Shown here piece after piece: positions 1 to 64,000 of a DNA stretch of 64,000 nt (positions are counted from its first letter, which is position 1; every line of letters starts with the position of its first letter). The notes under the pieces are model-generated. The model was not told the DNA's origin. It searched no databases and worked only from the letters and a program-made list of their open reading frames with translations. Source of the stretch: Actinomycetes bacterium (GTDB lineage Bacteria > Actinomycetota > Acidimicrobiia > Acidimicrobiales > Acidimicrobiaceae); NCBI GenBank assembly GCA_021799875.1, contig JAJYZP010000001.1, positions 1-64,000 on the forward strand. The letters run 5' to 3'. The position numbers were made by a program, and so were the translations under genes.

Positions 1-962
1 ATCGTTAAGATCGGTAGGAAGCATCCCACCATCGGATACGCCCCTCCATCTTGCAGCACGTCAAGACGGTAACCTGTGATTCGCCCTTCAGCGGTCGCAC
101 CGATAGTGCCGACTTGGACCTGAGCACGTCCGTGTCCAAGGCCAACCATGTTCTGCGATCTCGTCTCGACCCACGTAACAGGGGAGCCAAGTGAGTGAGC
201 AGCCCATGCAACGAGAATCTCCTCTCGATACTGCGAGGCTTTGGCTCCAAAACCTCCCCCAACATCAGGGGTGATCACACGCACCATGTCCTCCGCTATT
301 CCGAGTGCCTCCACGACTGCGGACTTGACCGAATGCGGGGTTTGAGTCGATGCGTAGCAAGTGAGGCGTCCATCCTCACCTGGGACTGCGGCAAGAGCTC
401 GACCTTCCAGTGGGGCCGGAGCGAGGCGTTGATTGACCATTCTCTGAGAGACAACGATCTCTGCGTCGTCAAAAAACGCATCATCAAAGGGCTGACCTAG
501 CGAGGTTACAACGTTCGTACCCTCCTCCGGGAAGAGGAGGACTTCGTTACGGTATGCAGCCTCAAGATCAGTGACAGCGGGTCTTGCCTCGTAATCGATG
601 AAGACGAGTTCTGCGGCGTCAAGAGCACACGCCGGCGAAGTAGCAACGATCATGACGACGGGCTCACCAACGAAACGTACCGTTTCTGAAGCCAAATAAG
701 GCTGGACCATAGTGGGATGCTCGGAGAAGACGGACCGTGGCGAGACTAGGGACAGGTCTTCAGCGCTGTAAACGCCGATAACCCCTTCTGCACTTCGGGC
801 GGCCTCAAGGTCTAAGGCAACGATAGAGCCATGTGCCACCGTAGAGGTTACGAAGGTCGCGTAGTAGGTCTCGTTGAGGTGCAGATCGCCAACGTAGCGA
901 CCACCAACCGTCAGAAGCTTTGGATCCTCTTTCCGAACTACCGTATTTCCCAGAATCGACAC
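1..962 (-). CDS. Molybdenum hydroxylase large subunit (CoxL / aldehyde oxidase type), 3' part outside window
   Basis: This partial reading frame enters from the left edge; about 320 N-terminal codons are visible of a family that usually has 750-800. I translated it by hand. It starts at GTG 962, seven bases after a perfect AAGGAGG (970-976). Visible family marks are an FVGEPV segment near residue 94, an APAPLEGR segment near 190, and the glycine-rich VGGGFGAK loop near 234, which in this family contacts the molybdenum cofactor. Known members oxidise CO, aldehydes, xanthine or related substrates together with FAD and 2Fe-2S subunits. The active-site loop that separates form I CO dehydrogenase from other members lies outside the window, so the substrate cannot be named. 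It follows ftsB on the same strand after 178 bases. Partner subunits, if linked, would lie to the left. Confidence 0.88.
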   Translation of the reverse strand, partial: MSILGNTVVRKEDPKLLTVGGRYVGDLHLNETYYATFVTSTVAHGSIVALDLEAARSAEGVIGVYSAEDLSLVSPRSVFSEHPTMVQPYLASETVRFVGEPVVMIVATSPACALDAAELVFIDYEARPAVTDLEAAYRNEVLLFPEEGTNVVTSLGQPFDDAFFDDAEIVVSQRMVNQRLAPAPLEGRALAAVPGEDGRLTCYASTQTPHSVKSAVVEALGIAEDMVRVITPDVGGGFGAKASQYREEILVAWAAHSLGSPVTWVETRSQNMVGLGHGRAQVQVGTIGATAEGRITGYRLDVLQDGGAYPMVGCFLPILT

Positions 963-1140
963 GACACTACCTCCTTCAACGAGACCCGCTCAGCGCGTGC
1001 TCCCAAACCCACCACGCCCACAACCTCGTTACCACAGAACTTCACGCCTCCCTTCGCCCTGTCAGACCAACAGTGCACCCACGAACGCACAAGACCATTC
1101 CCAGCAGACCACATCGCACTTCACGAGCGGCACCGCAAAC

Positions 1141-1482
1141 CTAGGAGTGGGGCACAGTGCTGGTAGTACCAGTTCCGCCAAGGCTCTTCGATGGCACGTA
1201 CAAGGGACTGCCTGGCATGATGACATACTCAGTCTGACCAGGCTTGACGAGACCGTACGACGACCTTGCAAGGTGCTCAATGTAGCGCGGGTTTTTCAGC
1301 TGCGCCTCTTCCGCAGCTAGGCGTTGGTTGGACTTCGAAATGCTAGCTAACTCACTTCGAGCCTGCTGAAGCTGACGATTCAGAGAGAGAATTCCGCCGA
1401 GGGGGAAGAAAACGACGACGTACCCCGCAAATGCCAGAACAGCAACCACGACCACGACAAGACTCTTGTTAGAAAGCTTCAT
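1141..1482 (-). CDS. ftsB: FtsB/DivIC-type septum formation initiator
   Basis: A 113-residue bitopic membrane protein. A short N-terminus is followed by one hydrophobic helix (about residues 8-30), then a coiled-coil stretch rich in Gln/Leu/Ala/Glu (about 33-62), then a YGLVKPGQTEYV segment typical of the DivIC/FtsB family. In the family these proteins bridge FtsL and FtsQ in the divisome. It lies 18 bases after eno on the same strand, as in many actinobacteria where an FtsB-like gene follows enolase. The C-terminal Ser/Thr/Gly tail is not conserved in the family. Confidence 0.85.
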   Translation of the reverse strand: MKLSNKSLVVVVVAVLAFAGYVVVFFPLGGILSLNRQLQQARSELASISKSNQRLAAEEAQLKNPRYIEHLARSSYGLVKPGQTEYVIMPGSPLYVPSKSLGGTGTTSTVPHS

Positions 1483-1500
1483 CTACTTCTTCACCTAGCG

Positions 1501-2811
<1,311 letters not shown>

Positions 2812-2852
2812 TCAACCTAGCGAAGGTCTTGCCGGACCCATCCATCAGCGAA

Positions 2853-4250
2853 TCATTCTGCCGAGGAATTCTGCGACTCTAGAGCTCGAATCTGAAACTC
2901 AAGGTCACGCACCACTGAGCGGAGGACTGCATCGACATCGGCCCCAACCACTTCGCCAAGGGTTATCGCAACTTTGAGCAGCTCGGCAATGAAGGAAGGA
3001 TCGTTTTCGCGTCCGGCACCGACGAGCTCGTTCAATCGATCTACCAGAACCACGGCTTGAGGCATTTGACCACCTTGCGATGTCAATTTGCGCGCGAGCT
3101 TGTGGATTCGTGCGCCGCCTACCAGGCTCTTTGGAATCCCATCCAAGGCCGATACCCGAGACTTCTCTTCCCGCTTGATCTTCTCCCAATTAGCCACCAC
3201 ATCTTCAGACCGAGATACCTCTACGCCACCGAAGACGTGTGGATGTCGCCGAACCAACTTCTCTCTCGTTCTATCACTCACATTCTCGAGGGAGAAGTAG
3301 TCCGCTTCACGGGCCAAGTTGGCATGGAACAAGACCTGAATGAGAAGATCCCCGAGCTCCTCACAGAGATGCTCCATAGCAGCATCGAGATCCGATCCCG
3401 TGGTACTCTCGACCTCGTCGAGCGCCTCGAGCACCTCATGAGACTCCTCAATCAAGTGATGGGAGAGCGTTGCGTGCGTCTGCTCAGCATCCCAAGGACA
3501 ACTAACCCGTAGCAGTCGAATCACATCCCACAGCGCAGCGAGTGCGAACGCTGGCGACTCCCAATTCTCGATGTAGAGCGACGTGAGGTGGTCAACGTCG
3601 AGATCGGTCGGGACCGATCCATCTTCGATCCGAGAGACGACCTCGTCGCTGAGACCGAGATGATGCAGAACCGTCAGTGAGCACGCTGACATCTGATCCG
3701 CAAGTGCCACGATGTCTTGCAGAATGTCGGAAGAGTAGACCTGCATAACCACGACCGAACCCCGATACTGCGAGGGAGATTGAATCAGATCAAAGGCATC
3801 GGCAACGGTTACACCCGCAACCGGATCGAGACCGGTCCGGACCCAGACCAGATCCAAAAAGGAGACACCCGGAACGACCTCAAGAGGTACGCCCATCGAC
3901 CTCAAAACTTGAACGCTGACCTCACCGACGGTCGGCGATCCCGGTACTAGGTAGGCCACAGTGCCTCCGGGATGCTCACGCAGTCGCTGAGCGACGGCTT
4001 CAGCAATATCTCGATACAGCTGCTCGAAATCCTCAGCTCGCTGATAGAGATGGTCAAGCCCCTCGACTACCACTCCACGGAGTCGAAGATCTGCAATCAG
4101 CTCCTCCATGCCTGGGTGACGAGTGGTACGGACGATGACGAGGTTCGCCTCATAGAGTCGCTGCAGTGTGCTCTGAGGGAGATAACCTTCCCCGCCGGGA
4201 CCAACCCCTACGACTACGAGGTGCGCAGGTAAATCGAGAGGTTCGCTCAT
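2853..4250 (-). CDS. mazG: Tetrapyrrole methylase-like / MazG nucleotide pyrophosphohydrolase fusion
   Basis: A two-domain protein of 465 residues, laid out like YabN of Bacillus. Residues 1 to about 225 match the tetrapyrrole (corrin/porphyrin) methylase fold, with VGVGPGGEGYL near the N-terminus and a LVPGSPTVGE loop near 102. Residues from about 245 are MazG, with CPWDAEQTH, the metal-binding EESHEVLEAL and EELGDLLIQVLFHANLA helices, and RRHPHVFGG. MazG hydrolyses NTPs to NMP and PPi and removes aberrant nucleotides. The role of the methylase-like half in such fusions is unsettled. The ATG overlaps the stop of the upstream lipoprotein gene (ATGA), so the two are probably translationally coupled. 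Mycobacterial mazG lies at the same place between mfd and eno. Confidence 0.92.
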   Translation of the reverse strand: MSEPLDLPAHLVVVGVGPGGEGYLPQSTLQRLYEANLVIVRTTRHPGMEELIADLRLRGVVVEGLDHLYQRAEDFEQLYRDIAEAVAQRLREHPGGTVAYLVPGSPTVGEVSVQVLRSMGVPLEVVPGVSFLDLVWVRTGLDPVAGVTVADAFDLIQSPSQYRGSVVVMQVYSSDILQDIVALADQMSACSLTVLHHLGLSDEVVSRIEDGSVPTDLDVDHLTSLYIENWESPAFALAALWDVIRLLRVSCPWDAEQTHATLSHHLIEESHEVLEALDEVESTTGSDLDAAMEHLCEELGDLLIQVLFHANLAREADYFSLENVSDRTREKLVRRHPHVFGGVEVSRSEDVVANWEKIKREEKSRVSALDGIPKSLVGGARIHKLARKLTSQGGQMPQAVVLVDRLNELVGAGRENDPSFIAELLKVAITLGEVVGADVDAVLRSVVRDLEFQIRALESQNSSAE

Positions 4251-5284
4251 GCGCTCGGGGTCTTGAAGAACTGTTGAGCCCCAAGCGAAGGTACCGCTGG
4301 AGGTATCACGCCGACACCACCGGTTGAGTTCACCGAGAGCGATCCATACTGAGGGTTGACCACAAAGGTCGAGTTTCTAGCCGACTGTTGAATCGCGGCA
4401 CCGAGAAGCGTTTGAGCCTTTGGGCCCAAGAGACTCGAGACGACCTCAGAGACCACTGACGAGACCGGAGGAACGCTCTTCGATGTCACCTCAACGAGCG
4501 AGTATCCCGAACTCGTTTGCACAGGAGCAGAGGGGGTATTGAGGGGCGTCCCAACGACCGCCGAAGCGAACGCAGCCCCGAACGCCTGTACGTAACTCGA
4601 AGACTGCCCACATCCAACTGCACCACCTCGAGACGCGGTATTCGGGTCCTGGGAGGACGCTTGTGCCACCGACGCAAAACTAGCCCCCGCGATGATCTTG
4701 GCACGAAGAGCGCTCGCCTCTGCCACCGTTGGCACCAAGATCTGCGACGCGCAGTACTGGGTAAAGGTGGCAAGATTCGACTTGTAGTAGGCCTCGATCG
4801 CAGATGATGTGAGTCGTACGTTGACCAGATGCGCTTCAAAGGTGTCGAGCGCCGCAGTATCGGAGATGAGCTGTTGTTGATACGCCTTCGGAAACTGACT
4901 GAACACCGAGGAGCCACCGAAACCCGCAACCGCTACGCTCGATGCAATTGCCAGCTCTTGGTTGGAGACGGGAAGTTTCAGCTGCGCAAGACGCTGTTCG
5001 ACCAGGTCCACAGATATTCGCCGATTCAAAATCTGTGAGGTGAAGGTAGAGCTATACGTCCCTGCACCCGCACCGAAAACCTGCTCGTGACCGCTCTCGA
5101 CCTGCGCGACAAAACTCTTGTTCGACGTGATCTGATTGAGTTCGGCGTCCAAAGAGGCGACAGATATTCGTTGACCGTTGATGATCACTGCGTAGGGCGA
5201 GATCGAGCAAGCCGCAAGAGCAAGCGAACCTACTCCCACGAGTCCAACTCGTAGGGCCCAGCGACGAGTTCTACTCGACCACAT
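4247..5284 (-). CDS. Parvulin-type peptidyl-prolyl isomerase lipoprotein (PrsA/SurA-like)
   Basis: An exported foldase-like lipoprotein. I place the start at ATG 5284, nine bases after AAGGAGG (5294-5300). The frame is open upstream to 5356, but no ribosome site supports that. A basic N-terminus, a hydrophobic core and a lipobox (LALAAC) predict lipidation at Cys. The middle has a SurA_N-like helical region, then a PPIC domain with the ASQILV segment, ASFASVAQASSQDP and a GGAVGCG loop. The C-terminus is rich in Ser/Val/Gly. It occupies the place held by the lpqU lipoprotein in the mycobacterial block, but lpqU is a different family. It overlaps mazG by four bases. Parvulins help fold secreted proteins on the outer face of the membrane. 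Confidence 0.82.
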   Translation of the reverse strand: MWSSRTRRWALRVGLVGVGSLALAACSISPYAVIINGQRISVASLDAELNQITSNKSFVAQVESGHEQVFGAGAGTYSSTFTSQILNRRISVDLVEQRLAQLKLPVSNQELAIASSVAVAGFGGSSVFSQFPKAYQQQLISDTAALDTFEAHLVNVRLTSSAIEAYYKSNLATFTQYCASQILVPTVAEASALRAKIIAGASFASVAQASSQDPNTASRGGAVGCGQSSSYVQAFGAAFASAVVGTPLNTPSAPVQTSSGYSLVEVTSKSVPPVSSVVSEVVSSLLGPKAQTLLGAAIQQSARNSTFVVNPQYGSLSVNSTGGVGVIPPAVPSLGAQQFFKTPSA

Positions 5285-5426
5285 GATCATCAACCTCCTT
5301 AACGCCGTCAAGCTGTCCTCCATCACACTCCACTTCGCAACTGGCGCAACAGACACAACCGCTATACCTTAGAGGTTCGACCGCTCGTTCCCTAAATCGC
5401 CTCGGAGATACTCTCTCGCGTGCTCT

Positions 5427-8400
5427 TCAGGTCGCAGCGATCAGATTAAGCACCTCGAGCGCTAGTCCTAGAGGATCAGCCACATCCCGTAGGGGAAGAA
5501 CGAGCTCGCCAGCCCCATCTTTGAGCAGGGCCTTTGGATACAGTCGACGAAGCCGTAGCTGCTGCGAAGTGCGGAGCGCTACCGGCTTGACACGACAGAT
5601 CATCCCTGATCCGTGAGGCGAGCGCTTGAGCGAAAGCTCAGAGATCGAGAGTTGTCGACATCGAATCCGAAGGTCAACCAATGCGAGAAGGCGTTCAACA
5701 GGCTCAGGCAGTGCACCAAAACGATCCACAAGCTCAGCTCGAAAAGCCTCGAGTTCGTGTACCTCCGCAATCAAGGTACATCGCCGATACGCTTCGAGCC
5801 GAAGATCCTCTCTCCCAATGAAGCTTGTGGGGATAGATGCACTGACCGGCAGGTCGAGCAGGATCTCCGACGGGGCAGGTTCAGGAAGCTCACCTTTGAG
5901 TTCGGCTACCGCTTCTTGAACCATCTTCACATAGAGGTCGTACCCTACGGCCGCCATATGACCGCTCTGGTCTGCGCCAAGGAGATTGCCGGCGCCTCGA
6001 ATCTCAAGATCGCGCATCGCTATCCTGAAGCCAGAGCCGAGCTCAGTGTTCTCACCGATCGTTCGAAGACGCTCAAAGGCCTCCTCTGACAGTGCGACAT
6101 CGGGTGGGAAAAAGAGATACGCATAGGCACGCAGCCCAGATCGACCAACCCTCCCACGCAATTGGTGCAGTTGACCGAGGCCCAAGCGGTCGGCACGATC
6201 CACAATCAAGGTATTCACCGTAGGCATGTCAATTCCGGACTCAATGATGGTAGTGCAAACCAAAACGTCGTAGCGCTGCTCCCAAAAGTCCAGCACGATC
6301 TGCTCGAGCGAACCCTCATCCATCTGGCCATGAGCGACAGCAATTCTTGCCTCTGGGACCAGCTCCTCGAGCTGTTGACGAACGGCCTCGATATCTTGTA
6401 CCCGGTTATGCACGTAGAAGACCTGCCCATCTCTGAGCAGTTCACGACGGATCGCCTCAGATACGGCGCGTTCGTCAAACGCTCCGACGTGAGTCAAGAT
6501 TGGGCGCCGATCGAGTGGAGGGGTATGCAGCAGAGAGAGATCACGAATTCCCGTGAGTGACATTTCAAGAGTTCTAGGAATTGGTGTTGCTGAGAGGGTG
6601 AGGACATCTACTCCTGCCCGCAGAGCCTTGATCGCCTCCTTATGCGTGACCCCGAAACGCTGCTCTTCGTCGACGACCAAGAGCCCCAGATCCGAGAATT
6701 GCACTTCGCTCCCGAGCAGTCGATGGGTGCCGATCACGATATCAACGCTCTTGTTCGCAAGGCCGTTCAAGACGCTCTTCGACTGCGATGCGGTCAAGAA
6801 GCGAGAGAGCATCTCCACCCTCAGGGGATAGCCCTGAAACCGCTCGGAGAAAGTCTGAAAATGCTGGGAGGCCAAGAGGGTCGTCGGCACGAGCACTGCG
6901 ACCTGCTTCCCATCTTGAACGGCCTTGAAAGCAGCACGCAAGGCTATCTCCGTCTTGCCAAAGCCCACATCACCACAGATCAGACGGTCCATGGGCTTTG
7001 GATTTTCCATATCCGCCTTAACCTCAGCGATCGCCCTTGCCTGATCACGCGTGAGCTCAAAGGGGAAGAGGGCCTCCACTTCTTCTTGCCACGGAGTATC
7101 GGGGCCAAAACGATGGCCAGGGGTAACGACTCTCTTCTGATAGAGCACGACGAGCTCCTGGGCAATCTCCCTAGCTGCTCGCCTCGCCCTTGCCTTCGTG
7201 GCCTGCCAATCCGCACCACCGAGCCTTGAAAGCTGCGGAGTCTCACCACCGTTGTAGGGAGTAATCAGCCCGACCTGATCCGACGGGACGTAGATTCTAT
7301 CGCTCCCCCGATACTCCAGCAAGAGGTAGTCCCGTTCAACTCCCACCATCGTTCTCGTGGTCATACCGAGATAACGAGCGACGCCGTGTACGTCGTGAAC
7401 GACGTAGCCTCCAACCGCAAGCGCCTCAAAGTCAACGCGTGCACGGTTCACCCGAGGTCGCTGCCGTCGATGAGAACGACGTCGTCCTGTTAGATCACTC
7501 TCAGCGAGCACAGCGAGTTTGAGTGGATGAACGATCACGCCCTCGCTGAGGTGAACGCCACTGACAATCCGCAAGACCTCCTCGCGTGAGCTCTGCTGCG
7601 CCCCATCACCGTCGTAGAGTTCGACCCGCAGACCCTCGTGCTCAAAGGATCGCTTCATCGTGGTAGCACTCAATGCCGACTCTGCTGCAACTACCACAAC
7701 GTACCGCTGTTTTTGCAACGTCCGAACTCGCGCTAAGAGCTGCTGCATTTCACGTCCAGAGAAGCCCCAACTAGCTAGTCCGCTTCCCGCACCATCGGCT
7801 CCGCCAACGAGTACGACCGAAGCGGAACAGCGAGCGAGCGCACGATCGTAGCTCACATGGAGTCTCGGTAGCTCACGCGTCTCTTCTATTCCCCAGGTTC
7901 TCGCCAAGCTCTCAGCGAGCGAGTGCTCTTCGTCCACGATGTCGAGAGCGCGAGCGTTGAGCCGTGATGGCTCAACTAAGACCACCGTATCTGACTCGCC
8001 GAGCAGATCGGCTAGCACCATCTCATCCTTTTCGAGCCACGGAAGCCACGATTCGAGACCATCGAAGTACTCACCCCGGGCTGCTTTATCGAGAGCCTCT
8101 CGCTCTAGTGAGAAAGAGCTCTCGACCTCACTCGCCGCTTTTCGTATTTGTTCGTCGAGCACCACCTCTCGCGCTTCGCGTACGGTCACACTATCTATCG
8201 ATCCCAACGAAAGCTGTGTCTCTGGATCGAAGTACGAGATCGCATCGATCTGCGCTCCGAAGAAATCGACTCGCACCGGTCGATCTGAAGCTGGATCAAA
8301 AATATCGACGATCGAGCCGCGAACCGAAAACTCTCCTCGACTTTCAGTCTGGTACTCCCGACGGTAGCCAAGCTCGACCAGATCGGCCACCAATTCTGAC

Positions 8401-8837
8401 GGATCACGGTCCGTTCCCACCTGTAGCGGTGGTCCGTAGCTCATCGGCCCACGGCTTATGCGCTGCACCACCGAGCGAACCGTTGTCACTACGACGTAGC
8501 CTGCTGGCAAAAGCCCGTGTCGTAGTGCATGAAGGACTCGTACCCGAGCACCCACCGTCTCACTTGGAGGCGATACCCGTTCGAAAGGGAGTGTCTCCCA
8601 ATGTGGAAAGTTTCCCACCATCTCGGAGCCGAGCAATTGGGATAAGTCGTTCGCCAGTCGCTCTGCCAGCTGGTTATTCGCGCAGATCACCACGGTGATA
8701 CCTGCCGCCTTCGAGGCCGCAAGGAGTGCGACGTAGTAGGGCCAGCCTGCGCTAGAGACGTTGTCTGTTATCTCTGCAAGTTGGACATCAGAGAGCTTCG
8801 CTCCCCCAAGTCCAAGTACGTCAATACCCCTTGGCAC
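5427..8837 (-). CDS. mfd: Transcription-repair coupling factor Mfd
   Basis: A 1136-residue ATP-dependent DNA translocase that removes RNA polymerase stalled at lesions and recruits UvrA. The N-terminal UvrB-homology region includes PHWETLPFE (about 100). The CarD-like RNA-polymerase-interaction domain (about 470-545) includes DYLLLEYRGSDRIYVP. The helicase core has a Walker A CGDVGFGKTE (about 623), the DEEQ box with RFGV (about 725), and a TRG/helicase-C region with RVQDIEAV and QLRGRVGR (about 890). A C-terminal TRCF domain closes the protein. The start is GTG 8837 behind AGGAG, eleven bases after pth. All domains appear intact. Confidence 0.97.
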   Translation of the reverse strand: MPRGIDVLGLGGAKLSDVQLAEITDNVSSAGWPYYVALLAASKAAGITVVICANNQLAERLANDLSQLLGSEMVGNFPHWETLPFERVSPPSETVGARVRVLHALRHGLLPAGYVVVTTVRSVVQRISRGPMSYGPPLQVGTDRDPSELVADLVELGYRREYQTESRGEFSVRGSIVDIFDPASDRPVRVDFFGAQIDAISYFDPETQLSLGSIDSVTVREAREVVLDEQIRKAASEVESSFSLEREALDKAARGEYFDGLESWLPWLEKDEMVLADLLGESDTVVLVEPSRLNARALDIVDEEHSLAESLARTWGIEETRELPRLHVSYDRALARCSASVVLVGGADGAGSGLASWGFSGREMQQLLARVRTLQKQRYVVVVAAESALSATTMKRSFEHEGLRVELYDGDGAQQSSREEVLRIVSGVHLSEGVIVHPLKLAVLAESDLTGRRRSHRRQRPRVNRARVDFEALAVGGYVVHDVHGVARYLGMTTRTMVGVERDYLLLEYRGSDRIYVPSDQVGLITPYNGGETPQLSRLGGADWQATKARARRAAREIAQELVVLYQKRVVTPGHRFGPDTPWQEEVEALFPFELTRDQARAIAEVKADMENPKPMDRLICGDVGFGKTEIALRAAFKAVQDGKQVAVLVPTTLLASQHFQTFSERFQGYPLRVEMLSRFLTASQSKSVLNGLANKSVDIVIGTHRLLGSEVQFSDLGLLVVDEEQRFGVTHKEAIKALRAGVDVLTLSATPIPRTLEMSLTGIRDLSLLHTPPLDRRPILTHVGAFDERAVSEAIRRELLRDGQVFYVHNRVQDIEAVRQQLEELVPEARIAVAHGQMDEGSLEQIVLDFWEQRYDVLVCTTIIESGIDMPTVNTLIVDRADRLGLGQLHQLRGRVGRSGLRAYAYLFFPPDVALSEEAFERLRTIGENTELGSGFRIAMRDLEIRGAGNLLGADQSGHMAAVGYDLYVKMVQEAVAELKGELPEPAPSEILLDLPVSASIPTSFIGREDLRLEAYRRCTLIAEVHELEAFRAELVDRFGALPEPVERLLALVDLRIRCRQLSISELSLKRSPHGSGMICRVKPVALRTSQQLRLRRLYPKALLKDGAGELVLPLRDVADPLGLALEVLNLIAAT

Positions 8838-8848
8838 CTCTTAAGCTC

Positions 8849-9433
8849 CTACTTGGTCGTGTTGTAGACCGTCATCGCACGTTCGACCCCATCGGCCACT
8901 ATGGCCTCGATTCCACGAACCGCTCTCTCAGTCACGGTAGCCAAAAGATCGCGATCGCTCGGCGACGGACGAGACAGCACCCATTGGATGACACTTTCCC
9001 GTCCCGAAGGCGGCCGACCGATTCCGATACGAATTCGAAGGAAGTCATTGGACCCTATATGTGCCGCTACCGACTTCAAACCATTGTGTCCAGCTAAGCC
9101 CCCACCGGCTTTGATCCTCATAACCCCAACCGGAAGATCAAGTTCATCGTGAACGACCACGAGTCGTTCGACAGAAATTTCGCCATACTTCTTCCTGAGC
9201 GGACGCAGAACTCGCCCAGACTCGTTCATGTATGTCTGAGGAATCACCAAGACACAAGAGCGAGTTTCGGCTATCAGGGCGTTGGAACCTGGATGAAAAG
9301 TGAGTTCCGCACCGGCTTCTCTCGCAAACGCCTCCACAACCCATGCACCAGCATTGTGTCTCGTGTGCGCGTACCGCTCCCCAGGATTTCCGAGTCCGAG
9401 CAGGAGTAGTCGGCCCCCCTGGGGAGAGTTCAC
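8849..9433 (-). CDS. pth: Peptidyl-tRNA hydrolase
   Basis: Releases tRNA from peptidyl-tRNA that drops off ribosomes. It is 194 residues long, normal for the family. Motifs seen are LGLGNPGERYAHTRHNAG, containing the catalytic His and the Asn pair, PQTYMNESG (about 65), VVHDELDLP with the Asp that polarises the His (about 94), and GGGLAGHNGLKS (about 110). The start is GTG 9433, ten bases after the rplY stop, so both are likely on one message. The order rplY-pth-mfd is the actinobacterial norm. Confidence 0.96.
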   Translation of the reverse strand: MNSPQGGRLLLLGLGNPGERYAHTRHNAGAWVVEAFAREAGAELTFHPGSNALIAETRSCVLVIPQTYMNESGRVLRPLRKKYGEISVERLVVVHDELDLPVGVMRIKAGGGLAGHNGLKSVAAHIGSNDFLRIRIGIGRPPSGRESVIQWVLSRPSPSDRDLLATVTERAVRGIEAIVADGVERAMTVYNTTK

Positions 9434-9443
9434 CGGTTGAACG

Positions 9444-9971
9444 TTAGGAGTCTTCAGCTAGACGAGCGACCAGCGTCTCTGGCTCGGTAACGAGAGACAT
9501 GCCCTTGGGGAGCACAAGTGAGCCAGCAGCAATTTCGCCACCCTCATTGGCCATGGAAGCTTCGACCATGATCACGGCCGGCATTTTGGAGGCCTCTCCA
9601 AGAACTTCGATAGCGTTCGCTATACCCTCTACGCCGACTCCAACTTCCAGGTTGACCGAGGCGGTTACGACCTCTCCAGCTCGCATAGCCATGAAGTCGA
9701 CATGGGCAACATCTCGACGCACTGGATGGCGTTGCACAGCTTGCACTTGAACCAGCTGTGGCTTTCCATCCAGGACAATAGTCAAGAGTGCTCCCTTGAC
9801 AACACGATTAGAGAGTGCGGCACGAAGCTCTCTTGCGTCGCACGAGATCGATGCGGTCTCGAAGTCCTTCCCGTACACGACCGCAGGGAGCCGACCCTCA
9901 CGTCGCATTCTCCGCGACGAAGGACTTCCGGTCTCTCGACCTCTCTCAACAACAACATTTTCCTGCGACAC
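9444..9971 (-). CDS. rplY: Large ribosomal subunit protein bL25, CTC/TL5 form
   Basis: A 5S-rRNA-binding ribosomal protein of the longer general-stress (Ctc/TL5) type. I choose GTG 9971, eight bases after GAGGAG, because the family begins near this point; the frame runs open to 10067 without a matching ribosome site. The N-terminal L25 domain contains RMRREGRLPAVVYG, and the HPVRRDVAHVDF segment falls near the middle. The C-terminal domain (about 95-175) is the TL5-type beta domain. At 175 residues it is somewhat shorter than typical 200-220-residue actinobacterial versions, which carry a charged tail. Confidence 0.93.
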   Translation of the reverse strand: MSQENVVVERGRETGSPSSRRMRREGRLPAVVYGKDFETASISCDARELRAALSNRVVKGALLTIVLDGKPQLVQVQAVQRHPVRRDVAHVDFMAMRAGEVVTASVNLEVGVGVEGIANAIEVLGEASKMPAVIMVEASMANEGGEIAAGSLVLPKGMSLVTEPETLVARLAEDS

Positions 9972-10103
9972 TGCGACGACTCCTCGGATACCGCTAGAGA
10001 TACAAAGCGTCCAAACCAAGCGGTCAGGACAAACCCAAGAGTTTAGCCCCTCCCAATCTTCCACCAACCAAACAACAGGGAAAGGCTGGCCTCAAATCGA
10101 GGA

Positions 10104-11075
10104 TCAGGATAGGTTATCACCCTTAAAAATATCGGAGACCGATCCGTCCTCAAAGACTGCAGCGATAGCATCGGCAATGATTTTCGCCACAGAGAGGATC
10201 TCGAGCTTCTCGAAACGCCGATCCTCCGATACCGGCAGCGTATTGGTCACAACGACGCGAGAGATCGCCGAAGCCTTCAGACGATCCACGGCCGGACCCG
10301 AGAGCAAGGGGTGCGTTGCCATAGCCCAGACGTCGGATGCTCCTTTAGAGAAGAGAAGCTCTGCAGCTGCACAGATCGTTCCAGCGGTATCGATCATGTC
10401 ATCGATCAGTACGCAGCGACGACCCTCAACCTCGCCGACGACATCGAGGGCTTCAACCACGTTTGCAGAACCTTTCGGCCGACGCTTATGGACAAATGCG
10501 AGATCGGCATTGAGGTGTTGAGAGTATCGAGATGCGACCTTTACCCGACCGGCGTCAGGAGAGACGATCATCACATCACTCCCTGCGTGCCGGCGGAGGT
10601 AGTCCACGAGCACCGGCATCGCCGTCAGGTGGTCAACAGGACCATCGAAGAATCCCTGAATCTGACCAGAGTGAAGGTCGACCGATACGATACGATCGGC
10701 CCCAGCTGTGGCGAAGAGGTCGGAGACGAGCTTAGCTGTGATGGGTTCTCGTCCAGAGGACTTCCGGTCCTGCCGGGAGTAACCGTAGTAGGGCGAGACC
10801 GCCGTGATGCGATCGGCAGAAGCGCGCTTCGCAGCATCAATCATGATGAGTTGCTCAAATATCGAGTCGTTCACTGGACCCGCATGAGTCTGAAGAATGA
10901 AGACATCTTTTCCACGCACCGAGTCACCAAATCGGCAGTAGATTTCACCATCGGCAAACTCTTTCAGCTCCATGGGACCAAGTCGGACCTGCAGCTTCTC
11001 GGCCACTTCAATCGCGAGCTCCCGATGAGACCTCCCGGCATACAGCTCTAGCCTCCGACGAAGTACTAACTCCAT
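10104..11075 (-). CDS. prs: Ribose-phosphate pyrophosphokinase (PRPP synthetase)
   Basis: Makes PRPP from ribose 5-phosphate and ATP for nucleotide, histidine and tryptophan synthesis. It is 323 residues, class I length. Motifs are FADGEIYCRF near 41, the ATP-loop region SPYYGYSRQDRKSSGREPITAK (about 93), the DLHSGQIQGFF segment (about 133), the flexible-loop KRRPKGSANV (about 197) and the PRPP-binding CVLIDDMIDTAGT (about 220). It starts six bases after the glmU stop. A 132-base gap then separates it from rplY. Confidence 0.97.
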   Translation of the reverse strand: MELVLRRRLELYAGRSHRELAIEVAEKLQVRLGPMELKEFADGEIYCRFGDSVRGKDVFILQTHAGPVNDSIFEQLIMIDAAKRASADRITAVSPYYGYSRQDRKSSGREPITAKLVSDLFATAGADRIVSVDLHSGQIQGFFDGPVDHLTAMPVLVDYLRRHAGSDVMIVSPDAGRVKVASRYSQHLNADLAFVHKRRPKGSANVVEALDVVGEVEGRRCVLIDDMIDTAGTICAAAELLFSKGASDVWAMATHPLLSGPAVDRLKASAISRVVVTNTLPVSEDRRFEKLEILSVAKIIADAIAAVFEDGSVSDIFKGDNLS

Positions 11076-11081
11076 AGCGCA

Positions 11082-12224
11082 CTAATCCACAACAGCAAAC
11101 GGTCCAACTCTCGCTCCAGCCTCTACCTTCGCCCCAGCGCGAAGCTCAACGTACGGACCGACCTTGGCTTCATCGCCAACATAGGCCCGGCTCCCCTCAC
11201 AGCGCACAACTGTGCAACCTACACCGAGGTGACAGTCTACGAGTCGAACCTCAGGACCGATCTCACTATTTGGTCCGACGACGGTCCTGCCCCCTAAGAT
11301 TGTCTGGGGCCACACGGTAGTATCGACTCCAATCTCTACGTCAGCATCGATATAGGTAGACGAGGGGTCTACCAACGTTACTCCTCGCCTCATCCAAGAT
11401 TCATTGATTCGAGATCGCAGAACTGCCTCGGCCTCAGCAAGCTGCAGTCGATCGTTCACACCAGAGACCTCGCGAAAGTCGTCGACCTCGAAGCCACTTA
11501 CCTGATAGCCAGCGGATCGCAAAATGCCGATTACATCGGTGAGGTAGTACTCAGCTTGTGCATTCGCCGGCAGGAGGCGACGGAGCGACGGGCCAAGAAC
11601 CGCTTGATCAAAGACGTAACAAGAGGTATTCACCTCATTGACGAGCAAGACCTCTCCCGAAGCATCACGTTCTTCCACAATACGGTCAATCTCCCCGTGG
11701 CGATCCCGTACGACTCGACCATATCCTTGTGGATTCGGCACGCGCGCGGTCAAGACCGTAGCTGCACTCGATGACGTACGGTGACTCGAAACGAGCTCGC
11801 TCAGCGTAGACGCTCGGAGCAAGGGTGTATCTGCGGGTAGGACGACGAGCGTCTGTGGTTCATCAGACTGAAGTGCGTCTGGCAACCGAGTGAGCGCTAC
11901 ACTCAGCGCATCGCCGGTGCCACGACGGCGAGATTGGGTAGCGAACACTACCTCCACTTCTGGACGTCGAAACTGCGAGAGCACTGCTTGGCGGATGAGG
12001 TTCTCCTGGTGTCCAACGACGACCACGACTCGACTCAAGTTCTCAAGGTCCGTCAGTGAGCTCAAGACATAGTCGATCATGGTCCGACCGCAGAGCTTCG
12101 TGAGCGGCTTCGCCCTCTGAGACCGCATGCGCGTCCCATCTCCCGCCGCCAAGATTGCGACGCTTACTGACCCTCGGTCAGCATCATTACCCTTGGAGAC
12201 AATACGTACGCTCAACGCAGACAC
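11082..12224 (-). CDS. glmU: GlmU-like UDP-GlcNAc pyrophosphorylase, C-terminally shortened
   Basis: The N-terminal uridylyltransferase domain is complete: LAAGDGTRMRSQRAKPL (about 25), VVLPADTPLL with the metal-binding Asp (about 117), YGRVVRD and EVNTSCYVF (about 170-197), and EYYLTDVI. It is followed by a left-handed beta-helix from about residue 280, with hexapeptide turns such as YIDADVEIGVDTTV. The protein stops at residue 380, in the coil that precedes the acetyltransferase active site of standard 450-495-residue GlmU. The catalytic His, the NYDG loop and the C-terminal arm are missing. The stop is real, because prs begins six bases later. From family knowledge, the remaining part should still make UDP-GlcNAc from GlcNAc-1-P. 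The GlcN-1-P acetyltransferase would then have to come from another gene. The start is GTG 12224. Confidence 0.9.
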   Translation of the reverse strand: MSALSVRIVSKGNDADRGSVSVAILAAGDGTRMRSQRAKPLTKLCGRTMIDYVLSSLTDLENLSRVVVVVGHQENLIRQAVLSQFRRPEVEVVFATQSRRRGTGDALSVALTRLPDALQSDEPQTLVVLPADTPLLRASTLSELVSSHRTSSSAATVLTARVPNPQGYGRVVRDRHGEIDRIVEERDASGEVLLVNEVNTSCYVFDQAVLGPSLRRLLPANAQAEYYLTDVIGILRSAGYQVSGFEVDDFREVSGVNDRLQLAEAEAVLRSRINESWMRRGVTLVDPSSTYIDADVEIGVDTTVWPQTILGGRTVVGPNSEIGPEVRLVDCHLGVGCTVVRCEGSRAYVGDEAKVGPYVELRAGAKVEAGARVGPFAVVD

Positions 12225-12292
12225 TCACTTTCCAAACCCATGCCAGCAGCTACCATCCGAAGCCGATCACTAACGTATTCGCTCGTCCGCCG

Positions 12293-12306
12293 CCGGTCAC
12301 GACCGG
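12293..12306 (-). terminator. Short hairpin after the GH30 gene
   Basis: Inverted repeat CCGGTC/GACCGG with a two-base centre, about 11 bases past the stop of the GH30 gene and upstream of glmU. There is no T-run after it, so it is only a weak terminator candidate. It could equally be a chance GC palindrome. Confidence 0.3.
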
Positions 12307-12317
12307 AGATTGCATCG

Positions 12318-13880
12318 TTACCGCACCTGAAATTGATACGTAGTAACTGAAGCGGATGGTAACGACGTCACCACCGTCGCACCAGATAGCTGCGGCAAGG
12401 ACACCTCACTGAGGTTTAGTGTAGCTGACGTCCGCCAAGCACCGAGAGACCGAACCACATCGTAACCAGGTGGAAAGTCGAGCTGTAACGTCAGAGGACC
12501 GTCGCCGCTTGGACGCTGATTGATCACGACGACGGTCCATATGTGACCACGCCTCACCGCTAGAGCGCGCACAGAACGACTATCGCTTAAGGTCGCGTAG
12601 TTCACCGCACCGGGTCGTATGAATCGAGAAAAGTTCGCCATGACCCAGAAACGCTTGGTGAGATAGAGAGCTTGGTTCCCGTTGCGAGCACCATTGATAT
12701 CAAAATAGAGCAGTCCGTCATTACGTCCGAGATAGTTGAAGTGTCTCCAGCAGTTCGGCTGGATGTCGGTATTGCACCCAAGATCGGGCGAGGCCGCCAA
12801 CCACCACTGGAAAGCGCTATCCCCGCCGATCGCGATATCTTTGTAGATCGTTGACGCAAGCCACAGACCAGAGGAGATAGTCGGGTCGTACTGATATCCA
12901 AAGTGTGCCCCTTGATAGCAACAGATCTCCGTCATCCACGAAGGTCGATGCAGTGTCGCAATATAGCTCCGCATCTCCCTGAGAACCGAAGCGGGAGGGA
13001 AGTCATAGGCGTGATGAGCGACAACACTGAGATAGTGCAGCGCCCCAGGATAGTGAATCCACTTCGGCAGCTGATGCAGCAGCAATGGACCAATTTGAGA
13101 CGACTCGTCGGCAATAATACGACACCACGGTGCGTATCGAGCGAGAGCACGGCCCAACGCAACCACAAGCGGGCCACGAAGTGCAACAGGAACGGCCATC
13201 CCTTCTTGCTTGCACGACGGAAAGGCGTTGGCCGGCTCATTCATCGGCGAGACATAGGAGAGCTTTATGCCAAGATGAGAGCGCAAGCCAGCAACGAGCT
13301 GAGCTAAATAGTCGGCATAGGGAACGATCTCCGATTCCATCAAGCTTCCCGCACACGACTGGTGGTTCGTGGTGAACGCAGGTGGCGCAGAGTTGACGAA
13401 ACCAATCAAGTCTCTCACTCCATAGCGCTGCGCCATGCGAAGGTAGTAGACCCCGGCGGCATCGCGATTCCAATCAAAGCGACCCGGACCAACGTACATG
13501 GTCGCAAGGCGCTTAAATGGTACCTTCACACCGACGCCACCGCCACCGATGTTAAAGCGGAATTGGCTGAGGTCGAGACCGTGAGCCGTGAAGAGAAGCT
13601 CTCCCAGCTTCTTCTGTACATCCGGCTTAAAGCGATACAAGAGTCCTGACCACCATGCGCCAGAGGCACCGAAACCTGCAATCCTCTGTTCCTTGCGAAG
13701 TCCTACCTCCAACGAAACAGAGCCTCCAACGCGCGGGACGAAAACGGCCGTGGTGGCACGTGGGTTCTGCACACCAAGGTCCACTACCGAGATTGCTGTA
13801 GCAAAAGCGCTGCTCAAGATGGCTACTGCGAGCAGAAGCGGCCAGAACTTCGCTGCAAGCCGAGATGTCACACCAGACAA
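12318..13880 (-). CDS. Secreted GH30-family glycoside hydrolase
   Basis: A 520-residue exported enzyme of glycoside hydrolase family 30 (glucosylceramidase / endo-beta-1,6-glycanase group). An N-terminal hydrophobic segment (about 12-33) predicts a signal peptide or anchor. The TIM barrel begins with GFGASGAWW (about 68) and includes FRFNIGGGG (about 107). The predicted acid/base is Glu215 in SPMNEPAN and the nucleophile is about Glu318 in WMTEICCYQG. A C-terminal beta-sandwich (from about 420) is typical of GH30. Substrate is uncertain: beta-1,6-galactan, beta-1,6-glucan and xylan are all possible. The start is TTG 13880 or an internal GTG nine bases on. It stands alone on its strand, with glmU 93 bases downstream. 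Confidence 0.82.
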   Translation of the reverse strand: MSGVTSRLAAKFWPLLLAVAILSSAFATAISVVDLGVQNPRATTAVFVPRVGGSVSLEVGLRKEQRIAGFGASGAWWSGLLYRFKPDVQKKLGELLFTAHGLDLSQFRFNIGGGGVGVKVPFKRLATMYVGPGRFDWNRDAAGVYYLRMAQRYGVRDLIGFVNSAPPAFTTNHQSCAGSLMESEIVPYADYLAQLVAGLRSHLGIKLSYVSPMNEPANAFPSCKQEGMAVPVALRGPLVVALGRALARYAPWCRIIADESSQIGPLLLHQLPKWIHYPGALHYLSVVAHHAYDFPPASVLREMRSYIATLHRPSWMTEICCYQGAHFGYQYDPTISSGLWLASTIYKDIAIGGDSAFQWWLAASPDLGCNTDIQPNCWRHFNYLGRNDGLLYFDINGARNGNQALYLTKRFWVMANFSRFIRPGAVNYATLSDSRSVRALAVRRGHIWTVVVINQRPSGDGPLTLQLDFPPGYDVVRSLGAWRTSATLNLSEVSLPQLSGATVVTSLPSASVTTYQFQVR

Positions 13881-14138
13881 TGAGGGAAGCAGAGGCGTGG
13901 GGATGATGATGTCAAAGCCAGCAATGACAGGTCTACAAGACTCAAGGCCACATTGCTCCTCTCAAAAACTTGGATGTACTTTACCCTACCCTCCACGAGT
14001 CCGACGAGCGAAATCTATCGATCGGTCTCGAGCTTTTCTTCAGGATCGTCTCGGTGTTCGTAGAGCACTCCCGTTCGGTTAGAGCTCTCCCTCTGTCATC
14101 TCGAGCAGAGACACCAGTCAACTCGCCATGGTTGATAA

Positions 14139-15056
14139 TCATGGTTGCACAGGCACGAGAGCACGTTCCAGAGACTGACTCGTCGTCTCGTCACGGCGGC
14201 GTTCGACGAGACTGACCTTAGCTCGCACTCCAGACCCTCTCAAGATGGTCTCGAGATGCCGTCTCAGGCCAAGAACGTCCTCACGACCCTTCCCAAGGAA
14301 CAAGATGGTGATCACTCCACTCCCGAAGTCACCGAGCAGGTCAACTGGGTTGATAGCTCTCCGAAGCGCCATTACACCCTTACTGCGTTGTTCATCGACC
14401 CCTTCTCCGATCAGGTGATGCTTATCTGCGATATCGCCATCGAACACAACCACACCGACTACGCAACGATCGCCAAACTCAGCACACAGGCGCTCTTCGA
14501 TCTCGACTGCGGACCGAAAGTTATCCTCGCTCATACACCCGCACGCTGCTTCTGAGTTAGGTACCGAAGTGCTTCGAGAGCGCTCTAGGGCATCGTTCAA
14601 GGCCCGCAAGTCGCTATTCAGACTTCTCTCGACACTCCGGACCGCAGCTCTCATCACTTTCAACGTTCTCTTCAGATCGAGCTCCCGCTCCAGAGGATCG
14701 ATCGCACAGAGTGTTCCAAATAGTGTCCGGTCGCTGAGATGGATCGGAAGGCCAACGTACGATTCAATATGAAGAACAAGATTCACCGCTGCTCGACGGT
14801 AGACCTCAACAGCCTGTGCTTGAGCCGCAACATGAGGCCCCCGTCCCTGTACCATCTGAAAGCAGAACGAGTCCGTCCAGCGAAACGACATTCCTCGCTC
14901 GATTCCATAGACCGGGTCGTTCACGGCCACCATGATCCACTCGTCACCCATCACTCGTGTAATCATCCAGCTTGAGAGCGGAATCTCAGAGCGAACTAGA
15001 TTGAGTACACGTTCTGACGCCAGAGCGAACGAAAGCTTGAGGTCGTCTCGCTCCAT
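14139..15056 (-). CDS. GAF-domain protein with degenerate GGDEF-like C-terminus
   Basis: A 305-residue cytoplasmic signalling-type protein. Residues of about 20-150 read as a GAF domain: WTDSFCFQMV, then HIESYVGLPIHL and GTLCAIDP, the strand-turn pattern of GAF sensors. A helical linker (about 150-175) follows. The last part (about 180-300) has the pattern of a GGDEF domain whose signature is lost: the expected GGDEF turn appears as GDFGSGVITIL. Diguanylate cyclase activity is therefore unlikely. The ligand and partner are unknown. It starts at ATG 15056 and has no close neighbour on its strand. Confidence 0.6.
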   Translation of the reverse strand: MERDDLKLSFALASERVLNLVRSEIPLSSWMITRVMGDEWIMVAVNDPVYGIERGMSFRWTDSFCFQMVQGRGPHVAAQAQAVEVYRRAAVNLVLHIESYVGLPIHLSDRTLFGTLCAIDPLERELDLKRTLKVMRAAVRSVERSLNSDLRALNDALERSRSTSVPNSEAACGCMSEDNFRSAVEIEERLCAEFGDRCVVGVVVFDGDIADKHHLIGEGVDEQRSKGVMALRRAINPVDLLGDFGSGVITILFLGKGREDVLGLRRHLETILRGSGVRAKVSLVERRRDETTSQSLERALVPVQP

Positions 15057-16610
15057 AGTTCACTATCCTCTCAGCTACGCAACGCTCGCGTAGAACGCTG
15101 CTCGTTAGTATCGACCAAAACTGAGCGATCACAACAAAAATCTGACTCGCAAGATCGTCGACCTCGGTTCGCTACACAAGAGAACCGGTAGGTGAAGCTC
15201 TCATAGGCTCACAGATCGACCGTAAGGACCTGCACGACTTGCAAAAGGGATCGCCGCGCCAGTGAGAACTATTGCCGCTCAACTCACTGGTTCTGCATCA
15301 AGTGGGCAGAGCTCAGACCTATCGAGAATCCGATACGGTCCTCTGCACGCTCGTCTCTCGGTTTTCTTAGGCTCAAAAGTCGAGATCGCCGAGGCCCTGG
15401 AGTCCAACACAGGAGCGATACACCACGAAGTGTTACAGAGACGATTACCGGAGAGGACTCGTACCAACACAGTACCCAGGAGCCTGCTCAGACTCCCGAG
15501 AGCACATCGCTCACCACCTCGAACATCGAGGCAGACGAGTGGACACGGAAGACCGAAAGCTCGACCGACTACTGGCCCGGGTCTCAGGAAGCTACTGAAC
15601 GCGATCTGGATCAAATTATATACTGTGAACCATCTCAGCTCAGGGGTCTCTCGACATAGCCCCCTAGCCCGGCCGGTGCTCCACCGGGCTCAGAGTTAAA
15701 CGGTCGCCGAAATGGTTCGAGACGAGATCCGAACGCTCTGAACGACGCATTTGCGGAGAAAGTGGCTCACCGCTGGATGGTACGAGCTTCCTCTGGCACA
15801 GAGGTCCTCACTCGTAGCAGAGCACACTTATCATCGATGCGTTACCCGCGATCCTCCTGCTGACACCCTTCAAGTTTGCGACGGATACCGGTAGTGCAGG
15901 TCGCAGGCTCCCCCAGATCGAGATTGACGGGCTCCACCCCATCAACTGCCCTCCTGAGAGCGTCGAGGTCCGGTATTTCGCTAGTTCGGCGCATAACAAC
16001 GTTGTGCCGGTCCGCCACAGCACTCTCGCCCCACTGACAATCAATCGAAATCAATGATGCATCGAGTCACAGCTCTGAGAGACCGCCTACTCGTCCCCCG
16101 GCTCGATACGGAAGTGTCCGCTGAGCCCACTTTCTTTACACAACGCCGAGTTCGCAAACCGAGACGGCGCATCACGGCCCCTGGGAGCGACCGCTCCAGT
16201 GCTTTACCTCTCGGCTGTGAGAGCGAGACCGAGATCGAAGGATCAACAACTAGGTCCCGCCTCCCCCCCCCGTTGCAAGATTGCGGTGCAGCTCGTCGAC
16301 CGCTACATCCAACCGTGGAAGATCGAACCGCTCCAGCAGATCACCAGAGCGTCAAACGAATCTCTATGCCGCCATATTCACCACTGGTTCGAATCCTCAC
16401 CAAGAACAGGCCCACTCCTCACTCTCGTCACTCTCGCCGACCTGCTCGAGGCAGGGATCGAGTACGTAGATACAACGGTCGTGAGCTCTCCTTCCTTCTA
16501 CTCCCGCCACCACAGAGAGCTCCTTCTCTCTCAGCTCGCCACGTCCGAACCCGACCCTGGGAGCGAGGAGTATCCAAGAGCGCGCAGCCCGACGAACCGA
16601 GTAACCGAAT
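15057..16610. other. 1.55 kb without a convincing gene; scrambled short frames
   Basis: No open frame here has a ribosome site together with a recognisable domain. On the plus strand at about 15366-15440 a frame reads SKVEIAEALESNTGAIH, which resembles the helix-turn-helix of IS30-type transposases. The frame around it is broken, so at most it is a remnant. A minus-strand frame at 15842-16054 has protein-like composition but no recognisable family. A run of nine C lies at 16263-16271. Confidence 0.5.
15666..15690. other. Seven-base-pair hairpin AGCCCGG/CCGGGCT
   Basis: Perfect inverted repeat with an 11-base loop inside the gene-poor stretch. No gene end is nearby and no T-run follows, so its role is unknown. 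Confidence 0.3.
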
Positions 16611-17600
16611 TCAGGTCGGTGACACGAGGAGCTCACAGAGCTGATCAATGCGTTCATCATTTTGATGTATGAAGCGCTCGGCATCATCGATCAGGTGCTC
16701 GAGATTTGCGGAAGACGTATCGTCGAGATGTTCTGAACCCGAGACGAGGTCCGCCTGCAAACGAAAGTATGAGTTCGAGGACAAAAATACCGAGAGCTGT
16801 CGATGGACCGCATCTCCCGAACCATCTTGGACAAGATGTACGATGGGTCTCGCCCATTGCGCTAAGCCCCAATGCTCGGTACCTTGCCCATCGAACGAAC
16901 GATTTGGACGTCCGGTGCCAATTGACACCACGAACCCTGGAGCTTCACCCGTCCATCTCAACATCTCCGCCACTCCACACATCGCTGGATTGTTTGCACT
17001 CAATCCGCCGTCAACGAGAAGTTTCGGATGAGAACCCTCCCGATTCAGCAAGAACGGTTCAAAAAAGGTAGGAGCGGCCGTCGTTGCTCGCCCCACGTCA
17101 CGGAGCAGATAGTCACATGTGTCGTGGGCTCGGGCATCCATACTGGTGAAGAGCACGAGCTCACGGTCGCTTAAGCTGTAGCTCGTCACCAATACGTCGG
17201 CAACAGCATCCGACAATCGACAGTCAAGTCCATATCGGGCGAGCGTCTCGTACAAGACCTGCGAAGAGTAACGTTCGTGCCACACCCCACCGAGGAACTT
17301 CCGACCCAGACCAACGAAGAACTCCTCTCGCGCTTTGAGGAAGAGATTTCTCAGATGGTCGGCCGACCAACGCGGGTCTCCTCTCTCATTCGGAGCGACC
17401 AGACCGAGAGCCAGAATGCCACCGGTCGACGTACCGACTATCAAGTCAAAGAGACTTGCGATCGGTTGCTGACAGCGCTCCTCGATCTCCCGTAAGAGAC
17501 ACGCAGTGATGATCCCCCGAATACCTCCCCCGTCAAGCGACAGAAGTCGAGCCGGTCTCCTCCAGGCCAAAGAGCCACTCGACTGGCACTCAGTGCTCAT
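16611..17600 (-). CDS. Patatin-like phospholipase
   Basis: A 329-residue soluble lipid acyl hydrolase. The patatin core has every catalytic element: oxyanion loop DGGGIRG (about 22-28), nucleophile elbow GTSTGG (about 55), and the catalytic Asp in DGGLSANNPA (about 197). It resembles the short patatins that include CBASS effector CapV. No cyclase or other CBASS gene is adjacent, so a defence role is not supported here and a housekeeping lipase is as likely. It starts at ATG 17600. The upstream neighbour on the same strand is argF, 146 bases away. Confidence 0.88.
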   Translation of the reverse strand: MSTECQSSGSLAWRRPARLLSLDGGGIRGIITACLLREIEERCQQPIASLFDLIVGTSTGGILALGLVAPNERGDPRWSADHLRNLFLKAREEFFVGLGRKFLGGVWHERYSSQVLYETLARYGLDCRLSDAVADVLVTSYSLSDRELVLFTSMDARAHDTCDYLLRDVGRATTAAPTFFEPFLLNREGSHPKLLVDGGLSANNPAMCGVAEMLRWTGEAPGFVVSIGTGRPNRSFDGQGTEHWGLAQWARPIVHLVQDGSGDAVHRQLSVFLSSNSYFRLQADLVSGSEHLDDTSSANLEHLIDDAERFIHQNDERIDQLCELLVSPT

Positions 17601-17746
17601 TGAAGCTGACCTAGATCAGAGCACCAGCAGTGACATATCAACACGTTCTTACGCTATCTCAGAAGGGCCAAGCTTTCCAAGCGGAGCTCAAAGGGGACAA
17701 GCTCGGTCGGCGTCCGAGATGACTGCAGATCTCCACCACCCCTAGT

Positions 17747-18769
17747 TCACTCAGCACCTACGACCTTCCCCGCAGTGGCGACCATAAGGGCCTTGATCGT
17801 ATGAAGTCGATTCTCGGCCTGGTCAAAGACGACTGAAGCTGAGGATCGAAAGACTTCATCAGTAACCTCGAGAGCATCGAGCCCGTATCGATCGAGCAGG
17901 TCTCGACCGAGCTCGCTGCCTCGGTCGTGGAAGGCGGGAAGACAGTGCAGAAAGCGCACCTCCCGATTTCCAGTCGCCTTGACCACCTCTGAGTTGACTT
18001 GATACGGCGCTAGCAAGGAGATTCGCTCATCCCAAACCTCCTGCGGCTCTCCCATCGACACCCAAACATCGGTATATAAAAAGTCCGCTAAATCCACTCC
18101 TGCAGCTACGTCATCGGTAACGACCAGTCTAGCTCCCGAACCTTCGCCGAGCACGTGCGCTTGCTCGACGAGCTTCGGATCTGGCCAAAGTTGCCTCGGG
18201 GCGATAATCCGCACCTCGAACCCCAAGATGGCACCGGCCATTACTAGAGAGTTAGCGATATTGTTCTTACCGTCCCCCAAGTAGCAGAGGGTCATAGCTT
18301 CTAGGGGCTTCGACGAGTGGTCGAGCATCGTCATTACATCGGCCAACATCTCAGTTGGGTGCCACAACTCGGTCAGAGCGTTCCAGACCGGGACACCGGC
18401 GTGTTCCGACAACTCCTCGACCACGTCGTGTTGATGGCCTCGAAATGCAATTCCATTGAAATAGCGACCAAGGACCTTGGCGCTGTCGTAGACAGACTCT
18501 TTGGATCCGAAGTGGGTACTCCCCGGCCCGAAATACGTAGAAGCAGCACCCTGGTCTGCCGCAGCCACAGAGAAGCTAGAGAGTGTCCTAGTCGAGGATT
18601 TCTGAAAAACTAGAGCAAAGTGGAGACCTTCGAGGAGTCTCGGTTCACGCCTCTCTCTCCTAAGTGTACGAAGCTCGACCGCATTGCGAATGAGTCCATG
18701 GAACTGAGATTTGGAGAGATCACGCTCTTGTAGCAAGCTCCTACCGAATAATCCCTCAATATCGTTCAC
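17747..18769 (-). CDS. argF: Ornithine carbamoyltransferase
   Basis: Transfers carbamoyl phosphate to ornithine to form citrulline. Carbamoyl-phosphate motif SSTRT (about 57-61), the HPTEMLADV ornithine/carbamoyl loop (about 142), and the HCLPAFHDRG active-site segment (about 275) are present. The C-terminal VFDQAENRLHTIKAL segment is typical. At 340 residues it resembles the long E. coli ArgI / catabolic ArcB type more than the roughly 310-residue form common in actinobacteria. No other arginine gene is nearby, so biosynthetic or catabolic use cannot be decided. It starts at GTG 18769. Confidence 0.93.
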   Translation of the reverse strand: MNDIEGLFGRSLLQERDLSKSQFHGLIRNAVELRTLRRERREPRLLEGLHFALVFQKSSTRTLSSFSVAAADQGAASTYFGPGSTHFGSKESVYDSAKVLGRYFNGIAFRGHQHDVVEELSEHAGVPVWNALTELWHPTEMLADVMTMLDHSSKPLEAMTLCYLGDGKNNIANSLVMAGAILGFEVRIIAPRQLWPDPKLVEQAHVLGEGSGARLVVTDDVAAGVDLADFLYTDVWVSMGEPQEVWDERISLLAPYQVNSEVVKATGNREVRFLHCLPAFHDRGSELGRDLLDRYGLDALEVTDEVFRSSASVVFDQAENRLHTIKALMVATAGKVVGAE

Positions 18770-19028
18770 ACCCGCTCACTTTCATCTTCCGGCATGGCCG
18801 ATCACCTCTCTCGAGCACAACCTCTTTAAAGAGAAATGATGAGCTTAGGTCCTCCCCGCATCGACGTCAAGCTCAAAGCCTCGTTGACTGAGAGAGTCTT
18901 AACGACGGCCCGTTCGCAGCCCCGTAGACAATCGCTAGCCTCTGCAATATGTTGTACCGCCCGAGTAGTCGCCGAGTCCAAGTTCTTACGGTCTATCCAC
19001 ACCGAGCACACCACCCACACCGAGCCCA

Positions 19029-19787
19029 GTGACACGTTCGGTTCCGCGTTCAACTCGGCTCGCCCTCACCGTAGTGGTCACCACGCTCGTAGTCGCATTT
19101 GGATTTCTCGCAGTCTCGCAAAGCCCGTCTCAGACACTAACTTCTCGAACCCGATCCTCACGAATCCATCACCACGTCACAATCTCCTCAAGTACAACGA
19201 CCTCCACAGAGGTAGCGCCTCAACAGGCCACTAGCACTACTTCCACCACGATCGATCCAGGATTGCTTCCGCAAACAACGACCCTCCCGTCCTCGACCTC
19301 CGCCACCTTTCAGGCGGCCATGGTCAGCTTGTGGCAAGGTATCGCAACCGACTCTATCGGCGCAGCAATGCCATCATTTTTTACGTTGGACTCCTACCTT
19401 GCGGTCAAATCCCTCACCGACGATTCCTACGACTACGCGCATCGCCTTCTCGAACACTTTGCCCTCGATATCGAGGCAGCTCATGCTTTGATAGCCTCCC
19501 AAGGAGGAGACCCGACTTATCTCGGCGTCCGAGTACCGACCTCAGAAGCGAACTGGGTTACTCCAGGCACCTGTTACAACAAAGTGGGCTACTGGCACGT
19601 CCCTGGAGCCAGACTTCTCTACAGCATCAACGGGGTCGAGCACTCCATTGGAATCTTCTCTCTGATCTCGTGGCACGGTGAGTGGTACGTGGTTCACCTT
19701 GGACTTGCTAATCGCGCTACAAATACCGGAGTGGTCGATAGCGCAGCGATCGGTCCGGGCACCTTTCCTCCTCCCGGAGGGTGCTAG
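19029..19787 (+). CDS. Exported protein of unknown function with Ser/Thr-rich linker
   Basis: A 252-residue protein not assigned to any family. It has one N-terminal hydrophobic segment (about 10-29), acting as signal peptide or anchor, followed by a Ser/Thr-rich linker (about 36-90) of a kind often glycosylated in actinobacteria. The globular region (about 90-245) has many aromatic residues, two Cys (one in GTCYNKVGYW and one at the extreme C-terminus) and the pattern of a small secreted sensor or substrate-binding fold. It starts at GTG 19029, divergent from argF. Confidence 0.62.
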   Translation: MTRSVPRSTRLALTVVVTTLVVAFGFLAVSQSPSQTLTSRTRSSRIHHHVTISSSTTTSTEVAPQQATSTTSTTIDPGLLPQTTTLPSSTSATFQAAMVSLWQGIATDSIGAAMPSFFTLDSYLAVKSLTDDSYDYAHRLLEHFALDIEAAHALIASQGGDPTYLGVRVPTSEANWVTPGTCYNKVGYWHVPGARLLYSINGVEHSIGIFSLISWHGEWYVVHLGLANRATNTGVVDSAAIGPGTFPPPGGC

Positions 19788-19869
19788 CTACACAAGGCTA
19801 TCTCGTCGCTCAGCACCGGCGCGAAAGAGACTAGAGGCCACGGATTTTAGAAATTCCGACTAAATTGAA

Positions 19870-20463
19870 ATGATGCAGCATGCAACGAGCTCCTTGATCG
19901 CGATTCCAGCTCAAACTGATGATCTGCCAGGAGAACGTACCTCCTTTCCGCATCGGTCAGTTCTCGCTTACGCCAAGTGGCTCATCGGCCTAGCGCTCGG
20001 TGGCCTTGTGATCTCAGCATGCGGATCCTCCCTCGGAGCGACTGCCTACGTTACCACGCCCTCGACCATTCACTACAAAGCGGATCTTGCCATCGTTGTC
20101 GACCACGATGCAGCGCTCGGCCCGATCCTCGCAACATCACAAGGATTCCCGCTCTACGCCTTCTCTAAGGACAGGGGCGTCAAGTCCTTCTGCAACGGTG
20201 CCTGCGCCCAGATCTGGCGGCCCGCATACGGCACCCATGCGTCGGTGGTACCTGGGTTGAACAGTACGCTCGTCGGCTACATCGTCCGCAAGAGCGGCAA
20301 ACACCAGCTCACCTACAACGGATACCCGCTCTACACATTTACTCATGACACACCTCATCAAAAGGCATCAGGGGAAAATATCCACGCATTTGGTGGCCTC
20401 TGGGCCGTGATATCTGTCACCGGTACCGCTGAACCGCTAGCCACGACAAAGAAGGCATCGTAA
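19870..20463 (+). CDS. Lipoprotein with Yx(F/W/Y)xxD repeats (COG4315 / Lipoprotein_15)
   Basis: A 197-residue exported lipoprotein. The signal ends in the lipobox LVISAC (Cys about 50). The mature part carries the two imperfect repeats that define the family: GFPLYAFSKD with CNGACAQIWRP (about 97-120), and GYPLYTFTHD ending in a GGLWAVIS segment (about 155-188). Family members occur next to redox and metal genes, but their biochemical function is not settled. It lies 82 bases after the exported protein at 19029 on the same strand; co-transcription is possible. Confidence 0.8.
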   Translation: MMQHATSSLIAIPAQTDDLPGERTSFPHRSVLAYAKWLIGLALGGLVISACGSSLGATAYVTTPSTIHYKADLAIVVDHDAALGPILATSQGFPLYAFSKDRGVKSFCNGACAQIWRPAYGTHASVVPGLNSTLVGYIVRKSGKHQLTYNGYPLYTFTHDTPHQKASGENIHAFGGLWAVISVTGTAEPLATTKKAS

Positions 20464-21699
20464 CGTTGCACGACGGTCACTTCTAGGCCTCTCAGCCAAG
20501 TCGATCATCTCGTAGGTACCGCAACCGAACCTTCTTCGACGTCAGCCATCAGCGGCCGCATAGCAGCTTTATACGGACCAGCCTCAAGTCGCCTGCTTGG
20601 TTGATTCCGCCGTGACAGACCGATCTCCTTGCCCATAGAAACCGTAGGATCGAGACGGCTCTACGGTCGACTCTTTACAAGTGAGTCAATCTCGAATCGT
20701 CAAAGACAAACGAGAGAGAAACCCCATCGTCGTCCCGTCCAACCTCGTAGAGCCGAACCCGCCACTCGTTAAGATATCGACTGAAGACCGCTATCAACCG
20801 AGTACGTTGGCCAAGCAAGGACCTCCTGCTACCGTCAGCTCTTTCAAGACCATTTCTGTGGAGATCGCTCGTCAGCCAGACCGTTTCCCGCCGACGGTAG
20901 TCACCACAAGTTCTCTCAACTCTCACACGACCACTCAGAACGTGAGCTTGGGTCTGCCCACACCACAGAGGACTCAGATGTTCGTCATCGAGGCCCGCTC
21001 GCGCTCTCGATCTTCGCAGAGTACCCCACCCTTCCTCGCTTTCCCGGCCTTCACTCTCTCAATTCCACCACAACCTTGCAAACCTAGGTCTGACCCAGGA
21101 GCGCCAAACCCGATGGCATCGCTGAAGTCCAGCAGCGAAGCGGCGTGCGACAGAACATCGTATGATTCACGACGGAATCTATGTGGGCTCCGACCAAGAA
21201 TGGTCTCACCATAGGAGCGATTGCACTCTGCCCACGTACGCTGCAACAATATCGAGGCCGCACGACCGCCGAAGCCCTCTCGATCTACCCACCGTGTCAC
21301 CTGAGATCAGGAGCGATCTCGCCACCGTTCTGCTTCACTCACGCTCGCTCCGAGCTCTCCTTCGACCCATCGCCGTAAGAACAACAGATCCAATCGCTCT
21401 CGTCCCCCATCGACGATCTGGTAGCGCAACGGTCACCGGTCCGGCACACGAAATCCGTCCTCTCAAACTGCAGATAGACCGAGAGTGAAGGTCGCCGTGC
21501 ACCGTCGAGGACTCAAGCGATAACAAGGCCTACCTTTGAGCACAAGCACGCCGCTCAACTGGCCGGCTACGGTCGGTACAATCGCCTTTACAGCGGTCAC
21601 GCACAGGTACCGAGACACAATCGGCAATCGCTGACTCAGTTGCTCTCCAAAATGAAGCGAGCAATACCGATGCAAAGAGAGTTGAGCTGCAAGCTAGTA
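20464..21699. other. 1.24 kb without a convincing gene
   Basis: Only short overlapping frames on both strands, none with a family signature or a good ribosome site. A minus-strand frame at 20974-21300 has protein-like composition, with a segment SYDVLSHAASLLDFSDAIG, but its ends are unsupported. It may be a gene remnant. Confidence 0.5.
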
Positions 21700-22863
21700 C
21701 TAGGACTGTGACCTGGAGGACACACCAAACTTCTTCGAGAGAATCTCCAGTTGTACCTCGTCGGTACCGCCTCCAATCCGCAGAATTCGGGCGTCCCTGA
21801 AGTGTCGTGAAATCGGGGTCTCCTCCACGTATCCGGAGCCCCCGAAGAGCTGAACTGCTTCATCGACTACCCGATTCGCCGTCACCGCTGCAAGATACTT
21901 CGCTGCCGCAACCGAACGAGCTGCATCGCCATGGCCAGACTTCAACCGATCTGCTGCTTGATACACCAAGAGCCGGGCGGCATCGAGCTCGATCTCCATC
22001 ACAGCTAGCCGGTGTCGAAGTGTCTGGAAACGTCCGAGGGGTTCTCCAAATGCGGACCTCTGCATCAACCGCTCCTGGCAGAGTTTGACACACTCTAGAC
22101 CATGTCCGATCCCCATAGCGGCAAGAATGACCCTCTCAAGTTGGAAAGCCTCCATGATCTGATAGAAACCACGGTTCTCTTCGCCCAGCAGGGCGCCGGC
22201 CGAGACCTGGACATTATCGAGGAAAACCTCGCGCGTATCGGAGGAGTGCCATCCCATCTTCGGCAAGGGCGGGCCGAAACTTACTCCCGGTGCTGAAGTC
22301 GGGACAAGGAAGGTCGAGATACCCTTGTGACCTCGGTCTTCCCCTGTTCGAGCAGCAAGGACCAAGACATCAGCGATGCCGGCATTGGTGATGTAGAGCT
22401 TGTGACCGTTGATAGTCCAACCACCCGTGCCATCGCGCTTGGCAGAGGTGCTTAGAGACGCCACATCCGAACCGGTCTCAGGTTCAGTGACCGCAATTGC
22501 AGCGACCAAATCACCACGCGCCACTTGCGGTAGGAACTTAGCTTTCTGCGCCTCATTGCCGTAGCGAACGATATGAGTAGCTGCCATGTAGGAGCTAACC
22601 AAGATCGTCACCGTGATACCACCTGACGCCCGAGCAAACTCCTCTGCGAGAATCGTCACCGCAACTTCGTCGCCATCGCTCCCCTCGTACTCTTCAGGAA
22701 TGAGTAGCCCGAGCATTCCGGCAGCACCTAACTTCTTCCACAAGGACGACGGGAAGGTACCTTGCGCCTCAGAGGACTCTACGAGTGGTCGAACCTCTGC
22801 ATCGACAAAGTCTCGACAGGTCTCAGCAAACGTTACATACGGTTCCTTTAGCTCCCAAGACAC
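21700..22863 (-). CDS. Acyl-CoA dehydrogenase
   Basis: An FAD enzyme that introduces the alpha-beta double bond into acyl-CoA. I set the start at GTG 22863, eight bases after AGAGGAG, giving 388 residues, the usual length. A longer frame to 22962 would run through the operator at 22882-22901 and is less likely. Motifs are [13 protein letters not shown] (FAD/substrate, about 126), YITNAG (about 155), [13 protein letters not shown] (about 270) and the C-terminal [16 protein letters not shown]-type segment (about 338), which contains the usual base region, Glu-Glu-Thr. It is divergent from a TetR gene that probably represses it. The substrate chain length cannot be told from the sequence. Confidence 0.93.
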
Positions 22864-22881
22864 CGCAGATACTCCTCTCTC

Positions 22882-22901
22882 GACCGACCGGTAGGTTGGT
22901 C
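22882..22901. promoter_or_regulatory. TetR-type operator between acyl-CoA dehydrogenase and its regulator
   Basis: A 20-base imperfect palindrome: GACCGACC, four-base centre GGTA, GGTTGGTC (one mismatch between the arms). It lies 19 bases upstream of the dehydrogenase GTG and 85 bases upstream of the TetR start. GACCG/CGGTC-type palindromes are common operators of TetR regulators of fatty-acid genes; the assignment to this regulator is inference from position. Confidence 0.55.
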
Positions 22902-22985
22902 CAACTCCTCTTGATTCTAGATCTCGGAGAAGCATTTGTTGCAGCGTCAAGCTCAAAGACACCCGAGAGGTAGTCTTGAGTCATC

Positions 22986-23636
22986 GTGGAAGGCCAACAG
23001 CGAACGTCAAGAGGACCTGGCTCCTCCTCTCGGGCAGACGACCAAAGACAGCGGATCGGGGCCCTGGCGGCCAACATATTTGGAGTCCAGGGATATCGCG
23101 CCACATCAATGACCGAGATAGCGGCCGCCGCTCAGCTCGCTAAGCCAACCCTCTACCACTACTTTCGCTCCAAAGAGGAGCTTCTAGTAAGGATCTACGA
23201 GGAGGTACTCGACGAGAGTCTGGCCAGTGTCGAGGCGATCTCAAACTCCAACCCAGATCCACTCCAAGCACTGAAGGAAATACTCACTCAACGGGTCGTC
23301 TATACGTGTGAGAATCAGCAACTACTTAAGATCTGCTTCGAAGAGGAGAACGAACTACCACCGCACCTTACCGAAACGCTCTTCAGGCGACGTAGGGCAT
23401 TGGAAGAGGTGATCCTCCATCGACTCGCTCAGCTGCTTGACGCAAAGAACGCAACGCTTGCGGTAGCTCCCCGTATCTACGTGAACGCTTGCCTCGGCGC
23501 AGTGAACTGGGTCTACAAGTGGTACGACCCCCACGGAGCACGCACCCCTACGGAACTCGGCAACGATATCGCAAATCTCTTGCTAGCGCCTCTGCGAGAG
23601 CTCACACTCGTTAACCAGTACGGAGACCTTCAGTAA
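22986..23636 (+). CDS. TetR-family regulator, likely of the divergent acyl-CoA dehydrogenase
   Basis: A 216-residue repressor. The N-terminal helix-turn-helix (about 22-68) is clear: NIFGVQGYRATSMTEIAAAA then KPTLYHYFRSKEELL. The C-terminal ligand domain resembles the KstR2/FadR-like group. It starts at GTG 22986, with an SD-like GAGAGG about 14 bases upstream. It is divergent from an acyl-CoA dehydrogenase and shares a 122-base region with it, which contains a palindrome. By family analogy it probably senses an acyl-CoA. Confidence 0.88.
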   Translation: MEGQQRTSRGPGSSSRADDQRQRIGALAANIFGVQGYRATSMTEIAAAAQLAKPTLYHYFRSKEELLVRIYEEVLDESLASVEAISNSNPDPLQALKEILTQRVVYTCENQQLLKICFEEENELPPHLTETLFRRRRALEEVILHRLAQLLDAKNATLAVAPRIYVNACLGAVNWVYKWYDPHGARTPTELGNDIANLLLAPLRELTLVNQYGDLQ

Positions 23637-23666
23637 ATCACCCAAGTGGGTCCGATTGCGGTCGTG

Positions 23667-25127
23667 TCAGTGCCTCTGGAGAAAAGACGCTCGACACCCC
23701 TCCCCACAGAAGTAATAGGTCTCACCGCCCACCTCGGCCGACAACGTCCCCGGCGATATCTCGACGGTCATGTGGCAGATTGGATCTTCGGCGTAACGTT
23801 CCGTCTGGGAGCGGAGATTATCTGTCACAGTACTAACATTCGATCGCTCCAAATACCGAGATGGATCCAGTACAAAACGCTCTTGACAATGTTCGGAGCA
23901 GAAGTAGTACGTGTGGCCATCGAGTTCGAGCCTCGCAGGCGCAGTCTCCGTCTCAACCTGCATCCCACAGATTACGTCTCGGGCATAGCGGTTATCGGTG
24001 CTCCATCGATCTCGATTGTGAGCCAGATAGTACATCCCAGCCACAACGACCAGTGCCAGAAGATCGAGTACCGTCGTACCATTGAAGCCAAAAGTCGCTG
24101 CGCTGACGATAACTCGGGGGTGCGAGGTCGGCGTGAGTCCGAGAACAGAAAAAAGGGCCTCTGTCGCAAGTCCAGCAAGCGCCATCACGACCCAAGACAC
24201 ACCGAGCATCCATGTCATGACCACTGGACCGTACTGTCTTCGGTAGATCAGCAACAGTGGCAGCGTGATCAGATCTGCAAAGATGAAGCTAATGACACCC
24301 CCGAAGCTAATTCCGCCGCTCCAAAGAGCCGCAGCGAGAGGGAGATTACCGACCGAACACACGAAGCTCACGATTGCAACCAGCGGACCTAGAAATGCGT
24401 TTTCCACGGAGGTCAACGCTCCGTGACCGGAGACGAAGAGCGCCGACCACAGATGCACCGGTACGAGCGCACTCAAGTACCCGGCGATCAGGAAACCAAT
24501 GACGAGCTCCTTGCGCAACATCTTGAGATCACCAATGGTGTACGTTGCAGCGTCGGCCCATGAACCGATCGAACGAACTTTAACGACAAATTTCACAGCA
24601 CTCTCGCCAGTTTCATGATCCCGCTGGTGAGATCTGTCGGTCCCGCGTACCCGGCGCTCCAATCCTGCGAGTCGTTCTCCTCGAAAGACTGCCGAACCCG
24701 CCAGAGAGAGGAGAACGATCATGATCAATCCGCCCACAATCTCCGCCGCCAAGAAGGGCCAGCCGAGAAGGACGAGAAGGACGATGCCAAGTTCGAGTAC
24801 GAGATTAGTGGAGGCGAACATGAAGACCATGGATGTCACGAAGTCCGCTCCACCAGCAAAAAGAGATTTTGCCATTGCCGAAGCGGCGTAAGAACACGAC
24901 GAAGACGCCATGCCAAAGAGCGAGGCTCGCACGAGCGAGATTACTCGACGGTCACCGAGCGATCGACGCAGAGCTCTCTTTGAGATGAAGGCCTGGATAA
25001 AGCCGGAGAGCCCAAACCCAAATACCAGCGCCCACAGCGTAGCCCAGACCATCAAGAAGGTCTCTCGCAAGCCATGCCATAGCCCTGTCACGATCGCCAC
25101 TGCAACTATCGGAGTTGGGTGCAACAA
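23667..25127 (-). CDS. Permease (DUF318/UPF0718 type) with two C-terminal YHS metal-binding domains
   Basis: A 486-residue membrane protein. The N-terminal 380 residues hold about eight to ten hydrophobic segments in two halves, the layout of the DUF318 permease family, which includes ArsP-like exporters; the ASSSCSYAA and VCSVGNLPLAA turns are the Cys-containing re-entrant motifs of that family. Two YHS domains follow: DVICGMQVE with YYFCSEHCQERF (about 388-430) and DPICHMTVE with YYFCGEGCRASF (about 447-484). YHS domains bind copper or other soft metals. The upstream csoR-like gene, 41 bases away, implies metal-regulated expression, most likely by copper. The start is a TTG behind GAAAGG; a later GTG is possible. 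Confidence 0.85.
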   Translation of the reverse strand: MLHPTPIVAVAIVTGLWHGLRETFLMVWATLWALVFGFGLSGFIQAFISKRALRRSLGDRRVISLVRASLFGMASSSCSYAASAMAKSLFAGGADFVTSMVFMFASTNLVLELGIVLLVLLGWPFLAAEIVGGLIMIVLLSLAGSAVFRGERLAGLERRVRGTDRSHQRDHETGESAVKFVVKVRSIGSWADAATYTIGDLKMLRKELVIGFLIAGYLSALVPVHLWSALFVSGHGALTSVENAFLGPLVAIVSFVCSVGNLPLAAALWSGGISFGGVISFIFADLITLPLLLIYRRQYGPVVMTWMLGVSWVVMALAGLATEALFSVLGLTPTSHPRVIVSAATFGFNGTTVLDLLALVVVAGMYYLAHNRDRWSTDNRYARDVICGMQVETETAPARLELDGHTYYFCSEHCQERFVLDPSRYLERSNVSTVTDNLRSQTERYAEDPICHMTVEISPGTLSAEVGGETYYFCGEGCRASFLQRH

Positions 25128-25168
25128 AGTACCTTTCGGATCAAGGGCTTCTTCTCAAAGCCCCAGTG

Positions 25169-25450
25169 TTACGAGCGAACGAGCCGAGCAATAGCTGCAT
25201 ATGCCTCGGCAATCTTTTCATCTACCTCGGCCCCGGCGCGATCAACGGCGTCTCGGACGCAGTGCTCAAGGTGCTCCTGAAGCAACTGAAGGGCAACCGC
25301 TTGTAGTGCTCGTGTCGTCGCAGCCACCTGAGTCAAGACATCAATACAGTACGACTCTTCGGCAATCATTCGTTCGAGACCGCGAACTTGGCCTTCGATT
25401 CGTCTCAGTCGATTTCGTAGTACGACTGACGTATTGCTCTCACCCGTCAC
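25169..25450 (-). CDS. csoR: CsoR-family metal-sensing repressor
   Basis: A 93-residue all-helical repressor. The RLRRIEGQVRGLERM segment at the N-terminus is the DNA-binding signature. The metal triad of CsoR is present in the expected spacing: Cys in EESYC, then His and Cys in LEHCV. This favours Cu(I) over the nickel/cobalt set of RcnR. In the family, metal binding releases the operator. It is the first gene of a probable two-gene unit with the YHS permease. It starts at GTG 25450, preceded by a purine-rich AGGGCGGG, with an operator-like palindrome 25 bases upstream. Confidence 0.9.
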   Translation of the reverse strand: MTGESNTSVVLRNRLRRIEGQVRGLERMIAEESYCIDVLTQVAATTRALQAVALQLLQEHLEHCVRDAVDRAGAEVDEKIAEAYAAIARLVRS

Positions 25451-25474
25451 AGTACCCGCCCTCTAACGTCGATA

Positions 25475-25495
25475 CTATACCTCCCCCTAGTATAG
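25475..25495 (-). promoter_or_regulatory. CsoR operator overlapping the promoter
   Basis: Inverted repeat CTATAC, nine-base centre CTCCCCCTA, GTATAG. The AT-rich arms around a C-rich centre are the shape of known CsoR sites. It overlaps -10-like hexamers on the minus strand (TATAGT at 25474-25479 and TATACT at 25489-25494), so repressor binding would occlude RNA polymerase. The position just upstream of csoR suggests autoregulation. Confidence 0.6.
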
Positions 25496-25956
25496 GGTTG
25501 GTGCTCAATCATTAGGGCACTATCCGTCTCTCACCGGACACCTGTGCTCGAGAACCTACGCTCTGCCTTTGCGAACTCCAACTCGAGTTGAACAGAAGCG
25601 TAACCGAGCGATCGACCCACCAGAAGGGTTCGCGAAGAGATTGGCCGAGTTGCGCTCTCGACGCGAAAGGTCATCATTGCGACCATATCAAGCTCTCAAC
25701 TACCACAAAAGCACCAACGAACCTTCAAGGAGCCACTCTTCATGAGCCACATGGAGATCGACGACCCACCTTGGAACGAGTAACTCCGGAGTCTCACCAT
25801 GGTGTCAGTCATCTCCAAGAAGCCCACGCTCTGCCTTGACCGGCCACCGGTTGCGAACTAGGTCAACCCAACGCTTAGGCGAGATATCCCCTTTGTACGA
25901 TGAGCTGGAGCGTTACTGGTCGCAAACCCGTCACAAAGGCGAAAAAACCGCCTTGC
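25496..25956. other. Intergenic region between csoR and the TetR gene
   Basis: Beyond the csoR operator at one end and the TetR promoter at the other, I see only short frames on both strands and no recognisable gene or structured RNA. Confidence 0.5.
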
Positions 25957-25962
25957 TATACT
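25957..25962 (+). promoter_or_regulatory. Extended -10 promoter giving a leaderless mRNA
   Basis: TATACT preceded by TGC (extended -10). It ends six bases before the GTG start at 25969, so transcription would begin at or next to the start codon. There is no Shine-Dalgarno sequence before this GTG. No good -35 is visible, as expected for an extended -10 promoter. Confidence 0.55.
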
Positions 25963-25968
25963 GCTCTC

Positions 25969-26631
25969 GTGCCCGAAAACTCCGGAGGGAAGAGAGAACG
26001 AAAGAAACAGGAGACCCGCAGATCGCTGCTCCTCGCCGCCGCGAAGCTCATCGACGAAAAGGGCTTTGCAGATACGACCGTCCAAGAGATTGCGAGTGAG
26101 GCAGATGTCTCCGAACGAACCTTCTTTCGATACTTTCCGTATAAAGAGGATCTCCTACTTCAAGACCTCATTCGGTACTTCGGAGGGATCGAAAACTCCC
26201 TGAGACGGCAACCGGTCGAGATGGAGCCAATCCACGCTCTTCACCGCGCCATAGATGAATCGATCACACACATCCCAGAGAATCTCCTTGGGCGCTTACT
26301 TCCCGACTCCGCCATGACCGATGCACATGTTGCCGCTCGGCTCGTCACACTCTTCACTACGTTAGAGTCCTCAATCGCATCGATTCTCGATGACCGGCTC
26401 CAAGCTGTCGACCCCACGATGTCGGCCGTGACGAGAAAACGCTATGCCCGATTACTCGCCTTCTGCGCTCTCGGAGCGAGTCGAGCAGCACTGATCTCCT
26501 TCCGCGAAGAGAACCATGTGACTCAAGGTGCAAAACTAGACATGCAAATGATCCTCAATGAGGCCTTCTCGCTCCTGATGAGCGGGTGCATCATCTCCCT
26601 CTCAGATTTTCACCCGAAAGTAGATAACTAG
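25969..26631 (+). CDS. TetR-family transcriptional regulator
   Basis: A 220-residue regulator when started at GTG 25969. The longer frame to 25900 would include the promoter hexamer, so I reject it. The N-terminal helix-turn-helix reads TRRSLLLAAAKLIDEKGFADTTVQEIA then SERTFFRYFPYKEDLL (about 16-62), typical of the AcrR/MftR-like branch (FFRYFP). The C-terminal domain is variable and the ligand is unknown. Its mRNA is probably leaderless. Its stop overlaps the stop of the convergent membrane-protein gene by four bases. No target gene is obvious. Confidence 0.85.
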   Translation: MPENSGGKRERKKQETRRSLLLAAAKLIDEKGFADTTVQEIASEADVSERTFFRYFPYKEDLLLQDLIRYFGGIENSLRRQPVEMEPIHALHRAIDESITHIPENLLGRLLPDSAMTDAHVAARLVTLFTTLESSIASILDDRLQAVDPTMSAVTRKRYARLLAFCALGASRAALISFREENHVTQGAKLDMQMILNEAFSLLMSGCIISLSDFHPKVDN

Positions 26632-27029
26632 GAGACGAGCTGAACGATATCCGCTAGAACAAGGTATGAGACCAGGCCGATAACAAGCAGATATACCACT
26701 GTCATGTGCCACTTATACCGATAGTTCGCCACCCAAAAGCGTCGAATACCGCGAAGATCAAAGAATAAAGCCACGACACCTACCGGTATCCCGATAGCCG
26801 GCCCGACCCCGGCCGTCGCTCCAAGCCCCAAGGCCGGAAGGACGAATGGGAAGATCACGTAGCTCAAGATACATCGCAAACCGGAGATAACCATGGCAAC
26901 AGAGAAGAGCCTTTGAGCATCTTCTTGCTTCTCCAGCGAGGTGTCCACCTCGCTCACTCGCAATAGACGTGAGACTGCTCGATCGGCAGAGGAGCTTCGC
27001 TTAGCCGGACCCTTCGCCAAATCTTCCAC
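26628..27029 (-). CDS. Small membrane protein of unknown function
   Basis: A 133-residue protein. The first 40 residues are charged and cytoplasmic-looking. Then come three hydrophobic segments: about 43-62, 65-88 (rich in Gly/Ala/Pro), and 110-130. A basic loop RGIRRFWVANYRYKW lies between the second and third. Proteins of this shape are common in actinobacteria and none I know has an assigned role. It starts at GTG 27029 with only a weak ribosome site, and is convergent with and overlapping the TetR gene. Confidence 0.7.
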   Translation of the reverse strand: MEDLAKGPAKRSSSADRAVSRLLRVSEVDTSLEKQEDAQRLFSVAMVISGLRCILSYVIFPFVLPALGLGATAGVGPAIGIPVGVVALFFDLRGIRRFWVANYRYKWHMTVVYLLVIGLVSYLVLADIVQLVS

Positions 27030-27982
27030 ACCAATAAGCTTAGATCGACGACCAGGGTATCGGTCAGTTGAGCTCTCACTTTCCTCAGCGATACCTCACG
27101 CACGCAGCTCTACCGCGCCGGAACCCGATGCTAACAATCGTTCAGCTCCTTGACCGATCGCATTACCCAAGTCTCACTGTTTGAGCATCGAAGAGACGAT
27201 CTATCTGAACGACGGATCAGTGAACCAGGCTCGTTGCAACGCCGGCCGCGATCTTCCATCGACCGATATGCGTCTCAAACGCACCGCGTTCCCGCGTCGC
27301 TCTCAACAACCCACCCCGCACTACACCTACGGTCATGAGCTAGTCGCATCAGGGAGCAAAGGCGCTATCGAGTCGCAGTAACGACGAGCGGGGCGTAGCC
27401 AACCCCACGAGGAGAACCGACCGACCAAGATCCAAAGAGTCAGCGTAGAGACACGCACAGCAATGACAACTGCTCCCGCCTGCAACATCGTTCGGTACAA
27501 GAGTAGGCGAGTCGGCGACTGGCATGATCCCAACCTCACGAGGCTCGCCAGCGACCTGAACGACGTGCAAGACGATCGCTGACCTACCAAAGCGAATAGG
27601 CCAGCGACCCATCATGAAGCTCAGTGCTTTTACTTACTTGAGCCGCAACACGTTGCAGAGCACCATAACAGCTTGCGTTGAGACCGCAAATGGGGCCGCT
27701 CGAAGCTTGCCTCTTCCTAGGAGTCAGCTACAAATCTACACCATGGTCGCAACCATGCATTGGACATGCCCGCAGGGTCACCCGCACCTACGTCCCCATG
27801 GGCCGTAGGTCGTCAGTACGACCCACCACGAGGTAGCACAGAGGCCTACTCTCTTTGCTTGCACCACGCAGCCGCTAGAGAGAGCGTCTACACGCTCAGC
27901 ACCAAGTACGATAAGCGGCAACTCTCAAAACGGTCTGCACCTTGGGTGCTCAGAACCACCTCACCGTGGAAGGCAACTAGTC
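27030..27982. other. 0.95 kb without a convincing gene
   Basis: Several frames of 60-90 codons exist on both strands, none with family features or ribosome sites. I see no repeat, strong hairpin or RNA gene. Confidence 0.5.
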
Positions 27983-29071
27983 GTGAACGATGTAGTCGAC
28001 ACCTATAGCTACCAATGTTCAGAGTGTCAACAGGTGCTCCCGGTCGAGACCACGCGCTGGTGCTGCGACTGCGGCGGGGTACTCGAGCTCATAGACCGCT
28101 CTCCACTGAGATCTATCGACCAACTCATTGGCGAAGGGCTGACCTCCTCGCGGTATCTTTCAGCGTTACCGCTCAAAGCTGCATCGCTCGAACGAGTATC
28201 CCTTGGAACCGGCAGAACACCGCTTCTTCGACTCTCCCAGACGCACTACGTTAAGTGCGACCACCTCCTTCCGACCGGCTCGTTCAAAGATCGCGGCGTC
28301 GAAGTCCTCGTTGGAGTGGCCCTTGAGCTCAGTGCACCGAGCATGGTCGTCGACAGCAGCGGAAACGCAGGAGCATCGTTAGCTGCCCACGGTGCTCGAG
28401 CGGAGATCCCAGTTACTGTCTTCGCACCCCGGTCCGCCCCGCTTACCAAACTCTCCCAGGCCAGGTACTATGGTGCAATCGTTAAGCTTGTCGATGGAGA
28501 TCGCGATGCAGTTCGAACCGCTACGATCGAGCACATCGCAAAGACAGGTTCACTCTACGCAAGCCACGTTGAGTCACCGCTTTTTGCTCTCGGTACTCAG
28601 TGTTGGGCCTTTGAAGTCTGGGAGCAGCTAGGTCACGCTCCGTCGCACGTTGTAGTTCCAGTCGGCAATGGAAGCCTTCTGCTTGGAATCTCGAGAGGGT
28701 TCTCCTTGCTTCACTCCTTAGGAGCCATCAACGCGATACCGCAACTGGTAGCGGCCCAAGCCGTCGGTTGGTCCCCACTCGCCGAGAGCGTCGACGGTAC
28801 GATGCCAGTACTCGCTGATGGAATCGCCATTAAGGCCCCACGTCGAATCAAAGAGATGCGACGCCTCACGACGGCTCCTCACGGTTCCGTTATCACCGTG
28901 ACCGACGATGAGATCGTCAATGCCGAACATGAGCTCGCCGGCAAAGGAATCTGGGTCGAACCAACCGCCGCAGTAGCGTGGGCAGCAGCATCACAGCTCC
29001 GGATAGATCCCGCAAACGAGGTGGTGGTCAACCTCGGGGGCGCAGGGTTCAAACGGACTTCGCTGCTTTAG
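27983..29071 (+). CDS. Threonine synthase-like PLP enzyme with N-terminal zinc ribbon
   Basis: A 362-residue fold-type II PLP enzyme. An N-terminal ribbon has Cys pairs CSEC (about 11-14) and CCDCGG (about 27-32). The PLP lysine lies in TGSFKDRG (about 97-104), the SSGNAGASLA phosphate-binding loop follows (about 122), and the PVGNGSLLLG glycine loop lies near 228. These fit threonine synthase class II and its relatives. Length and ribbon match archaeal-type ThrC. No threonine pathway gene adjoins, so a different amino-acid lyase activity is possible. It starts at GTG 27983 behind GGAAGG. Confidence 0.82.
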   Translation: MNDVVDTYSYQCSECQQVLPVETTRWCCDCGGVLELIDRSPLRSIDQLIGEGLTSSRYLSALPLKAASLERVSLGTGRTPLLRLSQTHYVKCDHLLPTGSFKDRGVEVLVGVALELSAPSMVVDSSGNAGASLAAHGARAEIPVTVFAPRSAPLTKLSQARYYGAIVKLVDGDRDAVRTATIEHIAKTGSLYASHVESPLFALGTQCWAFEVWEQLGHAPSHVVVPVGNGSLLLGISRGFSLLHSLGAINAIPQLVAAQAVGWSPLAESVDGTMPVLADGIAIKAPRRIKEMRRLTTAPHGSVITVTDDEIVNAEHELAGKGIWVEPTAAVAWAAASQLRIDPANEVVVNLGGAGFKRTSLL

Positions 29072-29556
29072 ACCCCATTCAAGGGCGCCACCTTGTGCAT
29101 TCCCTGCCTTTGCTAGCCCATGAGCGCCAAGGGCACGGTGCTTCCACCAACCTCAGCCAATCAAGCTAACTCTCAGAGATGTACACGACCCGACCTATCT
29201 TCTTGTCGAGTATTGAACCACAACCACTCCCGAAGAACCGAGGGGCAGCTAGGCCGAGAGCACACGTGTCGTTGCACCCGCTCCGGACAGCCATACGCGA
29301 CGAGCTCTGCCAGGACAGCATCCCGGGAACATGCAAACTACCAGTGGTTCCACACAACGTGGAGGCACCGCTCTCGTAGTCGGCGGAACCCAACGGGTCT
29401 AACGCCAAGCAGAGGTAGCAACGGAGAGCAAAAAGATAAGGCCCATCGTTTGCTCGAGGTTCCGGCCACTCCGACGAACTTATCGGCACACACCCTTACG
29501 GAGCGGATATGGTTAACCTCTAACTACTTCCAACTCCAGTCATCGGAGGATGAGCC
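29072..29556. other. 0.48 kb without a convincing gene
   Basis: Only short frames. A weak CAAGG/CCTTG hairpin lies a few bases after the threonine-synthase-like stop. Nothing else is recognisable before the ribosome site of the aldo/keto reductase. Confidence 0.45.
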
Positions 29557-30450
29557 ATGTTGCCGCTGAAGAACTTTGGTCATACCGAACATGAAAGCAC
29601 CCGGGTCATCTTTGGTGCCGCAGGACTTGGTGGAGCCTCTCAGTCCACAGCCGATCGGATTCTCGACACAGTTCTCGCTGCTGGCATCAACCATATCGAC
29701 ACGGCCGCATCGTATGGAGACTCCGAGCTACGAATCGGACCCTGGCTCGCCTCGCGCAGAGACCGGTTCTTTTTAGCTACGAAACTAGAAAGCCGCGACG
29801 GTGAAGGTGCGAGAGCATCGCTCGAGCGCTCCCTTGAGAGGCTCCAGGTAGACCAGATCGACCTCATTCAGATGCATAACCTTGTCGAAGAAGACGAGTG
29901 GAATCAAGTGCATCGAGCACAAGGGGCACTCGAGGCCATGATACGAGCGCGTGATGAAGGGCTCGTGCGCTTTATCGGAGTCACTGGGCACGGTACCAGA
30001 ATCGCCAAGATGCACCTTCGGTCCCTCGAGGCTTACGACTACGACAGCGTTCTGCTCCCCTTCAATCACTCCATGCTCGAAAACGAAGAGTATCGCAGCG
30101 ACGTCGATAGGCTTCTCGAGCTCTGTGCGGAACGGTCCGTTGCAGTACAGACCATCAAATCTATCGCAAGGGGAAGATGGAGCAACGAGCAAACCACTCA
30201 GGACGAGCCTCACTTCAGCTGGTACGAACCACTCTCAGACCAAGCCGCCATAGCTAGAGCAGTTCACTACGTCCTCTCACAAGCTCAGCTCTTCCTCAAC
30301 ACCTCAAGCGACTATCGCTACCTCACAACCATTATCGATGCAGCTCAGGACCACGCAATCATCGAACCGAGTGCAGAGGATATGATGCGCGACAAGGAGC
30401 AGTTCGCAATCACACCTCTCTTCGACGGCAACGCACTGGAACGAATTTAA
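29557..30450 (+). CDS. Aldo/keto reductase family protein
   Basis: A 297-residue NAD(P)H-dependent oxidoreductase of the aldo/keto reductase barrel. It has the GAAGLGG start strand, INHIDTAASYGDSE with the catalytic Asp and Tyr (about 48-61), the lysine in ATKLES (about 74), and GLVRFIGVTGHG with the His/Gly region (about 134-145). The C-terminal ALFLNTSSDYRYL-like segment differs from the usual nucleotide motif, so cofactor preference is uncertain. A strong ribosome site GGAGG lies seven bases before ATG 29557. It is monocistronic. Confidence 0.88.
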   Translation: MLPLKNFGHTEHESTRVIFGAAGLGGASQSTADRILDTVLAAGINHIDTAASYGDSELRIGPWLASRRDRFFLATKLESRDGEGARASLERSLERLQVDQIDLIQMHNLVEEDEWNQVHRAQGALEAMIRARDEGLVRFIGVTGHGTRIAKMHLRSLEAYDYDSVLLPFNHSMLENEEYRSDVDRLLELCAERSVAVQTIKSIARGRWSNEQTTQDEPHFSWYEPLSDQAAIARAVHYVLSQAQLFLNTSSDYRYLTTIIDAAQDHAIIEPSAEDMMRDKEQFAITPLFDGNALERI

Positions 30451-30756
30451 CCGATGATCAGCACCGCAAACTTTGCCTCGACCACAAGTTCAGGGGATGA
30501 ACTCTCACTCACCCCACAACAGTCCTACTAACGCAACTTTTTCCAGCTAGCCGCCATCCACTCGACCGGCCAGCTACGTAGGTTATCTAGACAACGACGC
30601 TCAATCGGTCCTCGACCTACAAAGGTCTCACTGAAGGAAGAGAATGAAGGACGCCATCAATCAGCAAACGTGGCCACACCTGCCCGAGGGCGACCAAGTG
30701 AGCTCCACTAGTCCAGTTCGGCTCTCATCCGACTCTGAGCACAGGGAGCCAAGACC
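30451..30756. other. 0.31 kb intergenic region
   Basis: It carries a small hairpin AGTTCA/TGAACT at 30487-30503, about 37 bases past the aldo/keto reductase stop, and presumably the promoter of the permease. No gene is visible. Confidence 0.4.
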
Positions 30757-32262
30757 ATGAGCCCCGTCCGAGGCCCCCTGCAAAGCGGTGGTAGCACCTA
30801 TGATGAGTTCGGGTACGAGGCATCGCCTACTCACAATGGACTCAAGCACAATAACCTGCGTTTCTTTCGAGTCGTTGCGGAGTCCGTCGGAATCCAAGGA
30901 CCCACTGGAGGAGTCGTCATTACGGCGGCCATACTCGCAGGTATTGCTGGCGGAGGAACTGCCCTGGTGCAGGTCATTGCGGCAGTCGCAATGGGCTTCG
31001 TAGCCTACGCCTTCGTCCTCTTCTCGCGCGGATTTAATAGCTCAGGCTCCGTCTACGGCTTTACTGGAGCGGCTGTCGGGCCCCGCTTCGGGTTCCTCTC
31101 AGCGATAGCGCTCATGATGGTGTACGTCAACTTTGCAGGAGGCGTCTATGCGAGCACCGCAGATGAGGCTCAGCCGTTCTTCGCCACACTCGGCTTACAT
31201 CTACCGTGGCAGGTATTTGCCCTCGGGACCTTTCTGTTGGTCATGGCCTTTGCATATCTCAATATCAGGTTTTCATCGATCCTCGTCTTGATCTTCGAGG
31301 GTGTTTCGATCCTGTTCGTCGTGGTTGCATGCATTATTATCACCGTCAAAGGCGGCTACCACCACCACGCGCTCAGTCTCGCTCCATTCCGAGCGCAGGG
31401 TCTGAAGGAATCAGCAGTCGCCTTGGGAGTCGTCTACGCATTCTCCGTTTTCTCCGGATTTGAGGGAGCTGCAACACTTGGAGAAGAGTCGCAGGCCCCC
31501 AAAAAGACGATTCCCAAGGCGATCATGATCTCGCTCATCGTCGTTGCGGTCTACGAGATCGGCGTGGCGGCAGTGATTCAAAACGCATTTCCAAGCACTC
31601 AAGCCTTGGCGGCATCACCGATTCCACTTGTCTCCATCACCGATACCTACGTAACAGCATGGCTTGGCGATGCAATCAACCTCGGAGCGATCCTCAGCTC
31701 CTTCGGCGCAGCTCTCGCCTGCGTCATCGCGGCCAGCCGAATGCTCTTTGCGCTCTCACGAGACGGCTTCGGGCCACGCTTACTCCAACGAACAGGGAGA
31801 TCAAGCGGCGCACCGATTGGAGCGCTCGCAGCGATCGGCGGCGTTAGCCTCTTGATGCTCATCGGGTTTATCTGGGAGAAGCAGGCCAATACCGCAGTTG
31901 CAGATATCTTGACTTACGGCGCCGATCTCATCATCGCCGCCTACATCCTCGCAGTGCTTGCCGCTCTCGTCTTCACCATCCGATCACACGCACCCCTCTA
32001 TCGACGGGCGATCCTTCTCGTCGGACTGGCAATCCTCGGATACGTCGTCAAGGAGACCTTCCTTCCCCTTCCTGAAGGCGCTTACCGCTGGGACGCTATC
32101 GGTGCCGCCGCAACTCTCATTGTCGGACTAGTTCTACCAAGTCTTGTCCCGAGACTTCGCCAGGGTATCGCCGAGTCAAAGCTCCTTGGAGTCGGTGCTC
32201 AAACGCTACTCGGAGTCAACACTAACGGTCACAGCTCATCTGAAGCAGCTTCAACACCTTGA
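30757..32262 (+). CDS. APC-superfamily amino-acid permease
   Basis: A 501-residue integral membrane transporter with about 12 hydrophobic segments. The N-terminal LRFFRVVAESVGIQGPTGG leads into helix 1 with an unwound Gly-rich turn. The FSGFEGAATLGEES segment (about 232-245) in helix 6 to loop 6-7 and the ASRMLFALSRDG segment (about 328-340) are signatures of amino-acid permeases in the APC family. The substrate is unknown. It starts at ATG 30757 behind GGGAG. The hydrophilic C-terminus (about 465-501) is probably cytoplasmic. Confidence 0.9.
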   Translation: MSPVRGPLQSGGSTYDEFGYEASPTHNGLKHNNLRFFRVVAESVGIQGPTGGVVITAAILAGIAGGGTALVQVIAAVAMGFVAYAFVLFSRGFNSSGSVYGFTGAAVGPRFGFLSAIALMMVYVNFAGGVYASTADEAQPFFATLGLHLPWQVFALGTFLLVMAFAYLNIRFSSILVLIFEGVSILFVVVACIIITVKGGYHHHALSLAPFRAQGLKESAVALGVVYAFSVFSGFEGAATLGEESQAPKKTIPKAIMISLIVVAVYEIGVAAVIQNAFPSTQALAASPIPLVSITDTYVTAWLGDAINLGAILSSFGAALACVIAASRMLFALSRDGFGPRLLQRTGRSSGAPIGALAAIGGVSLLMLIGFIWEKQANTAVADILTYGADLIIAAYILAVLAALVFTIRSHAPLYRRAILLVGLAILGYVVKETFLPLPEGAYRWDAIGAAATLIVGLVLPSLVPRLRQGIAESKLLGVGAQTLLGVNTNGHSSSEAASTP

Positions 32263-32573
32263 AAGCTACCGCTCTCCACGACAGCGTCCACCCCACCTCA
32301 GACTCAAAGACTTGATCGCCAGCCACGAACCTCAAGCGGTATCTTGCGCCAGATTTCGCTCTGCTCCGCACGGAGTGAGATCGCAAATCAACCAGGTCAG
32401 CGCGGATCCGTCCTAGTACGAGAAGGACGCCCGATGGCTGCATCGGAGATAGCGTGGAGTTTCGTTGACTCCCTTCCTCACTCTCCAATCGATGAACCCG
32501 AACTGGAGCACACTACCAAGGAGTACGGCACCGAAAACGAACGGGAGCCCTCTCGATGAATCCGCGCAAAGGT
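32263..32573. other. 0.31 kb intergenic region with a possible 41-codon frame
   Basis: ATG 32434 opens a 41-codon frame ending at 32559 behind AGAAGGAC. The peptide is acidic and matches nothing I know. The five-base-pair hairpin at 32410-32428 just before it has a nine-base loop identical to the sarcin-ricin loop core of 23S rRNA, which I take as chance. Confidence 0.3.
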
Positions 32574-33434
32574 CTAAGAATCAGCGCCAGTAGCCTTAGC
32601 AATCTTCTCGAAGCGACCTTCCCACGCCTCATGGCGCTTCTTCGCATCCCGAAGGAACGGAGAGATGGCTATCGCCTTCAGTAGGGCATTGTTAACCTTC
32701 TCCGCGCTCCCTTGGAGGGGTCGTACCACATCGAGGAAGAGGACGGCGCGCACTCCATCGCTGTCATTCCAGGCCTCGTGTAGATAACCGTCATCGAAGA
32801 GCATGCTCTCGCCTTCGGCCCAGTGTCTCGTCTCACCCCCAACCGTAATGCCACACTTCTCTGCCGGCTCGGGAACCATCAGTCCCAAGTGATATCGGAG
32901 CACACCACGATAAGGTCCTCGATGCTCCTTGATGTGCTTGCCCGGCGACAAGATTGAGAAAAATGCAGTGGTTAGCCCGGGAATCTGCTCTAGCAATGCA
33001 GCGGTCCGTGGGCAGCGTGCCCAATTCGCCTCCGAACGATAGCCATATCCCAAGAAGAAGAAGGTCTTCCACTGGTCATCGTCCGTGATCGAGGCAACGT
33101 CTCGCGAGATATCTTGGAAATTAGGTAGATCGGCCCGATGCCTGAGAACATCGTCAAGGTCAGCACGGATATCTTGCCAGCCGGCCTCGAGAACCTTTGT
33201 CCAAGGGAAGATCTCTGGATCTAAAAACGGTGTGGTCGGGACCGCTGAGGACCGAAGCAGCCATCCTTCAAGGCCATAGACTGCCGCCTCACCCAAGTTC
33301 AGGGACGCCTCTCGTAAATCCGAGCTCGAGCTGCGCAAACTCTCGGGACGAAACCGCCCCTGCACCAGCTGTTCTCCCGCAGACCGGAAACTCTTCCGTG
33401 CGTCCCGAAGAGCTGCCTCCCAAGTTGTCGCCAT
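32574..33434 (-). CDS. Aspartyl/asparaginyl beta-hydroxylase-like dioxygenase
   Basis: A 286-residue protein of the Asp/Asn beta-hydroxylase (PF05118) family, which includes LpxO. The start is ATG 33434, seven bases after AGGAGG; the frame extends to 33470 without support. The double-stranded beta-helix carries the iron/2-oxoglutarate features: PGKHIKEHRGPYRGVLRYHLGL (about 165-186), EGESMLFDDGYLHEAWN with the second His (about 205-222), and an Arg in GVRAVLFLDV. The native substrate is unknown: peptide side chain, lipid or free amino acid. It is flanked by gene-poor DNA on both sides. Confidence 0.83.
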   Translation of the reverse strand: MATTWEAALRDARKSFRSAGEQLVQGRFRPESLRSSSSDLREASLNLGEAAVYGLEGWLLRSSAVPTTPFLDPEIFPWTKVLEAGWQDIRADLDDVLRHRADLPNFQDISRDVASITDDDQWKTFFFLGYGYRSEANWARCPRTAALLEQIPGLTTAFFSILSPGKHIKEHRGPYRGVLRYHLGLMVPEPAEKCGITVGGETRHWAEGESMLFDDGYLHEAWNDSDGVRAVLFLDVVRPLQGSAEKVNNALLKAIAISPFLRDAKKRHEAWEGRFEKIAKATGADS

Positions 33435-34177
33435 CCGACTTCCTCCTACTGGCGTTCCGTCACGCCTCATACGTCAGCCTGCTCATACTAAATTAGTCGG
33501 AAAACCGTCACCACTCGAATCAATGCCGGAGTCTCGATTCCTCGTGACTAGCCCGAGCACCTCTCACCTTCGCTGACGGAAGAACTCGCTCGCTCAGGCC
33601 ACATAAGGCAAGCACAGTAAGCGCCGCGACGGAGAGCATTCGAACTCAGTGCCAGCGCCACTCAGCCCTGTCGTCGCTCCAACTATCCCCGCTGCGTCGC
33701 TCAGTGAGGTGTGCTACTCCCCGACCGGCCTCTACCTAATCACACACGATACTCCCGCACGATCAACGCCGAAGTTACACCGCCAGCAAGAGTGCAAGTC
33801 GGACAAGATTCAACCTCCCCCAAGCCACCATCGATACCTGAGGTCTCGAAAAGAGGTCAACACGCGAGCAAAACCCATTGAGGCGAGACTCTTCTCCTTC
33901 CATCTGGAAGTCATCTTCAAGCAATCACAGATTCGCATCTAGACAAACAGAGCTCACAAACAACGCTCCGCATGCCCTAGCGCACGCAGCGTTCCATGTA
34001 GATCAAGGCTCCGCCCAAGAACCAATCTCAAAAAGTTGACTGACGCTGGATCAGCGTTTACGCCCACGAACTACGAGGAGAGGCAGCGACAAGTCGCCTA
34101 TCGACACTCACTCACCGGACATGATAGTCTTCGCTCACTGGACCACACAGCCAGCAGTGGCCGGCTAGGAGAGAGAC
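33435..34177. other. 0.74 kb without a convincing gene
   Basis: Short frames only, without ribosome sites or family features. It presumably holds the promoters of the two divergent genes. Confidence 0.45.
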
Positions 34178-34519
34178 GTGTCAATGCTCATTTCAACCAT
34201 GAACGATATCCCAGGATATCGCATTACAGAGGTGCTCGGCGAAGTCTTCGGGCTCACGGTTCGCAGCCGCAACGTTGGTTCTCAGTTCGGGGCTGCATTC
34301 AAAGCTCTTGCTGGTGGTGAACTGAAAGGAATGACCAAAAACCTCGTCGAGAGTCGCAAGGAGGTGCTCGGTCGCATGGTTGACGAAGCGGTGGCAAAAG
34401 GAGCCGATGCGATCGTAGCCATGCGCTTCGATACCTCCGAGATGGCAGGCAACTGGACCGAGATCTGTGCCTACGGCACTGCGGTGAGGATCGAATCCGA
34501 CACCAGCCACTCGTCGTGA
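34178..34519 (+). CDS. YbjQ/UPF0145 family protein
   Basis: A 113-residue protein of the YbjQ family of small pentameric proteins, whose function is poorly defined. Signature segments are IPGYRITEVLGEVFGLTVRS (about 11-30), LVESRKEVLGRMVDEAVAKGADAIVAMRF (about 58-86) and CAYGTAVRI near the end. It starts at GTG 34178, six bases after AGGAG; an in-frame ATG is six bases on. It is followed on the same strand, 199 bases later, by the DUF6671 gene. Confidence 0.85.
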   Translation: MSMLISTMNDIPGYRITEVLGEVFGLTVRSRNVGSQFGAAFKALAGGELKGMTKNLVESRKEVLGRMVDEAVAKGADAIVAMRFDTSEMAGNWTEICAYGTAVRIESDTSHSS

Positions 34520-34706
34520 GTGACGGAGGCAACTCGACCCCACAAGCCACCAACGCTGAGAGCTCAGCACCAAGGGCACACTGGACATCGAGCTTGGCCA
34601 GCAAGCTCAGCGCAGCACGCCACTATTGACCGACCTTCTCCAACGGAACCCTGCTGCAACCACAGACGGGCGCGTCGATATCACCAGGTAGAGATCTCTC
34701 GCGCTC

Positions 34707-34712
34707 TACACT
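34707..34712 (+). promoter_or_regulatory. -10 element giving a leaderless mRNA for the DUF6671 gene
   Basis: TACACT ends six bases before the GTG start at 34719, the same geometry as the TATACT before the TetR gene at 25969. No Shine-Dalgarno sequence precedes the GTG. No convincing -35 is visible. Confidence 0.45.
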
Positions 34713-34718
34713 AGAGCC

Positions 34719-35657
34719 GTGCGCTTTCTTCGCCAACGAGGTCGTCAGGGCGGCAGTCGCATGCAGAGCGACCTGAAGAGCGACACTCCGCCACGGCTCT
34801 GGCCCACAGTACAGCACCCCTACCAGGGTGGTCACGCCGTCTTAGCAACAAAACATAACAAATTGGAGCTGATCGCACCGCCGCTCCAGGACGCTATCGG
34901 CCTCTTGGTCACTTCCGTAGAGGTTGATACCGATCTCTTGGGAACCTTCACTGGCGAGATCGAGCGCAGACTGCCCCCGCTCGAGACTGCTATCGAGAAA
35001 GCTCGACTAGGAATGCGCCTCAGTGGTAGGTCACTCGGCCTAGCCTCGGAAGGATCGATCGGACCTTCTCCCTCGCTCCCACTGATCACCGTCGATCGTG
35101 AACTGATCGTCCTCGTTGACGATGAGGCGGACGTGGTCATCAGCGAGTCATACGAGAGCACGTCTGTGCGATCCGTCTCCCGAAACGTGCGACCAGGGGA
35201 CCCATTGGAAGAGCTCATGGAACGAGCAGATTTTCCTCACCACCACCTCATCGTCCGACCCGTAAATGGGCAAAAGGGACCAATCATTAAAGGGATCAAC
35301 ACCCTGGAGACTTTAATTGATGCAGTAGCGGCCTGTGGATCCAGCACTCCCGACGGGGTCGTAACTGTGGAGAGCGACCTGCGAGCTACTGCCTCCCCAT
35401 CTCGGAGACTCGTCATTGCCGAAGCCGCCCAGCGACTAGCAATGAGACTCCTACAGCGGTGTCCGCTCTGCCACGCTCCGGGATGGGGTCCAGTCGCCAT
35501 CATTGACGGGGTACCGTGCTCCTCATGCTCCTACGAACTACCCTTGCCACGAGCAGTAGTCCACGGTTGCCCAAGCTGCGAGCACCGAGAGACCATAGAA
35601 CTTGATACCACCAACGAAAGAGATACTGTCAGGTTCTGTCCGTCCTGCAACCCATAA
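34719..35657 (+). CDS. DUF6671 family protein with C-terminal zinc ribbon
   Basis: A 312-residue protein of the uncharacterised DUF6671 family. The conserved core is recognisable: HAVLATKHNKLELIAPPL (about 39-56), DTDLLGTFTGEIER (about 69-82), LASEGSIGPSP (about 105-115), RELIVLVDDE, and HHHLIVRP (about 180). Residues from about 245 add two Cys pairs, CPLC and CSSC, and then CPSC and CPSC, predicting a double zinc ribbon. The function is unknown; the invariant acidic and Thr residues suggest an enzyme. It probably has a leaderless mRNA. Confidence 0.75.
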   Translation: MRFLRQRGRQGGSRMQSDLKSDTPPRLWPTVQHPYQGGHAVLATKHNKLELIAPPLQDAIGLLVTSVEVDTDLLGTFTGEIERRLPPLETAIEKARLGMRLSGRSLGLASEGSIGPSPSLPLITVDRELIVLVDDEADVVISESYESTSVRSVSRNVRPGDPLEELMERADFPHHHLIVRPVNGQKGPIIKGINTLETLIDAVAACGSSTPDGVVTVESDLRATASPSRRLVIAEAAQRLAMRLLQRCPLCHAPGWGPVAIIDGVPCSSCSYELPLPRAVVHGCPSCEHRETIELDTTNERDTVRFCPSCNP

Positions 35658-35997
35658 CGGGGCGACGACGCTCGCCGTCACCACTAGTGAGGTACCCAAA
35701 GGCACGACGGCCGCACTACACCTCACACCGCCTCGATGACCTCTCGGCCCCACATCTGTTACAGAGTTGGAGCTCACGCCCCCTGCCTCGAGCAGCATGT
35801 TCTGCGCAGCCATGCCGCTCACCCAAGAGTCTCTCTCGACACGAGACCGTACACCAAGACCGAGTCGTCCAAAGCGTTTCGAATAGTTCCAAGGAGAGCC
35901 GTTGCAGAGGTGGGGTGATAACCAAGGGCTTACTGTCGATATCGACCTTACTCCGAGGTGCATCGTGTGCGAAGATGTCATCGCAGCCTGAGTGGCT
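35658..35997. other. 0.34 kb convergent intergenic region
   Basis: It lies between the DUF6671 gene and ppc. A GGCGA/TCGCC hairpin lies a few bases past the DUF6671 stop. Nothing else is recognisable apart from the ppc hairpin at its right edge. Confidence 0.4.
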
Positions 35998-36014
35998 CCA
36001 GTCGGGCCGACCGG
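35998..36014 (-). terminator. GC-rich hairpin directly after ppc
   Basis: Eight-base-pair arms, CCGGTCGG and CCGACTGG, with a single-base centre and one G-T pair, one base past the ppc stop codon. There is no T-run. It is a candidate transcription end or 3' stabiliser. Confidence 0.4.
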
Positions 36015-36015
36015 C

Positions 36016-38742
36016 TTATCCGGTATTGCGAAGGCCGGTCGCAATGGCGTTCGTTGTCAGCAACAGAGCCCGCATAAGATCCTCCGCCGGCTCGTCACCA
36101 CGGCGACGGTGTGCACGAACCCGCGCTAGGAGCTGAATCTGCATCAGTTGTAACGGGAGAAGATGATCGTCGCGTACGGCCAAGGTCTGAGACAAGACCG
36201 GATTGCCGGCCAAGAGAGTCTCCGAACCCGTCAACCAAAGTACCTCTGCCACCGTTCGGAGAAACTCTTCCTGAATGAGGAGTAAGGGAGACCTCAGCTC
36301 GGCCGGTACTAACGCTTCGACGTACCTCATAGCTACGGTCATATCGGTCTTCGCCAGGGTCATTTCGACGTTCGCAACAAAGTTTGCAAAAAATGGCCAT
36401 CCTCGATACATGGCAGCAAGTGTCGGCCCAAGTCCCTCCTCTCGTGCGCTTCTCAATCCCATTCCGACGCCGAACCACCCAGGTACGATCTGTCGCGATT
36501 GCGTCCAGCCAAATACCCAAGGAATCGCACGAAGCGTGCTGAGATCATTGCTGACGCTCGATCGTCGAGCAGGGCGAGATCCTAGGTTCAGGCGAGCCAA
36601 CTCGTCTACCGGCGTGGAGTGTAAAAAGTATCCCGGTAAATCAGGATGCTCAAGAAGGTCCCGGTAGTGATCTCTCGATCGCTGTGCGACCCAATCCATC
36701 GCCGCATCCCACTGACGCAGATTATTTGAGTCCACAAGCGGTCTTCGACGTAAGGTCAACGCCTCAAGCGAAGCAGCGAGCAGTTGCTCCAAGCTATCCT
36801 CGGCCAACGCAGGTAGCAGATACTTGTCTGAGATGACCTCACCTTGTTCGGTAACCTTCATCCTGCCATCGAAAACTCCCCAAGGCTGCGCCATAACTGC
36901 CGCGTAGGTGTTACCTCCACCCCGACCGACGGTTCCTCCACGACCATGAAAGAGTCGTAGCTTCACTCCATGTCTCTGTGCGACGTCACGAAGACTACGT
37001 TGTGCCTTATGGATACTCCATTGCGAGGCCGTAATCCCCACGTCTTTATTGGAATCCGAGTAGCCCAGCATGACCTCTTGAACTCCTCGGCGCTGGGCAA
37101 CTATCGCACGATAGGCAGGAATAGAGAGAAGGGTATCCAGAATCTCTCCCGCCCGATCTAGTTCGGCAGCCGTCTCTAGAAGTGGAACGAAGTCGACTCG
37201 CACAATTCCGGCCTCGAGGTCGACGAGTCCCGCCTCGCGCGCAAGAATCACCGCAGCGAGGAGATCGTCCGCCCCTTGCGTCATCGAGACTATGTAGCTC
37301 TGACAAGCTTCTGGTCCAAATCGCTCAAGTGCGCTCGCAATAGCCTCGAAGGTTGCAAAGGTCTTTGCAAGAGGACCCTTCAGCGGCATTGGCTTCGGCG
37401 CAAGCGGTCTCAGCGATTCAAGCTCGCTAACCAGCAGAGCCAGCCGAGCCTCACCATCGAGCCGTTGGTAACCATCACTGCATGCGCCTACCCGATCGAA
37501 AAGGGCGGCTAAGACCTGGTGGTGAGCGGCGGAGTGCTCGCGCACGTCGAGTCGCACAAAGCCCAGACCAAACGCAGTGACACCTCGAATAACATCCGCT
37601 AAAAGTCCGTTGGCCAAGAGTTCGCTACCGTTGTCGCACAAGGATTCGTACATAACCATAAGGTCATCGAGAAGCTCCCGAGCGGAGAGATAATCAACTC
37701 CGGCCAGATGTGGGGATTGCGCCTCAATCCGCTCTCTGGTAGCAGCGAGCTTGGCCAAGATGCAGCCAAGCTTGAGCCGATATGGCTCCTCGCGGTTGAG
37801 CCGCATAAATCGAGCGTGCAGATTACGCACCGAGCCTTGATCTCGCTCGATTGACTTCTTGAGCTCCTCGCTAACCGTCGCCAGTCGGATCGAGACACTT
37901 AGCTCGTCCACCAAGCGATTCATAGAAGCAGTCAACACATTGAGACCTCGGCGATAGTACAGTTCAAGTGTCTCAATGGTCACCTCGGCGGTGACAAACG
38001 GGTTTCCATCCCTGTCACCACCGATCCAAGATCCAAACGTGAGTACCGGAGCATCGAGAGGGTGCACATGGCCAATTCGCGCTAGCTGCGTTGAAAAACG
38101 TCTTGTTACGTGCTCAACCGGTCCAACCGCTAGAGCGTCGAGATAGTACAGAACGTTGTGCGCCTCGTCAATGACCTCGGGGCGACCGAGCCGTAGTTCA
38201 TCGGTCTCCCACAGAAGCTCGACGAGCTCATCGACGCGCCGTCGATCCGACGAGGCAAGGAGATCACCGAGCGAGCGGAGTTTTGACAGGACCGATCGCC
38301 TCGCCGCCTCAGTCGGATGCGCCGTAAAAACTGGCTGCACCTCAAAATCTGCGAGCAGGTTCGTAAGCTCGTCCTGAGTGAGAGAGCCCGCAATCAGCGA
38401 GTCCTGCAATCGATCGACCACGTGCTCTAGAGGTTTGGACCGCGAACTCCGACTTTCACTAGCCCGCCCCGCCTGCTCTGCGACGTTCGCCAGGTGAAAA
38501 TAGACTGAAAAGACACCAGCAAGCTTGGTCATCACCTCGACCGACATTGCATCTAAGAAAGATGAAGTCTCAAGAATGCGCTCTCGAGATCCTGAGCGTA
38601 CAGCCTCGAAGGCGTCTAAGACTTCAGCCGGAGCCCTTCGCTCGAGTGTCCGACGCAGGGCAGCGTCAAGTCGATCAATCTCAGCGAGCAGTTGGTCAGA
38701 ACTACGTGATCGATTCCCTGCCAACGCATCCTCCACTGCCAC
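36016..38742 (-). CDS. ppc: Phosphoenolpyruvate carboxylase
   Basis: Anaplerotic enzyme fixing bicarbonate onto PEP to give oxaloacetate. At 908 residues it has bacterial length. Catalytic motifs are FTAHPTEAARR with the essential His (about 140), GGDRDGNPFV (about 240), GYSDSNKDVG (about 560), FHGRGGTVGRGGG (about 595) and the conserved C-terminal RNTG. It starts at GTG 38742 behind GGGAGA. It is transcribed alone. The hairpin at 35998-36014 may end the message. Confidence 0.97.
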   Translation of the reverse strand: MAVEDALAGNRSRSSDQLLAEIDRLDAALRRTLERRAPAEVLDAFEAVRSGSRERILETSSFLDAMSVEVMTKLAGVFSVYFHLANVAEQAGRASESRSSRSKPLEHVVDRLQDSLIAGSLTQDELTNLLADFEVQPVFTAHPTEAARRSVLSKLRSLGDLLASSDRRRVDELVELLWETDELRLGRPEVIDEAHNVLYYLDALAVGPVEHVTRRFSTQLARIGHVHPLDAPVLTFGSWIGGDRDGNPFVTAEVTIETLELYYRRGLNVLTASMNRLVDELSVSIRLATVSEELKKSIERDQGSVRNLHARFMRLNREEPYRLKLGCILAKLAATRERIEAQSPHLAGVDYLSARELLDDLMVMYESLCDNGSELLANGLLADVIRGVTAFGLGFVRLDVREHSAAHHQVLAALFDRVGACSDGYQRLDGEARLALLVSELESLRPLAPKPMPLKGPLAKTFATFEAIASALERFGPEACQSYIVSMTQGADDLLAAVILAREAGLVDLEAGIVRVDFVPLLETAAELDRAGEILDTLLSIPAYRAIVAQRRGVQEVMLGYSDSNKDVGITASQWSIHKAQRSLRDVAQRHGVKLRLFHGRGGTVGRGGGNTYAAVMAQPWGVFDGRMKVTEQGEVISDKYLLPALAEDSLEQLLAASLEALTLRRRPLVDSNNLRQWDAAMDWVAQRSRDHYRDLLEHPDLPGYFLHSTPVDELARLNLGSRPARRSSVSNDLSTLRAIPWVFGWTQSRQIVPGWFGVGMGLRSAREEGLGPTLAAMYRGWPFFANFVANVEMTLAKTDMTVAMRYVEALVPAELRSPLLLIQEEFLRTVAEVLWLTGSETLLAGNPVLSQTLAVRDDHLLPLQLMQIQLLARVRAHRRRGDEPAEDLMRALLLTTNAIATGLRNTG

Positions 38743-39151
38743 TGTCTTCTCCCTAAACCCTTGAGTTAAAGATCGAAGCTAGACAGGCTCCTCGAGAAAC
38801 GCGATCCGAAAAACGAAGCAGAAGGCCTCGTGTCGACTGCTACTTCGTCACCCATGTCCAGCCCACTGTCGAAGCCTCAGCCTACCAATTCCGGTAGCAC
38901 ACTTGAACGGCGACAACTTACGCTCTCATGTTCGGCCGTTCCAGACCCCTACCTGTCGCGCCACCAACAACTCGCTCTCGGAGCTAACTGCGCTCCAACC
39001 ACAGGCATGAGGCTCCTACAGTCTCGCCACCAGAGTACGTGTGAGAGTACAGGGTCTCTCGGTGCACATAGCCATCAGCACGATACTCTTCAAGAGCGTT
39101 CCCTACCACTACAACGCCAGGGAGACCGTTGGCTCGAAATCCACCTACGTC
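38743..39151. other. 0.41 kb without a gene
   Basis: Only short frames; it presumably contains the ppc promoter. No structured element stands out. Confidence 0.4.
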
Positions 39152-39913
39152 TTAGTCGCTGGAGTTCGGCAATGACTCCGCGAACTCTAATGCATTGATT
39201 CGCTGACCACGAATACCGTCGGCAGAACGCGACGCTAGCCAAACGATCGGTGCGCCCATAATCGAGGGATCTAAGAGTTTGGCCCGAACCACATCTGGAA
39301 CCTCATCGGGAATCATGCCGGTTTGTGTCGCACCACCAGGAAGGAGAGTATTCACCGAGATCGGCGTGTCAGCGAGATCGGCGGCCATGATCTGCGAAAG
39401 CGCCTCAACTCCAGCACCAGCCGGACCATAGGGCGTGAAGCCTCGACGAACCATTGTCTGCTCGTTCATAGACACATTGACAATCCGACCGTGACCACGC
39501 TCAAGCATGATCGGCACTACGGCTCTAGCCATAAGAAAGCACCCGGTCATCTTGGTGTCGACCACATCTCGAAATCCATCGACACTAACATCCCAAAAGG
39601 GCATTGGATCGGTCATAAAGTGAGGATTGACCGTTCGCATACCAATGCCCGCATTGTTGACCAGCATGTCGATTCCGTCCCACGACTCCACTGCGGAGGA
39701 TATACAGGCCTCAACGGAGTCCGGATCACGAACATCCAGCTCACATCCGAGAGCAGTGGCTCCGAGACTCGCCGCAGCAATCTGCGCTCGGACTCGATTA
39801 CGACCGGTAACCATGACCCTTGCACCTGCTTCGTAGAGAGCACTCGCCATTGCTGCACCCAAGCCACTGGTAGATCCCGTGACCACGACGCGCACTCCGT
39901 CTAGCTTTGACAT
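39152..39913 (-). CDS. SDR-family oxidoreductase lacking the catalytic lysine
   Basis: A 253-residue short-chain dehydrogenase/reductase. The Rossmann motif TGSTSGLG (about 12-19), the DVRD acidic loop, and NNAGIG (about 86) are normal. The active-site Ser is in IVNVSMNE and the Tyr in PYGPAGAG. In the YxxxK motif the expected Lys is Gly (YGPAG), so normal proton relay is lost. Related proteins read YGPSKAA at this place. It could be a weak or altered enzyme, or use the fold for binding. It starts at ATG 39913 behind GGGAG. It has no close operon partner. Confidence 0.87.
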   Translation of the reverse strand: MSKLDGVRVVVTGSTSGLGAAMASALYEAGARVMVTGRNRVRAQIAAASLGATALGCELDVRDPDSVEACISSAVESWDGIDMLVNNAGIGMRTVNPHFMTDPMPFWDVSVDGFRDVVDTKMTGCFLMARAVVPIMLERGHGRIVNVSMNEQTMVRRGFTPYGPAGAGVEALSQIMAADLADTPISVNTLLPGGATQTGMIPDEVPDVVRAKLLDPSIMGAPIVWLASRSADGIRGQRINALEFAESLPNSSD

Positions 39914-40434
39914 CTCATACTCCCTATCTCCGCAAACCTATTCAGATCTCATCCAAGCGCAGTCTCCCGCTCCACTGACCGTCCGTCGCCACGCTGACTC
40001 TACTGCCCTAGAACGAACCACTTCTCAGACCTCTATCCCGACCAACCTGGCGGGAAAACCAACAAACTGCTGCACGAGACCATCGCACGAACAGACCAGA
40101 CCTCCAGCTTCGAACTCACTCCTGAGCAGATACGGTGCTGCTCAAACACGACAGTCCAGCCCAAGAAGTTACCGAGCGAGATTGTCTGACGAGGCAATCT
40201 TGAGGAGCCGAAGATATGTCACGTTTCCATCGAGAGGAATCCAGCACCCTCATAGAACGGCCAGCTCAGTAACGGGATATCGAGCCGACTACCACCTCAG
40301 AGACGAAAGCGGGGTTTCTCTCGAGGAGGTTTCGCAGAGATTCTCTTCAAGGAATCCAAACTTGAGCACAAAGAAGCACCCGGCCTCAAACCAGGACCCG
40401 ACCCTCAAAATCGCGCCAACTAAGTCACGTAACG
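39914..40434. other. 0.52 kb without a convincing gene
   Basis: A plus-strand frame spans most of it but is low in coding character and shows no family. No strong hairpin was found. Confidence 0.4.
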
Positions 40435-40923
40435 CTACCGTGGCAAAACGGCTTCGATCGCCTCAACCACCTCTGGCGATTCGGGCTCGGTGCGGGGTCG
40501 AAAGCGCTTCACAACAACGCCATTAGGAGCAATAAGGAACTTCTCAAAATTCCACTGCACGTCACCAGCTTCACCATTCGTGTCTGGGACTTGCGTCAAC
40601 TCCTGATAGAGCGGATGGCGACCCTCTCCATTGACCTCAAGCTTCTCTGTCATTGGAAAGGTCACACCATACGTCATAGAGCAAAAGGTCTTGATCTCTT
40701 CGGCAGTACCGGGCTCTTGCCCACCAAATTGATTACATGGAGCCCCGAGAACCGTAAATCCACGATCGGCGTAGCGAGACTGCAATCGCTCTAGCCCTTC
40801 ATACTGAGGCGTTAGTCCACACTTCGATGCAAGATTCACCACCAAAACGGCCTTGCCGCGCAAGAGATCGAGATCGAGTGCGTCTCCATCGAGTGAATTC
40901 AGGCTGTGCTCGTACAACGACAT
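40435..40923 (-). CDS. Glutathione peroxidase-family thiol peroxidase (BsaA type)
   Basis: A 162-residue peroxidase. The peroxidatic Cys lies in NLASKCGLTPQY (about 35), the catalytic Gln in CNQFGGQEPG (about 70), and the Trp/Asn pair in VQWNFEKFLI (about 125). It is a Cys, not selenocysteine, enzyme; actinobacterial members usually take electrons from thioredoxin. It starts at ATG 40923. No neighbour shares its strand closely. Confidence 0.92.
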   Translation of the reverse strand: MSLYEHSLNSLDGDALDLDLLRGKAVLVVNLASKCGLTPQYEGLERLQSRYADRGFTVLGAPCNQFGGQEPGTAEEIKTFCSMTYGVTFPMTEKLEVNGEGRHPLYQELTQVPDTNGEAGDVQWNFEKFLIAPNGVVVKRFRPRTEPESPEVVEAIEAVLPR

Positions 40924-41351
40924 AGCATGATCCTAGTCCTCGCCAAGGAGACCAACAAATCCTTCTCACGAGGAGACCGTTCGACACTCCTTACCGTCAT
41001 GACCGAACGAGCAGAGTGAGAGGTATCACCGGCTGCGACCGAACAGGCCGTCAGCCTAACGCAACAGAGTAGACCCGAAAGCCATCTCGTAGCGGCGAGC
41101 ACAAGGCATCCTAAGAAGGCTCTAGCGTTTGACCACCGGGGATGCCCAGAGACGCGGCTCCCGAGTCCTTCTGTGATGTTGATAGCTCACAACTACTCCC
41201 CAGCCGAGCAGAGTGCCGAGGATCTCGATCACTATCGATAGCTACCTCGGTTCGCGTGACTAAGCCATCGAGGGCACCCCGGAGACCGCCAATGTAGGTA
41301 CTTTCGAAAGATGTGAAGGAACGACCCTTCGTACCGACGAGACTAAAGGAC
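40924..41351. other. 0.43 kb divergent region between gpx and ettA
   Basis: It presumably contains both promoters. GTG 41313 opens an in-frame 13-residue extension of ettA that I did not adopt. No other gene is visible. Confidence 0.4.
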
Positions 41352-43028
<1,677 letters not shown>

Positions 43029-44347
43029 ATCCTCTCGATGCTTGAGATGAGTGGAACGGGCGAGCACGGTAGCGCGGTTGCTCGTCGATGCGTGGCGATC
43101 CTCTCGGGATCGACACGACAGGACCACCCGTACGGGAGTTATGGTGATCTCGCCGGAGTTTAATTCCCCAACTCGTGATCGATAGCTCCGACTAGGAAGC
43201 TCGGGGCACGTCCAAGTTCAGTACCTCCGTCCCCCTTCGACGCGGAGGGTCACCTGCCGCTCTACGCTCATGGCAGCTAAGCAGTGGAAGCTGGACAAGA
43301 GAGACGACTCTCACTCGACCGACAAACGCTCCGAACATCGCTACGGTCCCTGTACAGTCGAGACGCAACGAAGGCTCTACTCAGGTACGTCTCCTCGTGG
43401 AGTAGTAGAGCAGCCTCCGTGGATCTCACGCAAACCGTGATCAGAGATCTAGAACTCCTCGATGATGAGCAGCACCGTGGGGATAAGAAGTTCAACTTCT
43501 CTGCAACTCAGGTACTTACAGCACCCCCTCTCTAGGTCACCTCAAGTCATCGCATGCCCAAAGGCAACTTGAGTCTTGGAATACTTGATCGGGAGAAACT
43601 ACGGATAGACACCGAAGTTGCTCGGCCCGAACCAAAGAGCACATCGATCTACACTTCCTTCACCCATCGAGTTCGATAGATCCGCCGCTGAGCCGTCCAA
43701 GCAATATTCAAAACCGACAGATGGGTCAAGTCCGTTTGCGACGAGCGTTCCTAAAGTTCAAACACTTCGGAAAGGTTTACACAAAGTGGCTCCTCACAGC
43801 GCACCTACCGAAGCAACTATCCTGCGACCGCTGTGCCTTCGATCGCCATCAGTCACCGATAGACCATCCCACGAACGAGAGTCCTCCAGCGAAGCCATCC
43901 CACACGACCACCTACTCAACAAAAACAGCGCACATCGTTAAAGATGACGTGAACGATGCCTCTCACATCGGAGACAGAGAGCGTATAGCGCAACAATATC
44001 CGCGGCGAGATCGGCTTCCCAGTTGGCACTATGACCTCGTGACCACATCAAAGAGTCTCTCCGCTCACCAGGGAGCAGACAGTGCGAGCGCTTTTAGGAT
44101 CGGTCGCAGCGCAAGAGAGAAGGCGTCTTCAACCGCAGGCCACTGAGAATGTGATCACACCGCCTCTATCACCTACCGGAGAGGCACCAACGGACCCTAA
44201 TAACTTTTCCATCCTCGATAGGAACGAGCCGCTGTGCCAAAGCACAGCCACAACCGTTACGTGGCTTTATGCACGTGGCGTCCATCGCGAGGAGAGAGGT
44301 ACGCCTCTCACCCTTCGAGTCAGGTGCTGGAGCGGTCCCACGCCTTA
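43029..44347. other. 1.3 kb without a convincing gene
   Basis: Both strands carry overlapping short frames. A frame at 43284-43535 (83 codons, plus) has somewhat protein-like content but no ribosome site. A CCTCCG/CGGAGG hairpin lies at 43224-43248. No repeat or RNA gene was recognised. Confidence 0.5.
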
Positions 44348-44377
44348 TCACAGTCGTCACCAAAATGACGACTGTGA
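44348..44377 (-). terminator. Perfect 12-bp hairpin after the ETF gene
   Basis: Arms TCACAGTCGTCA and TGACGACTGTGA with a six-base loop, 48 bases past the stop of the fused ETF gene. This is the strongest inverted repeat I found in the window. The minus-strand sequence after it lacks a T-run, so termination may be of the tail-less kind or the stem may protect the 3' end. Confidence 0.6.
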
Positions 44378-44425
44378 GATCACGATCTCCCCGACCTCCA
44401 CACTCCGCAATCGGGGAGCAAGGGA

Positions 44426-46225
44426 CTACGAGAGAGCGATCGTCGAAGTAGACGGCAGCGCTATGCCCGACAGACCGGCAACAATAGCGGGCAGTACGAC
44501 GCTCCAATCACCGACTATACCGAGGTCTGCGTGGTCAAAGACCGGAGCACTGGGGTCAATGTTGACGGCAAGAACCGTTCGAGCCGCTGAAACACCGATC
44601 ATATGGTTGTACTTGCCCGAAAGTCCTACGGCCAGATAGATCTCGGGCGCTACGTGGCGCCCGGTAATTCCGATCTGTCTCGAGCGCGGGAGCCAATGCC
44701 GATCCGTCACCTTCCGGGTCGTCGCGAGCTCTGCGTTCAAGGGCTTGATGATCGCCCTCAAATGAGACAGGCCGGCTTCTCCAACGCCCATACCCATACC
44801 CACGATGATCGTCGCTTGGTTGAGTTGCTCAAGATCATCCTCAACGACCACTCGTTCGATCGTACGTTTTGATAACTCCTCGACCTGGGGTGCATTAATC
44901 CGCTGGATGGAACGTGGAGCTCTTGGCCTCGGAGAAGGTCGAGATCCTGGTCGCACGGTCACACAGTTCATCGGTGTATTCGAGGTTATCTCGGCGAGTT
45001 CGCTTCCACTGAGAGCTGGCTTGACGTAGAGAAAGCCCCCGAGATTTTCGTCGAATTCAATCCTGATGACGTCACTGACAAGACCCGATTGCGTACGAGC
45101 CGCAATTCGCCCCGCCACCTCCCGCCCCCAGGTCGTTGAGGGGAGGAGCACAAGTTCCGGACGAGACGTACCGCTCCACTTCCCTATGAGCCAGGCGATC
45201 TCATCGGCAGACTCCATTGCATCCACCTCCATCACGTAATCGGCGCCCCAACCCGACAAGAGATCCAGACCAAGCGAACCGGTCGTAACGACGACCGTCA
45301 CCAGAGTCGCCAGATGCTGCGCAGCATCGGCTGCCATCGCAAGCAGCTCGCGAGCCGTGTCAGGTCGTCCCGGCTCACCAACTACAACGACCTTTGAGGA
45401 AGGAGTCTCCCATAGGGGAGCCGGTACCACCGAAGAAGGTCGATCGGCATCACGGACGGTCGCACGAGCCTGCACGAGTTCGACGACGGCCCGAACTTGA
45501 TCATCTAGCGTACCTTCCAACTGCCGCCTCAAACGATCTGCTGCAACCCGTCGGATCGCCCTCACCGCCGTCGGACTTGCCGACGATCCCCATAGCCCAG
45601 GACCCAACCCACCGACTCCTAGCCTTACAATTCGCTCGTGATCGATGACATCAACCTCATCGACACCGGCTCGAGCCGGCGAACAGAGGCGCTCGGCGCA
45701 CGTCAGCAACACCGGCAGAGTCGATGACGCTTCCATCCAGCCGCTATCAGTTTCAACTTCTACAAAAGCCCGGTCTCCCCGAAGGTCTAAGCGACGCACT
45801 CCGTCAAGGAGTGGGAATCCTAAAAGCTCCGCTAGCTGGGCAGGAACGAGGCCAGTTTCCGCATCTATTGAAAACTTCCCGCACAGAACCACAGACAGTG
45901 GACCCAAGCGGTTCAGAGCTGCGGCGAGCGCTCGTGACGTCGCCAAAATATCCGAACCGGCAAGCTTAGGATCGCTGAGCAAGACTGCCTTATCGGCACC
46001 GAGAGCGAGGGCCTCTTGAAGAGCGCGCTCCGCCGACGGTGGCCCCATGCTCAACACGATGCATGGTTCGTGACGCTCCTTGCCAAGTCGCAAGGCCGTT
46101 GCCAGAGCCCTTCGGCAGTAGGGGTTAATCTCTAGATCCACTCCATCTCTTTTGAGGCTGAGATCCTCCCCAAGAGAGAGGTCCTGGGAGCTAGGAACCT
46201 GTTTGATCAGAACAGCGATCGACAT
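44426..46225 (-). CDS. Electron-transfer flavoprotein, beta and alpha subunits fused
   Basis: A 599-residue single-chain ETF. Residues 1 to about 250 match EtfB: AVLIKQVPSSQ at the start, the NPYCRRALATALRL helix, GADKAVLLSD, and GKFSIDAETGLVPAQLAELL (about 115-134). From about 275 it matches EtfA, ending in the FAD-binding domain: ELATTRKVTDRHWLPRSRQ (about 505), GITGRHVAPEIYLAVGLSG (about 528) and VNIDPSAPVFDHADLGIVGDW (about 560). ETFs carry electrons from acyl-CoA and other dehydrogenases to quinone oxidoreductases; they are normally two proteins. The start is ATG 46225 behind AAGGAGG. It follows the histidine kinase gene by 48 bases. No ETF:quinone oxidoreductase or mycofactocin gene is in view. 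Confidence 0.9.
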   Translation of the reverse strand: MSIAVLIKQVPSSQDLSLGEDLSLKRDGVDLEINPYCRRALATALRLGKERHEPCIVLSMGPPSAERALQEALALGADKAVLLSDPKLAGSDILATSRALAAALNRLGPLSVVLCGKFSIDAETGLVPAQLAELLGFPLLDGVRRLDLRGDRAFVEVETDSGWMEASSTLPVLLTCAERLCSPARAGVDEVDVIDHERIVRLGVGGLGPGLWGSSASPTAVRAIRRVAADRLRRQLEGTLDDQVRAVVELVQARATVRDADRPSSVVPAPLWETPSSKVVVVGEPGRPDTARELLAMAADAAQHLATLVTVVVTTGSLGLDLLSGWGADYVMEVDAMESADEIAWLIGKWSGTSRPELVLLPSTTWGREVAGRIAARTQSGLVSDVIRIEFDENLGGFLYVKPALSGSELAEITSNTPMNCVTVRPGSRPSPRPRAPRSIQRINAPQVEELSKRTIERVVVEDDLEQLNQATIIVGMGMGVGEAGLSHLRAIIKPLNAELATTRKVTDRHWLPRSRQIGITGRHVAPEIYLAVGLSGKYNHMIGVSAARTVLAVNIDPSAPVFDHADLGIVGDWSVVLPAIVAGLSGIALPSTSTIALS

Positions 46226-46273
46226 CGCTCTCTCCTCCTTCTGAATCGTCCACCCGCGAAACCCTCAACCTCA

Positions 46274-47743
46274 TCATCTCTTGCCTGCATCGCCCAAGTA
46301 AGCGAGCTCACACTCGATCGACCCCTGCTCGGGACAGCCACGAGCTCTCTGTGTCGATCGATTACCCACATCGCCTTCGGCTACAAGCGGGAGGCTGACT
46401 CTGGCCACAGCACCGCCATCAGGATGATTGGCCACGGTCGCCTCACCGCCATGAGCCAAGGTCAGCAGCTTCACGAGGCTGAGGCCGAGCCCAAAGCCCT
46501 CACCCACTCGCGCCGGAGTTCGCTTCGCACGCGTGAAAGGCTCGAAGGCATTCGGAAGGAACTCCGCGGGGAAACCTGGTCCGTGGTCCCGAACCTCAAA
46601 AAAGACCCAACCACCACTACCCGTCAAAGAGATCTCGATTACCATGCCGGCATCGCTATAACGCAAAGCGTTGGTCACCAGGTTGTCCACAATCTCCCTG
46701 AAGCGTACGGCATCAACCGGCGCCCAGATCGTTGGATCCGCAGCAACGACAAACAGGACCTCCGCCTCCTCAGCACGAGGAACGAAGTTCACAAGCGCCG
46801 AAGTCACAATCGGCTCAAGCGGTTGAACCACGACATGGAGAGGAATCTGGTCCCGCTGACCTTGCGCTACCTGCAAGAGCCCCTCAGTGAGATGCACGAG
46901 ATGCTCCACCCTTTCGTCCAAGCGACGAAAGAGCGCTTGCTGTGCCTGTGGATCGCTCACGATCCATCGATTCTCCAACTCAACCCTCAGCCCCGCCAGA
47001 GGAGTCCGTAACTCGTGGCTCGCAGCAGAGATAAATCGCCGCTGTAGCTCAGCGGACTCTTGAAGGCGGTCAAGAAACCCATTGAGAGTCTCCGCGAGGA
47101 GTGCGAGTTCATCACCGGTTCCCGGGTCGGTGAGCCGTAGCTCTGGTGGGCTTGTAACCAAGTCCATTGCTTGGCGTCTCATGGCGTCAACAGGAAGGAG
47201 GACGACTTTTGCTAAAAGACCTGCGCCGAGGCCCGCACAGAGTACGGCTAGTACACCACCTGCGAGGAGAAGTCGTTCAACCAGAGCGAGAGAGTCACGA
47301 ACCTGATCGGTCGAACCGCCAACCAGAAGTAGATCACCGTGATGGGCACGGACTGGTTCAGCAACGACCATCGTCGGGTTGCGGTGACGCGGGAGCATCG
47401 CTAGATACCACGTTGTAACCCCATGAGCCACCCTCAAACGCCCCAAGCTCACCATCGGAGTCATCCCCGCAGCCGCTGTCGTATAGATAAGTCTTCCGCT
47501 TGCATTCAGAACCTGAATCGCAGACTGGTCCGGCGCCGCTCTAAGGTGCACTCCAGAGCCAGTGCTCGCTATCACGTGTCCCGCCAGCGCACCTTGCACT
47601 CGATCGGAGCGCCTCAGAAGAGAGCGCTGGAGCGTCGCACGAGTCGCCGAACCCACGTACGCATCGAATCCCAGACCAGCAATGACAACTAAGAGTGCAG
47701 TCAAGCACGTGACCGTCAGGACAATCCGCAAGCGCAGCGACAT
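46274..47743 (-). CDS. Membrane sensor histidine kinase
   Basis: A 489-residue kinase. Two transmembrane helices (about 6-29 and 157-181) flank an extracytoplasmic sensor loop of about 125 residues. A HAMP linker (about 182-235) leads to the HisKA box with SAASHELRTPLAGL, containing the phospho-acceptor His (about 247). The ATPase domain shows the N box EIVDNLVTNALRYS (about 345), DHGPGFP (about 388) and GLGLSLVK (about 415). The gene starts 12 bases after the response regulator. Being placed after a sugar ABC operon suggests it responds to a carbohydrate or to envelope state; this is inference. Confidence 0.93.
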   Translation of the reverse strand: MSLRLRIVLTVTCLTALLVVIAGLGFDAYVGSATRATLQRSLLRRSDRVQGALAGHVIASTGSGVHLRAAPDQSAIQVLNASGRLIYTTAAAGMTPMVSLGRLRVAHGVTTWYLAMLPRHRNPTMVVAEPVRAHHGDLLLVGGSTDQVRDSLALVERLLLAGGVLAVLCAGLGAGLLAKVVLLPVDAMRRQAMDLVTSPPELRLTDPGTGDELALLAETLNGFLDRLQESAELQRRFISAASHELRTPLAGLRVELENRWIVSDPQAQQALFRRLDERVEHLVHLTEGLLQVAQGQRDQIPLHVVVQPLEPIVTSALVNFVPRAEEAEVLFVVAADPTIWAPVDAVRFREIVDNLVTNALRYSDAGMVIEISLTGSGGWVFFEVRDHGPGFPAEFLPNAFEPFTRAKRTPARVGEGFGLGLSLVKLLTLAHGGEATVANHPDGGAVARVSLPLVAEGDVGNRSTQRARGCPEQGSIECELAYLGDAGKR

Positions 47744-47755
47744 TCCTCAGACCCC

Positions 47756-48529
47756 TTAGATCGCCGCACGAGGATCGAGACGCCAACCGAGACCGTAGAC
47801 CGTCTCAATGAGCGGAACGCCTATCTCCGATTGAAGACGCTGGCGTATCTGACGAATATGCCAGTCGACCGTTGCCCTCGAGATCGTATCACTCCCGATA
47901 CTCAAGACCGACTCCACCATGGTTCGACTGAGTACGAGTCCGGGACGCCGAAAGAAAAGTTCGAGCACCTCTAACTCGCGCGGTCGTGCGTGAATCAATC
48001 GGCCGTGATAGTAGAGACGACCATGCTCGACATCGAGCACCAAGGCGCCCACTGCCAAGACCATTGACACACTCTCTGTCTCAATCGGTGGTAGGTTTTC
48101 GACCCGATGTGAGCCCCTACGAAGCACAGCGTGCATACGAGCCTTCAACTCGCTCATGAGAAACGGTTTGACCAGGTAGTCATCGGCGCCAAACTCAAGT
48201 CCGGCTACCGTGTCCTGGAGCTCACCAAGAGCGGTAATCATGATGATCTCGGTCTCGGGTCTCCAGCTCAAGATCTCTCGACATACCTCGAGACCCGAGA
48301 TACCTGGCAGTAAAAGGTCGAGCAGGACAAGATCGTGTCGCTCGCTCTGGAAGATGCGGAGCGCAGCTTCACCATCATTCGCAATGGTGACCGAGTAATA
48401 CTCAGCCTCGAGTCCAACTTTGATCGCACTGGCAAGACCGAGATCATCCTCAACAAGTAGTATCCGTGCGAGCCACGCGCCTCCTCCCGGATCGAGCCGG
48501 GAGGAGTGATCGTCAAATGTCGACATCAT
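47756..48529 (-). CDS. OmpR/PhoB-family response regulator
   Basis: A 257-residue DNA-binding response regulator. The receiver domain begins RILLVEDDLGL (about 23); the phospho-acceptor Asp is in LVLLDLLLPG (about 72) and the Lys in DYLVKPF (about 120). The winged-helix domain (about 160-255) ends with VETVYGLGWRLD. There is an unusual N-terminal extension of about 20 residues. ATG 48529 lies five bases past the stop of the binding-protein gene with no ribosome site, implying translational coupling. The extension codons form a perfect hairpin (48481-48506). No later in-frame start precedes the receiver. Confidence 0.93.
   Translation of the reverse strand: MMSTFDDHSSRLDPGGGAWLARILLVEDDLGLASAIKVGLEAEYYSVTIANDGEAALRIFQSERHDLVLLDLLLPGISGLEVCREILSWRPETEIIMITALGELQDTVAGLEFGADDYLVKPFLMSELKARMHAVLRRGSHRVENLPPIETESVSMVLAVGALVLDVEHGRLYYHGRLIHARPRELEVLELFFRRPGLVLSRTMVESVLSIGSDTISRATVDWHIRQIRQRLQSEIGVPLIETVYGLGWRLDPRAAI
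48481..48506 (-). other. Perfect 10-bp hairpin in the first codons of the response regulator
   Basis: Arms CTCCTCCCGG and CCGGGAGGAG with a six-base loop, starting 23 bases after the regulator ATG and about 29 bases past the binding-protein stop. It hides a GGGAGGAG ribosome-site-like sequence. It could limit read-through or translation from the ABC genes into the two-component genes, or stabilise the upstream message end. Confidence 0.5.
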
Positions 48530-48534
48530 GATGA

Positions 48535-49899
48535 TTAGAGAGCGCTCGCCCCGCTCATGTAGGAATTACCCTGGCTTTGCAGCTGCGATATTCCGGCAGA
48601 CACACTCATCGAGCCGGTCACCACCTGCTGGAAGACAGAATCGATAACGGTCTGAACCTCGGCGTAGGAGTCACTAACAGGACGCGGAACCGTGTACTTG
48701 GACGCCATAGCCCCAACCGATGCAGCCAGACCAGGATGACTTGCAAGAAAGGTTTTGGGGAGAGCCTTAGCGGCCGCCTTGGTCAACGGGGCGAAGCCCG
48801 TGTGCTCATCCCAGTACACCTGCTGGCTTGGCTGGTACCACCACTGCACAAAGGTCCACGCAGCCTTATCCTGGGCCTTAGTATGGCCCTTCGGCAAAAC
48901 AAAGCCAAGCCCTTGTACCAAGTTCGCAGCGTGACCAGTCGAACCCGCCGGCTCTACGAAGGCACCGACTTTGAACTTACCACCGACTGCGGCAAGGACT
49001 TTCGCCTCCCCTGCTGACGTACCATCGATCATCGCCATGTGACCTGAAGCAAGGTCTTGTCGAAGGGTGGTTCCGTGATCGAACACCATATCGCCAGACT
49101 TGTAGAGAGATCTAAAGTAGTTCAGCGTGGCTTTCGTCGCAGCATTGTTGAAGGCCACTGCTGTACCCACCGAGTTCGACTTCTTCAACAAGGTCCCACC
49201 ATCGCTCATAATCGACGGCAGGATATGTGCCGAGGAGTCCTTCCAGCCAAGTGGAATGACCGAAGCTGACTTCAACTTGGCAGCGTCCGTAGCAAGTTGC
49301 GACCACGTTTTCGGAGCCGACGTGATGCCAGCAGCTTTAAACATGCTCTCGTTGTAGAAGACCTCAGAGATCTTCGCCGAAGCTAGCAACCGATAGTGCT
49401 GGCCACCTTGCACCATTCCATTCTCCCAGACTGAGGGGTAGAGAGTGGACTTCGTCAGCTCCTTCGAACTCTTGAGATACGGATTCCATGACTGAAGTGC
49501 AAGACCTTTAACTAGCGTCCCGTCATAGTGGCTAATCTCGGCAAGCACCGGCGGGTCGCCAGCCGCAACCGCTGCCGGCAACTTTGACGATGCTTTGGTG
49601 ACCACAATATTGACGTGAATCGTGCGATGTGTTCGATTGAATTTATCGACCAAGGCGGTCATCGCATCACCAACCGGTCCCCCATTATGGGATTCCCACA
49701 GGGCGAACGTTTGCACTTTGCCCTTTGCAGCAGGTGAGATACCTGATGCAAAAGCCGGCGCACTACTTCCGACGAACGCCGTAGCTATCGTGACAGCCAG
49801 ACCTAAAGACCGCAACACTCTACGATTCCAACCCTTTTGGGCACTTGAGACCTGTGAAGGACTCGCTAAACGAAAGATATCTACTCGAGTTCGTAACAC
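48535..49899 (-). CDS. ABC transporter sugar-type substrate-binding protein
   Basis: A 454-residue exported binding protein of the solute-binding family 1 (UgpB/MalE-like). I choose GTG 49899 behind GGAAAGGGAA; the frame is open to 49974. A signal peptide with the hydrophobic core SLGLAVTIATAFVGSSAPAFA ends near residue 52. The mature part begins with a strand pattern VQTFALWESHNGG and includes AKISEVFYNESMFKAAG (typical of sugar binders) and the FVQWWYQPSQQVYW helix. The ligand is unknown; a sugar, oligosaccharide or glycerol phosphate is likely. It lies 135 bases after the second permease, with a hairpin between them. Confidence 0.9.
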   Translation of the reverse strand: MLRTRVDIFRLASPSQVSSAQKGWNRRVLRSLGLAVTIATAFVGSSAPAFASGISPAAKGKVQTFALWESHNGGPVGDAMTALVDKFNRTHRTIHVNIVVTKASSKLPAAVAAGDPPVLAEISHYDGTLVKGLALQSWNPYLKSSKELTKSTLYPSVWENGMVQGGQHYRLLASAKISEVFYNESMFKAAGITSAPKTWSQLATDAAKLKSASVIPLGWKDSSAHILPSIMSDGGTLLKKSNSVGTAVAFNNAATKATLNYFRSLYKSGDMVFDHGTTLRQDLASGHMAMIDGTSAGEAKVLAAVGGKFKVGAFVEPAGSTGHAANLVQGLGFVLPKGHTKAQDKAAWTFVQWWYQPSQQVYWDEHTGFAPLTKAAAKALPKTFLASHPGLAASVGAMASKYTVPRPVSDSYAEVQTVIDSVFQQVVTGSMSVSAGISQLQSQGNSYMSGASAL

Positions 49900-49949
49900 T
49901 TTGCAGTTCCCTTTCCGATATTCTTCAAAATTTGAACGACCATGATCAC

Positions 49950-49975
49950 CGTGAGCCCCCGTGCATGAGCTCACG
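49950..49975 (-). other. Intercistronic hairpin before the binding-protein gene
   Basis: Inverted repeat CGTGAGC/GCTCACG with a 12-base loop, in the 135-base gap between permease and binding-protein genes, about 50 bases upstream of the GTG. Such stems often mark mRNA processing sites that raise binding-protein levels relative to permeases; here this is inference. Confidence 0.4.
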
Positions 49976-50034
49976 CGTACTAGGTAGTCACAGCTGCACG
50001 GACAACGTCATCAAGACCTCGAAGCACCTGTTAC

Positions 50035-50868
50035 TTAGAGGTTCACCCCACCATCTCTTCCCGCGACGCCTGCGACGATGTGGCGTTGGAGGAAGACGAA
50101 CAGGATGACGATCGGGGCGAGAGCTAGCAGAACTGCCGAGGTAAGCTTGCGCCAATTTGCCTCGTAGGTCTGCGTATAGTGACTGAGAGCAACTTCAATT
50201 GGCTGTACCGCGTGAGAGGTGGTCATGATCAGCGGCCACTGGAATTGATTCCACGACGACACGAACGTCAAGAGAACGACCGTCAGAACCGCTGGCTTAG
50301 CAAGTGGAATTGCGACCCTCACGATGTAGCGAAGGTGGCCAACACCTTCTAACTGCGCAGCCTCCCAGTACTCCCGCGGAAGACTTTTGAAGAACTGCCG
50401 AAAGAGAAAGACTCCAAAGGTGCTTGCCGCAAATGGCAGAATCTGAATCAGGTATCCATTGAGCAGGTGCAAGTGGAGAGCTACCGCATACTGAGGTATG
50501 AGTAGCGCCTGGGCTGGAAGCATCATAACCCCTACCACCATCACGAAGAAGAGTCTTGAACCCTTGAAGGTCAGTTCTGCGAGTGCGTATCCGGCCATTG
50601 CGGAGGTCAAGACCACCAGCAGCACTGTCGATCCGGCGATGAAGAAGGTGTTCACAATGTAGTGAAACCAGTGGGTATGGGTAAGGACGTAGCTAAAGGC
50701 ACCGGTATGGAAGGAAGGGACGAAGTTCGGCGGAATATTGAAGACGCCAGTATGGGTGTTGAAGGCTGTAACCACGACCCAGTAGAGCGGAAACGCAAAC
50801 AGTACCGCCACTACTACAAGACCGACACGTCTGGGAAGCTGTCTCAGCATGGAGGATCCTTCTTTCAT
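50035..50868 (-). CDS. ABC transporter permease, MalG/UgpE type
   Basis: A 277-residue inner-membrane permease with six hydrophobic segments. The EAA loop that contacts the ATPase reads YWEAAQLEGVGHLRYIVRVAIPLAKPA (about 167-193). It is the second permease of the importer. ATG 50868 overlaps the stop of the first permease (ATGA). An internal ATG at 50850 has its own AAGGAT and may also be used. The ligand is set by the binding protein. Confidence 0.93.
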   Translation of the reverse strand: MKEGSSMLRQLPRRVGLVVVAVLFAFPLYWVVVTAFNTHTGVFNIPPNFVPSFHTGAFSYVLTHTHWFHYIVNTFFIAGSTVLLVVLTSAMAGYALAELTFKGSRLFFVMVVGVMMLPAQALLIPQYAVALHLHLLNGYLIQILPFAASTFGVFLFRQFFKSLPREYWEAAQLEGVGHLRYIVRVAIPLAKPAVLTVVLLTFVSSWNQFQWPLIMTTSHAVQPIEVALSHYTQTYEANWRKLTSAVLLALAPIVILFVFLQRHIVAGVAGRDGGVNL

Positions 50869-51863
50869 CGGTAGAACACCACTCGGTCAGAGATCCACTT
50901 CTGAACCAACGTCAGTGTCAAGATGATGAGGAAGAGGATGAAACTCATCGCAGCGGCGAGACTGAAGTGGAAGTACTGGAAGGCCGTCTGATACACCAAC
51001 ACCGCATCGGTAGTCGTTGCAAATGCGGGACCACCCGCACCGCCGTGGGCGCCACCGGTCATCGTATAGATCTGGGAAAACGCCTGCCAAGTCGTAATCG
51101 TCGAGAGCACGACTACGAAGAAGGTCGTTGGCGAGATCATGGGCCACACAATTCGCCGAAAGGTTCGGGCCGAGCTTGCCCCATCCAAACTGGCCACCTC
51201 GAGCAGTTCTCTCGGAACCCGAGAGAGTCCGGCAAGAAAGATAATGACATAGAGCCCGAGCGAGTGCCAGAGCGAGTCGATCATTACCGCCGGTAACGCC
51301 CATTGGGTGCTCTCAAGCCAACCGAGAGCAGGAAGGTGCAGTGAGGTCAGCACAAAGTTTGCAAGTCCAAAGTGAGGATTGAAGATCCACACCCAGATGA
51401 TTGAAGTGGCCACTACCGGGGTGACATGAGGGAGATATACCGCAGCTCGCCAAAATCCTCCCCTCCGGTTTGACATTCCCTCACGAAGCAGCAGGGCTAT
51501 GCCAAGCGAAAGCAACGTAGTAGCAGGAATCATGACCAAGGTGTAGTACCCCGAGTTGAGGAGCGACCTCCAAAAGAGCGGTTGTGCAAAGAGCTCGCGA
51601 AAATTCTTTAGTCCAACGAAGGTCGTCGAGGAGGAGAGAACACCCCAGTGAAAGAACGAGATATACAGCAGATACGCAGCAGGAATATAGAAGAAGACCA
51701 GGAATACAGCTCCTGCTGGTAACACCAGACCATACGAGACAAGCTTGAGCTTGATCGTGATCCACCACCGTACCCATGGGCGCGGCGCAACAGGGGATGG
51801 AAGATCCTCCGAGGTGCGTCGAGCACGCAACGGAGCGAGCAACTTGGGAGGTGCGGTACTCAT
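50865..51863 (-). CDS. ABC transporter permease, MalF/UgpA type
   Basis: A 332-residue permease with a charged N-terminus (about 1-40) and six hydrophobic segments. The EAA loop reads LLEVASLDGASSARTFRRIVWPMISPT (about 222-248). It starts at ATG 51863, overlapping the ATPase stop by four bases, and is itself overlapped by the next permease, so the three genes are tightly coupled. Together they form the membrane channel of a carbohydrate importer. Confidence 0.93.
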   Translation of the reverse strand: MSTAPPKLLAPLRARRTSEDLPSPVAPRPWVRWWITIKLKLVSYGLVLPAGAVFLVFFYIPAAYLLYISFFHWGVLSSSTTFVGLKNFRELFAQPLFWRSLLNSGYYTLVMIPATTLLSLGIALLLREGMSNRRGGFWRAAVYLPHVTPVVATSIIWVWIFNPHFGLANFVLTSLHLPALGWLESTQWALPAVMIDSLWHSLGLYVIIFLAGLSRVPRELLEVASLDGASSARTFRRIVWPMISPTTFFVVVLSTITTWQAFSQIYTMTGGAHGGAGGPAFATTTDAVLVYQTAFQYFHFSLAAAMSFILFLIILTLTLVQKWISDRVVFYR

Positions 51864-53068
51864 GCTCGCTCATTCCCATGACGAACGACTGCGTCAGCGC
51901 AGAGATCGTAGGACTGTACAAAATCCGTTGCACTCTTCGAAGGAAAGGTCTCGAGCAAGTCGCCTCCCTGCATCAAGCTCCGGCCCGACTCATGGTGGAA
52001 GGCCCTGACGTCTGGTAACGGGCAGTACAGTCGAATCGCTTGCCCGGGCCGGATGTCAGCTTCTCCAGGCAACTTGGCAATCATGCGTTGCTCAGATACC
52101 TGACTATCGAGATGCAGGTGACACTGTATGTGGCTGCCAAGGTGTTCCACCAAGTCGACGATGCACCGGAGACACGCCCCGTCCTCAATCTCTTCTACTT
52201 GAAGCCTCTCTGGTCGAAATCCGAGTACAACGACGGATTCAGGCCCACTTTGAAGTAGGAGGCCATTGAGAGCAATGGGTAGCCGAACTGCGTCTCCGCA
52301 AGCGATTCCTTGCTCATCGAGAAGCCAAGGTAAGGTGACCAGGTTCGTTCCAGGAGAACCAACGAACTTGGCGACGAAGGTGTCAATCGGGCTCGAGTAC
52401 ATGACCGATGGTTCAGCTACCTGGCGTATCTGACCCTGGTCCATAATTACGATGCGATCAGCGAGCGTCATCGCCTCACTTTGATCATGGGTCACGTACA
52501 CCGTCGTAATTCCGAGTCTCTTATGGAGGAGTCCCAGCTCGATGCGCATTTGTTCCCGAAGATTTGCGTCGAGATTGGAGAGAGGCTCGTCCATGAGGAA
52601 GACACTTGGTCTTCCAACAAGGGCTCGCCCAAGCGCCACTCGTTGACGCTGACCACCGGAGAGCTCCCTTGGACGCCGAGACTGCAAACCATCGAGCTCT
52701 AACAGAGCGAGAACCTCATTGACTCTCTGCGACGCCTCACTCCGGCTGACACCTCGTGACTGGAGTCCAAACGCAAGGTTCTCAAAGACCGACATGTGCG
52801 GGTAGAGCGCATAGTTCTGAAAAACCATCCCCACCTTACGCTGGCTCCCTGGAAGGTCATTGACGACCACATCATCGAAGTAGATGGTGCCCGAGCTCGG
52901 TTTCTCCAAGCCAGCAATGAGACGCAGCGTTGTGGTCTTCCCACACCCGGACGGACCGAGAAGTACGACGAACTCACCTTCAGCAATATCGAGATCAACG
53001 TCTCTCACAACCTGGCGGTCGTCGTTCGAATAGGACTTGGTAACTCCCTTCAGTCTTATCGAAGCCAA
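51860..53068 (-). CDS. ABC transporter ATP-binding protein, MalK/UgpC/MsiK type
   Basis: A 402-residue ATPase powering the importer. Walker A LGPSGCGKTT (about 37-46), Q-loop VFQNYALYPHMSVFENLAFGL (about 80), signature LSGGQRQRVALGRALV (about 135), Walker B VFLMDEPLSNLD (about 155) and the switch His in YVTHDQSEAM (about 191). The C-terminal TOBE/regulatory domain (about 240-402) is present and longer than usual at its end. It starts at TTG 53068 behind GGTGGAG. It is the first gene of the run ATPase-permease-permease-binding protein-regulator-kinase-ETF. Confidence 0.95.
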   Translation of the reverse strand: MASIRLKGVTKSYSNDDRQVVRDVDLDIAEGEFVVLLGPSGCGKTTTLRLIAGLEKPSSGTIYFDDVVVNDLPGSQRKVGMVFQNYALYPHMSVFENLAFGLQSRGVSRSEASQRVNEVLALLELDGLQSRRPRELSGGQRQRVALGRALVGRPSVFLMDEPLSNLDANLREQMRIELGLLHKRLGITTVYVTHDQSEAMTLADRIVIMDQGQIRQVAEPSVMYSSPIDTFVAKFVGSPGTNLVTLPWLLDEQGIACGDAVRLPIALNGLLLQSGPESVVVLGFRPERLQVEEIEDGACLRCIVDLVEHLGSHIQCHLHLDSQVSEQRMIAKLPGEADIRPGQAIRLYCPLPDVRAFHHESGRSLMQGGDLLETFPSKSATDFVQSYDLCADAVVRHGNERA

Positions 53069-55117
53069 TGCTCTCCACCTCTCTACCTCATAACAAGGCC
53101 TTCAGCCCACAACGGCTGAAATCGGCCCTAGAACGAACTCCCTTCGGTCTAGCTCTCGTAGGTGACCGAGCTCTGTCGCTCGATCAACAGCTTGATAAAC
53201 AGTGCGAGAATAAGTCCATGGCAATATCCCGATCGGCTCGACCTGATAACGAGCGGGATCACGACTTGCGGAGGGGTTAGGAGCCCGACACACAACGTGA
53301 GAAGCCGAGCTCGAACACCACATACAGGCAGAGCGTCTAGATCTCACGCTCAACTCGATGTGGTCCTCGAACACTTCCCAAGCTCGCTACGAAGCAAGAT
53401 CCTCCTCCTCGATTCTTGCAGTGAGCCCTGTCGTTGCGTCAACGCCTAGCAGGTGTCGAATACTTGAAGGCCATTACACAGCTGCTACCGTGAGTCGTCC
53501 TCGAATATGCAGCCCCTAAAGGAGTGAGAATCGGCAATTGTGCGGACGGCTCCAAAACGGGCGCACCTTCTCAGAGATAGGAACGCTTTCCTCTCCTCGC
53601 GAACACAGAGGACCCTGTAGCAAGAAGACCCGATCAGCATCGTCGCTCCTCTCAGTTCTCCGAATCGAGACCACAGTGCCACAAGGATCGCGAGGGCTAG
53701 ACGCACCAGGTATCGCTGCAACAAACGATCTCCGACCCGCACCAGGCGTCATCTGATATCGCTAACCACAACCGCAGAGAGAACACACACCGTGCGACTA
53801 AAGGGGATCCTCGTACAAGATCACACAAGAGCTCGAGCGCTCGCAGATCGGTCTCGGTTTCATGTTGGCATGGCCACGATCGTCTCCCTCGGTTGTCACC
53901 AGGGAGGCAGGAATTAACGGAGAGAGAGCGAGCTAGTTCTTCTATCTGGACGACAGATCCATGAGCGCCGAAGCACGCAGGACCGCTGACCGCCACCTCA
54001 CACTGTGGTGAGCCACGAGACGACCGACCAGTCCGACTACGACACACTCGTCGAGAGAAATGGACCCACGAGATCGAACCCCTCAGTCTCCTTGCTGCCT
54101 ACGTCCGCTTCACTCGATATCAACTCAAAGCTCCCTTTGCGCCTTGCAAAGTCCAGCACCTCAGACCAGAGAGGATATTCGAAGGATCAAGGTCTTCCGC
54201 AACAAGAGATCTGAGCGATGCTTGGCGACCGCAGATGCCAAACGGCTCTGCCGAGTTCTCTACGAAAGCTACTCGCAACCCCACGCTCTCCACCAACAGA
54301 TCCTCGGCGAGCTCACGCAGCTGCTGCCAACCAGAGGCAGTCCGAACATCACTCATACCAGAGACCATTCACTCACTGCTCCGTACCACCTGCAGCGCCA
54401 CCCAACTCTTTCGCTATCACCAACAACAAGGCGGCACCGCCAACCAGGGCCCATACCACTACGGAGATCAGTGCGCATCGACGATACCGCTCCGACACCA
54501 ACGAGTTATGAACAACCTGTACGACGCTCGGCCATCTGTCGGAAATGGTCCATAAACCTCGGGCTCGTGCGCTCGTCAACGCCCCACTTCGCAAACCTCA
54601 TCACAAGGCCAACACTCGTGTGCTCAGCTACGACACGAGGTAAGAGAGTGCACACCACCAGGGTGCAAGCAAGAGTTCTTCATCCCTAGCTCAAACGATC
54701 GCAGCCTTTATGCCCTGGCAATCTCACCGTACATCACTGCTAAGAGCTAGCACCACCGACGAGACGTCTGACGCGGCAATCACAACCCCCGGCACGATGC
54801 TCGAGAAGATCCCGTCTACTTCTTGAGCTACCCAACGGTGAAGGTCGAAGGCACCGGGATCTCGACCTCTGCAGCACGACCAACCAGAAGCGCCTCCTGA
54901 AGACAGCTACGCGAGAGCATCTGGGCTCAACTGAAATGCCGGTTCTCTCAGGAATGCAGAGCTTCTCAACAGCACCACAGCATCGCCCAGAACCTTACCG
55001 AGTAACATCTCCGGCCGAACAGCACGATCTCGTAACCCCAGTCGCCAACACTAACTCCCCTAAGGGGTCGATCTCACTCCCTCTCTGAATATCGCTCGTC
55101 TACCCCAGCGCTCACAC
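53069..55117. other. 2 kb without a convincing gene; probable decayed sensor-like sequence
   Basis: No frame has both a ribosome site and a recognisable domain. On the minus strand, two out-of-frame pieces (54373-54594 with a hydrophobic helix, 54120-54368 with a GAF-like pattern around LVESVGLRVAFVENS) could be parts of one frameshifted sensor gene. A 14-base segment CGAGATCGAACCCC at 54069-54082 recurs at 59291-59304. The right-hand part upstream of the ABC operon contains the leader hairpin at 53101-53120. Confidence 0.5.
53101..53120 (-). promoter_or_regulatory. Inverted repeat in the leader of the ABC operon
   Basis: Arms TTCAGCC and GGCTGAA around a six-base centre, 32 bases upstream of the TTG start of the ATPase gene. 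It could be a repressor operator or a leader RNA hairpin. A second weaker palindrome, ATCAA/TTGAT at 53183-53196, lies further upstream. Confidence 0.4.
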
Positions 55118-57379
55118 CTAGTGCAGCGCCGAACCATGACCCGTTGCATCGCCTACGGGCAGGGAGCTCTCTAGGTCCTCGTCAGCATCCCAAGATCGAC
55201 CCTCGACTGCTACGTGCGGAACAATTCGATCAAGGAATGTTGGAAAGTACCAACAGGCGCTTCCAAAAATATTCATAACCGCAGGTACAAGCAGTAACCG
55301 CACGATGGTCGCATCGATCAGCACACTCGCCGCCAGACCAACGCCTAACATCTTGATGACCACGTCCGTCGAACCCACGAAGGCAGCGAACACACTGACC
55401 ATAATGAGTGCCGCACAGGTAATGACGCGGGCCGTATCGGAGAGTCCAACCTCAACAGCACGTCCGTTGTTATGGCTCTCATCCCAGTGTTCTCTCACAC
55501 GAGACAACAGAAAGACCTCGTAGTCCATCGAGAGTCCGAACACGATCGCAAACATGATCATGGGAACGTACGACTCGATCGGAACGTTTTCGCTTACCCC
55601 AAGTAGTGACCGACCCCAGCCCCATTGAAACACTGCAACGACTACTCCATAGGCCGCACCGATACTCAACAGATTCAAGACCGCTGCCTTAACTGCGAGG
55701 AGCAAGCTACGAAAACTCATGAGAATCAAGATGAACGCCATCGCAACCACGATCGCAATGATTAAGGGCAACCGAGACGAAAGCGAGGCCGCGAACTGAA
55801 TCTGCGATGCGGTTCCTCCGGTTACATAACCGATTGCACCGCTCCCTTGCAAGGCCTCAGGCAGAGTCGTATCAACGAGACGATTGAAGAGTGTTGTTGT
55901 GGCCTCGTTCTGCGGTCCAGAGGATGGAACGATCTTTCCTACAAGGAGCGCGTGATCGGAGGTGGGCTGCAACGGCGAGGCCTGCGCAATATCGGGGGTC
56001 GAGGAGATCGCACTGGCAACGCTGCGAGCTACTGCTGAAGCGTTGTGTGCGTGCCGCACATCGATGACCAAGGTGAGCGGACCGTTCGCTCCAGCCCCAA
56101 AAGCAGAGGCAATGAGGTCGTAAGCCCTCTTGTCCGTGTACGACGTGGGATCAGCGCCATCTCCAACATGGCCGATCTGAATTGAAAAGAGCGGGATGGC
56201 TAGCACTCCCAAGATCGCCACGCCAACGAAGAGATAGCTCCATGGCCGCCTCCCCACGCTCTTGGCGTAGCGGGACCAACCGTCACTACCGTCTGACGAA
56301 CTCTCAGCGACGGCCTTGCGAACGGTCCATCGATCGATTTTGGTACCGGCAAGAGCCAACCCCGCCGGTACCAGCGTGACGGCACCAACAGCCGCAGTCA
56401 CTACACCGAAAACAGCAGCAAACCCTAACTGCCCTATAAAAGTGATACCAGACGCGTAGAGTCCAAAGAGTGCCACCGAGACACTCGTTGCGGCGATCAG
56501 CACCGCATGTCCACTCGTTGCCACGGTCCTCCCTGCCGCAACGACCGGATCAAAGCCATTTGAGATGAGCTGTCGAAATCTGGTCGTCAGAAAGACTGAA
56601 TAGTCAATACCGACCCCTAGGCCGATCATGACCGCCAACGTTGGCGAGGCCGTGCCAAAGGTGATCACCGCTGCAACGATACCGAGCAGTGAAAGTCCTA
56701 TAGCGACAGAGCCGATCGCTGTGAGCAAAGGAAGCGTTGCACCGAGAATCGATCCAAAACCGACAAGAAGGACGACCAAGGCAACGATGAAGCCAATGGC
56801 CTCGGAGCGCAGATCCGAGCTCGCCGGACGAGTGAGTTGGTCAAGCCCACCACCATACTCAACCTCCAGTCCTGCAGCTCGAAGCGAAGCCGTGGCAGCA
56901 TTTAATCTGCCTACATAGCTCGACCCAAGCGTCTTGGGTAAGACGGAGAACTGCACATTAATGTATGCCGTGGTCTTCGTCCGAGAGAGAGCAAGCGATC
57001 CGGGTGCCAACGGGTTAGAGACCGAGAGGACATTCGGCATCCGAGAGAGCGAGGTGACCGATCTCGCCACTGCTGAGGAATCGGGGCTGAGCGTACCGGA
57101 GCGAGCGTGGACAACGACAAGCCCACTGTACCCTGATGCTGCCTTGTCGTTCTGGCTCAACAACGTGAGTCCGGCATACGCTTGGGTCCCGCTGAGATTG
57201 ACGTTGTCGCTAAAGATCGCTCCAACTGCCTTTTTACCCCCCAGAACCGCCACAAGGACGATCAACCAAACAATCAATACCCGGAACGGATGGCGCGCCG
57301 AGGAGCGACCACAGCGCTCGAGGAGCCCCGACCCCTCGTTGGAGGCCCGAGAGCTCTGCCGCTCTACGGTGTTGACCAT
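55118..57379 (-). CDS. MMPL-family transporter (RND superfamily)
   Basis: A 753-residue exporter of the MmpL type. Twelve hydrophobic segments are arranged in two sets of six. The first helix (about 33-50) is followed by a large extracytoplasmic loop (about 55-195), and a second loop follows helix 7 (about 400-530). The proton-relay Asp-Tyr pairs of MMPL proteins are visible: GLGVGIDYSVFL (about 268) and VFGLSMDYEVFLLSRVREHW (about 620). Members export lipids, siderophores or hydrophobic compounds. No lipid synthesis gene adjoins. It starts at ATG 57379, five bases after AAGGAGG. Confidence 0.93.
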   Translation of the reverse strand: MVNTVERQSSRASNEGSGLLERCGRSSARHPFRVLIVWLIVLVAVLGGKKAVGAIFSDNVNLSGTQAYAGLTLLSQNDKAASGYSGLVVVHARSGTLSPDSSAVARSVTSLSRMPNVLSVSNPLAPGSLALSRTKTTAYINVQFSVLPKTLGSSYVGRLNAATASLRAAGLEVEYGGGLDQLTRPASSDLRSEAIGFIVALVVLLVGFGSILGATLPLLTAIGSVAIGLSLLGIVAAVITFGTASPTLAVMIGLGVGIDYSVFLTTRFRQLISNGFDPVVAAGRTVATSGHAVLIAATSVSVALFGLYASGITFIGQLGFAAVFGVVTAAVGAVTLVPAGLALAGTKIDRWTVRKAVAESSSDGSDGWSRYAKSVGRRPWSYLFVGVAILGVLAIPLFSIQIGHVGDGADPTSYTDKRAYDLIASAFGAGANGPLTLVIDVRHAHNASAVARSVASAISSTPDIAQASPLQPTSDHALLVGKIVPSSGPQNEATTTLFNRLVDTTLPEALQGSGAIGYVTGGTASQIQFAASLSSRLPLIIAIVVAMAFILILMSFRSLLLAVKAAVLNLLSIGAAYGVVVAVFQWGWGRSLLGVSENVPIESYVPMIMFAIVFGLSMDYEVFLLSRVREHWDESHNNGRAVEVGLSDTARVITCAALIMVSVFAAFVGSTDVVIKMLGVGLAASVLIDATIVRLLLVPAVMNIFGSACWYFPTFLDRIVPHVAVEGRSWDADEDLESSLPVGDATGHGSALH

Positions 57380-57722
57380 AACGACCTCCTTAATCTGTCA
57401 TTACTGCCACTATAGCTCACAATCAGAGAACTTGTGGCACCTCTGCCACTTTATTAACGATACGCGCATGCCGCTACCAAGCGCAGTTGGAAGTCACGTC
57501 CAAGACCCATGGGGACACCGGCGAGAGAAGCGGGTCAAAGGCAAGGCTTTCCCTGTCGTATTCCTCATCATCCGACACGATCGAAGTCGCAGAACCGCTT
57601 GATGCCTAATACCTTTCCCCATTGATGACGGAGTAGCGTACAGTTCTGCGCCCTGACCACGAAGCCCACCAAGGACGTATCAGAAGGCCTCTGTATAGTT
57701 GAGAGCTACTGCCATCACACTT

Positions 57723-57746
57723 CAGTTTCAAAGCGTTGCACCATCT
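57723..57746 (+). repeat. 24-bp direct repeat, copy 1
   Basis: CAG-T-TTC-A-AAGCGTTGCACCATCT, matching the copy at 58052-58075 with two mismatches; the last 16 bases are identical. The flanks do not match. It could be a binding site or the scar of a small duplication. Confidence 0.6.
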
Positions 57747-58051
57747 TCACGCCTCAACAGACATCAAAGCTTGCCGTAGTGTTTGGGCCACTCGCGCCGC
57801 CGCTGAGCTTGGTTCCGACCGTAAGAGAGCAAACGAGTGTATCGTCCACTCAAGCTCAAGCTCAAGGGGATGTCTTCAGAGTCTCTTGGTTTCGCTTCAG
57901 ACGGTCACGGCTCAAGACGCGTGAGCCGGCTCTCCAGAGCTAAGGTATCGACAACCCTCCCGACACGAGCGCTCCCGAAACCTTCCGGCAGTATCTCGAT
58001 GAAGTCCTCGTGACGTCGTGGCGACGAGTTGGGCGGCCTATGAAATGTCAG

Positions 58052-58075
58052 CAGATTCGAAGCGTTGCACCATCT
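58052..58075 (+). repeat. 24-bp direct repeat, copy 2
   Basis: Second copy of the 24-base repeat, 305 bases after the first and 34 bases upstream of the DsbA-family start. The closeness to the start suggests a possible regulatory site for that gene. Confidence 0.6.
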
Positions 58076-58109
58076 GATACCGATTACTTGAGCACATTTA
58101 GGAGGACAC

Positions 58110-58793
58110 TTGTCAGAACTCGAGTTTTACTTCGATCCCGTCTGCCCTTTCGCGTGGATGACGAGCAAGTGGGTACGTCTCGTCAAAACTCAAAAGCCAA
58201 TCGACGTGGACTGGAGATTTATCGCACTGCGATTCGTCAATGACTCCGTTGACTACGAGACGCACTTCCCCGCCCACTATCAACGCCTACACACCGCAGG
58301 ACTTGAACTGCTTCGAATCGCCGCAGCGGTTAAAGCTAAGTTTGACAACGAAACGGTCGCACGACTCTACGAGGCATATGGCCATGAGATTTTTGAGATC
58401 TCAAAGGAGCGACAAGGTGAACTCTCCGAGGATACCGTTCGTTTCGTCAAGCCAATCCTGATGAAACTCGACCTCGAAGCAGACCTTGCAGAGGCGGCAC
58501 TCGACACTTCATTTGATGACCTCATCCGGAAAGAGACTGAGTACGCACTCTCGCTCACCGGCAAAGACGTTGGCACTCCTATCTTGCACTTCAACCCTCC
58601 GAACGGAACCGCTCTCTTTGGTCCGGTCATTAGCAGACTGCCGAGTCCAGAACAAGCAGTAGAACTCTGGGACCACGTAGTCGGTCTCTCTCGCTTTGCT
58701 GGCTTTGCAGAGCTCAAGCGCAGTCTCCGCGAGACCCCTCAACTCAAAGTCTTCGGATACGAGGGCAATAGTACAGAAACTTCAGCGCACTAA
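58110..58793 (+). CDS. DsbA-family protein like mycothiol-dependent nitroreductase Rv2466c, active site CPFA
   Basis: A 227-residue thioredoxin-fold protein with inserted helical domain. FYFDPVCPFAWMTSKW (about 6-21) aligns with the FDPLCPWCWITSRW active site of Rv2466c, but the second Cys is Ala here (CPFA). The GKDVGTPILHFN cis-Pro loop (about 152-163), FGPVISRLP and the WDHVV helix support the assignment. One-Cys forms can work by mixed disulphide with a low-molecular-weight thiol such as mycothiol. It starts at TTG 58110, four bases after AGGAGG. A strong hairpin follows the gene. Confidence 0.83.
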   Translation: MSELEFYFDPVCPFAWMTSKWVRLVKTQKPIDVDWRFIALRFVNDSVDYETHFPAHYQRLHTAGLELLRIAAAVKAKFDNETVARLYEAYGHEIFEISKERQGELSEDTVRFVKPILMKLDLEADLAEAALDTSFDDLIRKETEYALSLTGKDVGTPILHFNPPNGTALFGPVISRLPSPEQAVELWDHVVGLSRFAGFAELKRSLRETPQLKVFGYEGNSTETSAH

Positions 58794-58808
58794 CGCACAC
58801 ACGCCAAA

Positions 58809-58852
58809 CCGGCATCGGCCCGTATCGGATTATGAACGAAGGCCGGTGCCGG
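58809..58852 (+). terminator. Strong GC hairpin after the DsbA-family gene
   Basis: Arms CCGGCATCGGCC and GGCCGGTGCCGG (12 bases, one G-T pair) with a 20-base loop, 15 bases past the stop codon. No T-run follows, as is common for actinobacterial stems. A further GTATCGGA/TCCGATAC pair overlaps the loop. Confidence 0.5.
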
Positions 58853-60176
58853 ACAAACTATCCCGCCGAACGCAGTCCGATACTGCATGACATTCGGGAG
58901 AGTCGATGCGGACAACTGATGTCCGTAAACCGGAGCCAGCTTGACCTACGGGTCAGAGTCCCGCTAAAAGGGGTCCGATCCCGACATCTGTCGCTCTCGA
59001 GGACCTTGACGGTCCGCTATTGAGAGCACCACGATGCTCTTACACTCGCCGGCACCAGGGAGATGACCTTCGTAATACGACTCCCCCGCCAACTCCTACG
59101 AATGACTCTCCGGTCACACCGCACGATCTCCCTCACTCGTCTTCATCTCACCACGACGAGCATCTCGGCTGACACTAACTCACCAGCTATCGAGCTACCT
59201 ACGTCGCTAATATACAATTCGGTTCCTACTCGTCTCTGCAAAACCAGACTGGCCGTGCATCGGACTGTTATCGAGCGAATGCTTCATGGCCGAGATCGAA
59301 CCCCATGCTCCTACCGGCGAGACCTAATCTCCTTGGCTGCAAGATGGACCGTTGCCCTTCGCACGAACAGGTCGAAGATCGCACAACTCACTCGCAAGAG
59401 AGCAAGCTCTACGCTGTCAACCTCCACTCCTTGCCTTCGACGACACGTCGCTCTACGTTACGCCTCTTTCCAACACAACACGCCGCGACCGAGAGATCGC
59501 TCCTCGCTCCACAAGACATGCAGCCATCTGCTTCGCGATCGCCTGCACGCCACCTCAGGCCTATCGAGGGACAAGGTTGGCGTAGCGGGAGGTTGCCGTT
59601 TTGAAACCTACAACCTTCGAACCGCAGATCACGCAACGAACTATGAGGCCTGCAACCGTGAAGAGGTTGTATCGCCGTTCAAAGCGCCTATGACGTAGAT
59701 CCACGCCAAATCATGAGCCCACCATCGAGACCGGGGGGTCATCTACCTGACCACCACGACGATCACCAGATCTCAGCACCTTGAATCTATGCTTCGCAAG
59801 GCCGATTGAAAGCGCACGTTACGCCGTCCGACGATGCACGGTGACCCTTCGTTAAAAAGTGAGCTCAGTGTTCAAGCTTCTATCGTGGTCGTGGCGGACA
59901 CAGACCGGCTAGAGCCGACGTCGCACGTTTCCTCACAATGAGTTCTGAGAGGATTTAAACCTCGTACTCCTCGCTGGGACCTTCAAACCGTAGTTCGAAA
60001 AACACGCATCCCACGCGGTCTCAGCCGGTCGTCAAAAAGGAGCGACTGTACACGGTAACCACACGGGGCACGTACGACTCAGACCCTCTCCGATCCCGCA
60101 ACACCCTAACGACAGGTTTGAGAGCCGGAGACAGCCTGCTGCCACGTCGCAGAGCGGCGCTAGCGACCATACGGCC
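58853..60176. other. 1.3 kb without a convincing gene
   Basis: A plus-strand frame of 211 codons (59063-59698) lacks a ribosome site and any family feature; composition suggests non-coding DNA. The 14-base CGAGATCGAACCCC here (59291-59304) is shared with 54069-54082, and in both places TCTCCTTG(G)CTGC follows shortly after. Confidence 0.5.
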
Positions 60177-60488
60177 TCAGAGTGCGCCTTGAGTGGCCGT
60201 GCCAAGTGGACGTGGAGTCAGCACCTGGACATCGAGCCCTTCTGCGACTTTTTCCTTCAGCTTTGAAGAGAGCTCGAGGAATGCCGGGCTCTGGCCATGT
60301 GCCTTCAAAGTCTCGAATGATGACCACTTCTCTATCATGACGAACGCGTCAGCTGACTCGTGCAACGCGTACAGCTCGCAACCCTCATCCTCAGCGTGGA
60401 CTCGTCCTACCGCGTCCTCAAGAGCAGCGAGCACTTCATCTCTATATCCCTCTTGCGGACGAATGGTCGCCACCACTATGACGCTCAC
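60177..60488 (-). CDS. Antibiotic biosynthesis monooxygenase (ABM)-fold protein
   Basis: A 103-residue dimeric alpha-beta barrel protein of the YgiN/ABM family. IVVATIRPQEGYRDEVLAAL (about 4-23), CELYALHES (about 38-46), FVMIEKWSSFETLKAHGQSPAF (about 49-70) show the usual strand-helix order and the conserved Trp and His. Members act on quinones or polyketides or remain uncharacterised. It starts at GTG 60488 behind GAGGGAGGG. Confidence 0.87.
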   Translation of the reverse strand: MSVIVVATIRPQEGYRDEVLAALEDAVGRVHAEDEGCELYALHESADAFVMIEKWSSFETLKAHGQSPAFLELSSKLKEKVAEGLDVQVLTPRPLGTATQGAL

Positions 60489-61102
60489 AGCACACCCTCC
60501 CTCATTGACACGCTTTCAGCGCAGTTGCGCTCCAGCCGCCACACTACTCCTCTCCCATCCACGACCGGCCGAGAGTGCTCGGACGACCAGCCGACTACCG
60601 GCTCTGGAGGCTCAGACTGACACCTATCGAATCTCCTGCTGAGACCGAAAAGATGGTCGTGACAACCGTTTCGGAGCGCTCCTTGAAAGGTATGCACGGC
60701 CCATCTCGCTGAATTGTTAGACCGCAGAAGCGACATGCTGCTTGCACGACCTAAACAGAGACAGGGTCAAGCTCCGTCGCTCCCGCTCAAGGCCGCTCTC
60801 TCCTTCAGTAACCGGCTAAATTCATGGGACCCGTCCACACGCTCAATGGGTCTTCCACGAACTATGCGATGCACGGAGCTAGTTCCCCGTTGCCGCACCG
60901 ACCGGTCTGTCACCTGTACCCAGAGATAGAGGCTAAAACGGTGGTCCTGCATACCTCCATATTCGCCACCTACTTGTAGAGACTCCGAGACTGAGTTTGG
61001 TACTGCCACCCAGTCGAGATCGCCCAACCCTTAGTTCCTAGATAAACGACCTCGTCCACAAGACAATCCCAGAAATCCACCGTTCAGTAAGCAGTAGTGG
61101 CC
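60489..61102. other. 0.61 kb without a convincing gene
   Basis: A minus-strand frame at 60767-61027 (86 codons, TTG start) has fairly protein-like composition but no recognisable family or ribosome site. Nothing else is visible. Confidence 0.4.
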
Positions 61103-61369
61103 CTACCTACCAGAGCGCACCCGATGCTTACATCCCGGCCAACAACACGGTCTACGCTGACCCGACTCTAGTTCCTCGAGCGTTCGTCGGATTCGTCGAT
61201 CCCGAGTCCTCTCCTGCTTCGCATCTTCGACCCAGCAGATGAACTCATTTCGTGCTAACGGCGTGATATCTTGCCACGCTGACAGTGCAACTGAACTGCT
61301 GCTGAGCACCGCACACAGATCGGAGGGCAGGTCGTGAACGACCCCACCAGGAAGAGATTGCAGGTCCAC
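61103..61369 (-). CDS. YdeI/OmdA-like small protein
   Basis: An 88-residue protein matching the C-terminal module of the YdeI / OmpD-associated (PF13376) family. The ITPLARNEFICWVEDAKQERTRDRRIRRTLEEL segment (about 34-66) is the family core; normal members read SPSHRREYVxWIEEAKxxETRxRRI. The stretch before it, PSDLCAVLSSSSVALSAW, also fits. Members are linked to bacteriocin protection and envelope stress, without a defined biochemical role. It starts at GTG 61369. It stands alone between gene-poor stretches. Confidence 0.7.
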   Translation of the reverse strand: MDLQSLPGGVVHDLPSDLCAVLSSSSVALSAWQDITPLARNEFICWVEDAKQERTRDRRIRRTLEELESGQRRPCCWPGCKHRVRSGR

Positions 61370-62237
61370 GGTCCCAGCCTACTCAACCATGACAACACTG
61401 CTCTATCACGACTGAGCGCTCGAACCCATAAGCGCTCACCATCGGACGGAGCCGCATCTTCCCATAATCAAACAAGATGCTCTTCAATCTCTGACTGAGA
61501 GCGGGTTCGGAGCGACGACACCAAGGAGCTTGGCCACCACAGAGGAAAGTGACGTCGACTGAGCGATGTCGCTCTCTTGCAGTCCGATCTCATCAAGAAG
61601 GAAAAATCTCAGACGATCATCGATCGATTGCGCGAAGAAAAGCCAGAGAATCAGGAGATTGCAAAGCGTACCTCACACTCTTGACCAAAGCCCATACCAC
61701 TGCGCGATCCCCAGATCGCACATCTTGGCGGTCGCTTCTGGAGTAGCCTCATCGTCAACGAAGCGAAAGAAAGGCGGTTTGCGACCGCGCCCACAACAAC
61801 TCGCCATCGACTGAAGCACCCAAGAAGACCGATACACCCGTTACCCCAACCACACCCAGAGCTCCAAAGAGCGAAGCCACGCACTCCATCGAGCTGCACC
61901 TCCTCATCGCTCCGAGGCCGTACCGCTCGACCTAGTAGCCCGCCACGCTATCAAAAATGCTACGCAGAACCGTTGGCTACCAATAGTTGAAACCCTCCAC
62001 CCTCAGGCCGTCGACATCAAGACAGCGTGTGCGACGTAGACCTCGGCCGAGCTGCAACAGGGCATCACTCGCTTACGAACCGTTACGGCCATAGCTGCGA
62101 CGCCATGAGCCGACAAGGACCTCACCACCGACAGGGAATCTACAGACAGAGGATGAAAGCCCGACTCGCGAAGAACGCTTGAGCTACGATGAGAACCTGG
62201 GGAGGTAGAGGAGATCCTCGCCAACAGGGGGTGGCTC
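61370..62237. other. 0.87 kb without a convincing gene
   Basis: Short frames on both strands only. It presumably contains the promoter of the propeller/MoaD-like pair. Confidence 0.45.
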
Positions 62238-63353
62238 ATGGCCAAGGTTCGAGTCCTGGTTGGAACACAGAAAGGCGCCTTTGCCCTAACGTCCGATGGA
62301 CGCAGAGAAGCATGGGAAGTTCAAGGACCCTTCTTCGGCGGCTGGCAGGTCTACCACCTTGCTGGTTCGCCAGCAGATCCGAATCGGATCTACCTCTCGC
62401 AGGGCTCGGACTGGTTCGGGCAGGTGATGCAACGCTCGGACGACGGTGGGAGTTCTTGGCATCCAGTAAGCAATGAGTTCCACTACGCAAGCGATACCGG
62501 AACCCACCAATGGTTTGACGGTACGCCGCACCCTTGGGAGTTCGCCCGAGTCTGGCATCTCGAGCCCTCCACCACAGACCCTGACACCGTCTACGCCGGG
62601 GTAGAAGACGCCGCCATCTTCAAGTCCACGGACGGCGGTGGCACCTGGCACGAACTCACAGGTCTACGAACCCAGCCCTCAGGCCCCGCCTGGCAGCCTG
62701 GTGCTGGCGGCATGTGCGTCCACACGATTCTGATCGACCCCTCGGATGAGAACCGACTACACGTTGCAATTTCAGCAGCGGGCGTATTCCGTTCAGACGA
62801 TGCAGGAGCGTCCTGGCGTCCTACGAATCGCGGCCTTCGTTCTACTGGTATACCTGACGAGGACGCTGAAGTTGGACACTGCGTACACCGAATCGCTCGC
62901 CATCCCTTGCGACCAGAGACTCTCTTCATGCAAAAACACTGGGATGTCATGCGGAGCGATGACGGCGGCGATTCATGGCGAGAGATCAGCGGCAACCTGC
63001 CAAGCGACTTCGGCTTTCCAATCGCCGTACACGCTCACGAACCCGAGACTATCTACGTCGTGCCTATCACCAGCGATTCGGAGCACTACCCGCCAGACGG
63101 TAGGCTTCGAGTTTACCGGAGCCGTACTGGTGGCAATGAGTGGGAGCCTCTCACCTCCGGCCTGCCGCAGGCCGATTGTTACGTCAACATCCTGCGCGAT
63201 GCCATGGCCGTCGACTCGCTCGACCCATGTGGTGTCTATTTCGGGACAACCGGTGGGCAGGTCTACGCTTCATCGGATGGCGGCGAGCACTGGGCACCGA
63301 TCGTTCGAGACCTTCCACGCGTGCTCTCAGTTGAGGTGCAGACACTACCGTGA
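62238..63353 (+). CDS. Asp-box (BNR) beta-propeller, sialidase-like fold
   Basis: A 371-residue protein made of repeated propeller blades. Asp-box motifs SxDxGxxW occur at least five times: RSDDGGSSW (about 63), KSTDGGGTW (about 132), RSDDAGASW (about 188), RSDDGGDSW (about 239) and ASSDGGEHW (about 350). The RSRTGGNEW near 295 is a sixth, altered copy. There is no signal peptide, so it is probably cytoplasmic, unlike true sialidases, and the sialidase catalytic Arg triad is not evident. The stop overlaps the start of the next gene (GTGA). The fixed pairing with a MoaD/ThiS-like protein implies a common role, which is unknown. Confidence 0.85.
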
Positions 63354-63646
63354 TCCGAGTCGTGATCCCTCAACACCTTCAGACCCTTGCAGCACTTGGC
63401 CGAGAGATCGAAGTCCGGGTCGAAGAGCCCATCACTCTCGAACGTGCGTGTGATGCGATGGAAGAGCTCTTCCCGGTACTTCGCGGTACGTTTCGTGACT
63501 CCGTTACCGGCAAACGCAGGCCCTTTATTCGTTTCTTCGCCTGCGAGATGGACCTCTCTCATGAGCCTCCGGACACGCTCTTACCCGAGTCAGTCGCCGC
63601 AGGATTAGAGCCACTCTACCTCATTGGAGCGATGGCAGGCGGTTAG
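63350..63646 (+). CDS. MoaD/ThiS-like ubiquitin-fold protein ending in Gly-Gly
   Basis: A 98-residue beta-grasp protein. The [25 protein letters not shown] segment (about 26-50) and [20 protein letters not shown] (about 54-73) match the MoaD/ThiS pattern, and the chain ends exactly in GAMAGG, the Gly-Gly tail used for adenylation and thiocarboxylation or conjugation. It starts at GTG 63350, overlapping the propeller stop by four bases, so translation is coupled. It is larger than a standard MoaD (about 80). Molybdopterin synthesis is possible, since a molybdenum hydroxylase lies in this window, but no moa gene adjoins. A partner-specific sulphur carrier or modifier is as likely. Confidence 0.82.
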
Positions 63647-63661
63647 AGCGGACCACCGCTC
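63646..63661 (+). terminator. Small hairpin after the MoaD-like gene
   Basis: Inverted repeat GAGCGG/CCGCTC with a four-base loop, directly overlapping the end of the stop codon. No T-run follows; a weak terminator candidate. Confidence 0.35.
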
Positions 63662-64000
63662 AAGGTGGAGCGACCAACCACAGCCACTTTGCAAAGATCA
63701 CGATCGTACGACAGGAGAGCGCAATCTGCCCAAGCGCTCCGACCATAGAAACCTACGCTTCCTGTCTCTCGCAGTGAACCGTCATGACCGCAGGAACGAC
63801 GTCAAGCGAAGAGTCGTCTCGGAGGTCACAACCGATGCTGTGCTGTGTGTCGTTCGCTACGAAGTAGCAGTAGCAGATTGCTAGAACGTTCTCCTTCACC
63901 TCAGAATCGCTCTCACCGTTCGACCCAAGCTGCACCTCAAGATCACAAGAGGAAGGAAGAGTGCGTACTGGTTCGTGACAGGCAACTAAGGAGTGGCGCT
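63662..64000. other. 0.34 kb at the right edge without a gene
   Basis: I see only short frames on both strands up to the window end. Confidence 0.4.

Follow-up and report, generated by a model that had tools for sequence, protein, structure and literature searches.

The glmU gene in the window, by which we mean the whole 64,000-nucleotide stretch of DNA that was analysed, almost certainly codes for an enzyme that is a uridylyltransferase only, and its sequence and those of its relatives indicate that the acetyltransferase half was lost in an ancestor of the order Acidimicrobiales. GlmU, with which nearly all bacteria carry out two steps on the way to their cell wall, the first of them by the acetyltransferase half, is described as a bifunctional enzyme characteristic of UDP-GlcNAc synthesis in bacteria and as a drug target that eukaryotes lack.

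The glmU open reading frame (11082-12224, minus strand) encodes 380 residues. Its uridylyltransferase (nucleotidyltransferase) domain, delineated by a profile match, an alignment and a structural model with its PDB match, spans approximately residues 20 to 262 (11439-12167, minus strand) and contains the motifs ILAAGDGTRM, the Lys of AKPLTK, RGTGDA, LPADTPLL, NPQGYGR, IVEER, EVNTS and GVNDR. All the signature residues lined up with those of full-length proteins in an alignment of 17 GlmUs, in agreement with the preliminary description of this DNA, which had judged the domain complete. It is followed by a truncated left-handed beta-helix (approximately residues 263 to 380; 11085-11438, minus strand), with VGPYVELRAGAKVEAGARVGPFAVVD as its last coil. 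Profile, alignment and model all place the end of the helix at residue 380, in the coil that precedes the acetyltransferase site, as had been noted from the sequence alone; in full-length GlmUs the aligned coil is the one that GNFVE(M/I)K follows. Neither the catalytic His motif nor the NYDG loop, both already reported as missing, was present in the protein in the alignment or in the comparison with the NCBIfam model TIGR01173. Residues 21 to 377 of the protein match positions 2 to 345 of the 452 of this model, the protein ending there. The score against that model, 332.1 bits, is below the curated cut-off of 366.85. Just upstream of glmU, a secreted-looking protein (12318-13880, minus strand) has a likeness to GH30-type glycoside hydrolases, as judged by eye from its translation only.

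An AlphaFold model of the protein, built using the 17 aligned GlmU sequences, had a mean pLDDT of 93.7. Its best PDB match was the GlmU of Mycobacterium tuberculosis, with a TM score of 0.91 by the length of the model and 0.69 by that of the full-length target. The window protein shares with bifunctional GlmUs (TIGR01173; M. tuberculosis, Escherichia coli) the uridylyltransferase domain and the first beta-helix coils, as well as the glmU-prs gene order, but it lacks the C-terminal coils that bear the GlcN-1-P acetyltransferase site and falls under the curated cut-off. The model also matched the truncated E. coli GlmU structures 1fwy and 1fxj, which we take to be laboratory constructs and which similarly consist of the uridylyltransferase domain and a beta-helix stub; in contrast with these, the truncation in the window is natural and order-wide, and its stub is longer. 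The ST0452-like archaeal sugar-1-phosphate nucleotidylyltransferase/acetyltransferases (TIGR03992) also combine a nucleotidyltransferase with a beta-helix, but the match of the window protein to that model (111.6 bits against a cut-off of 292.1) is far weaker than to the GlmU model.

At its 3′ end, glmU reads VGPFAVVD followed by the TAG stop codon (11082-11084, minus strand), then by the six bases tgcgct and the ATG of prs, which codes for ribose-phosphate diphosphokinase (10104-11075, minus strand). In 57 genomes of the order, from 32 families, we read GlmU through to its stop codon. In all 57 the protein stops within the same coil or immediately beyond it, with a short variable tail after it, and neither the catalytic His motif nor the NYDG loop was found in any of them. 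In many of these genomes prs lies directly downstream, the glmU-prs order being kept. These data uphold the view that neither a 3′ exon nor a simple frameshift is hidden after the glmU stop, and they show that the short end is not a matter of chance. They also bear on a sequencing or assembly error at the glmU-prs junction, which had been named as a possible refutation. The genome is a draft of 189 contigs with an estimated completeness of 92.6%, and such an error might be suspected on those grounds; nevertheless, GlmU ends at this point in dozens of genomes that were assembled independently of one another, among them single-contig ones (G006, G043, G047 and G186), often with prs directly downstream, and an error is therefore excluded for practical purposes. 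Thus the preliminary description was right about the short GlmU, but it missed that this is a fixed ancestral trait of the order and not a feature of a single genome. Full-length GlmUs were considered in some members of the order and rejected, as the long open frames proved to be upstream extensions.

Outside the order, the picture is different. In other orders of the same class, three genomes (G094, G121 and G132) encode GlmUs of 456 to 468 residues with both acetyltransferase motifs, and their full-length glmU genes are closely followed by an apparent prs. In an even sample of the phylum, comprising 139 genomes (9 from the order and 130 from other actinobacteria), the GlmU matches of the order stop near profile positions 344 to 362, whereas most others reach positions 435 to 452. 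The exception is a genome of the order, G195, whose GlmU frame breaks earlier. As all the GlmUs read in the order are short and those of other orders of the class are full-length, a single ancestral loss is the simplest reading: the acetyltransferase half probably disappeared a single time, early in the history of the order, and the short form then became fixed.

GlmU was also found shortened elsewhere among actinobacteria. In family f46, which belongs to another class, three genomes (loci L247, L248 and L249 in G097, G123 and G197) have a GlmU cut at almost the same coil. This truncation is apparently independent, the genomes do not have the order's GNAT described below, and full-length GlmUs occur in other members of that family. 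A 406-residue GlmU (L250, in G119) has a shortened and degenerate C-terminal half.

Conversely, we found no clear GlmU locus in five members of the order (G067, G071, G073, G074 and G075), and in a sixth, G068 (L352/L278), GlmU is decayed, with 326 residues and without the LAAGxGTRM motif. Several of these six genomes are 96 to 98% complete. With a recognisable GlmU missing or decayed, another pyrophosphorylase must serve there. A UDPGP/UAP1-type pyrophosphorylase (PF01704) was absent from the window's genome, and G047 was the only positive among the 79 genomes of the order that were searched. A full eukaryotic pathway with a UDPGP-type pyrophosphorylase was rejected, since PF01704 occurs in G047 only and not in the window's genome.

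It might be asked whether the short GlmU acetylates GlcN-1-P by a different site, or whether acetylation takes place later, for instance at UDP-GlcN. The conservation of the beta-helix stub across the order, rather than its complete deletion, can be cited in favor of this. We nonetheless regard it as very unlikely, as none of the 57 proteins has the catalytic His, the NYDG loop or the coils with the remainder of the site, and a stub can be retained for folding or assembly. Moreover, E. coli GlmU cut at approximately residue 331 retains uridylyltransferase activity only.

A separate acetylation route is thus required, as the preliminary description had anticipated. It had proposed to look for a GNAT or a beta-helix acetyltransferase near glmM and glmS. 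Both genes are present and adjacent, in an rplM-rpsI-glmM-glmS run, and no acetyltransferase was seen around this run. The search for hexapeptide (beta-helix) proteins in the window's genome yielded the serine acetyltransferase CysE, DapD, a gamma-carbonic anhydrase-like protein and sugar-nucleotide pyrophosphorylases, and none of them is a stand-alone GlcN-1-P acetyltransferase corresponding to the C-terminal half of GlmU. The best candidate for the replacement lies elsewhere in the genome. It is a GNAT protein of 142 residues (G000:C8:15370-15798, on contig C8, outside the window) that matches the GNAT family model PF00583 above the cut-off.

The acetyltransferase scans used two family models, GNAT PF00583 and hexapeptide PF00132, in a few genomes, and GNATs were compared in four genomes of the order and then in two more. 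In these six genomes, the widespread groups were PAT/ArsN1-like proteins (6/6), mycothiol synthase (6/6), a two-domain GNAT (5/6) and RimI (5/6). The candidate, of about 142 residues, was found in four of the six and was missing from both genomes of genus g5. Among the most widespread GNATs of the six genomes, only the candidate has an E-D-V motif. We consider it unlikely that another of these GNATs performs the acetylation, the contenders being the PAT/ArsN1-like protein (G000:C182:307) and the RimI-like two-domain GNAT (G000:C26:1293 group). The former is found in all six genomes, including those of genus g5 where the favored candidate is missing, and the latter in five. Nevertheless, the family of the PAT-like protein is widespread and has small amino acids and their analogues as substrates. 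This protein has relatives on 1475 plasmid records; E-D-V is missing from it, and it has a His where GNA1 has its catalytic Tyr. The two-domain GNAT does not have E-D-V either and is missing from G075, a genome that is 98% complete.

The active-site pattern of the candidate resembles that of eukaryotic GNA1, the GlcN-6-phosphate N-acetyltransferase (EC 2.3.1.4). In an alignment of 18 sequences from the order, the invariant residues of the candidate include Q-L-S, E78-D79-V80, R116, R119, Y126 and R140. In Caenorhabditis elegans GNA1 (CeGNA1), the binding site for the sugar hydroxyls is formed by Glu104 and Asp105, that for the acetyl group by Asp105 and Val106, and that for the 6-phosphate by Lys136 and Arg164, and Tyr149 stabilizes the thiolate (PMC3413214). 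A profile-profile alignment placed E78-D79-V80 of the candidate on E104-D105-V106 of CeGNA1 and Y126 on Tyr149; the GNA1 sequences for this comparison came from PDB alignments, the human one being identical to 2huz letter for letter. The candidate differs in having no conserved Lys at the position of the phosphate-binding Lys136 and no conservation of the GNA1 Cys141. Its loop is longer and has two invariant Arg residues nearby, R116 and R119, and the invariant R140 of its last strand is two residues off Arg164. It is also bacterial, with only about 17 to 20% identity to the eukaryotic enzymes. The family profile of the candidate matched GNA1 structures of Trypanosoma brucei, C. elegans, Arabidopsis and human, although the best PDB match of the candidate was 1z4e, a protein of unknown function and not a GNA1, with T. 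brucei GNA1 (3fb3) third. Apicomplexan GNA1 is an instance of a GNAT that was recruited independently to acetylate GlcN-6-P and whose binding residues differ (PMC7587441). That enzyme is from another lineage and its activity is proven, while the role of our candidate is proposed on the basis of sequence.

The candidate is single-copy in 75 of the 79 genomes of the order, small genomes included. In the phylum sample, it was found at E ≤ 5e-55 in all 9 genomes of the order and in 1 of the 130 others (G180). At E ≤ 1e-15, 4 of the 130 were positive, three of them with weak relatives near 1e-16. A Fisher test on this distribution gave p = 2e-13, a value that should not be taken to measure functional linkage, as there is one clade and one event. 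The correlation between the GNAT and the short GlmU represents a single evolutionary event, so any core gene specific to the order would show it. The candidate is kept in five of the genomes whose GlmU is undetected or decayed (G067, G068, G073, G074 and G075). The two genomes of genus g5 (L350 in G004 and L351 in G011, 92% and 85% complete, respectively) have a short GlmU and no orthologue of the candidate.

Relatives of the candidate with 50 to 56% identity are lone accessory genes on plasmids of Streptomyces, Actinomyces and Curtobacterium, and those inspected in Streptomyces and Actinomyces lie away from hexosamine genes. Single accessory relatives were also seen in plasmid records L378 to L381, from Streptomyces, Actinomyces oris and Phyllobacterium. 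In a tree of the candidate, support was mostly weak, and the accessory copies may nest among the sequences of the order. The neighbors of the candidate (NUDIX, PAC2 and citrate synthase, identified by eye) gave no hint of hexosamine metabolism. Because the relatives are lone plasmid genes and genus g5 has no orthologue, the candidate may alternatively be a GNAT for detoxification that became fixed in the order. Genus g5, with neither a full GlmU nor the favored GNAT, also speaks for a wholly unrecognized acetyltransferase, of another fold or undetected by the PF00583 and PF00132 models, as does the scanning of only two acetyltransferase families in few genomes. We find such an enzyme rather improbable, since the favored GNAT fits both the distribution and the active-site pattern without it.

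That GlmU is a uridylyltransferase only makes a eukaryote-like order of reactions for UDP-GlcNAc probable, and we lean slightly towards a pathway that combines this short enzyme with a stand-alone GNAT. GlmS would produce GlcN-6-P, the candidate GNAT would acetylate it to GlcNAc-6-P, GlmM would isomerize the latter to GlcNAc-1-P, and the short GlmU would add UMP to yield UDP-GlcNAc. In a possible variant of this scheme, the same GNAT would act after GlmM, on GlcN-1-P. We give an even chance to the proposal that a separate GNAT supplies the acetylation, the candidate acting on GlcN-6-P before GlmM being the most likely form of it. More tentatively, and at slightly less than even chance, the acetyltransferase of GlmU may have been replaced throughout the order by a GNA1-like GlcN-6-P acetyltransferase that was recruited independently, such that acetylation would precede isomerization and GlmM would act on GlcNAc-6-P.

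We found no published description of an order-wide GlmU truncation in the open literature searched, outside which most subscription papers fall. The automatic annotation of these glmU genes as bifunctional would be mistaken throughout the order. An order without the acetyltransferase half of GlmU shows that the two activities of this enzyme can be uncoupled in nature. It supplies a naturally occurring enzyme with the uridylyltransferase half only and, in the GNAT, a concrete candidate for the acetylation of GlcN-6-P in bacteria. If the proposed route is true, UDP-GlcNAc for peptidoglycan would be made in a bacterial order by the eukaryotic order of reactions.
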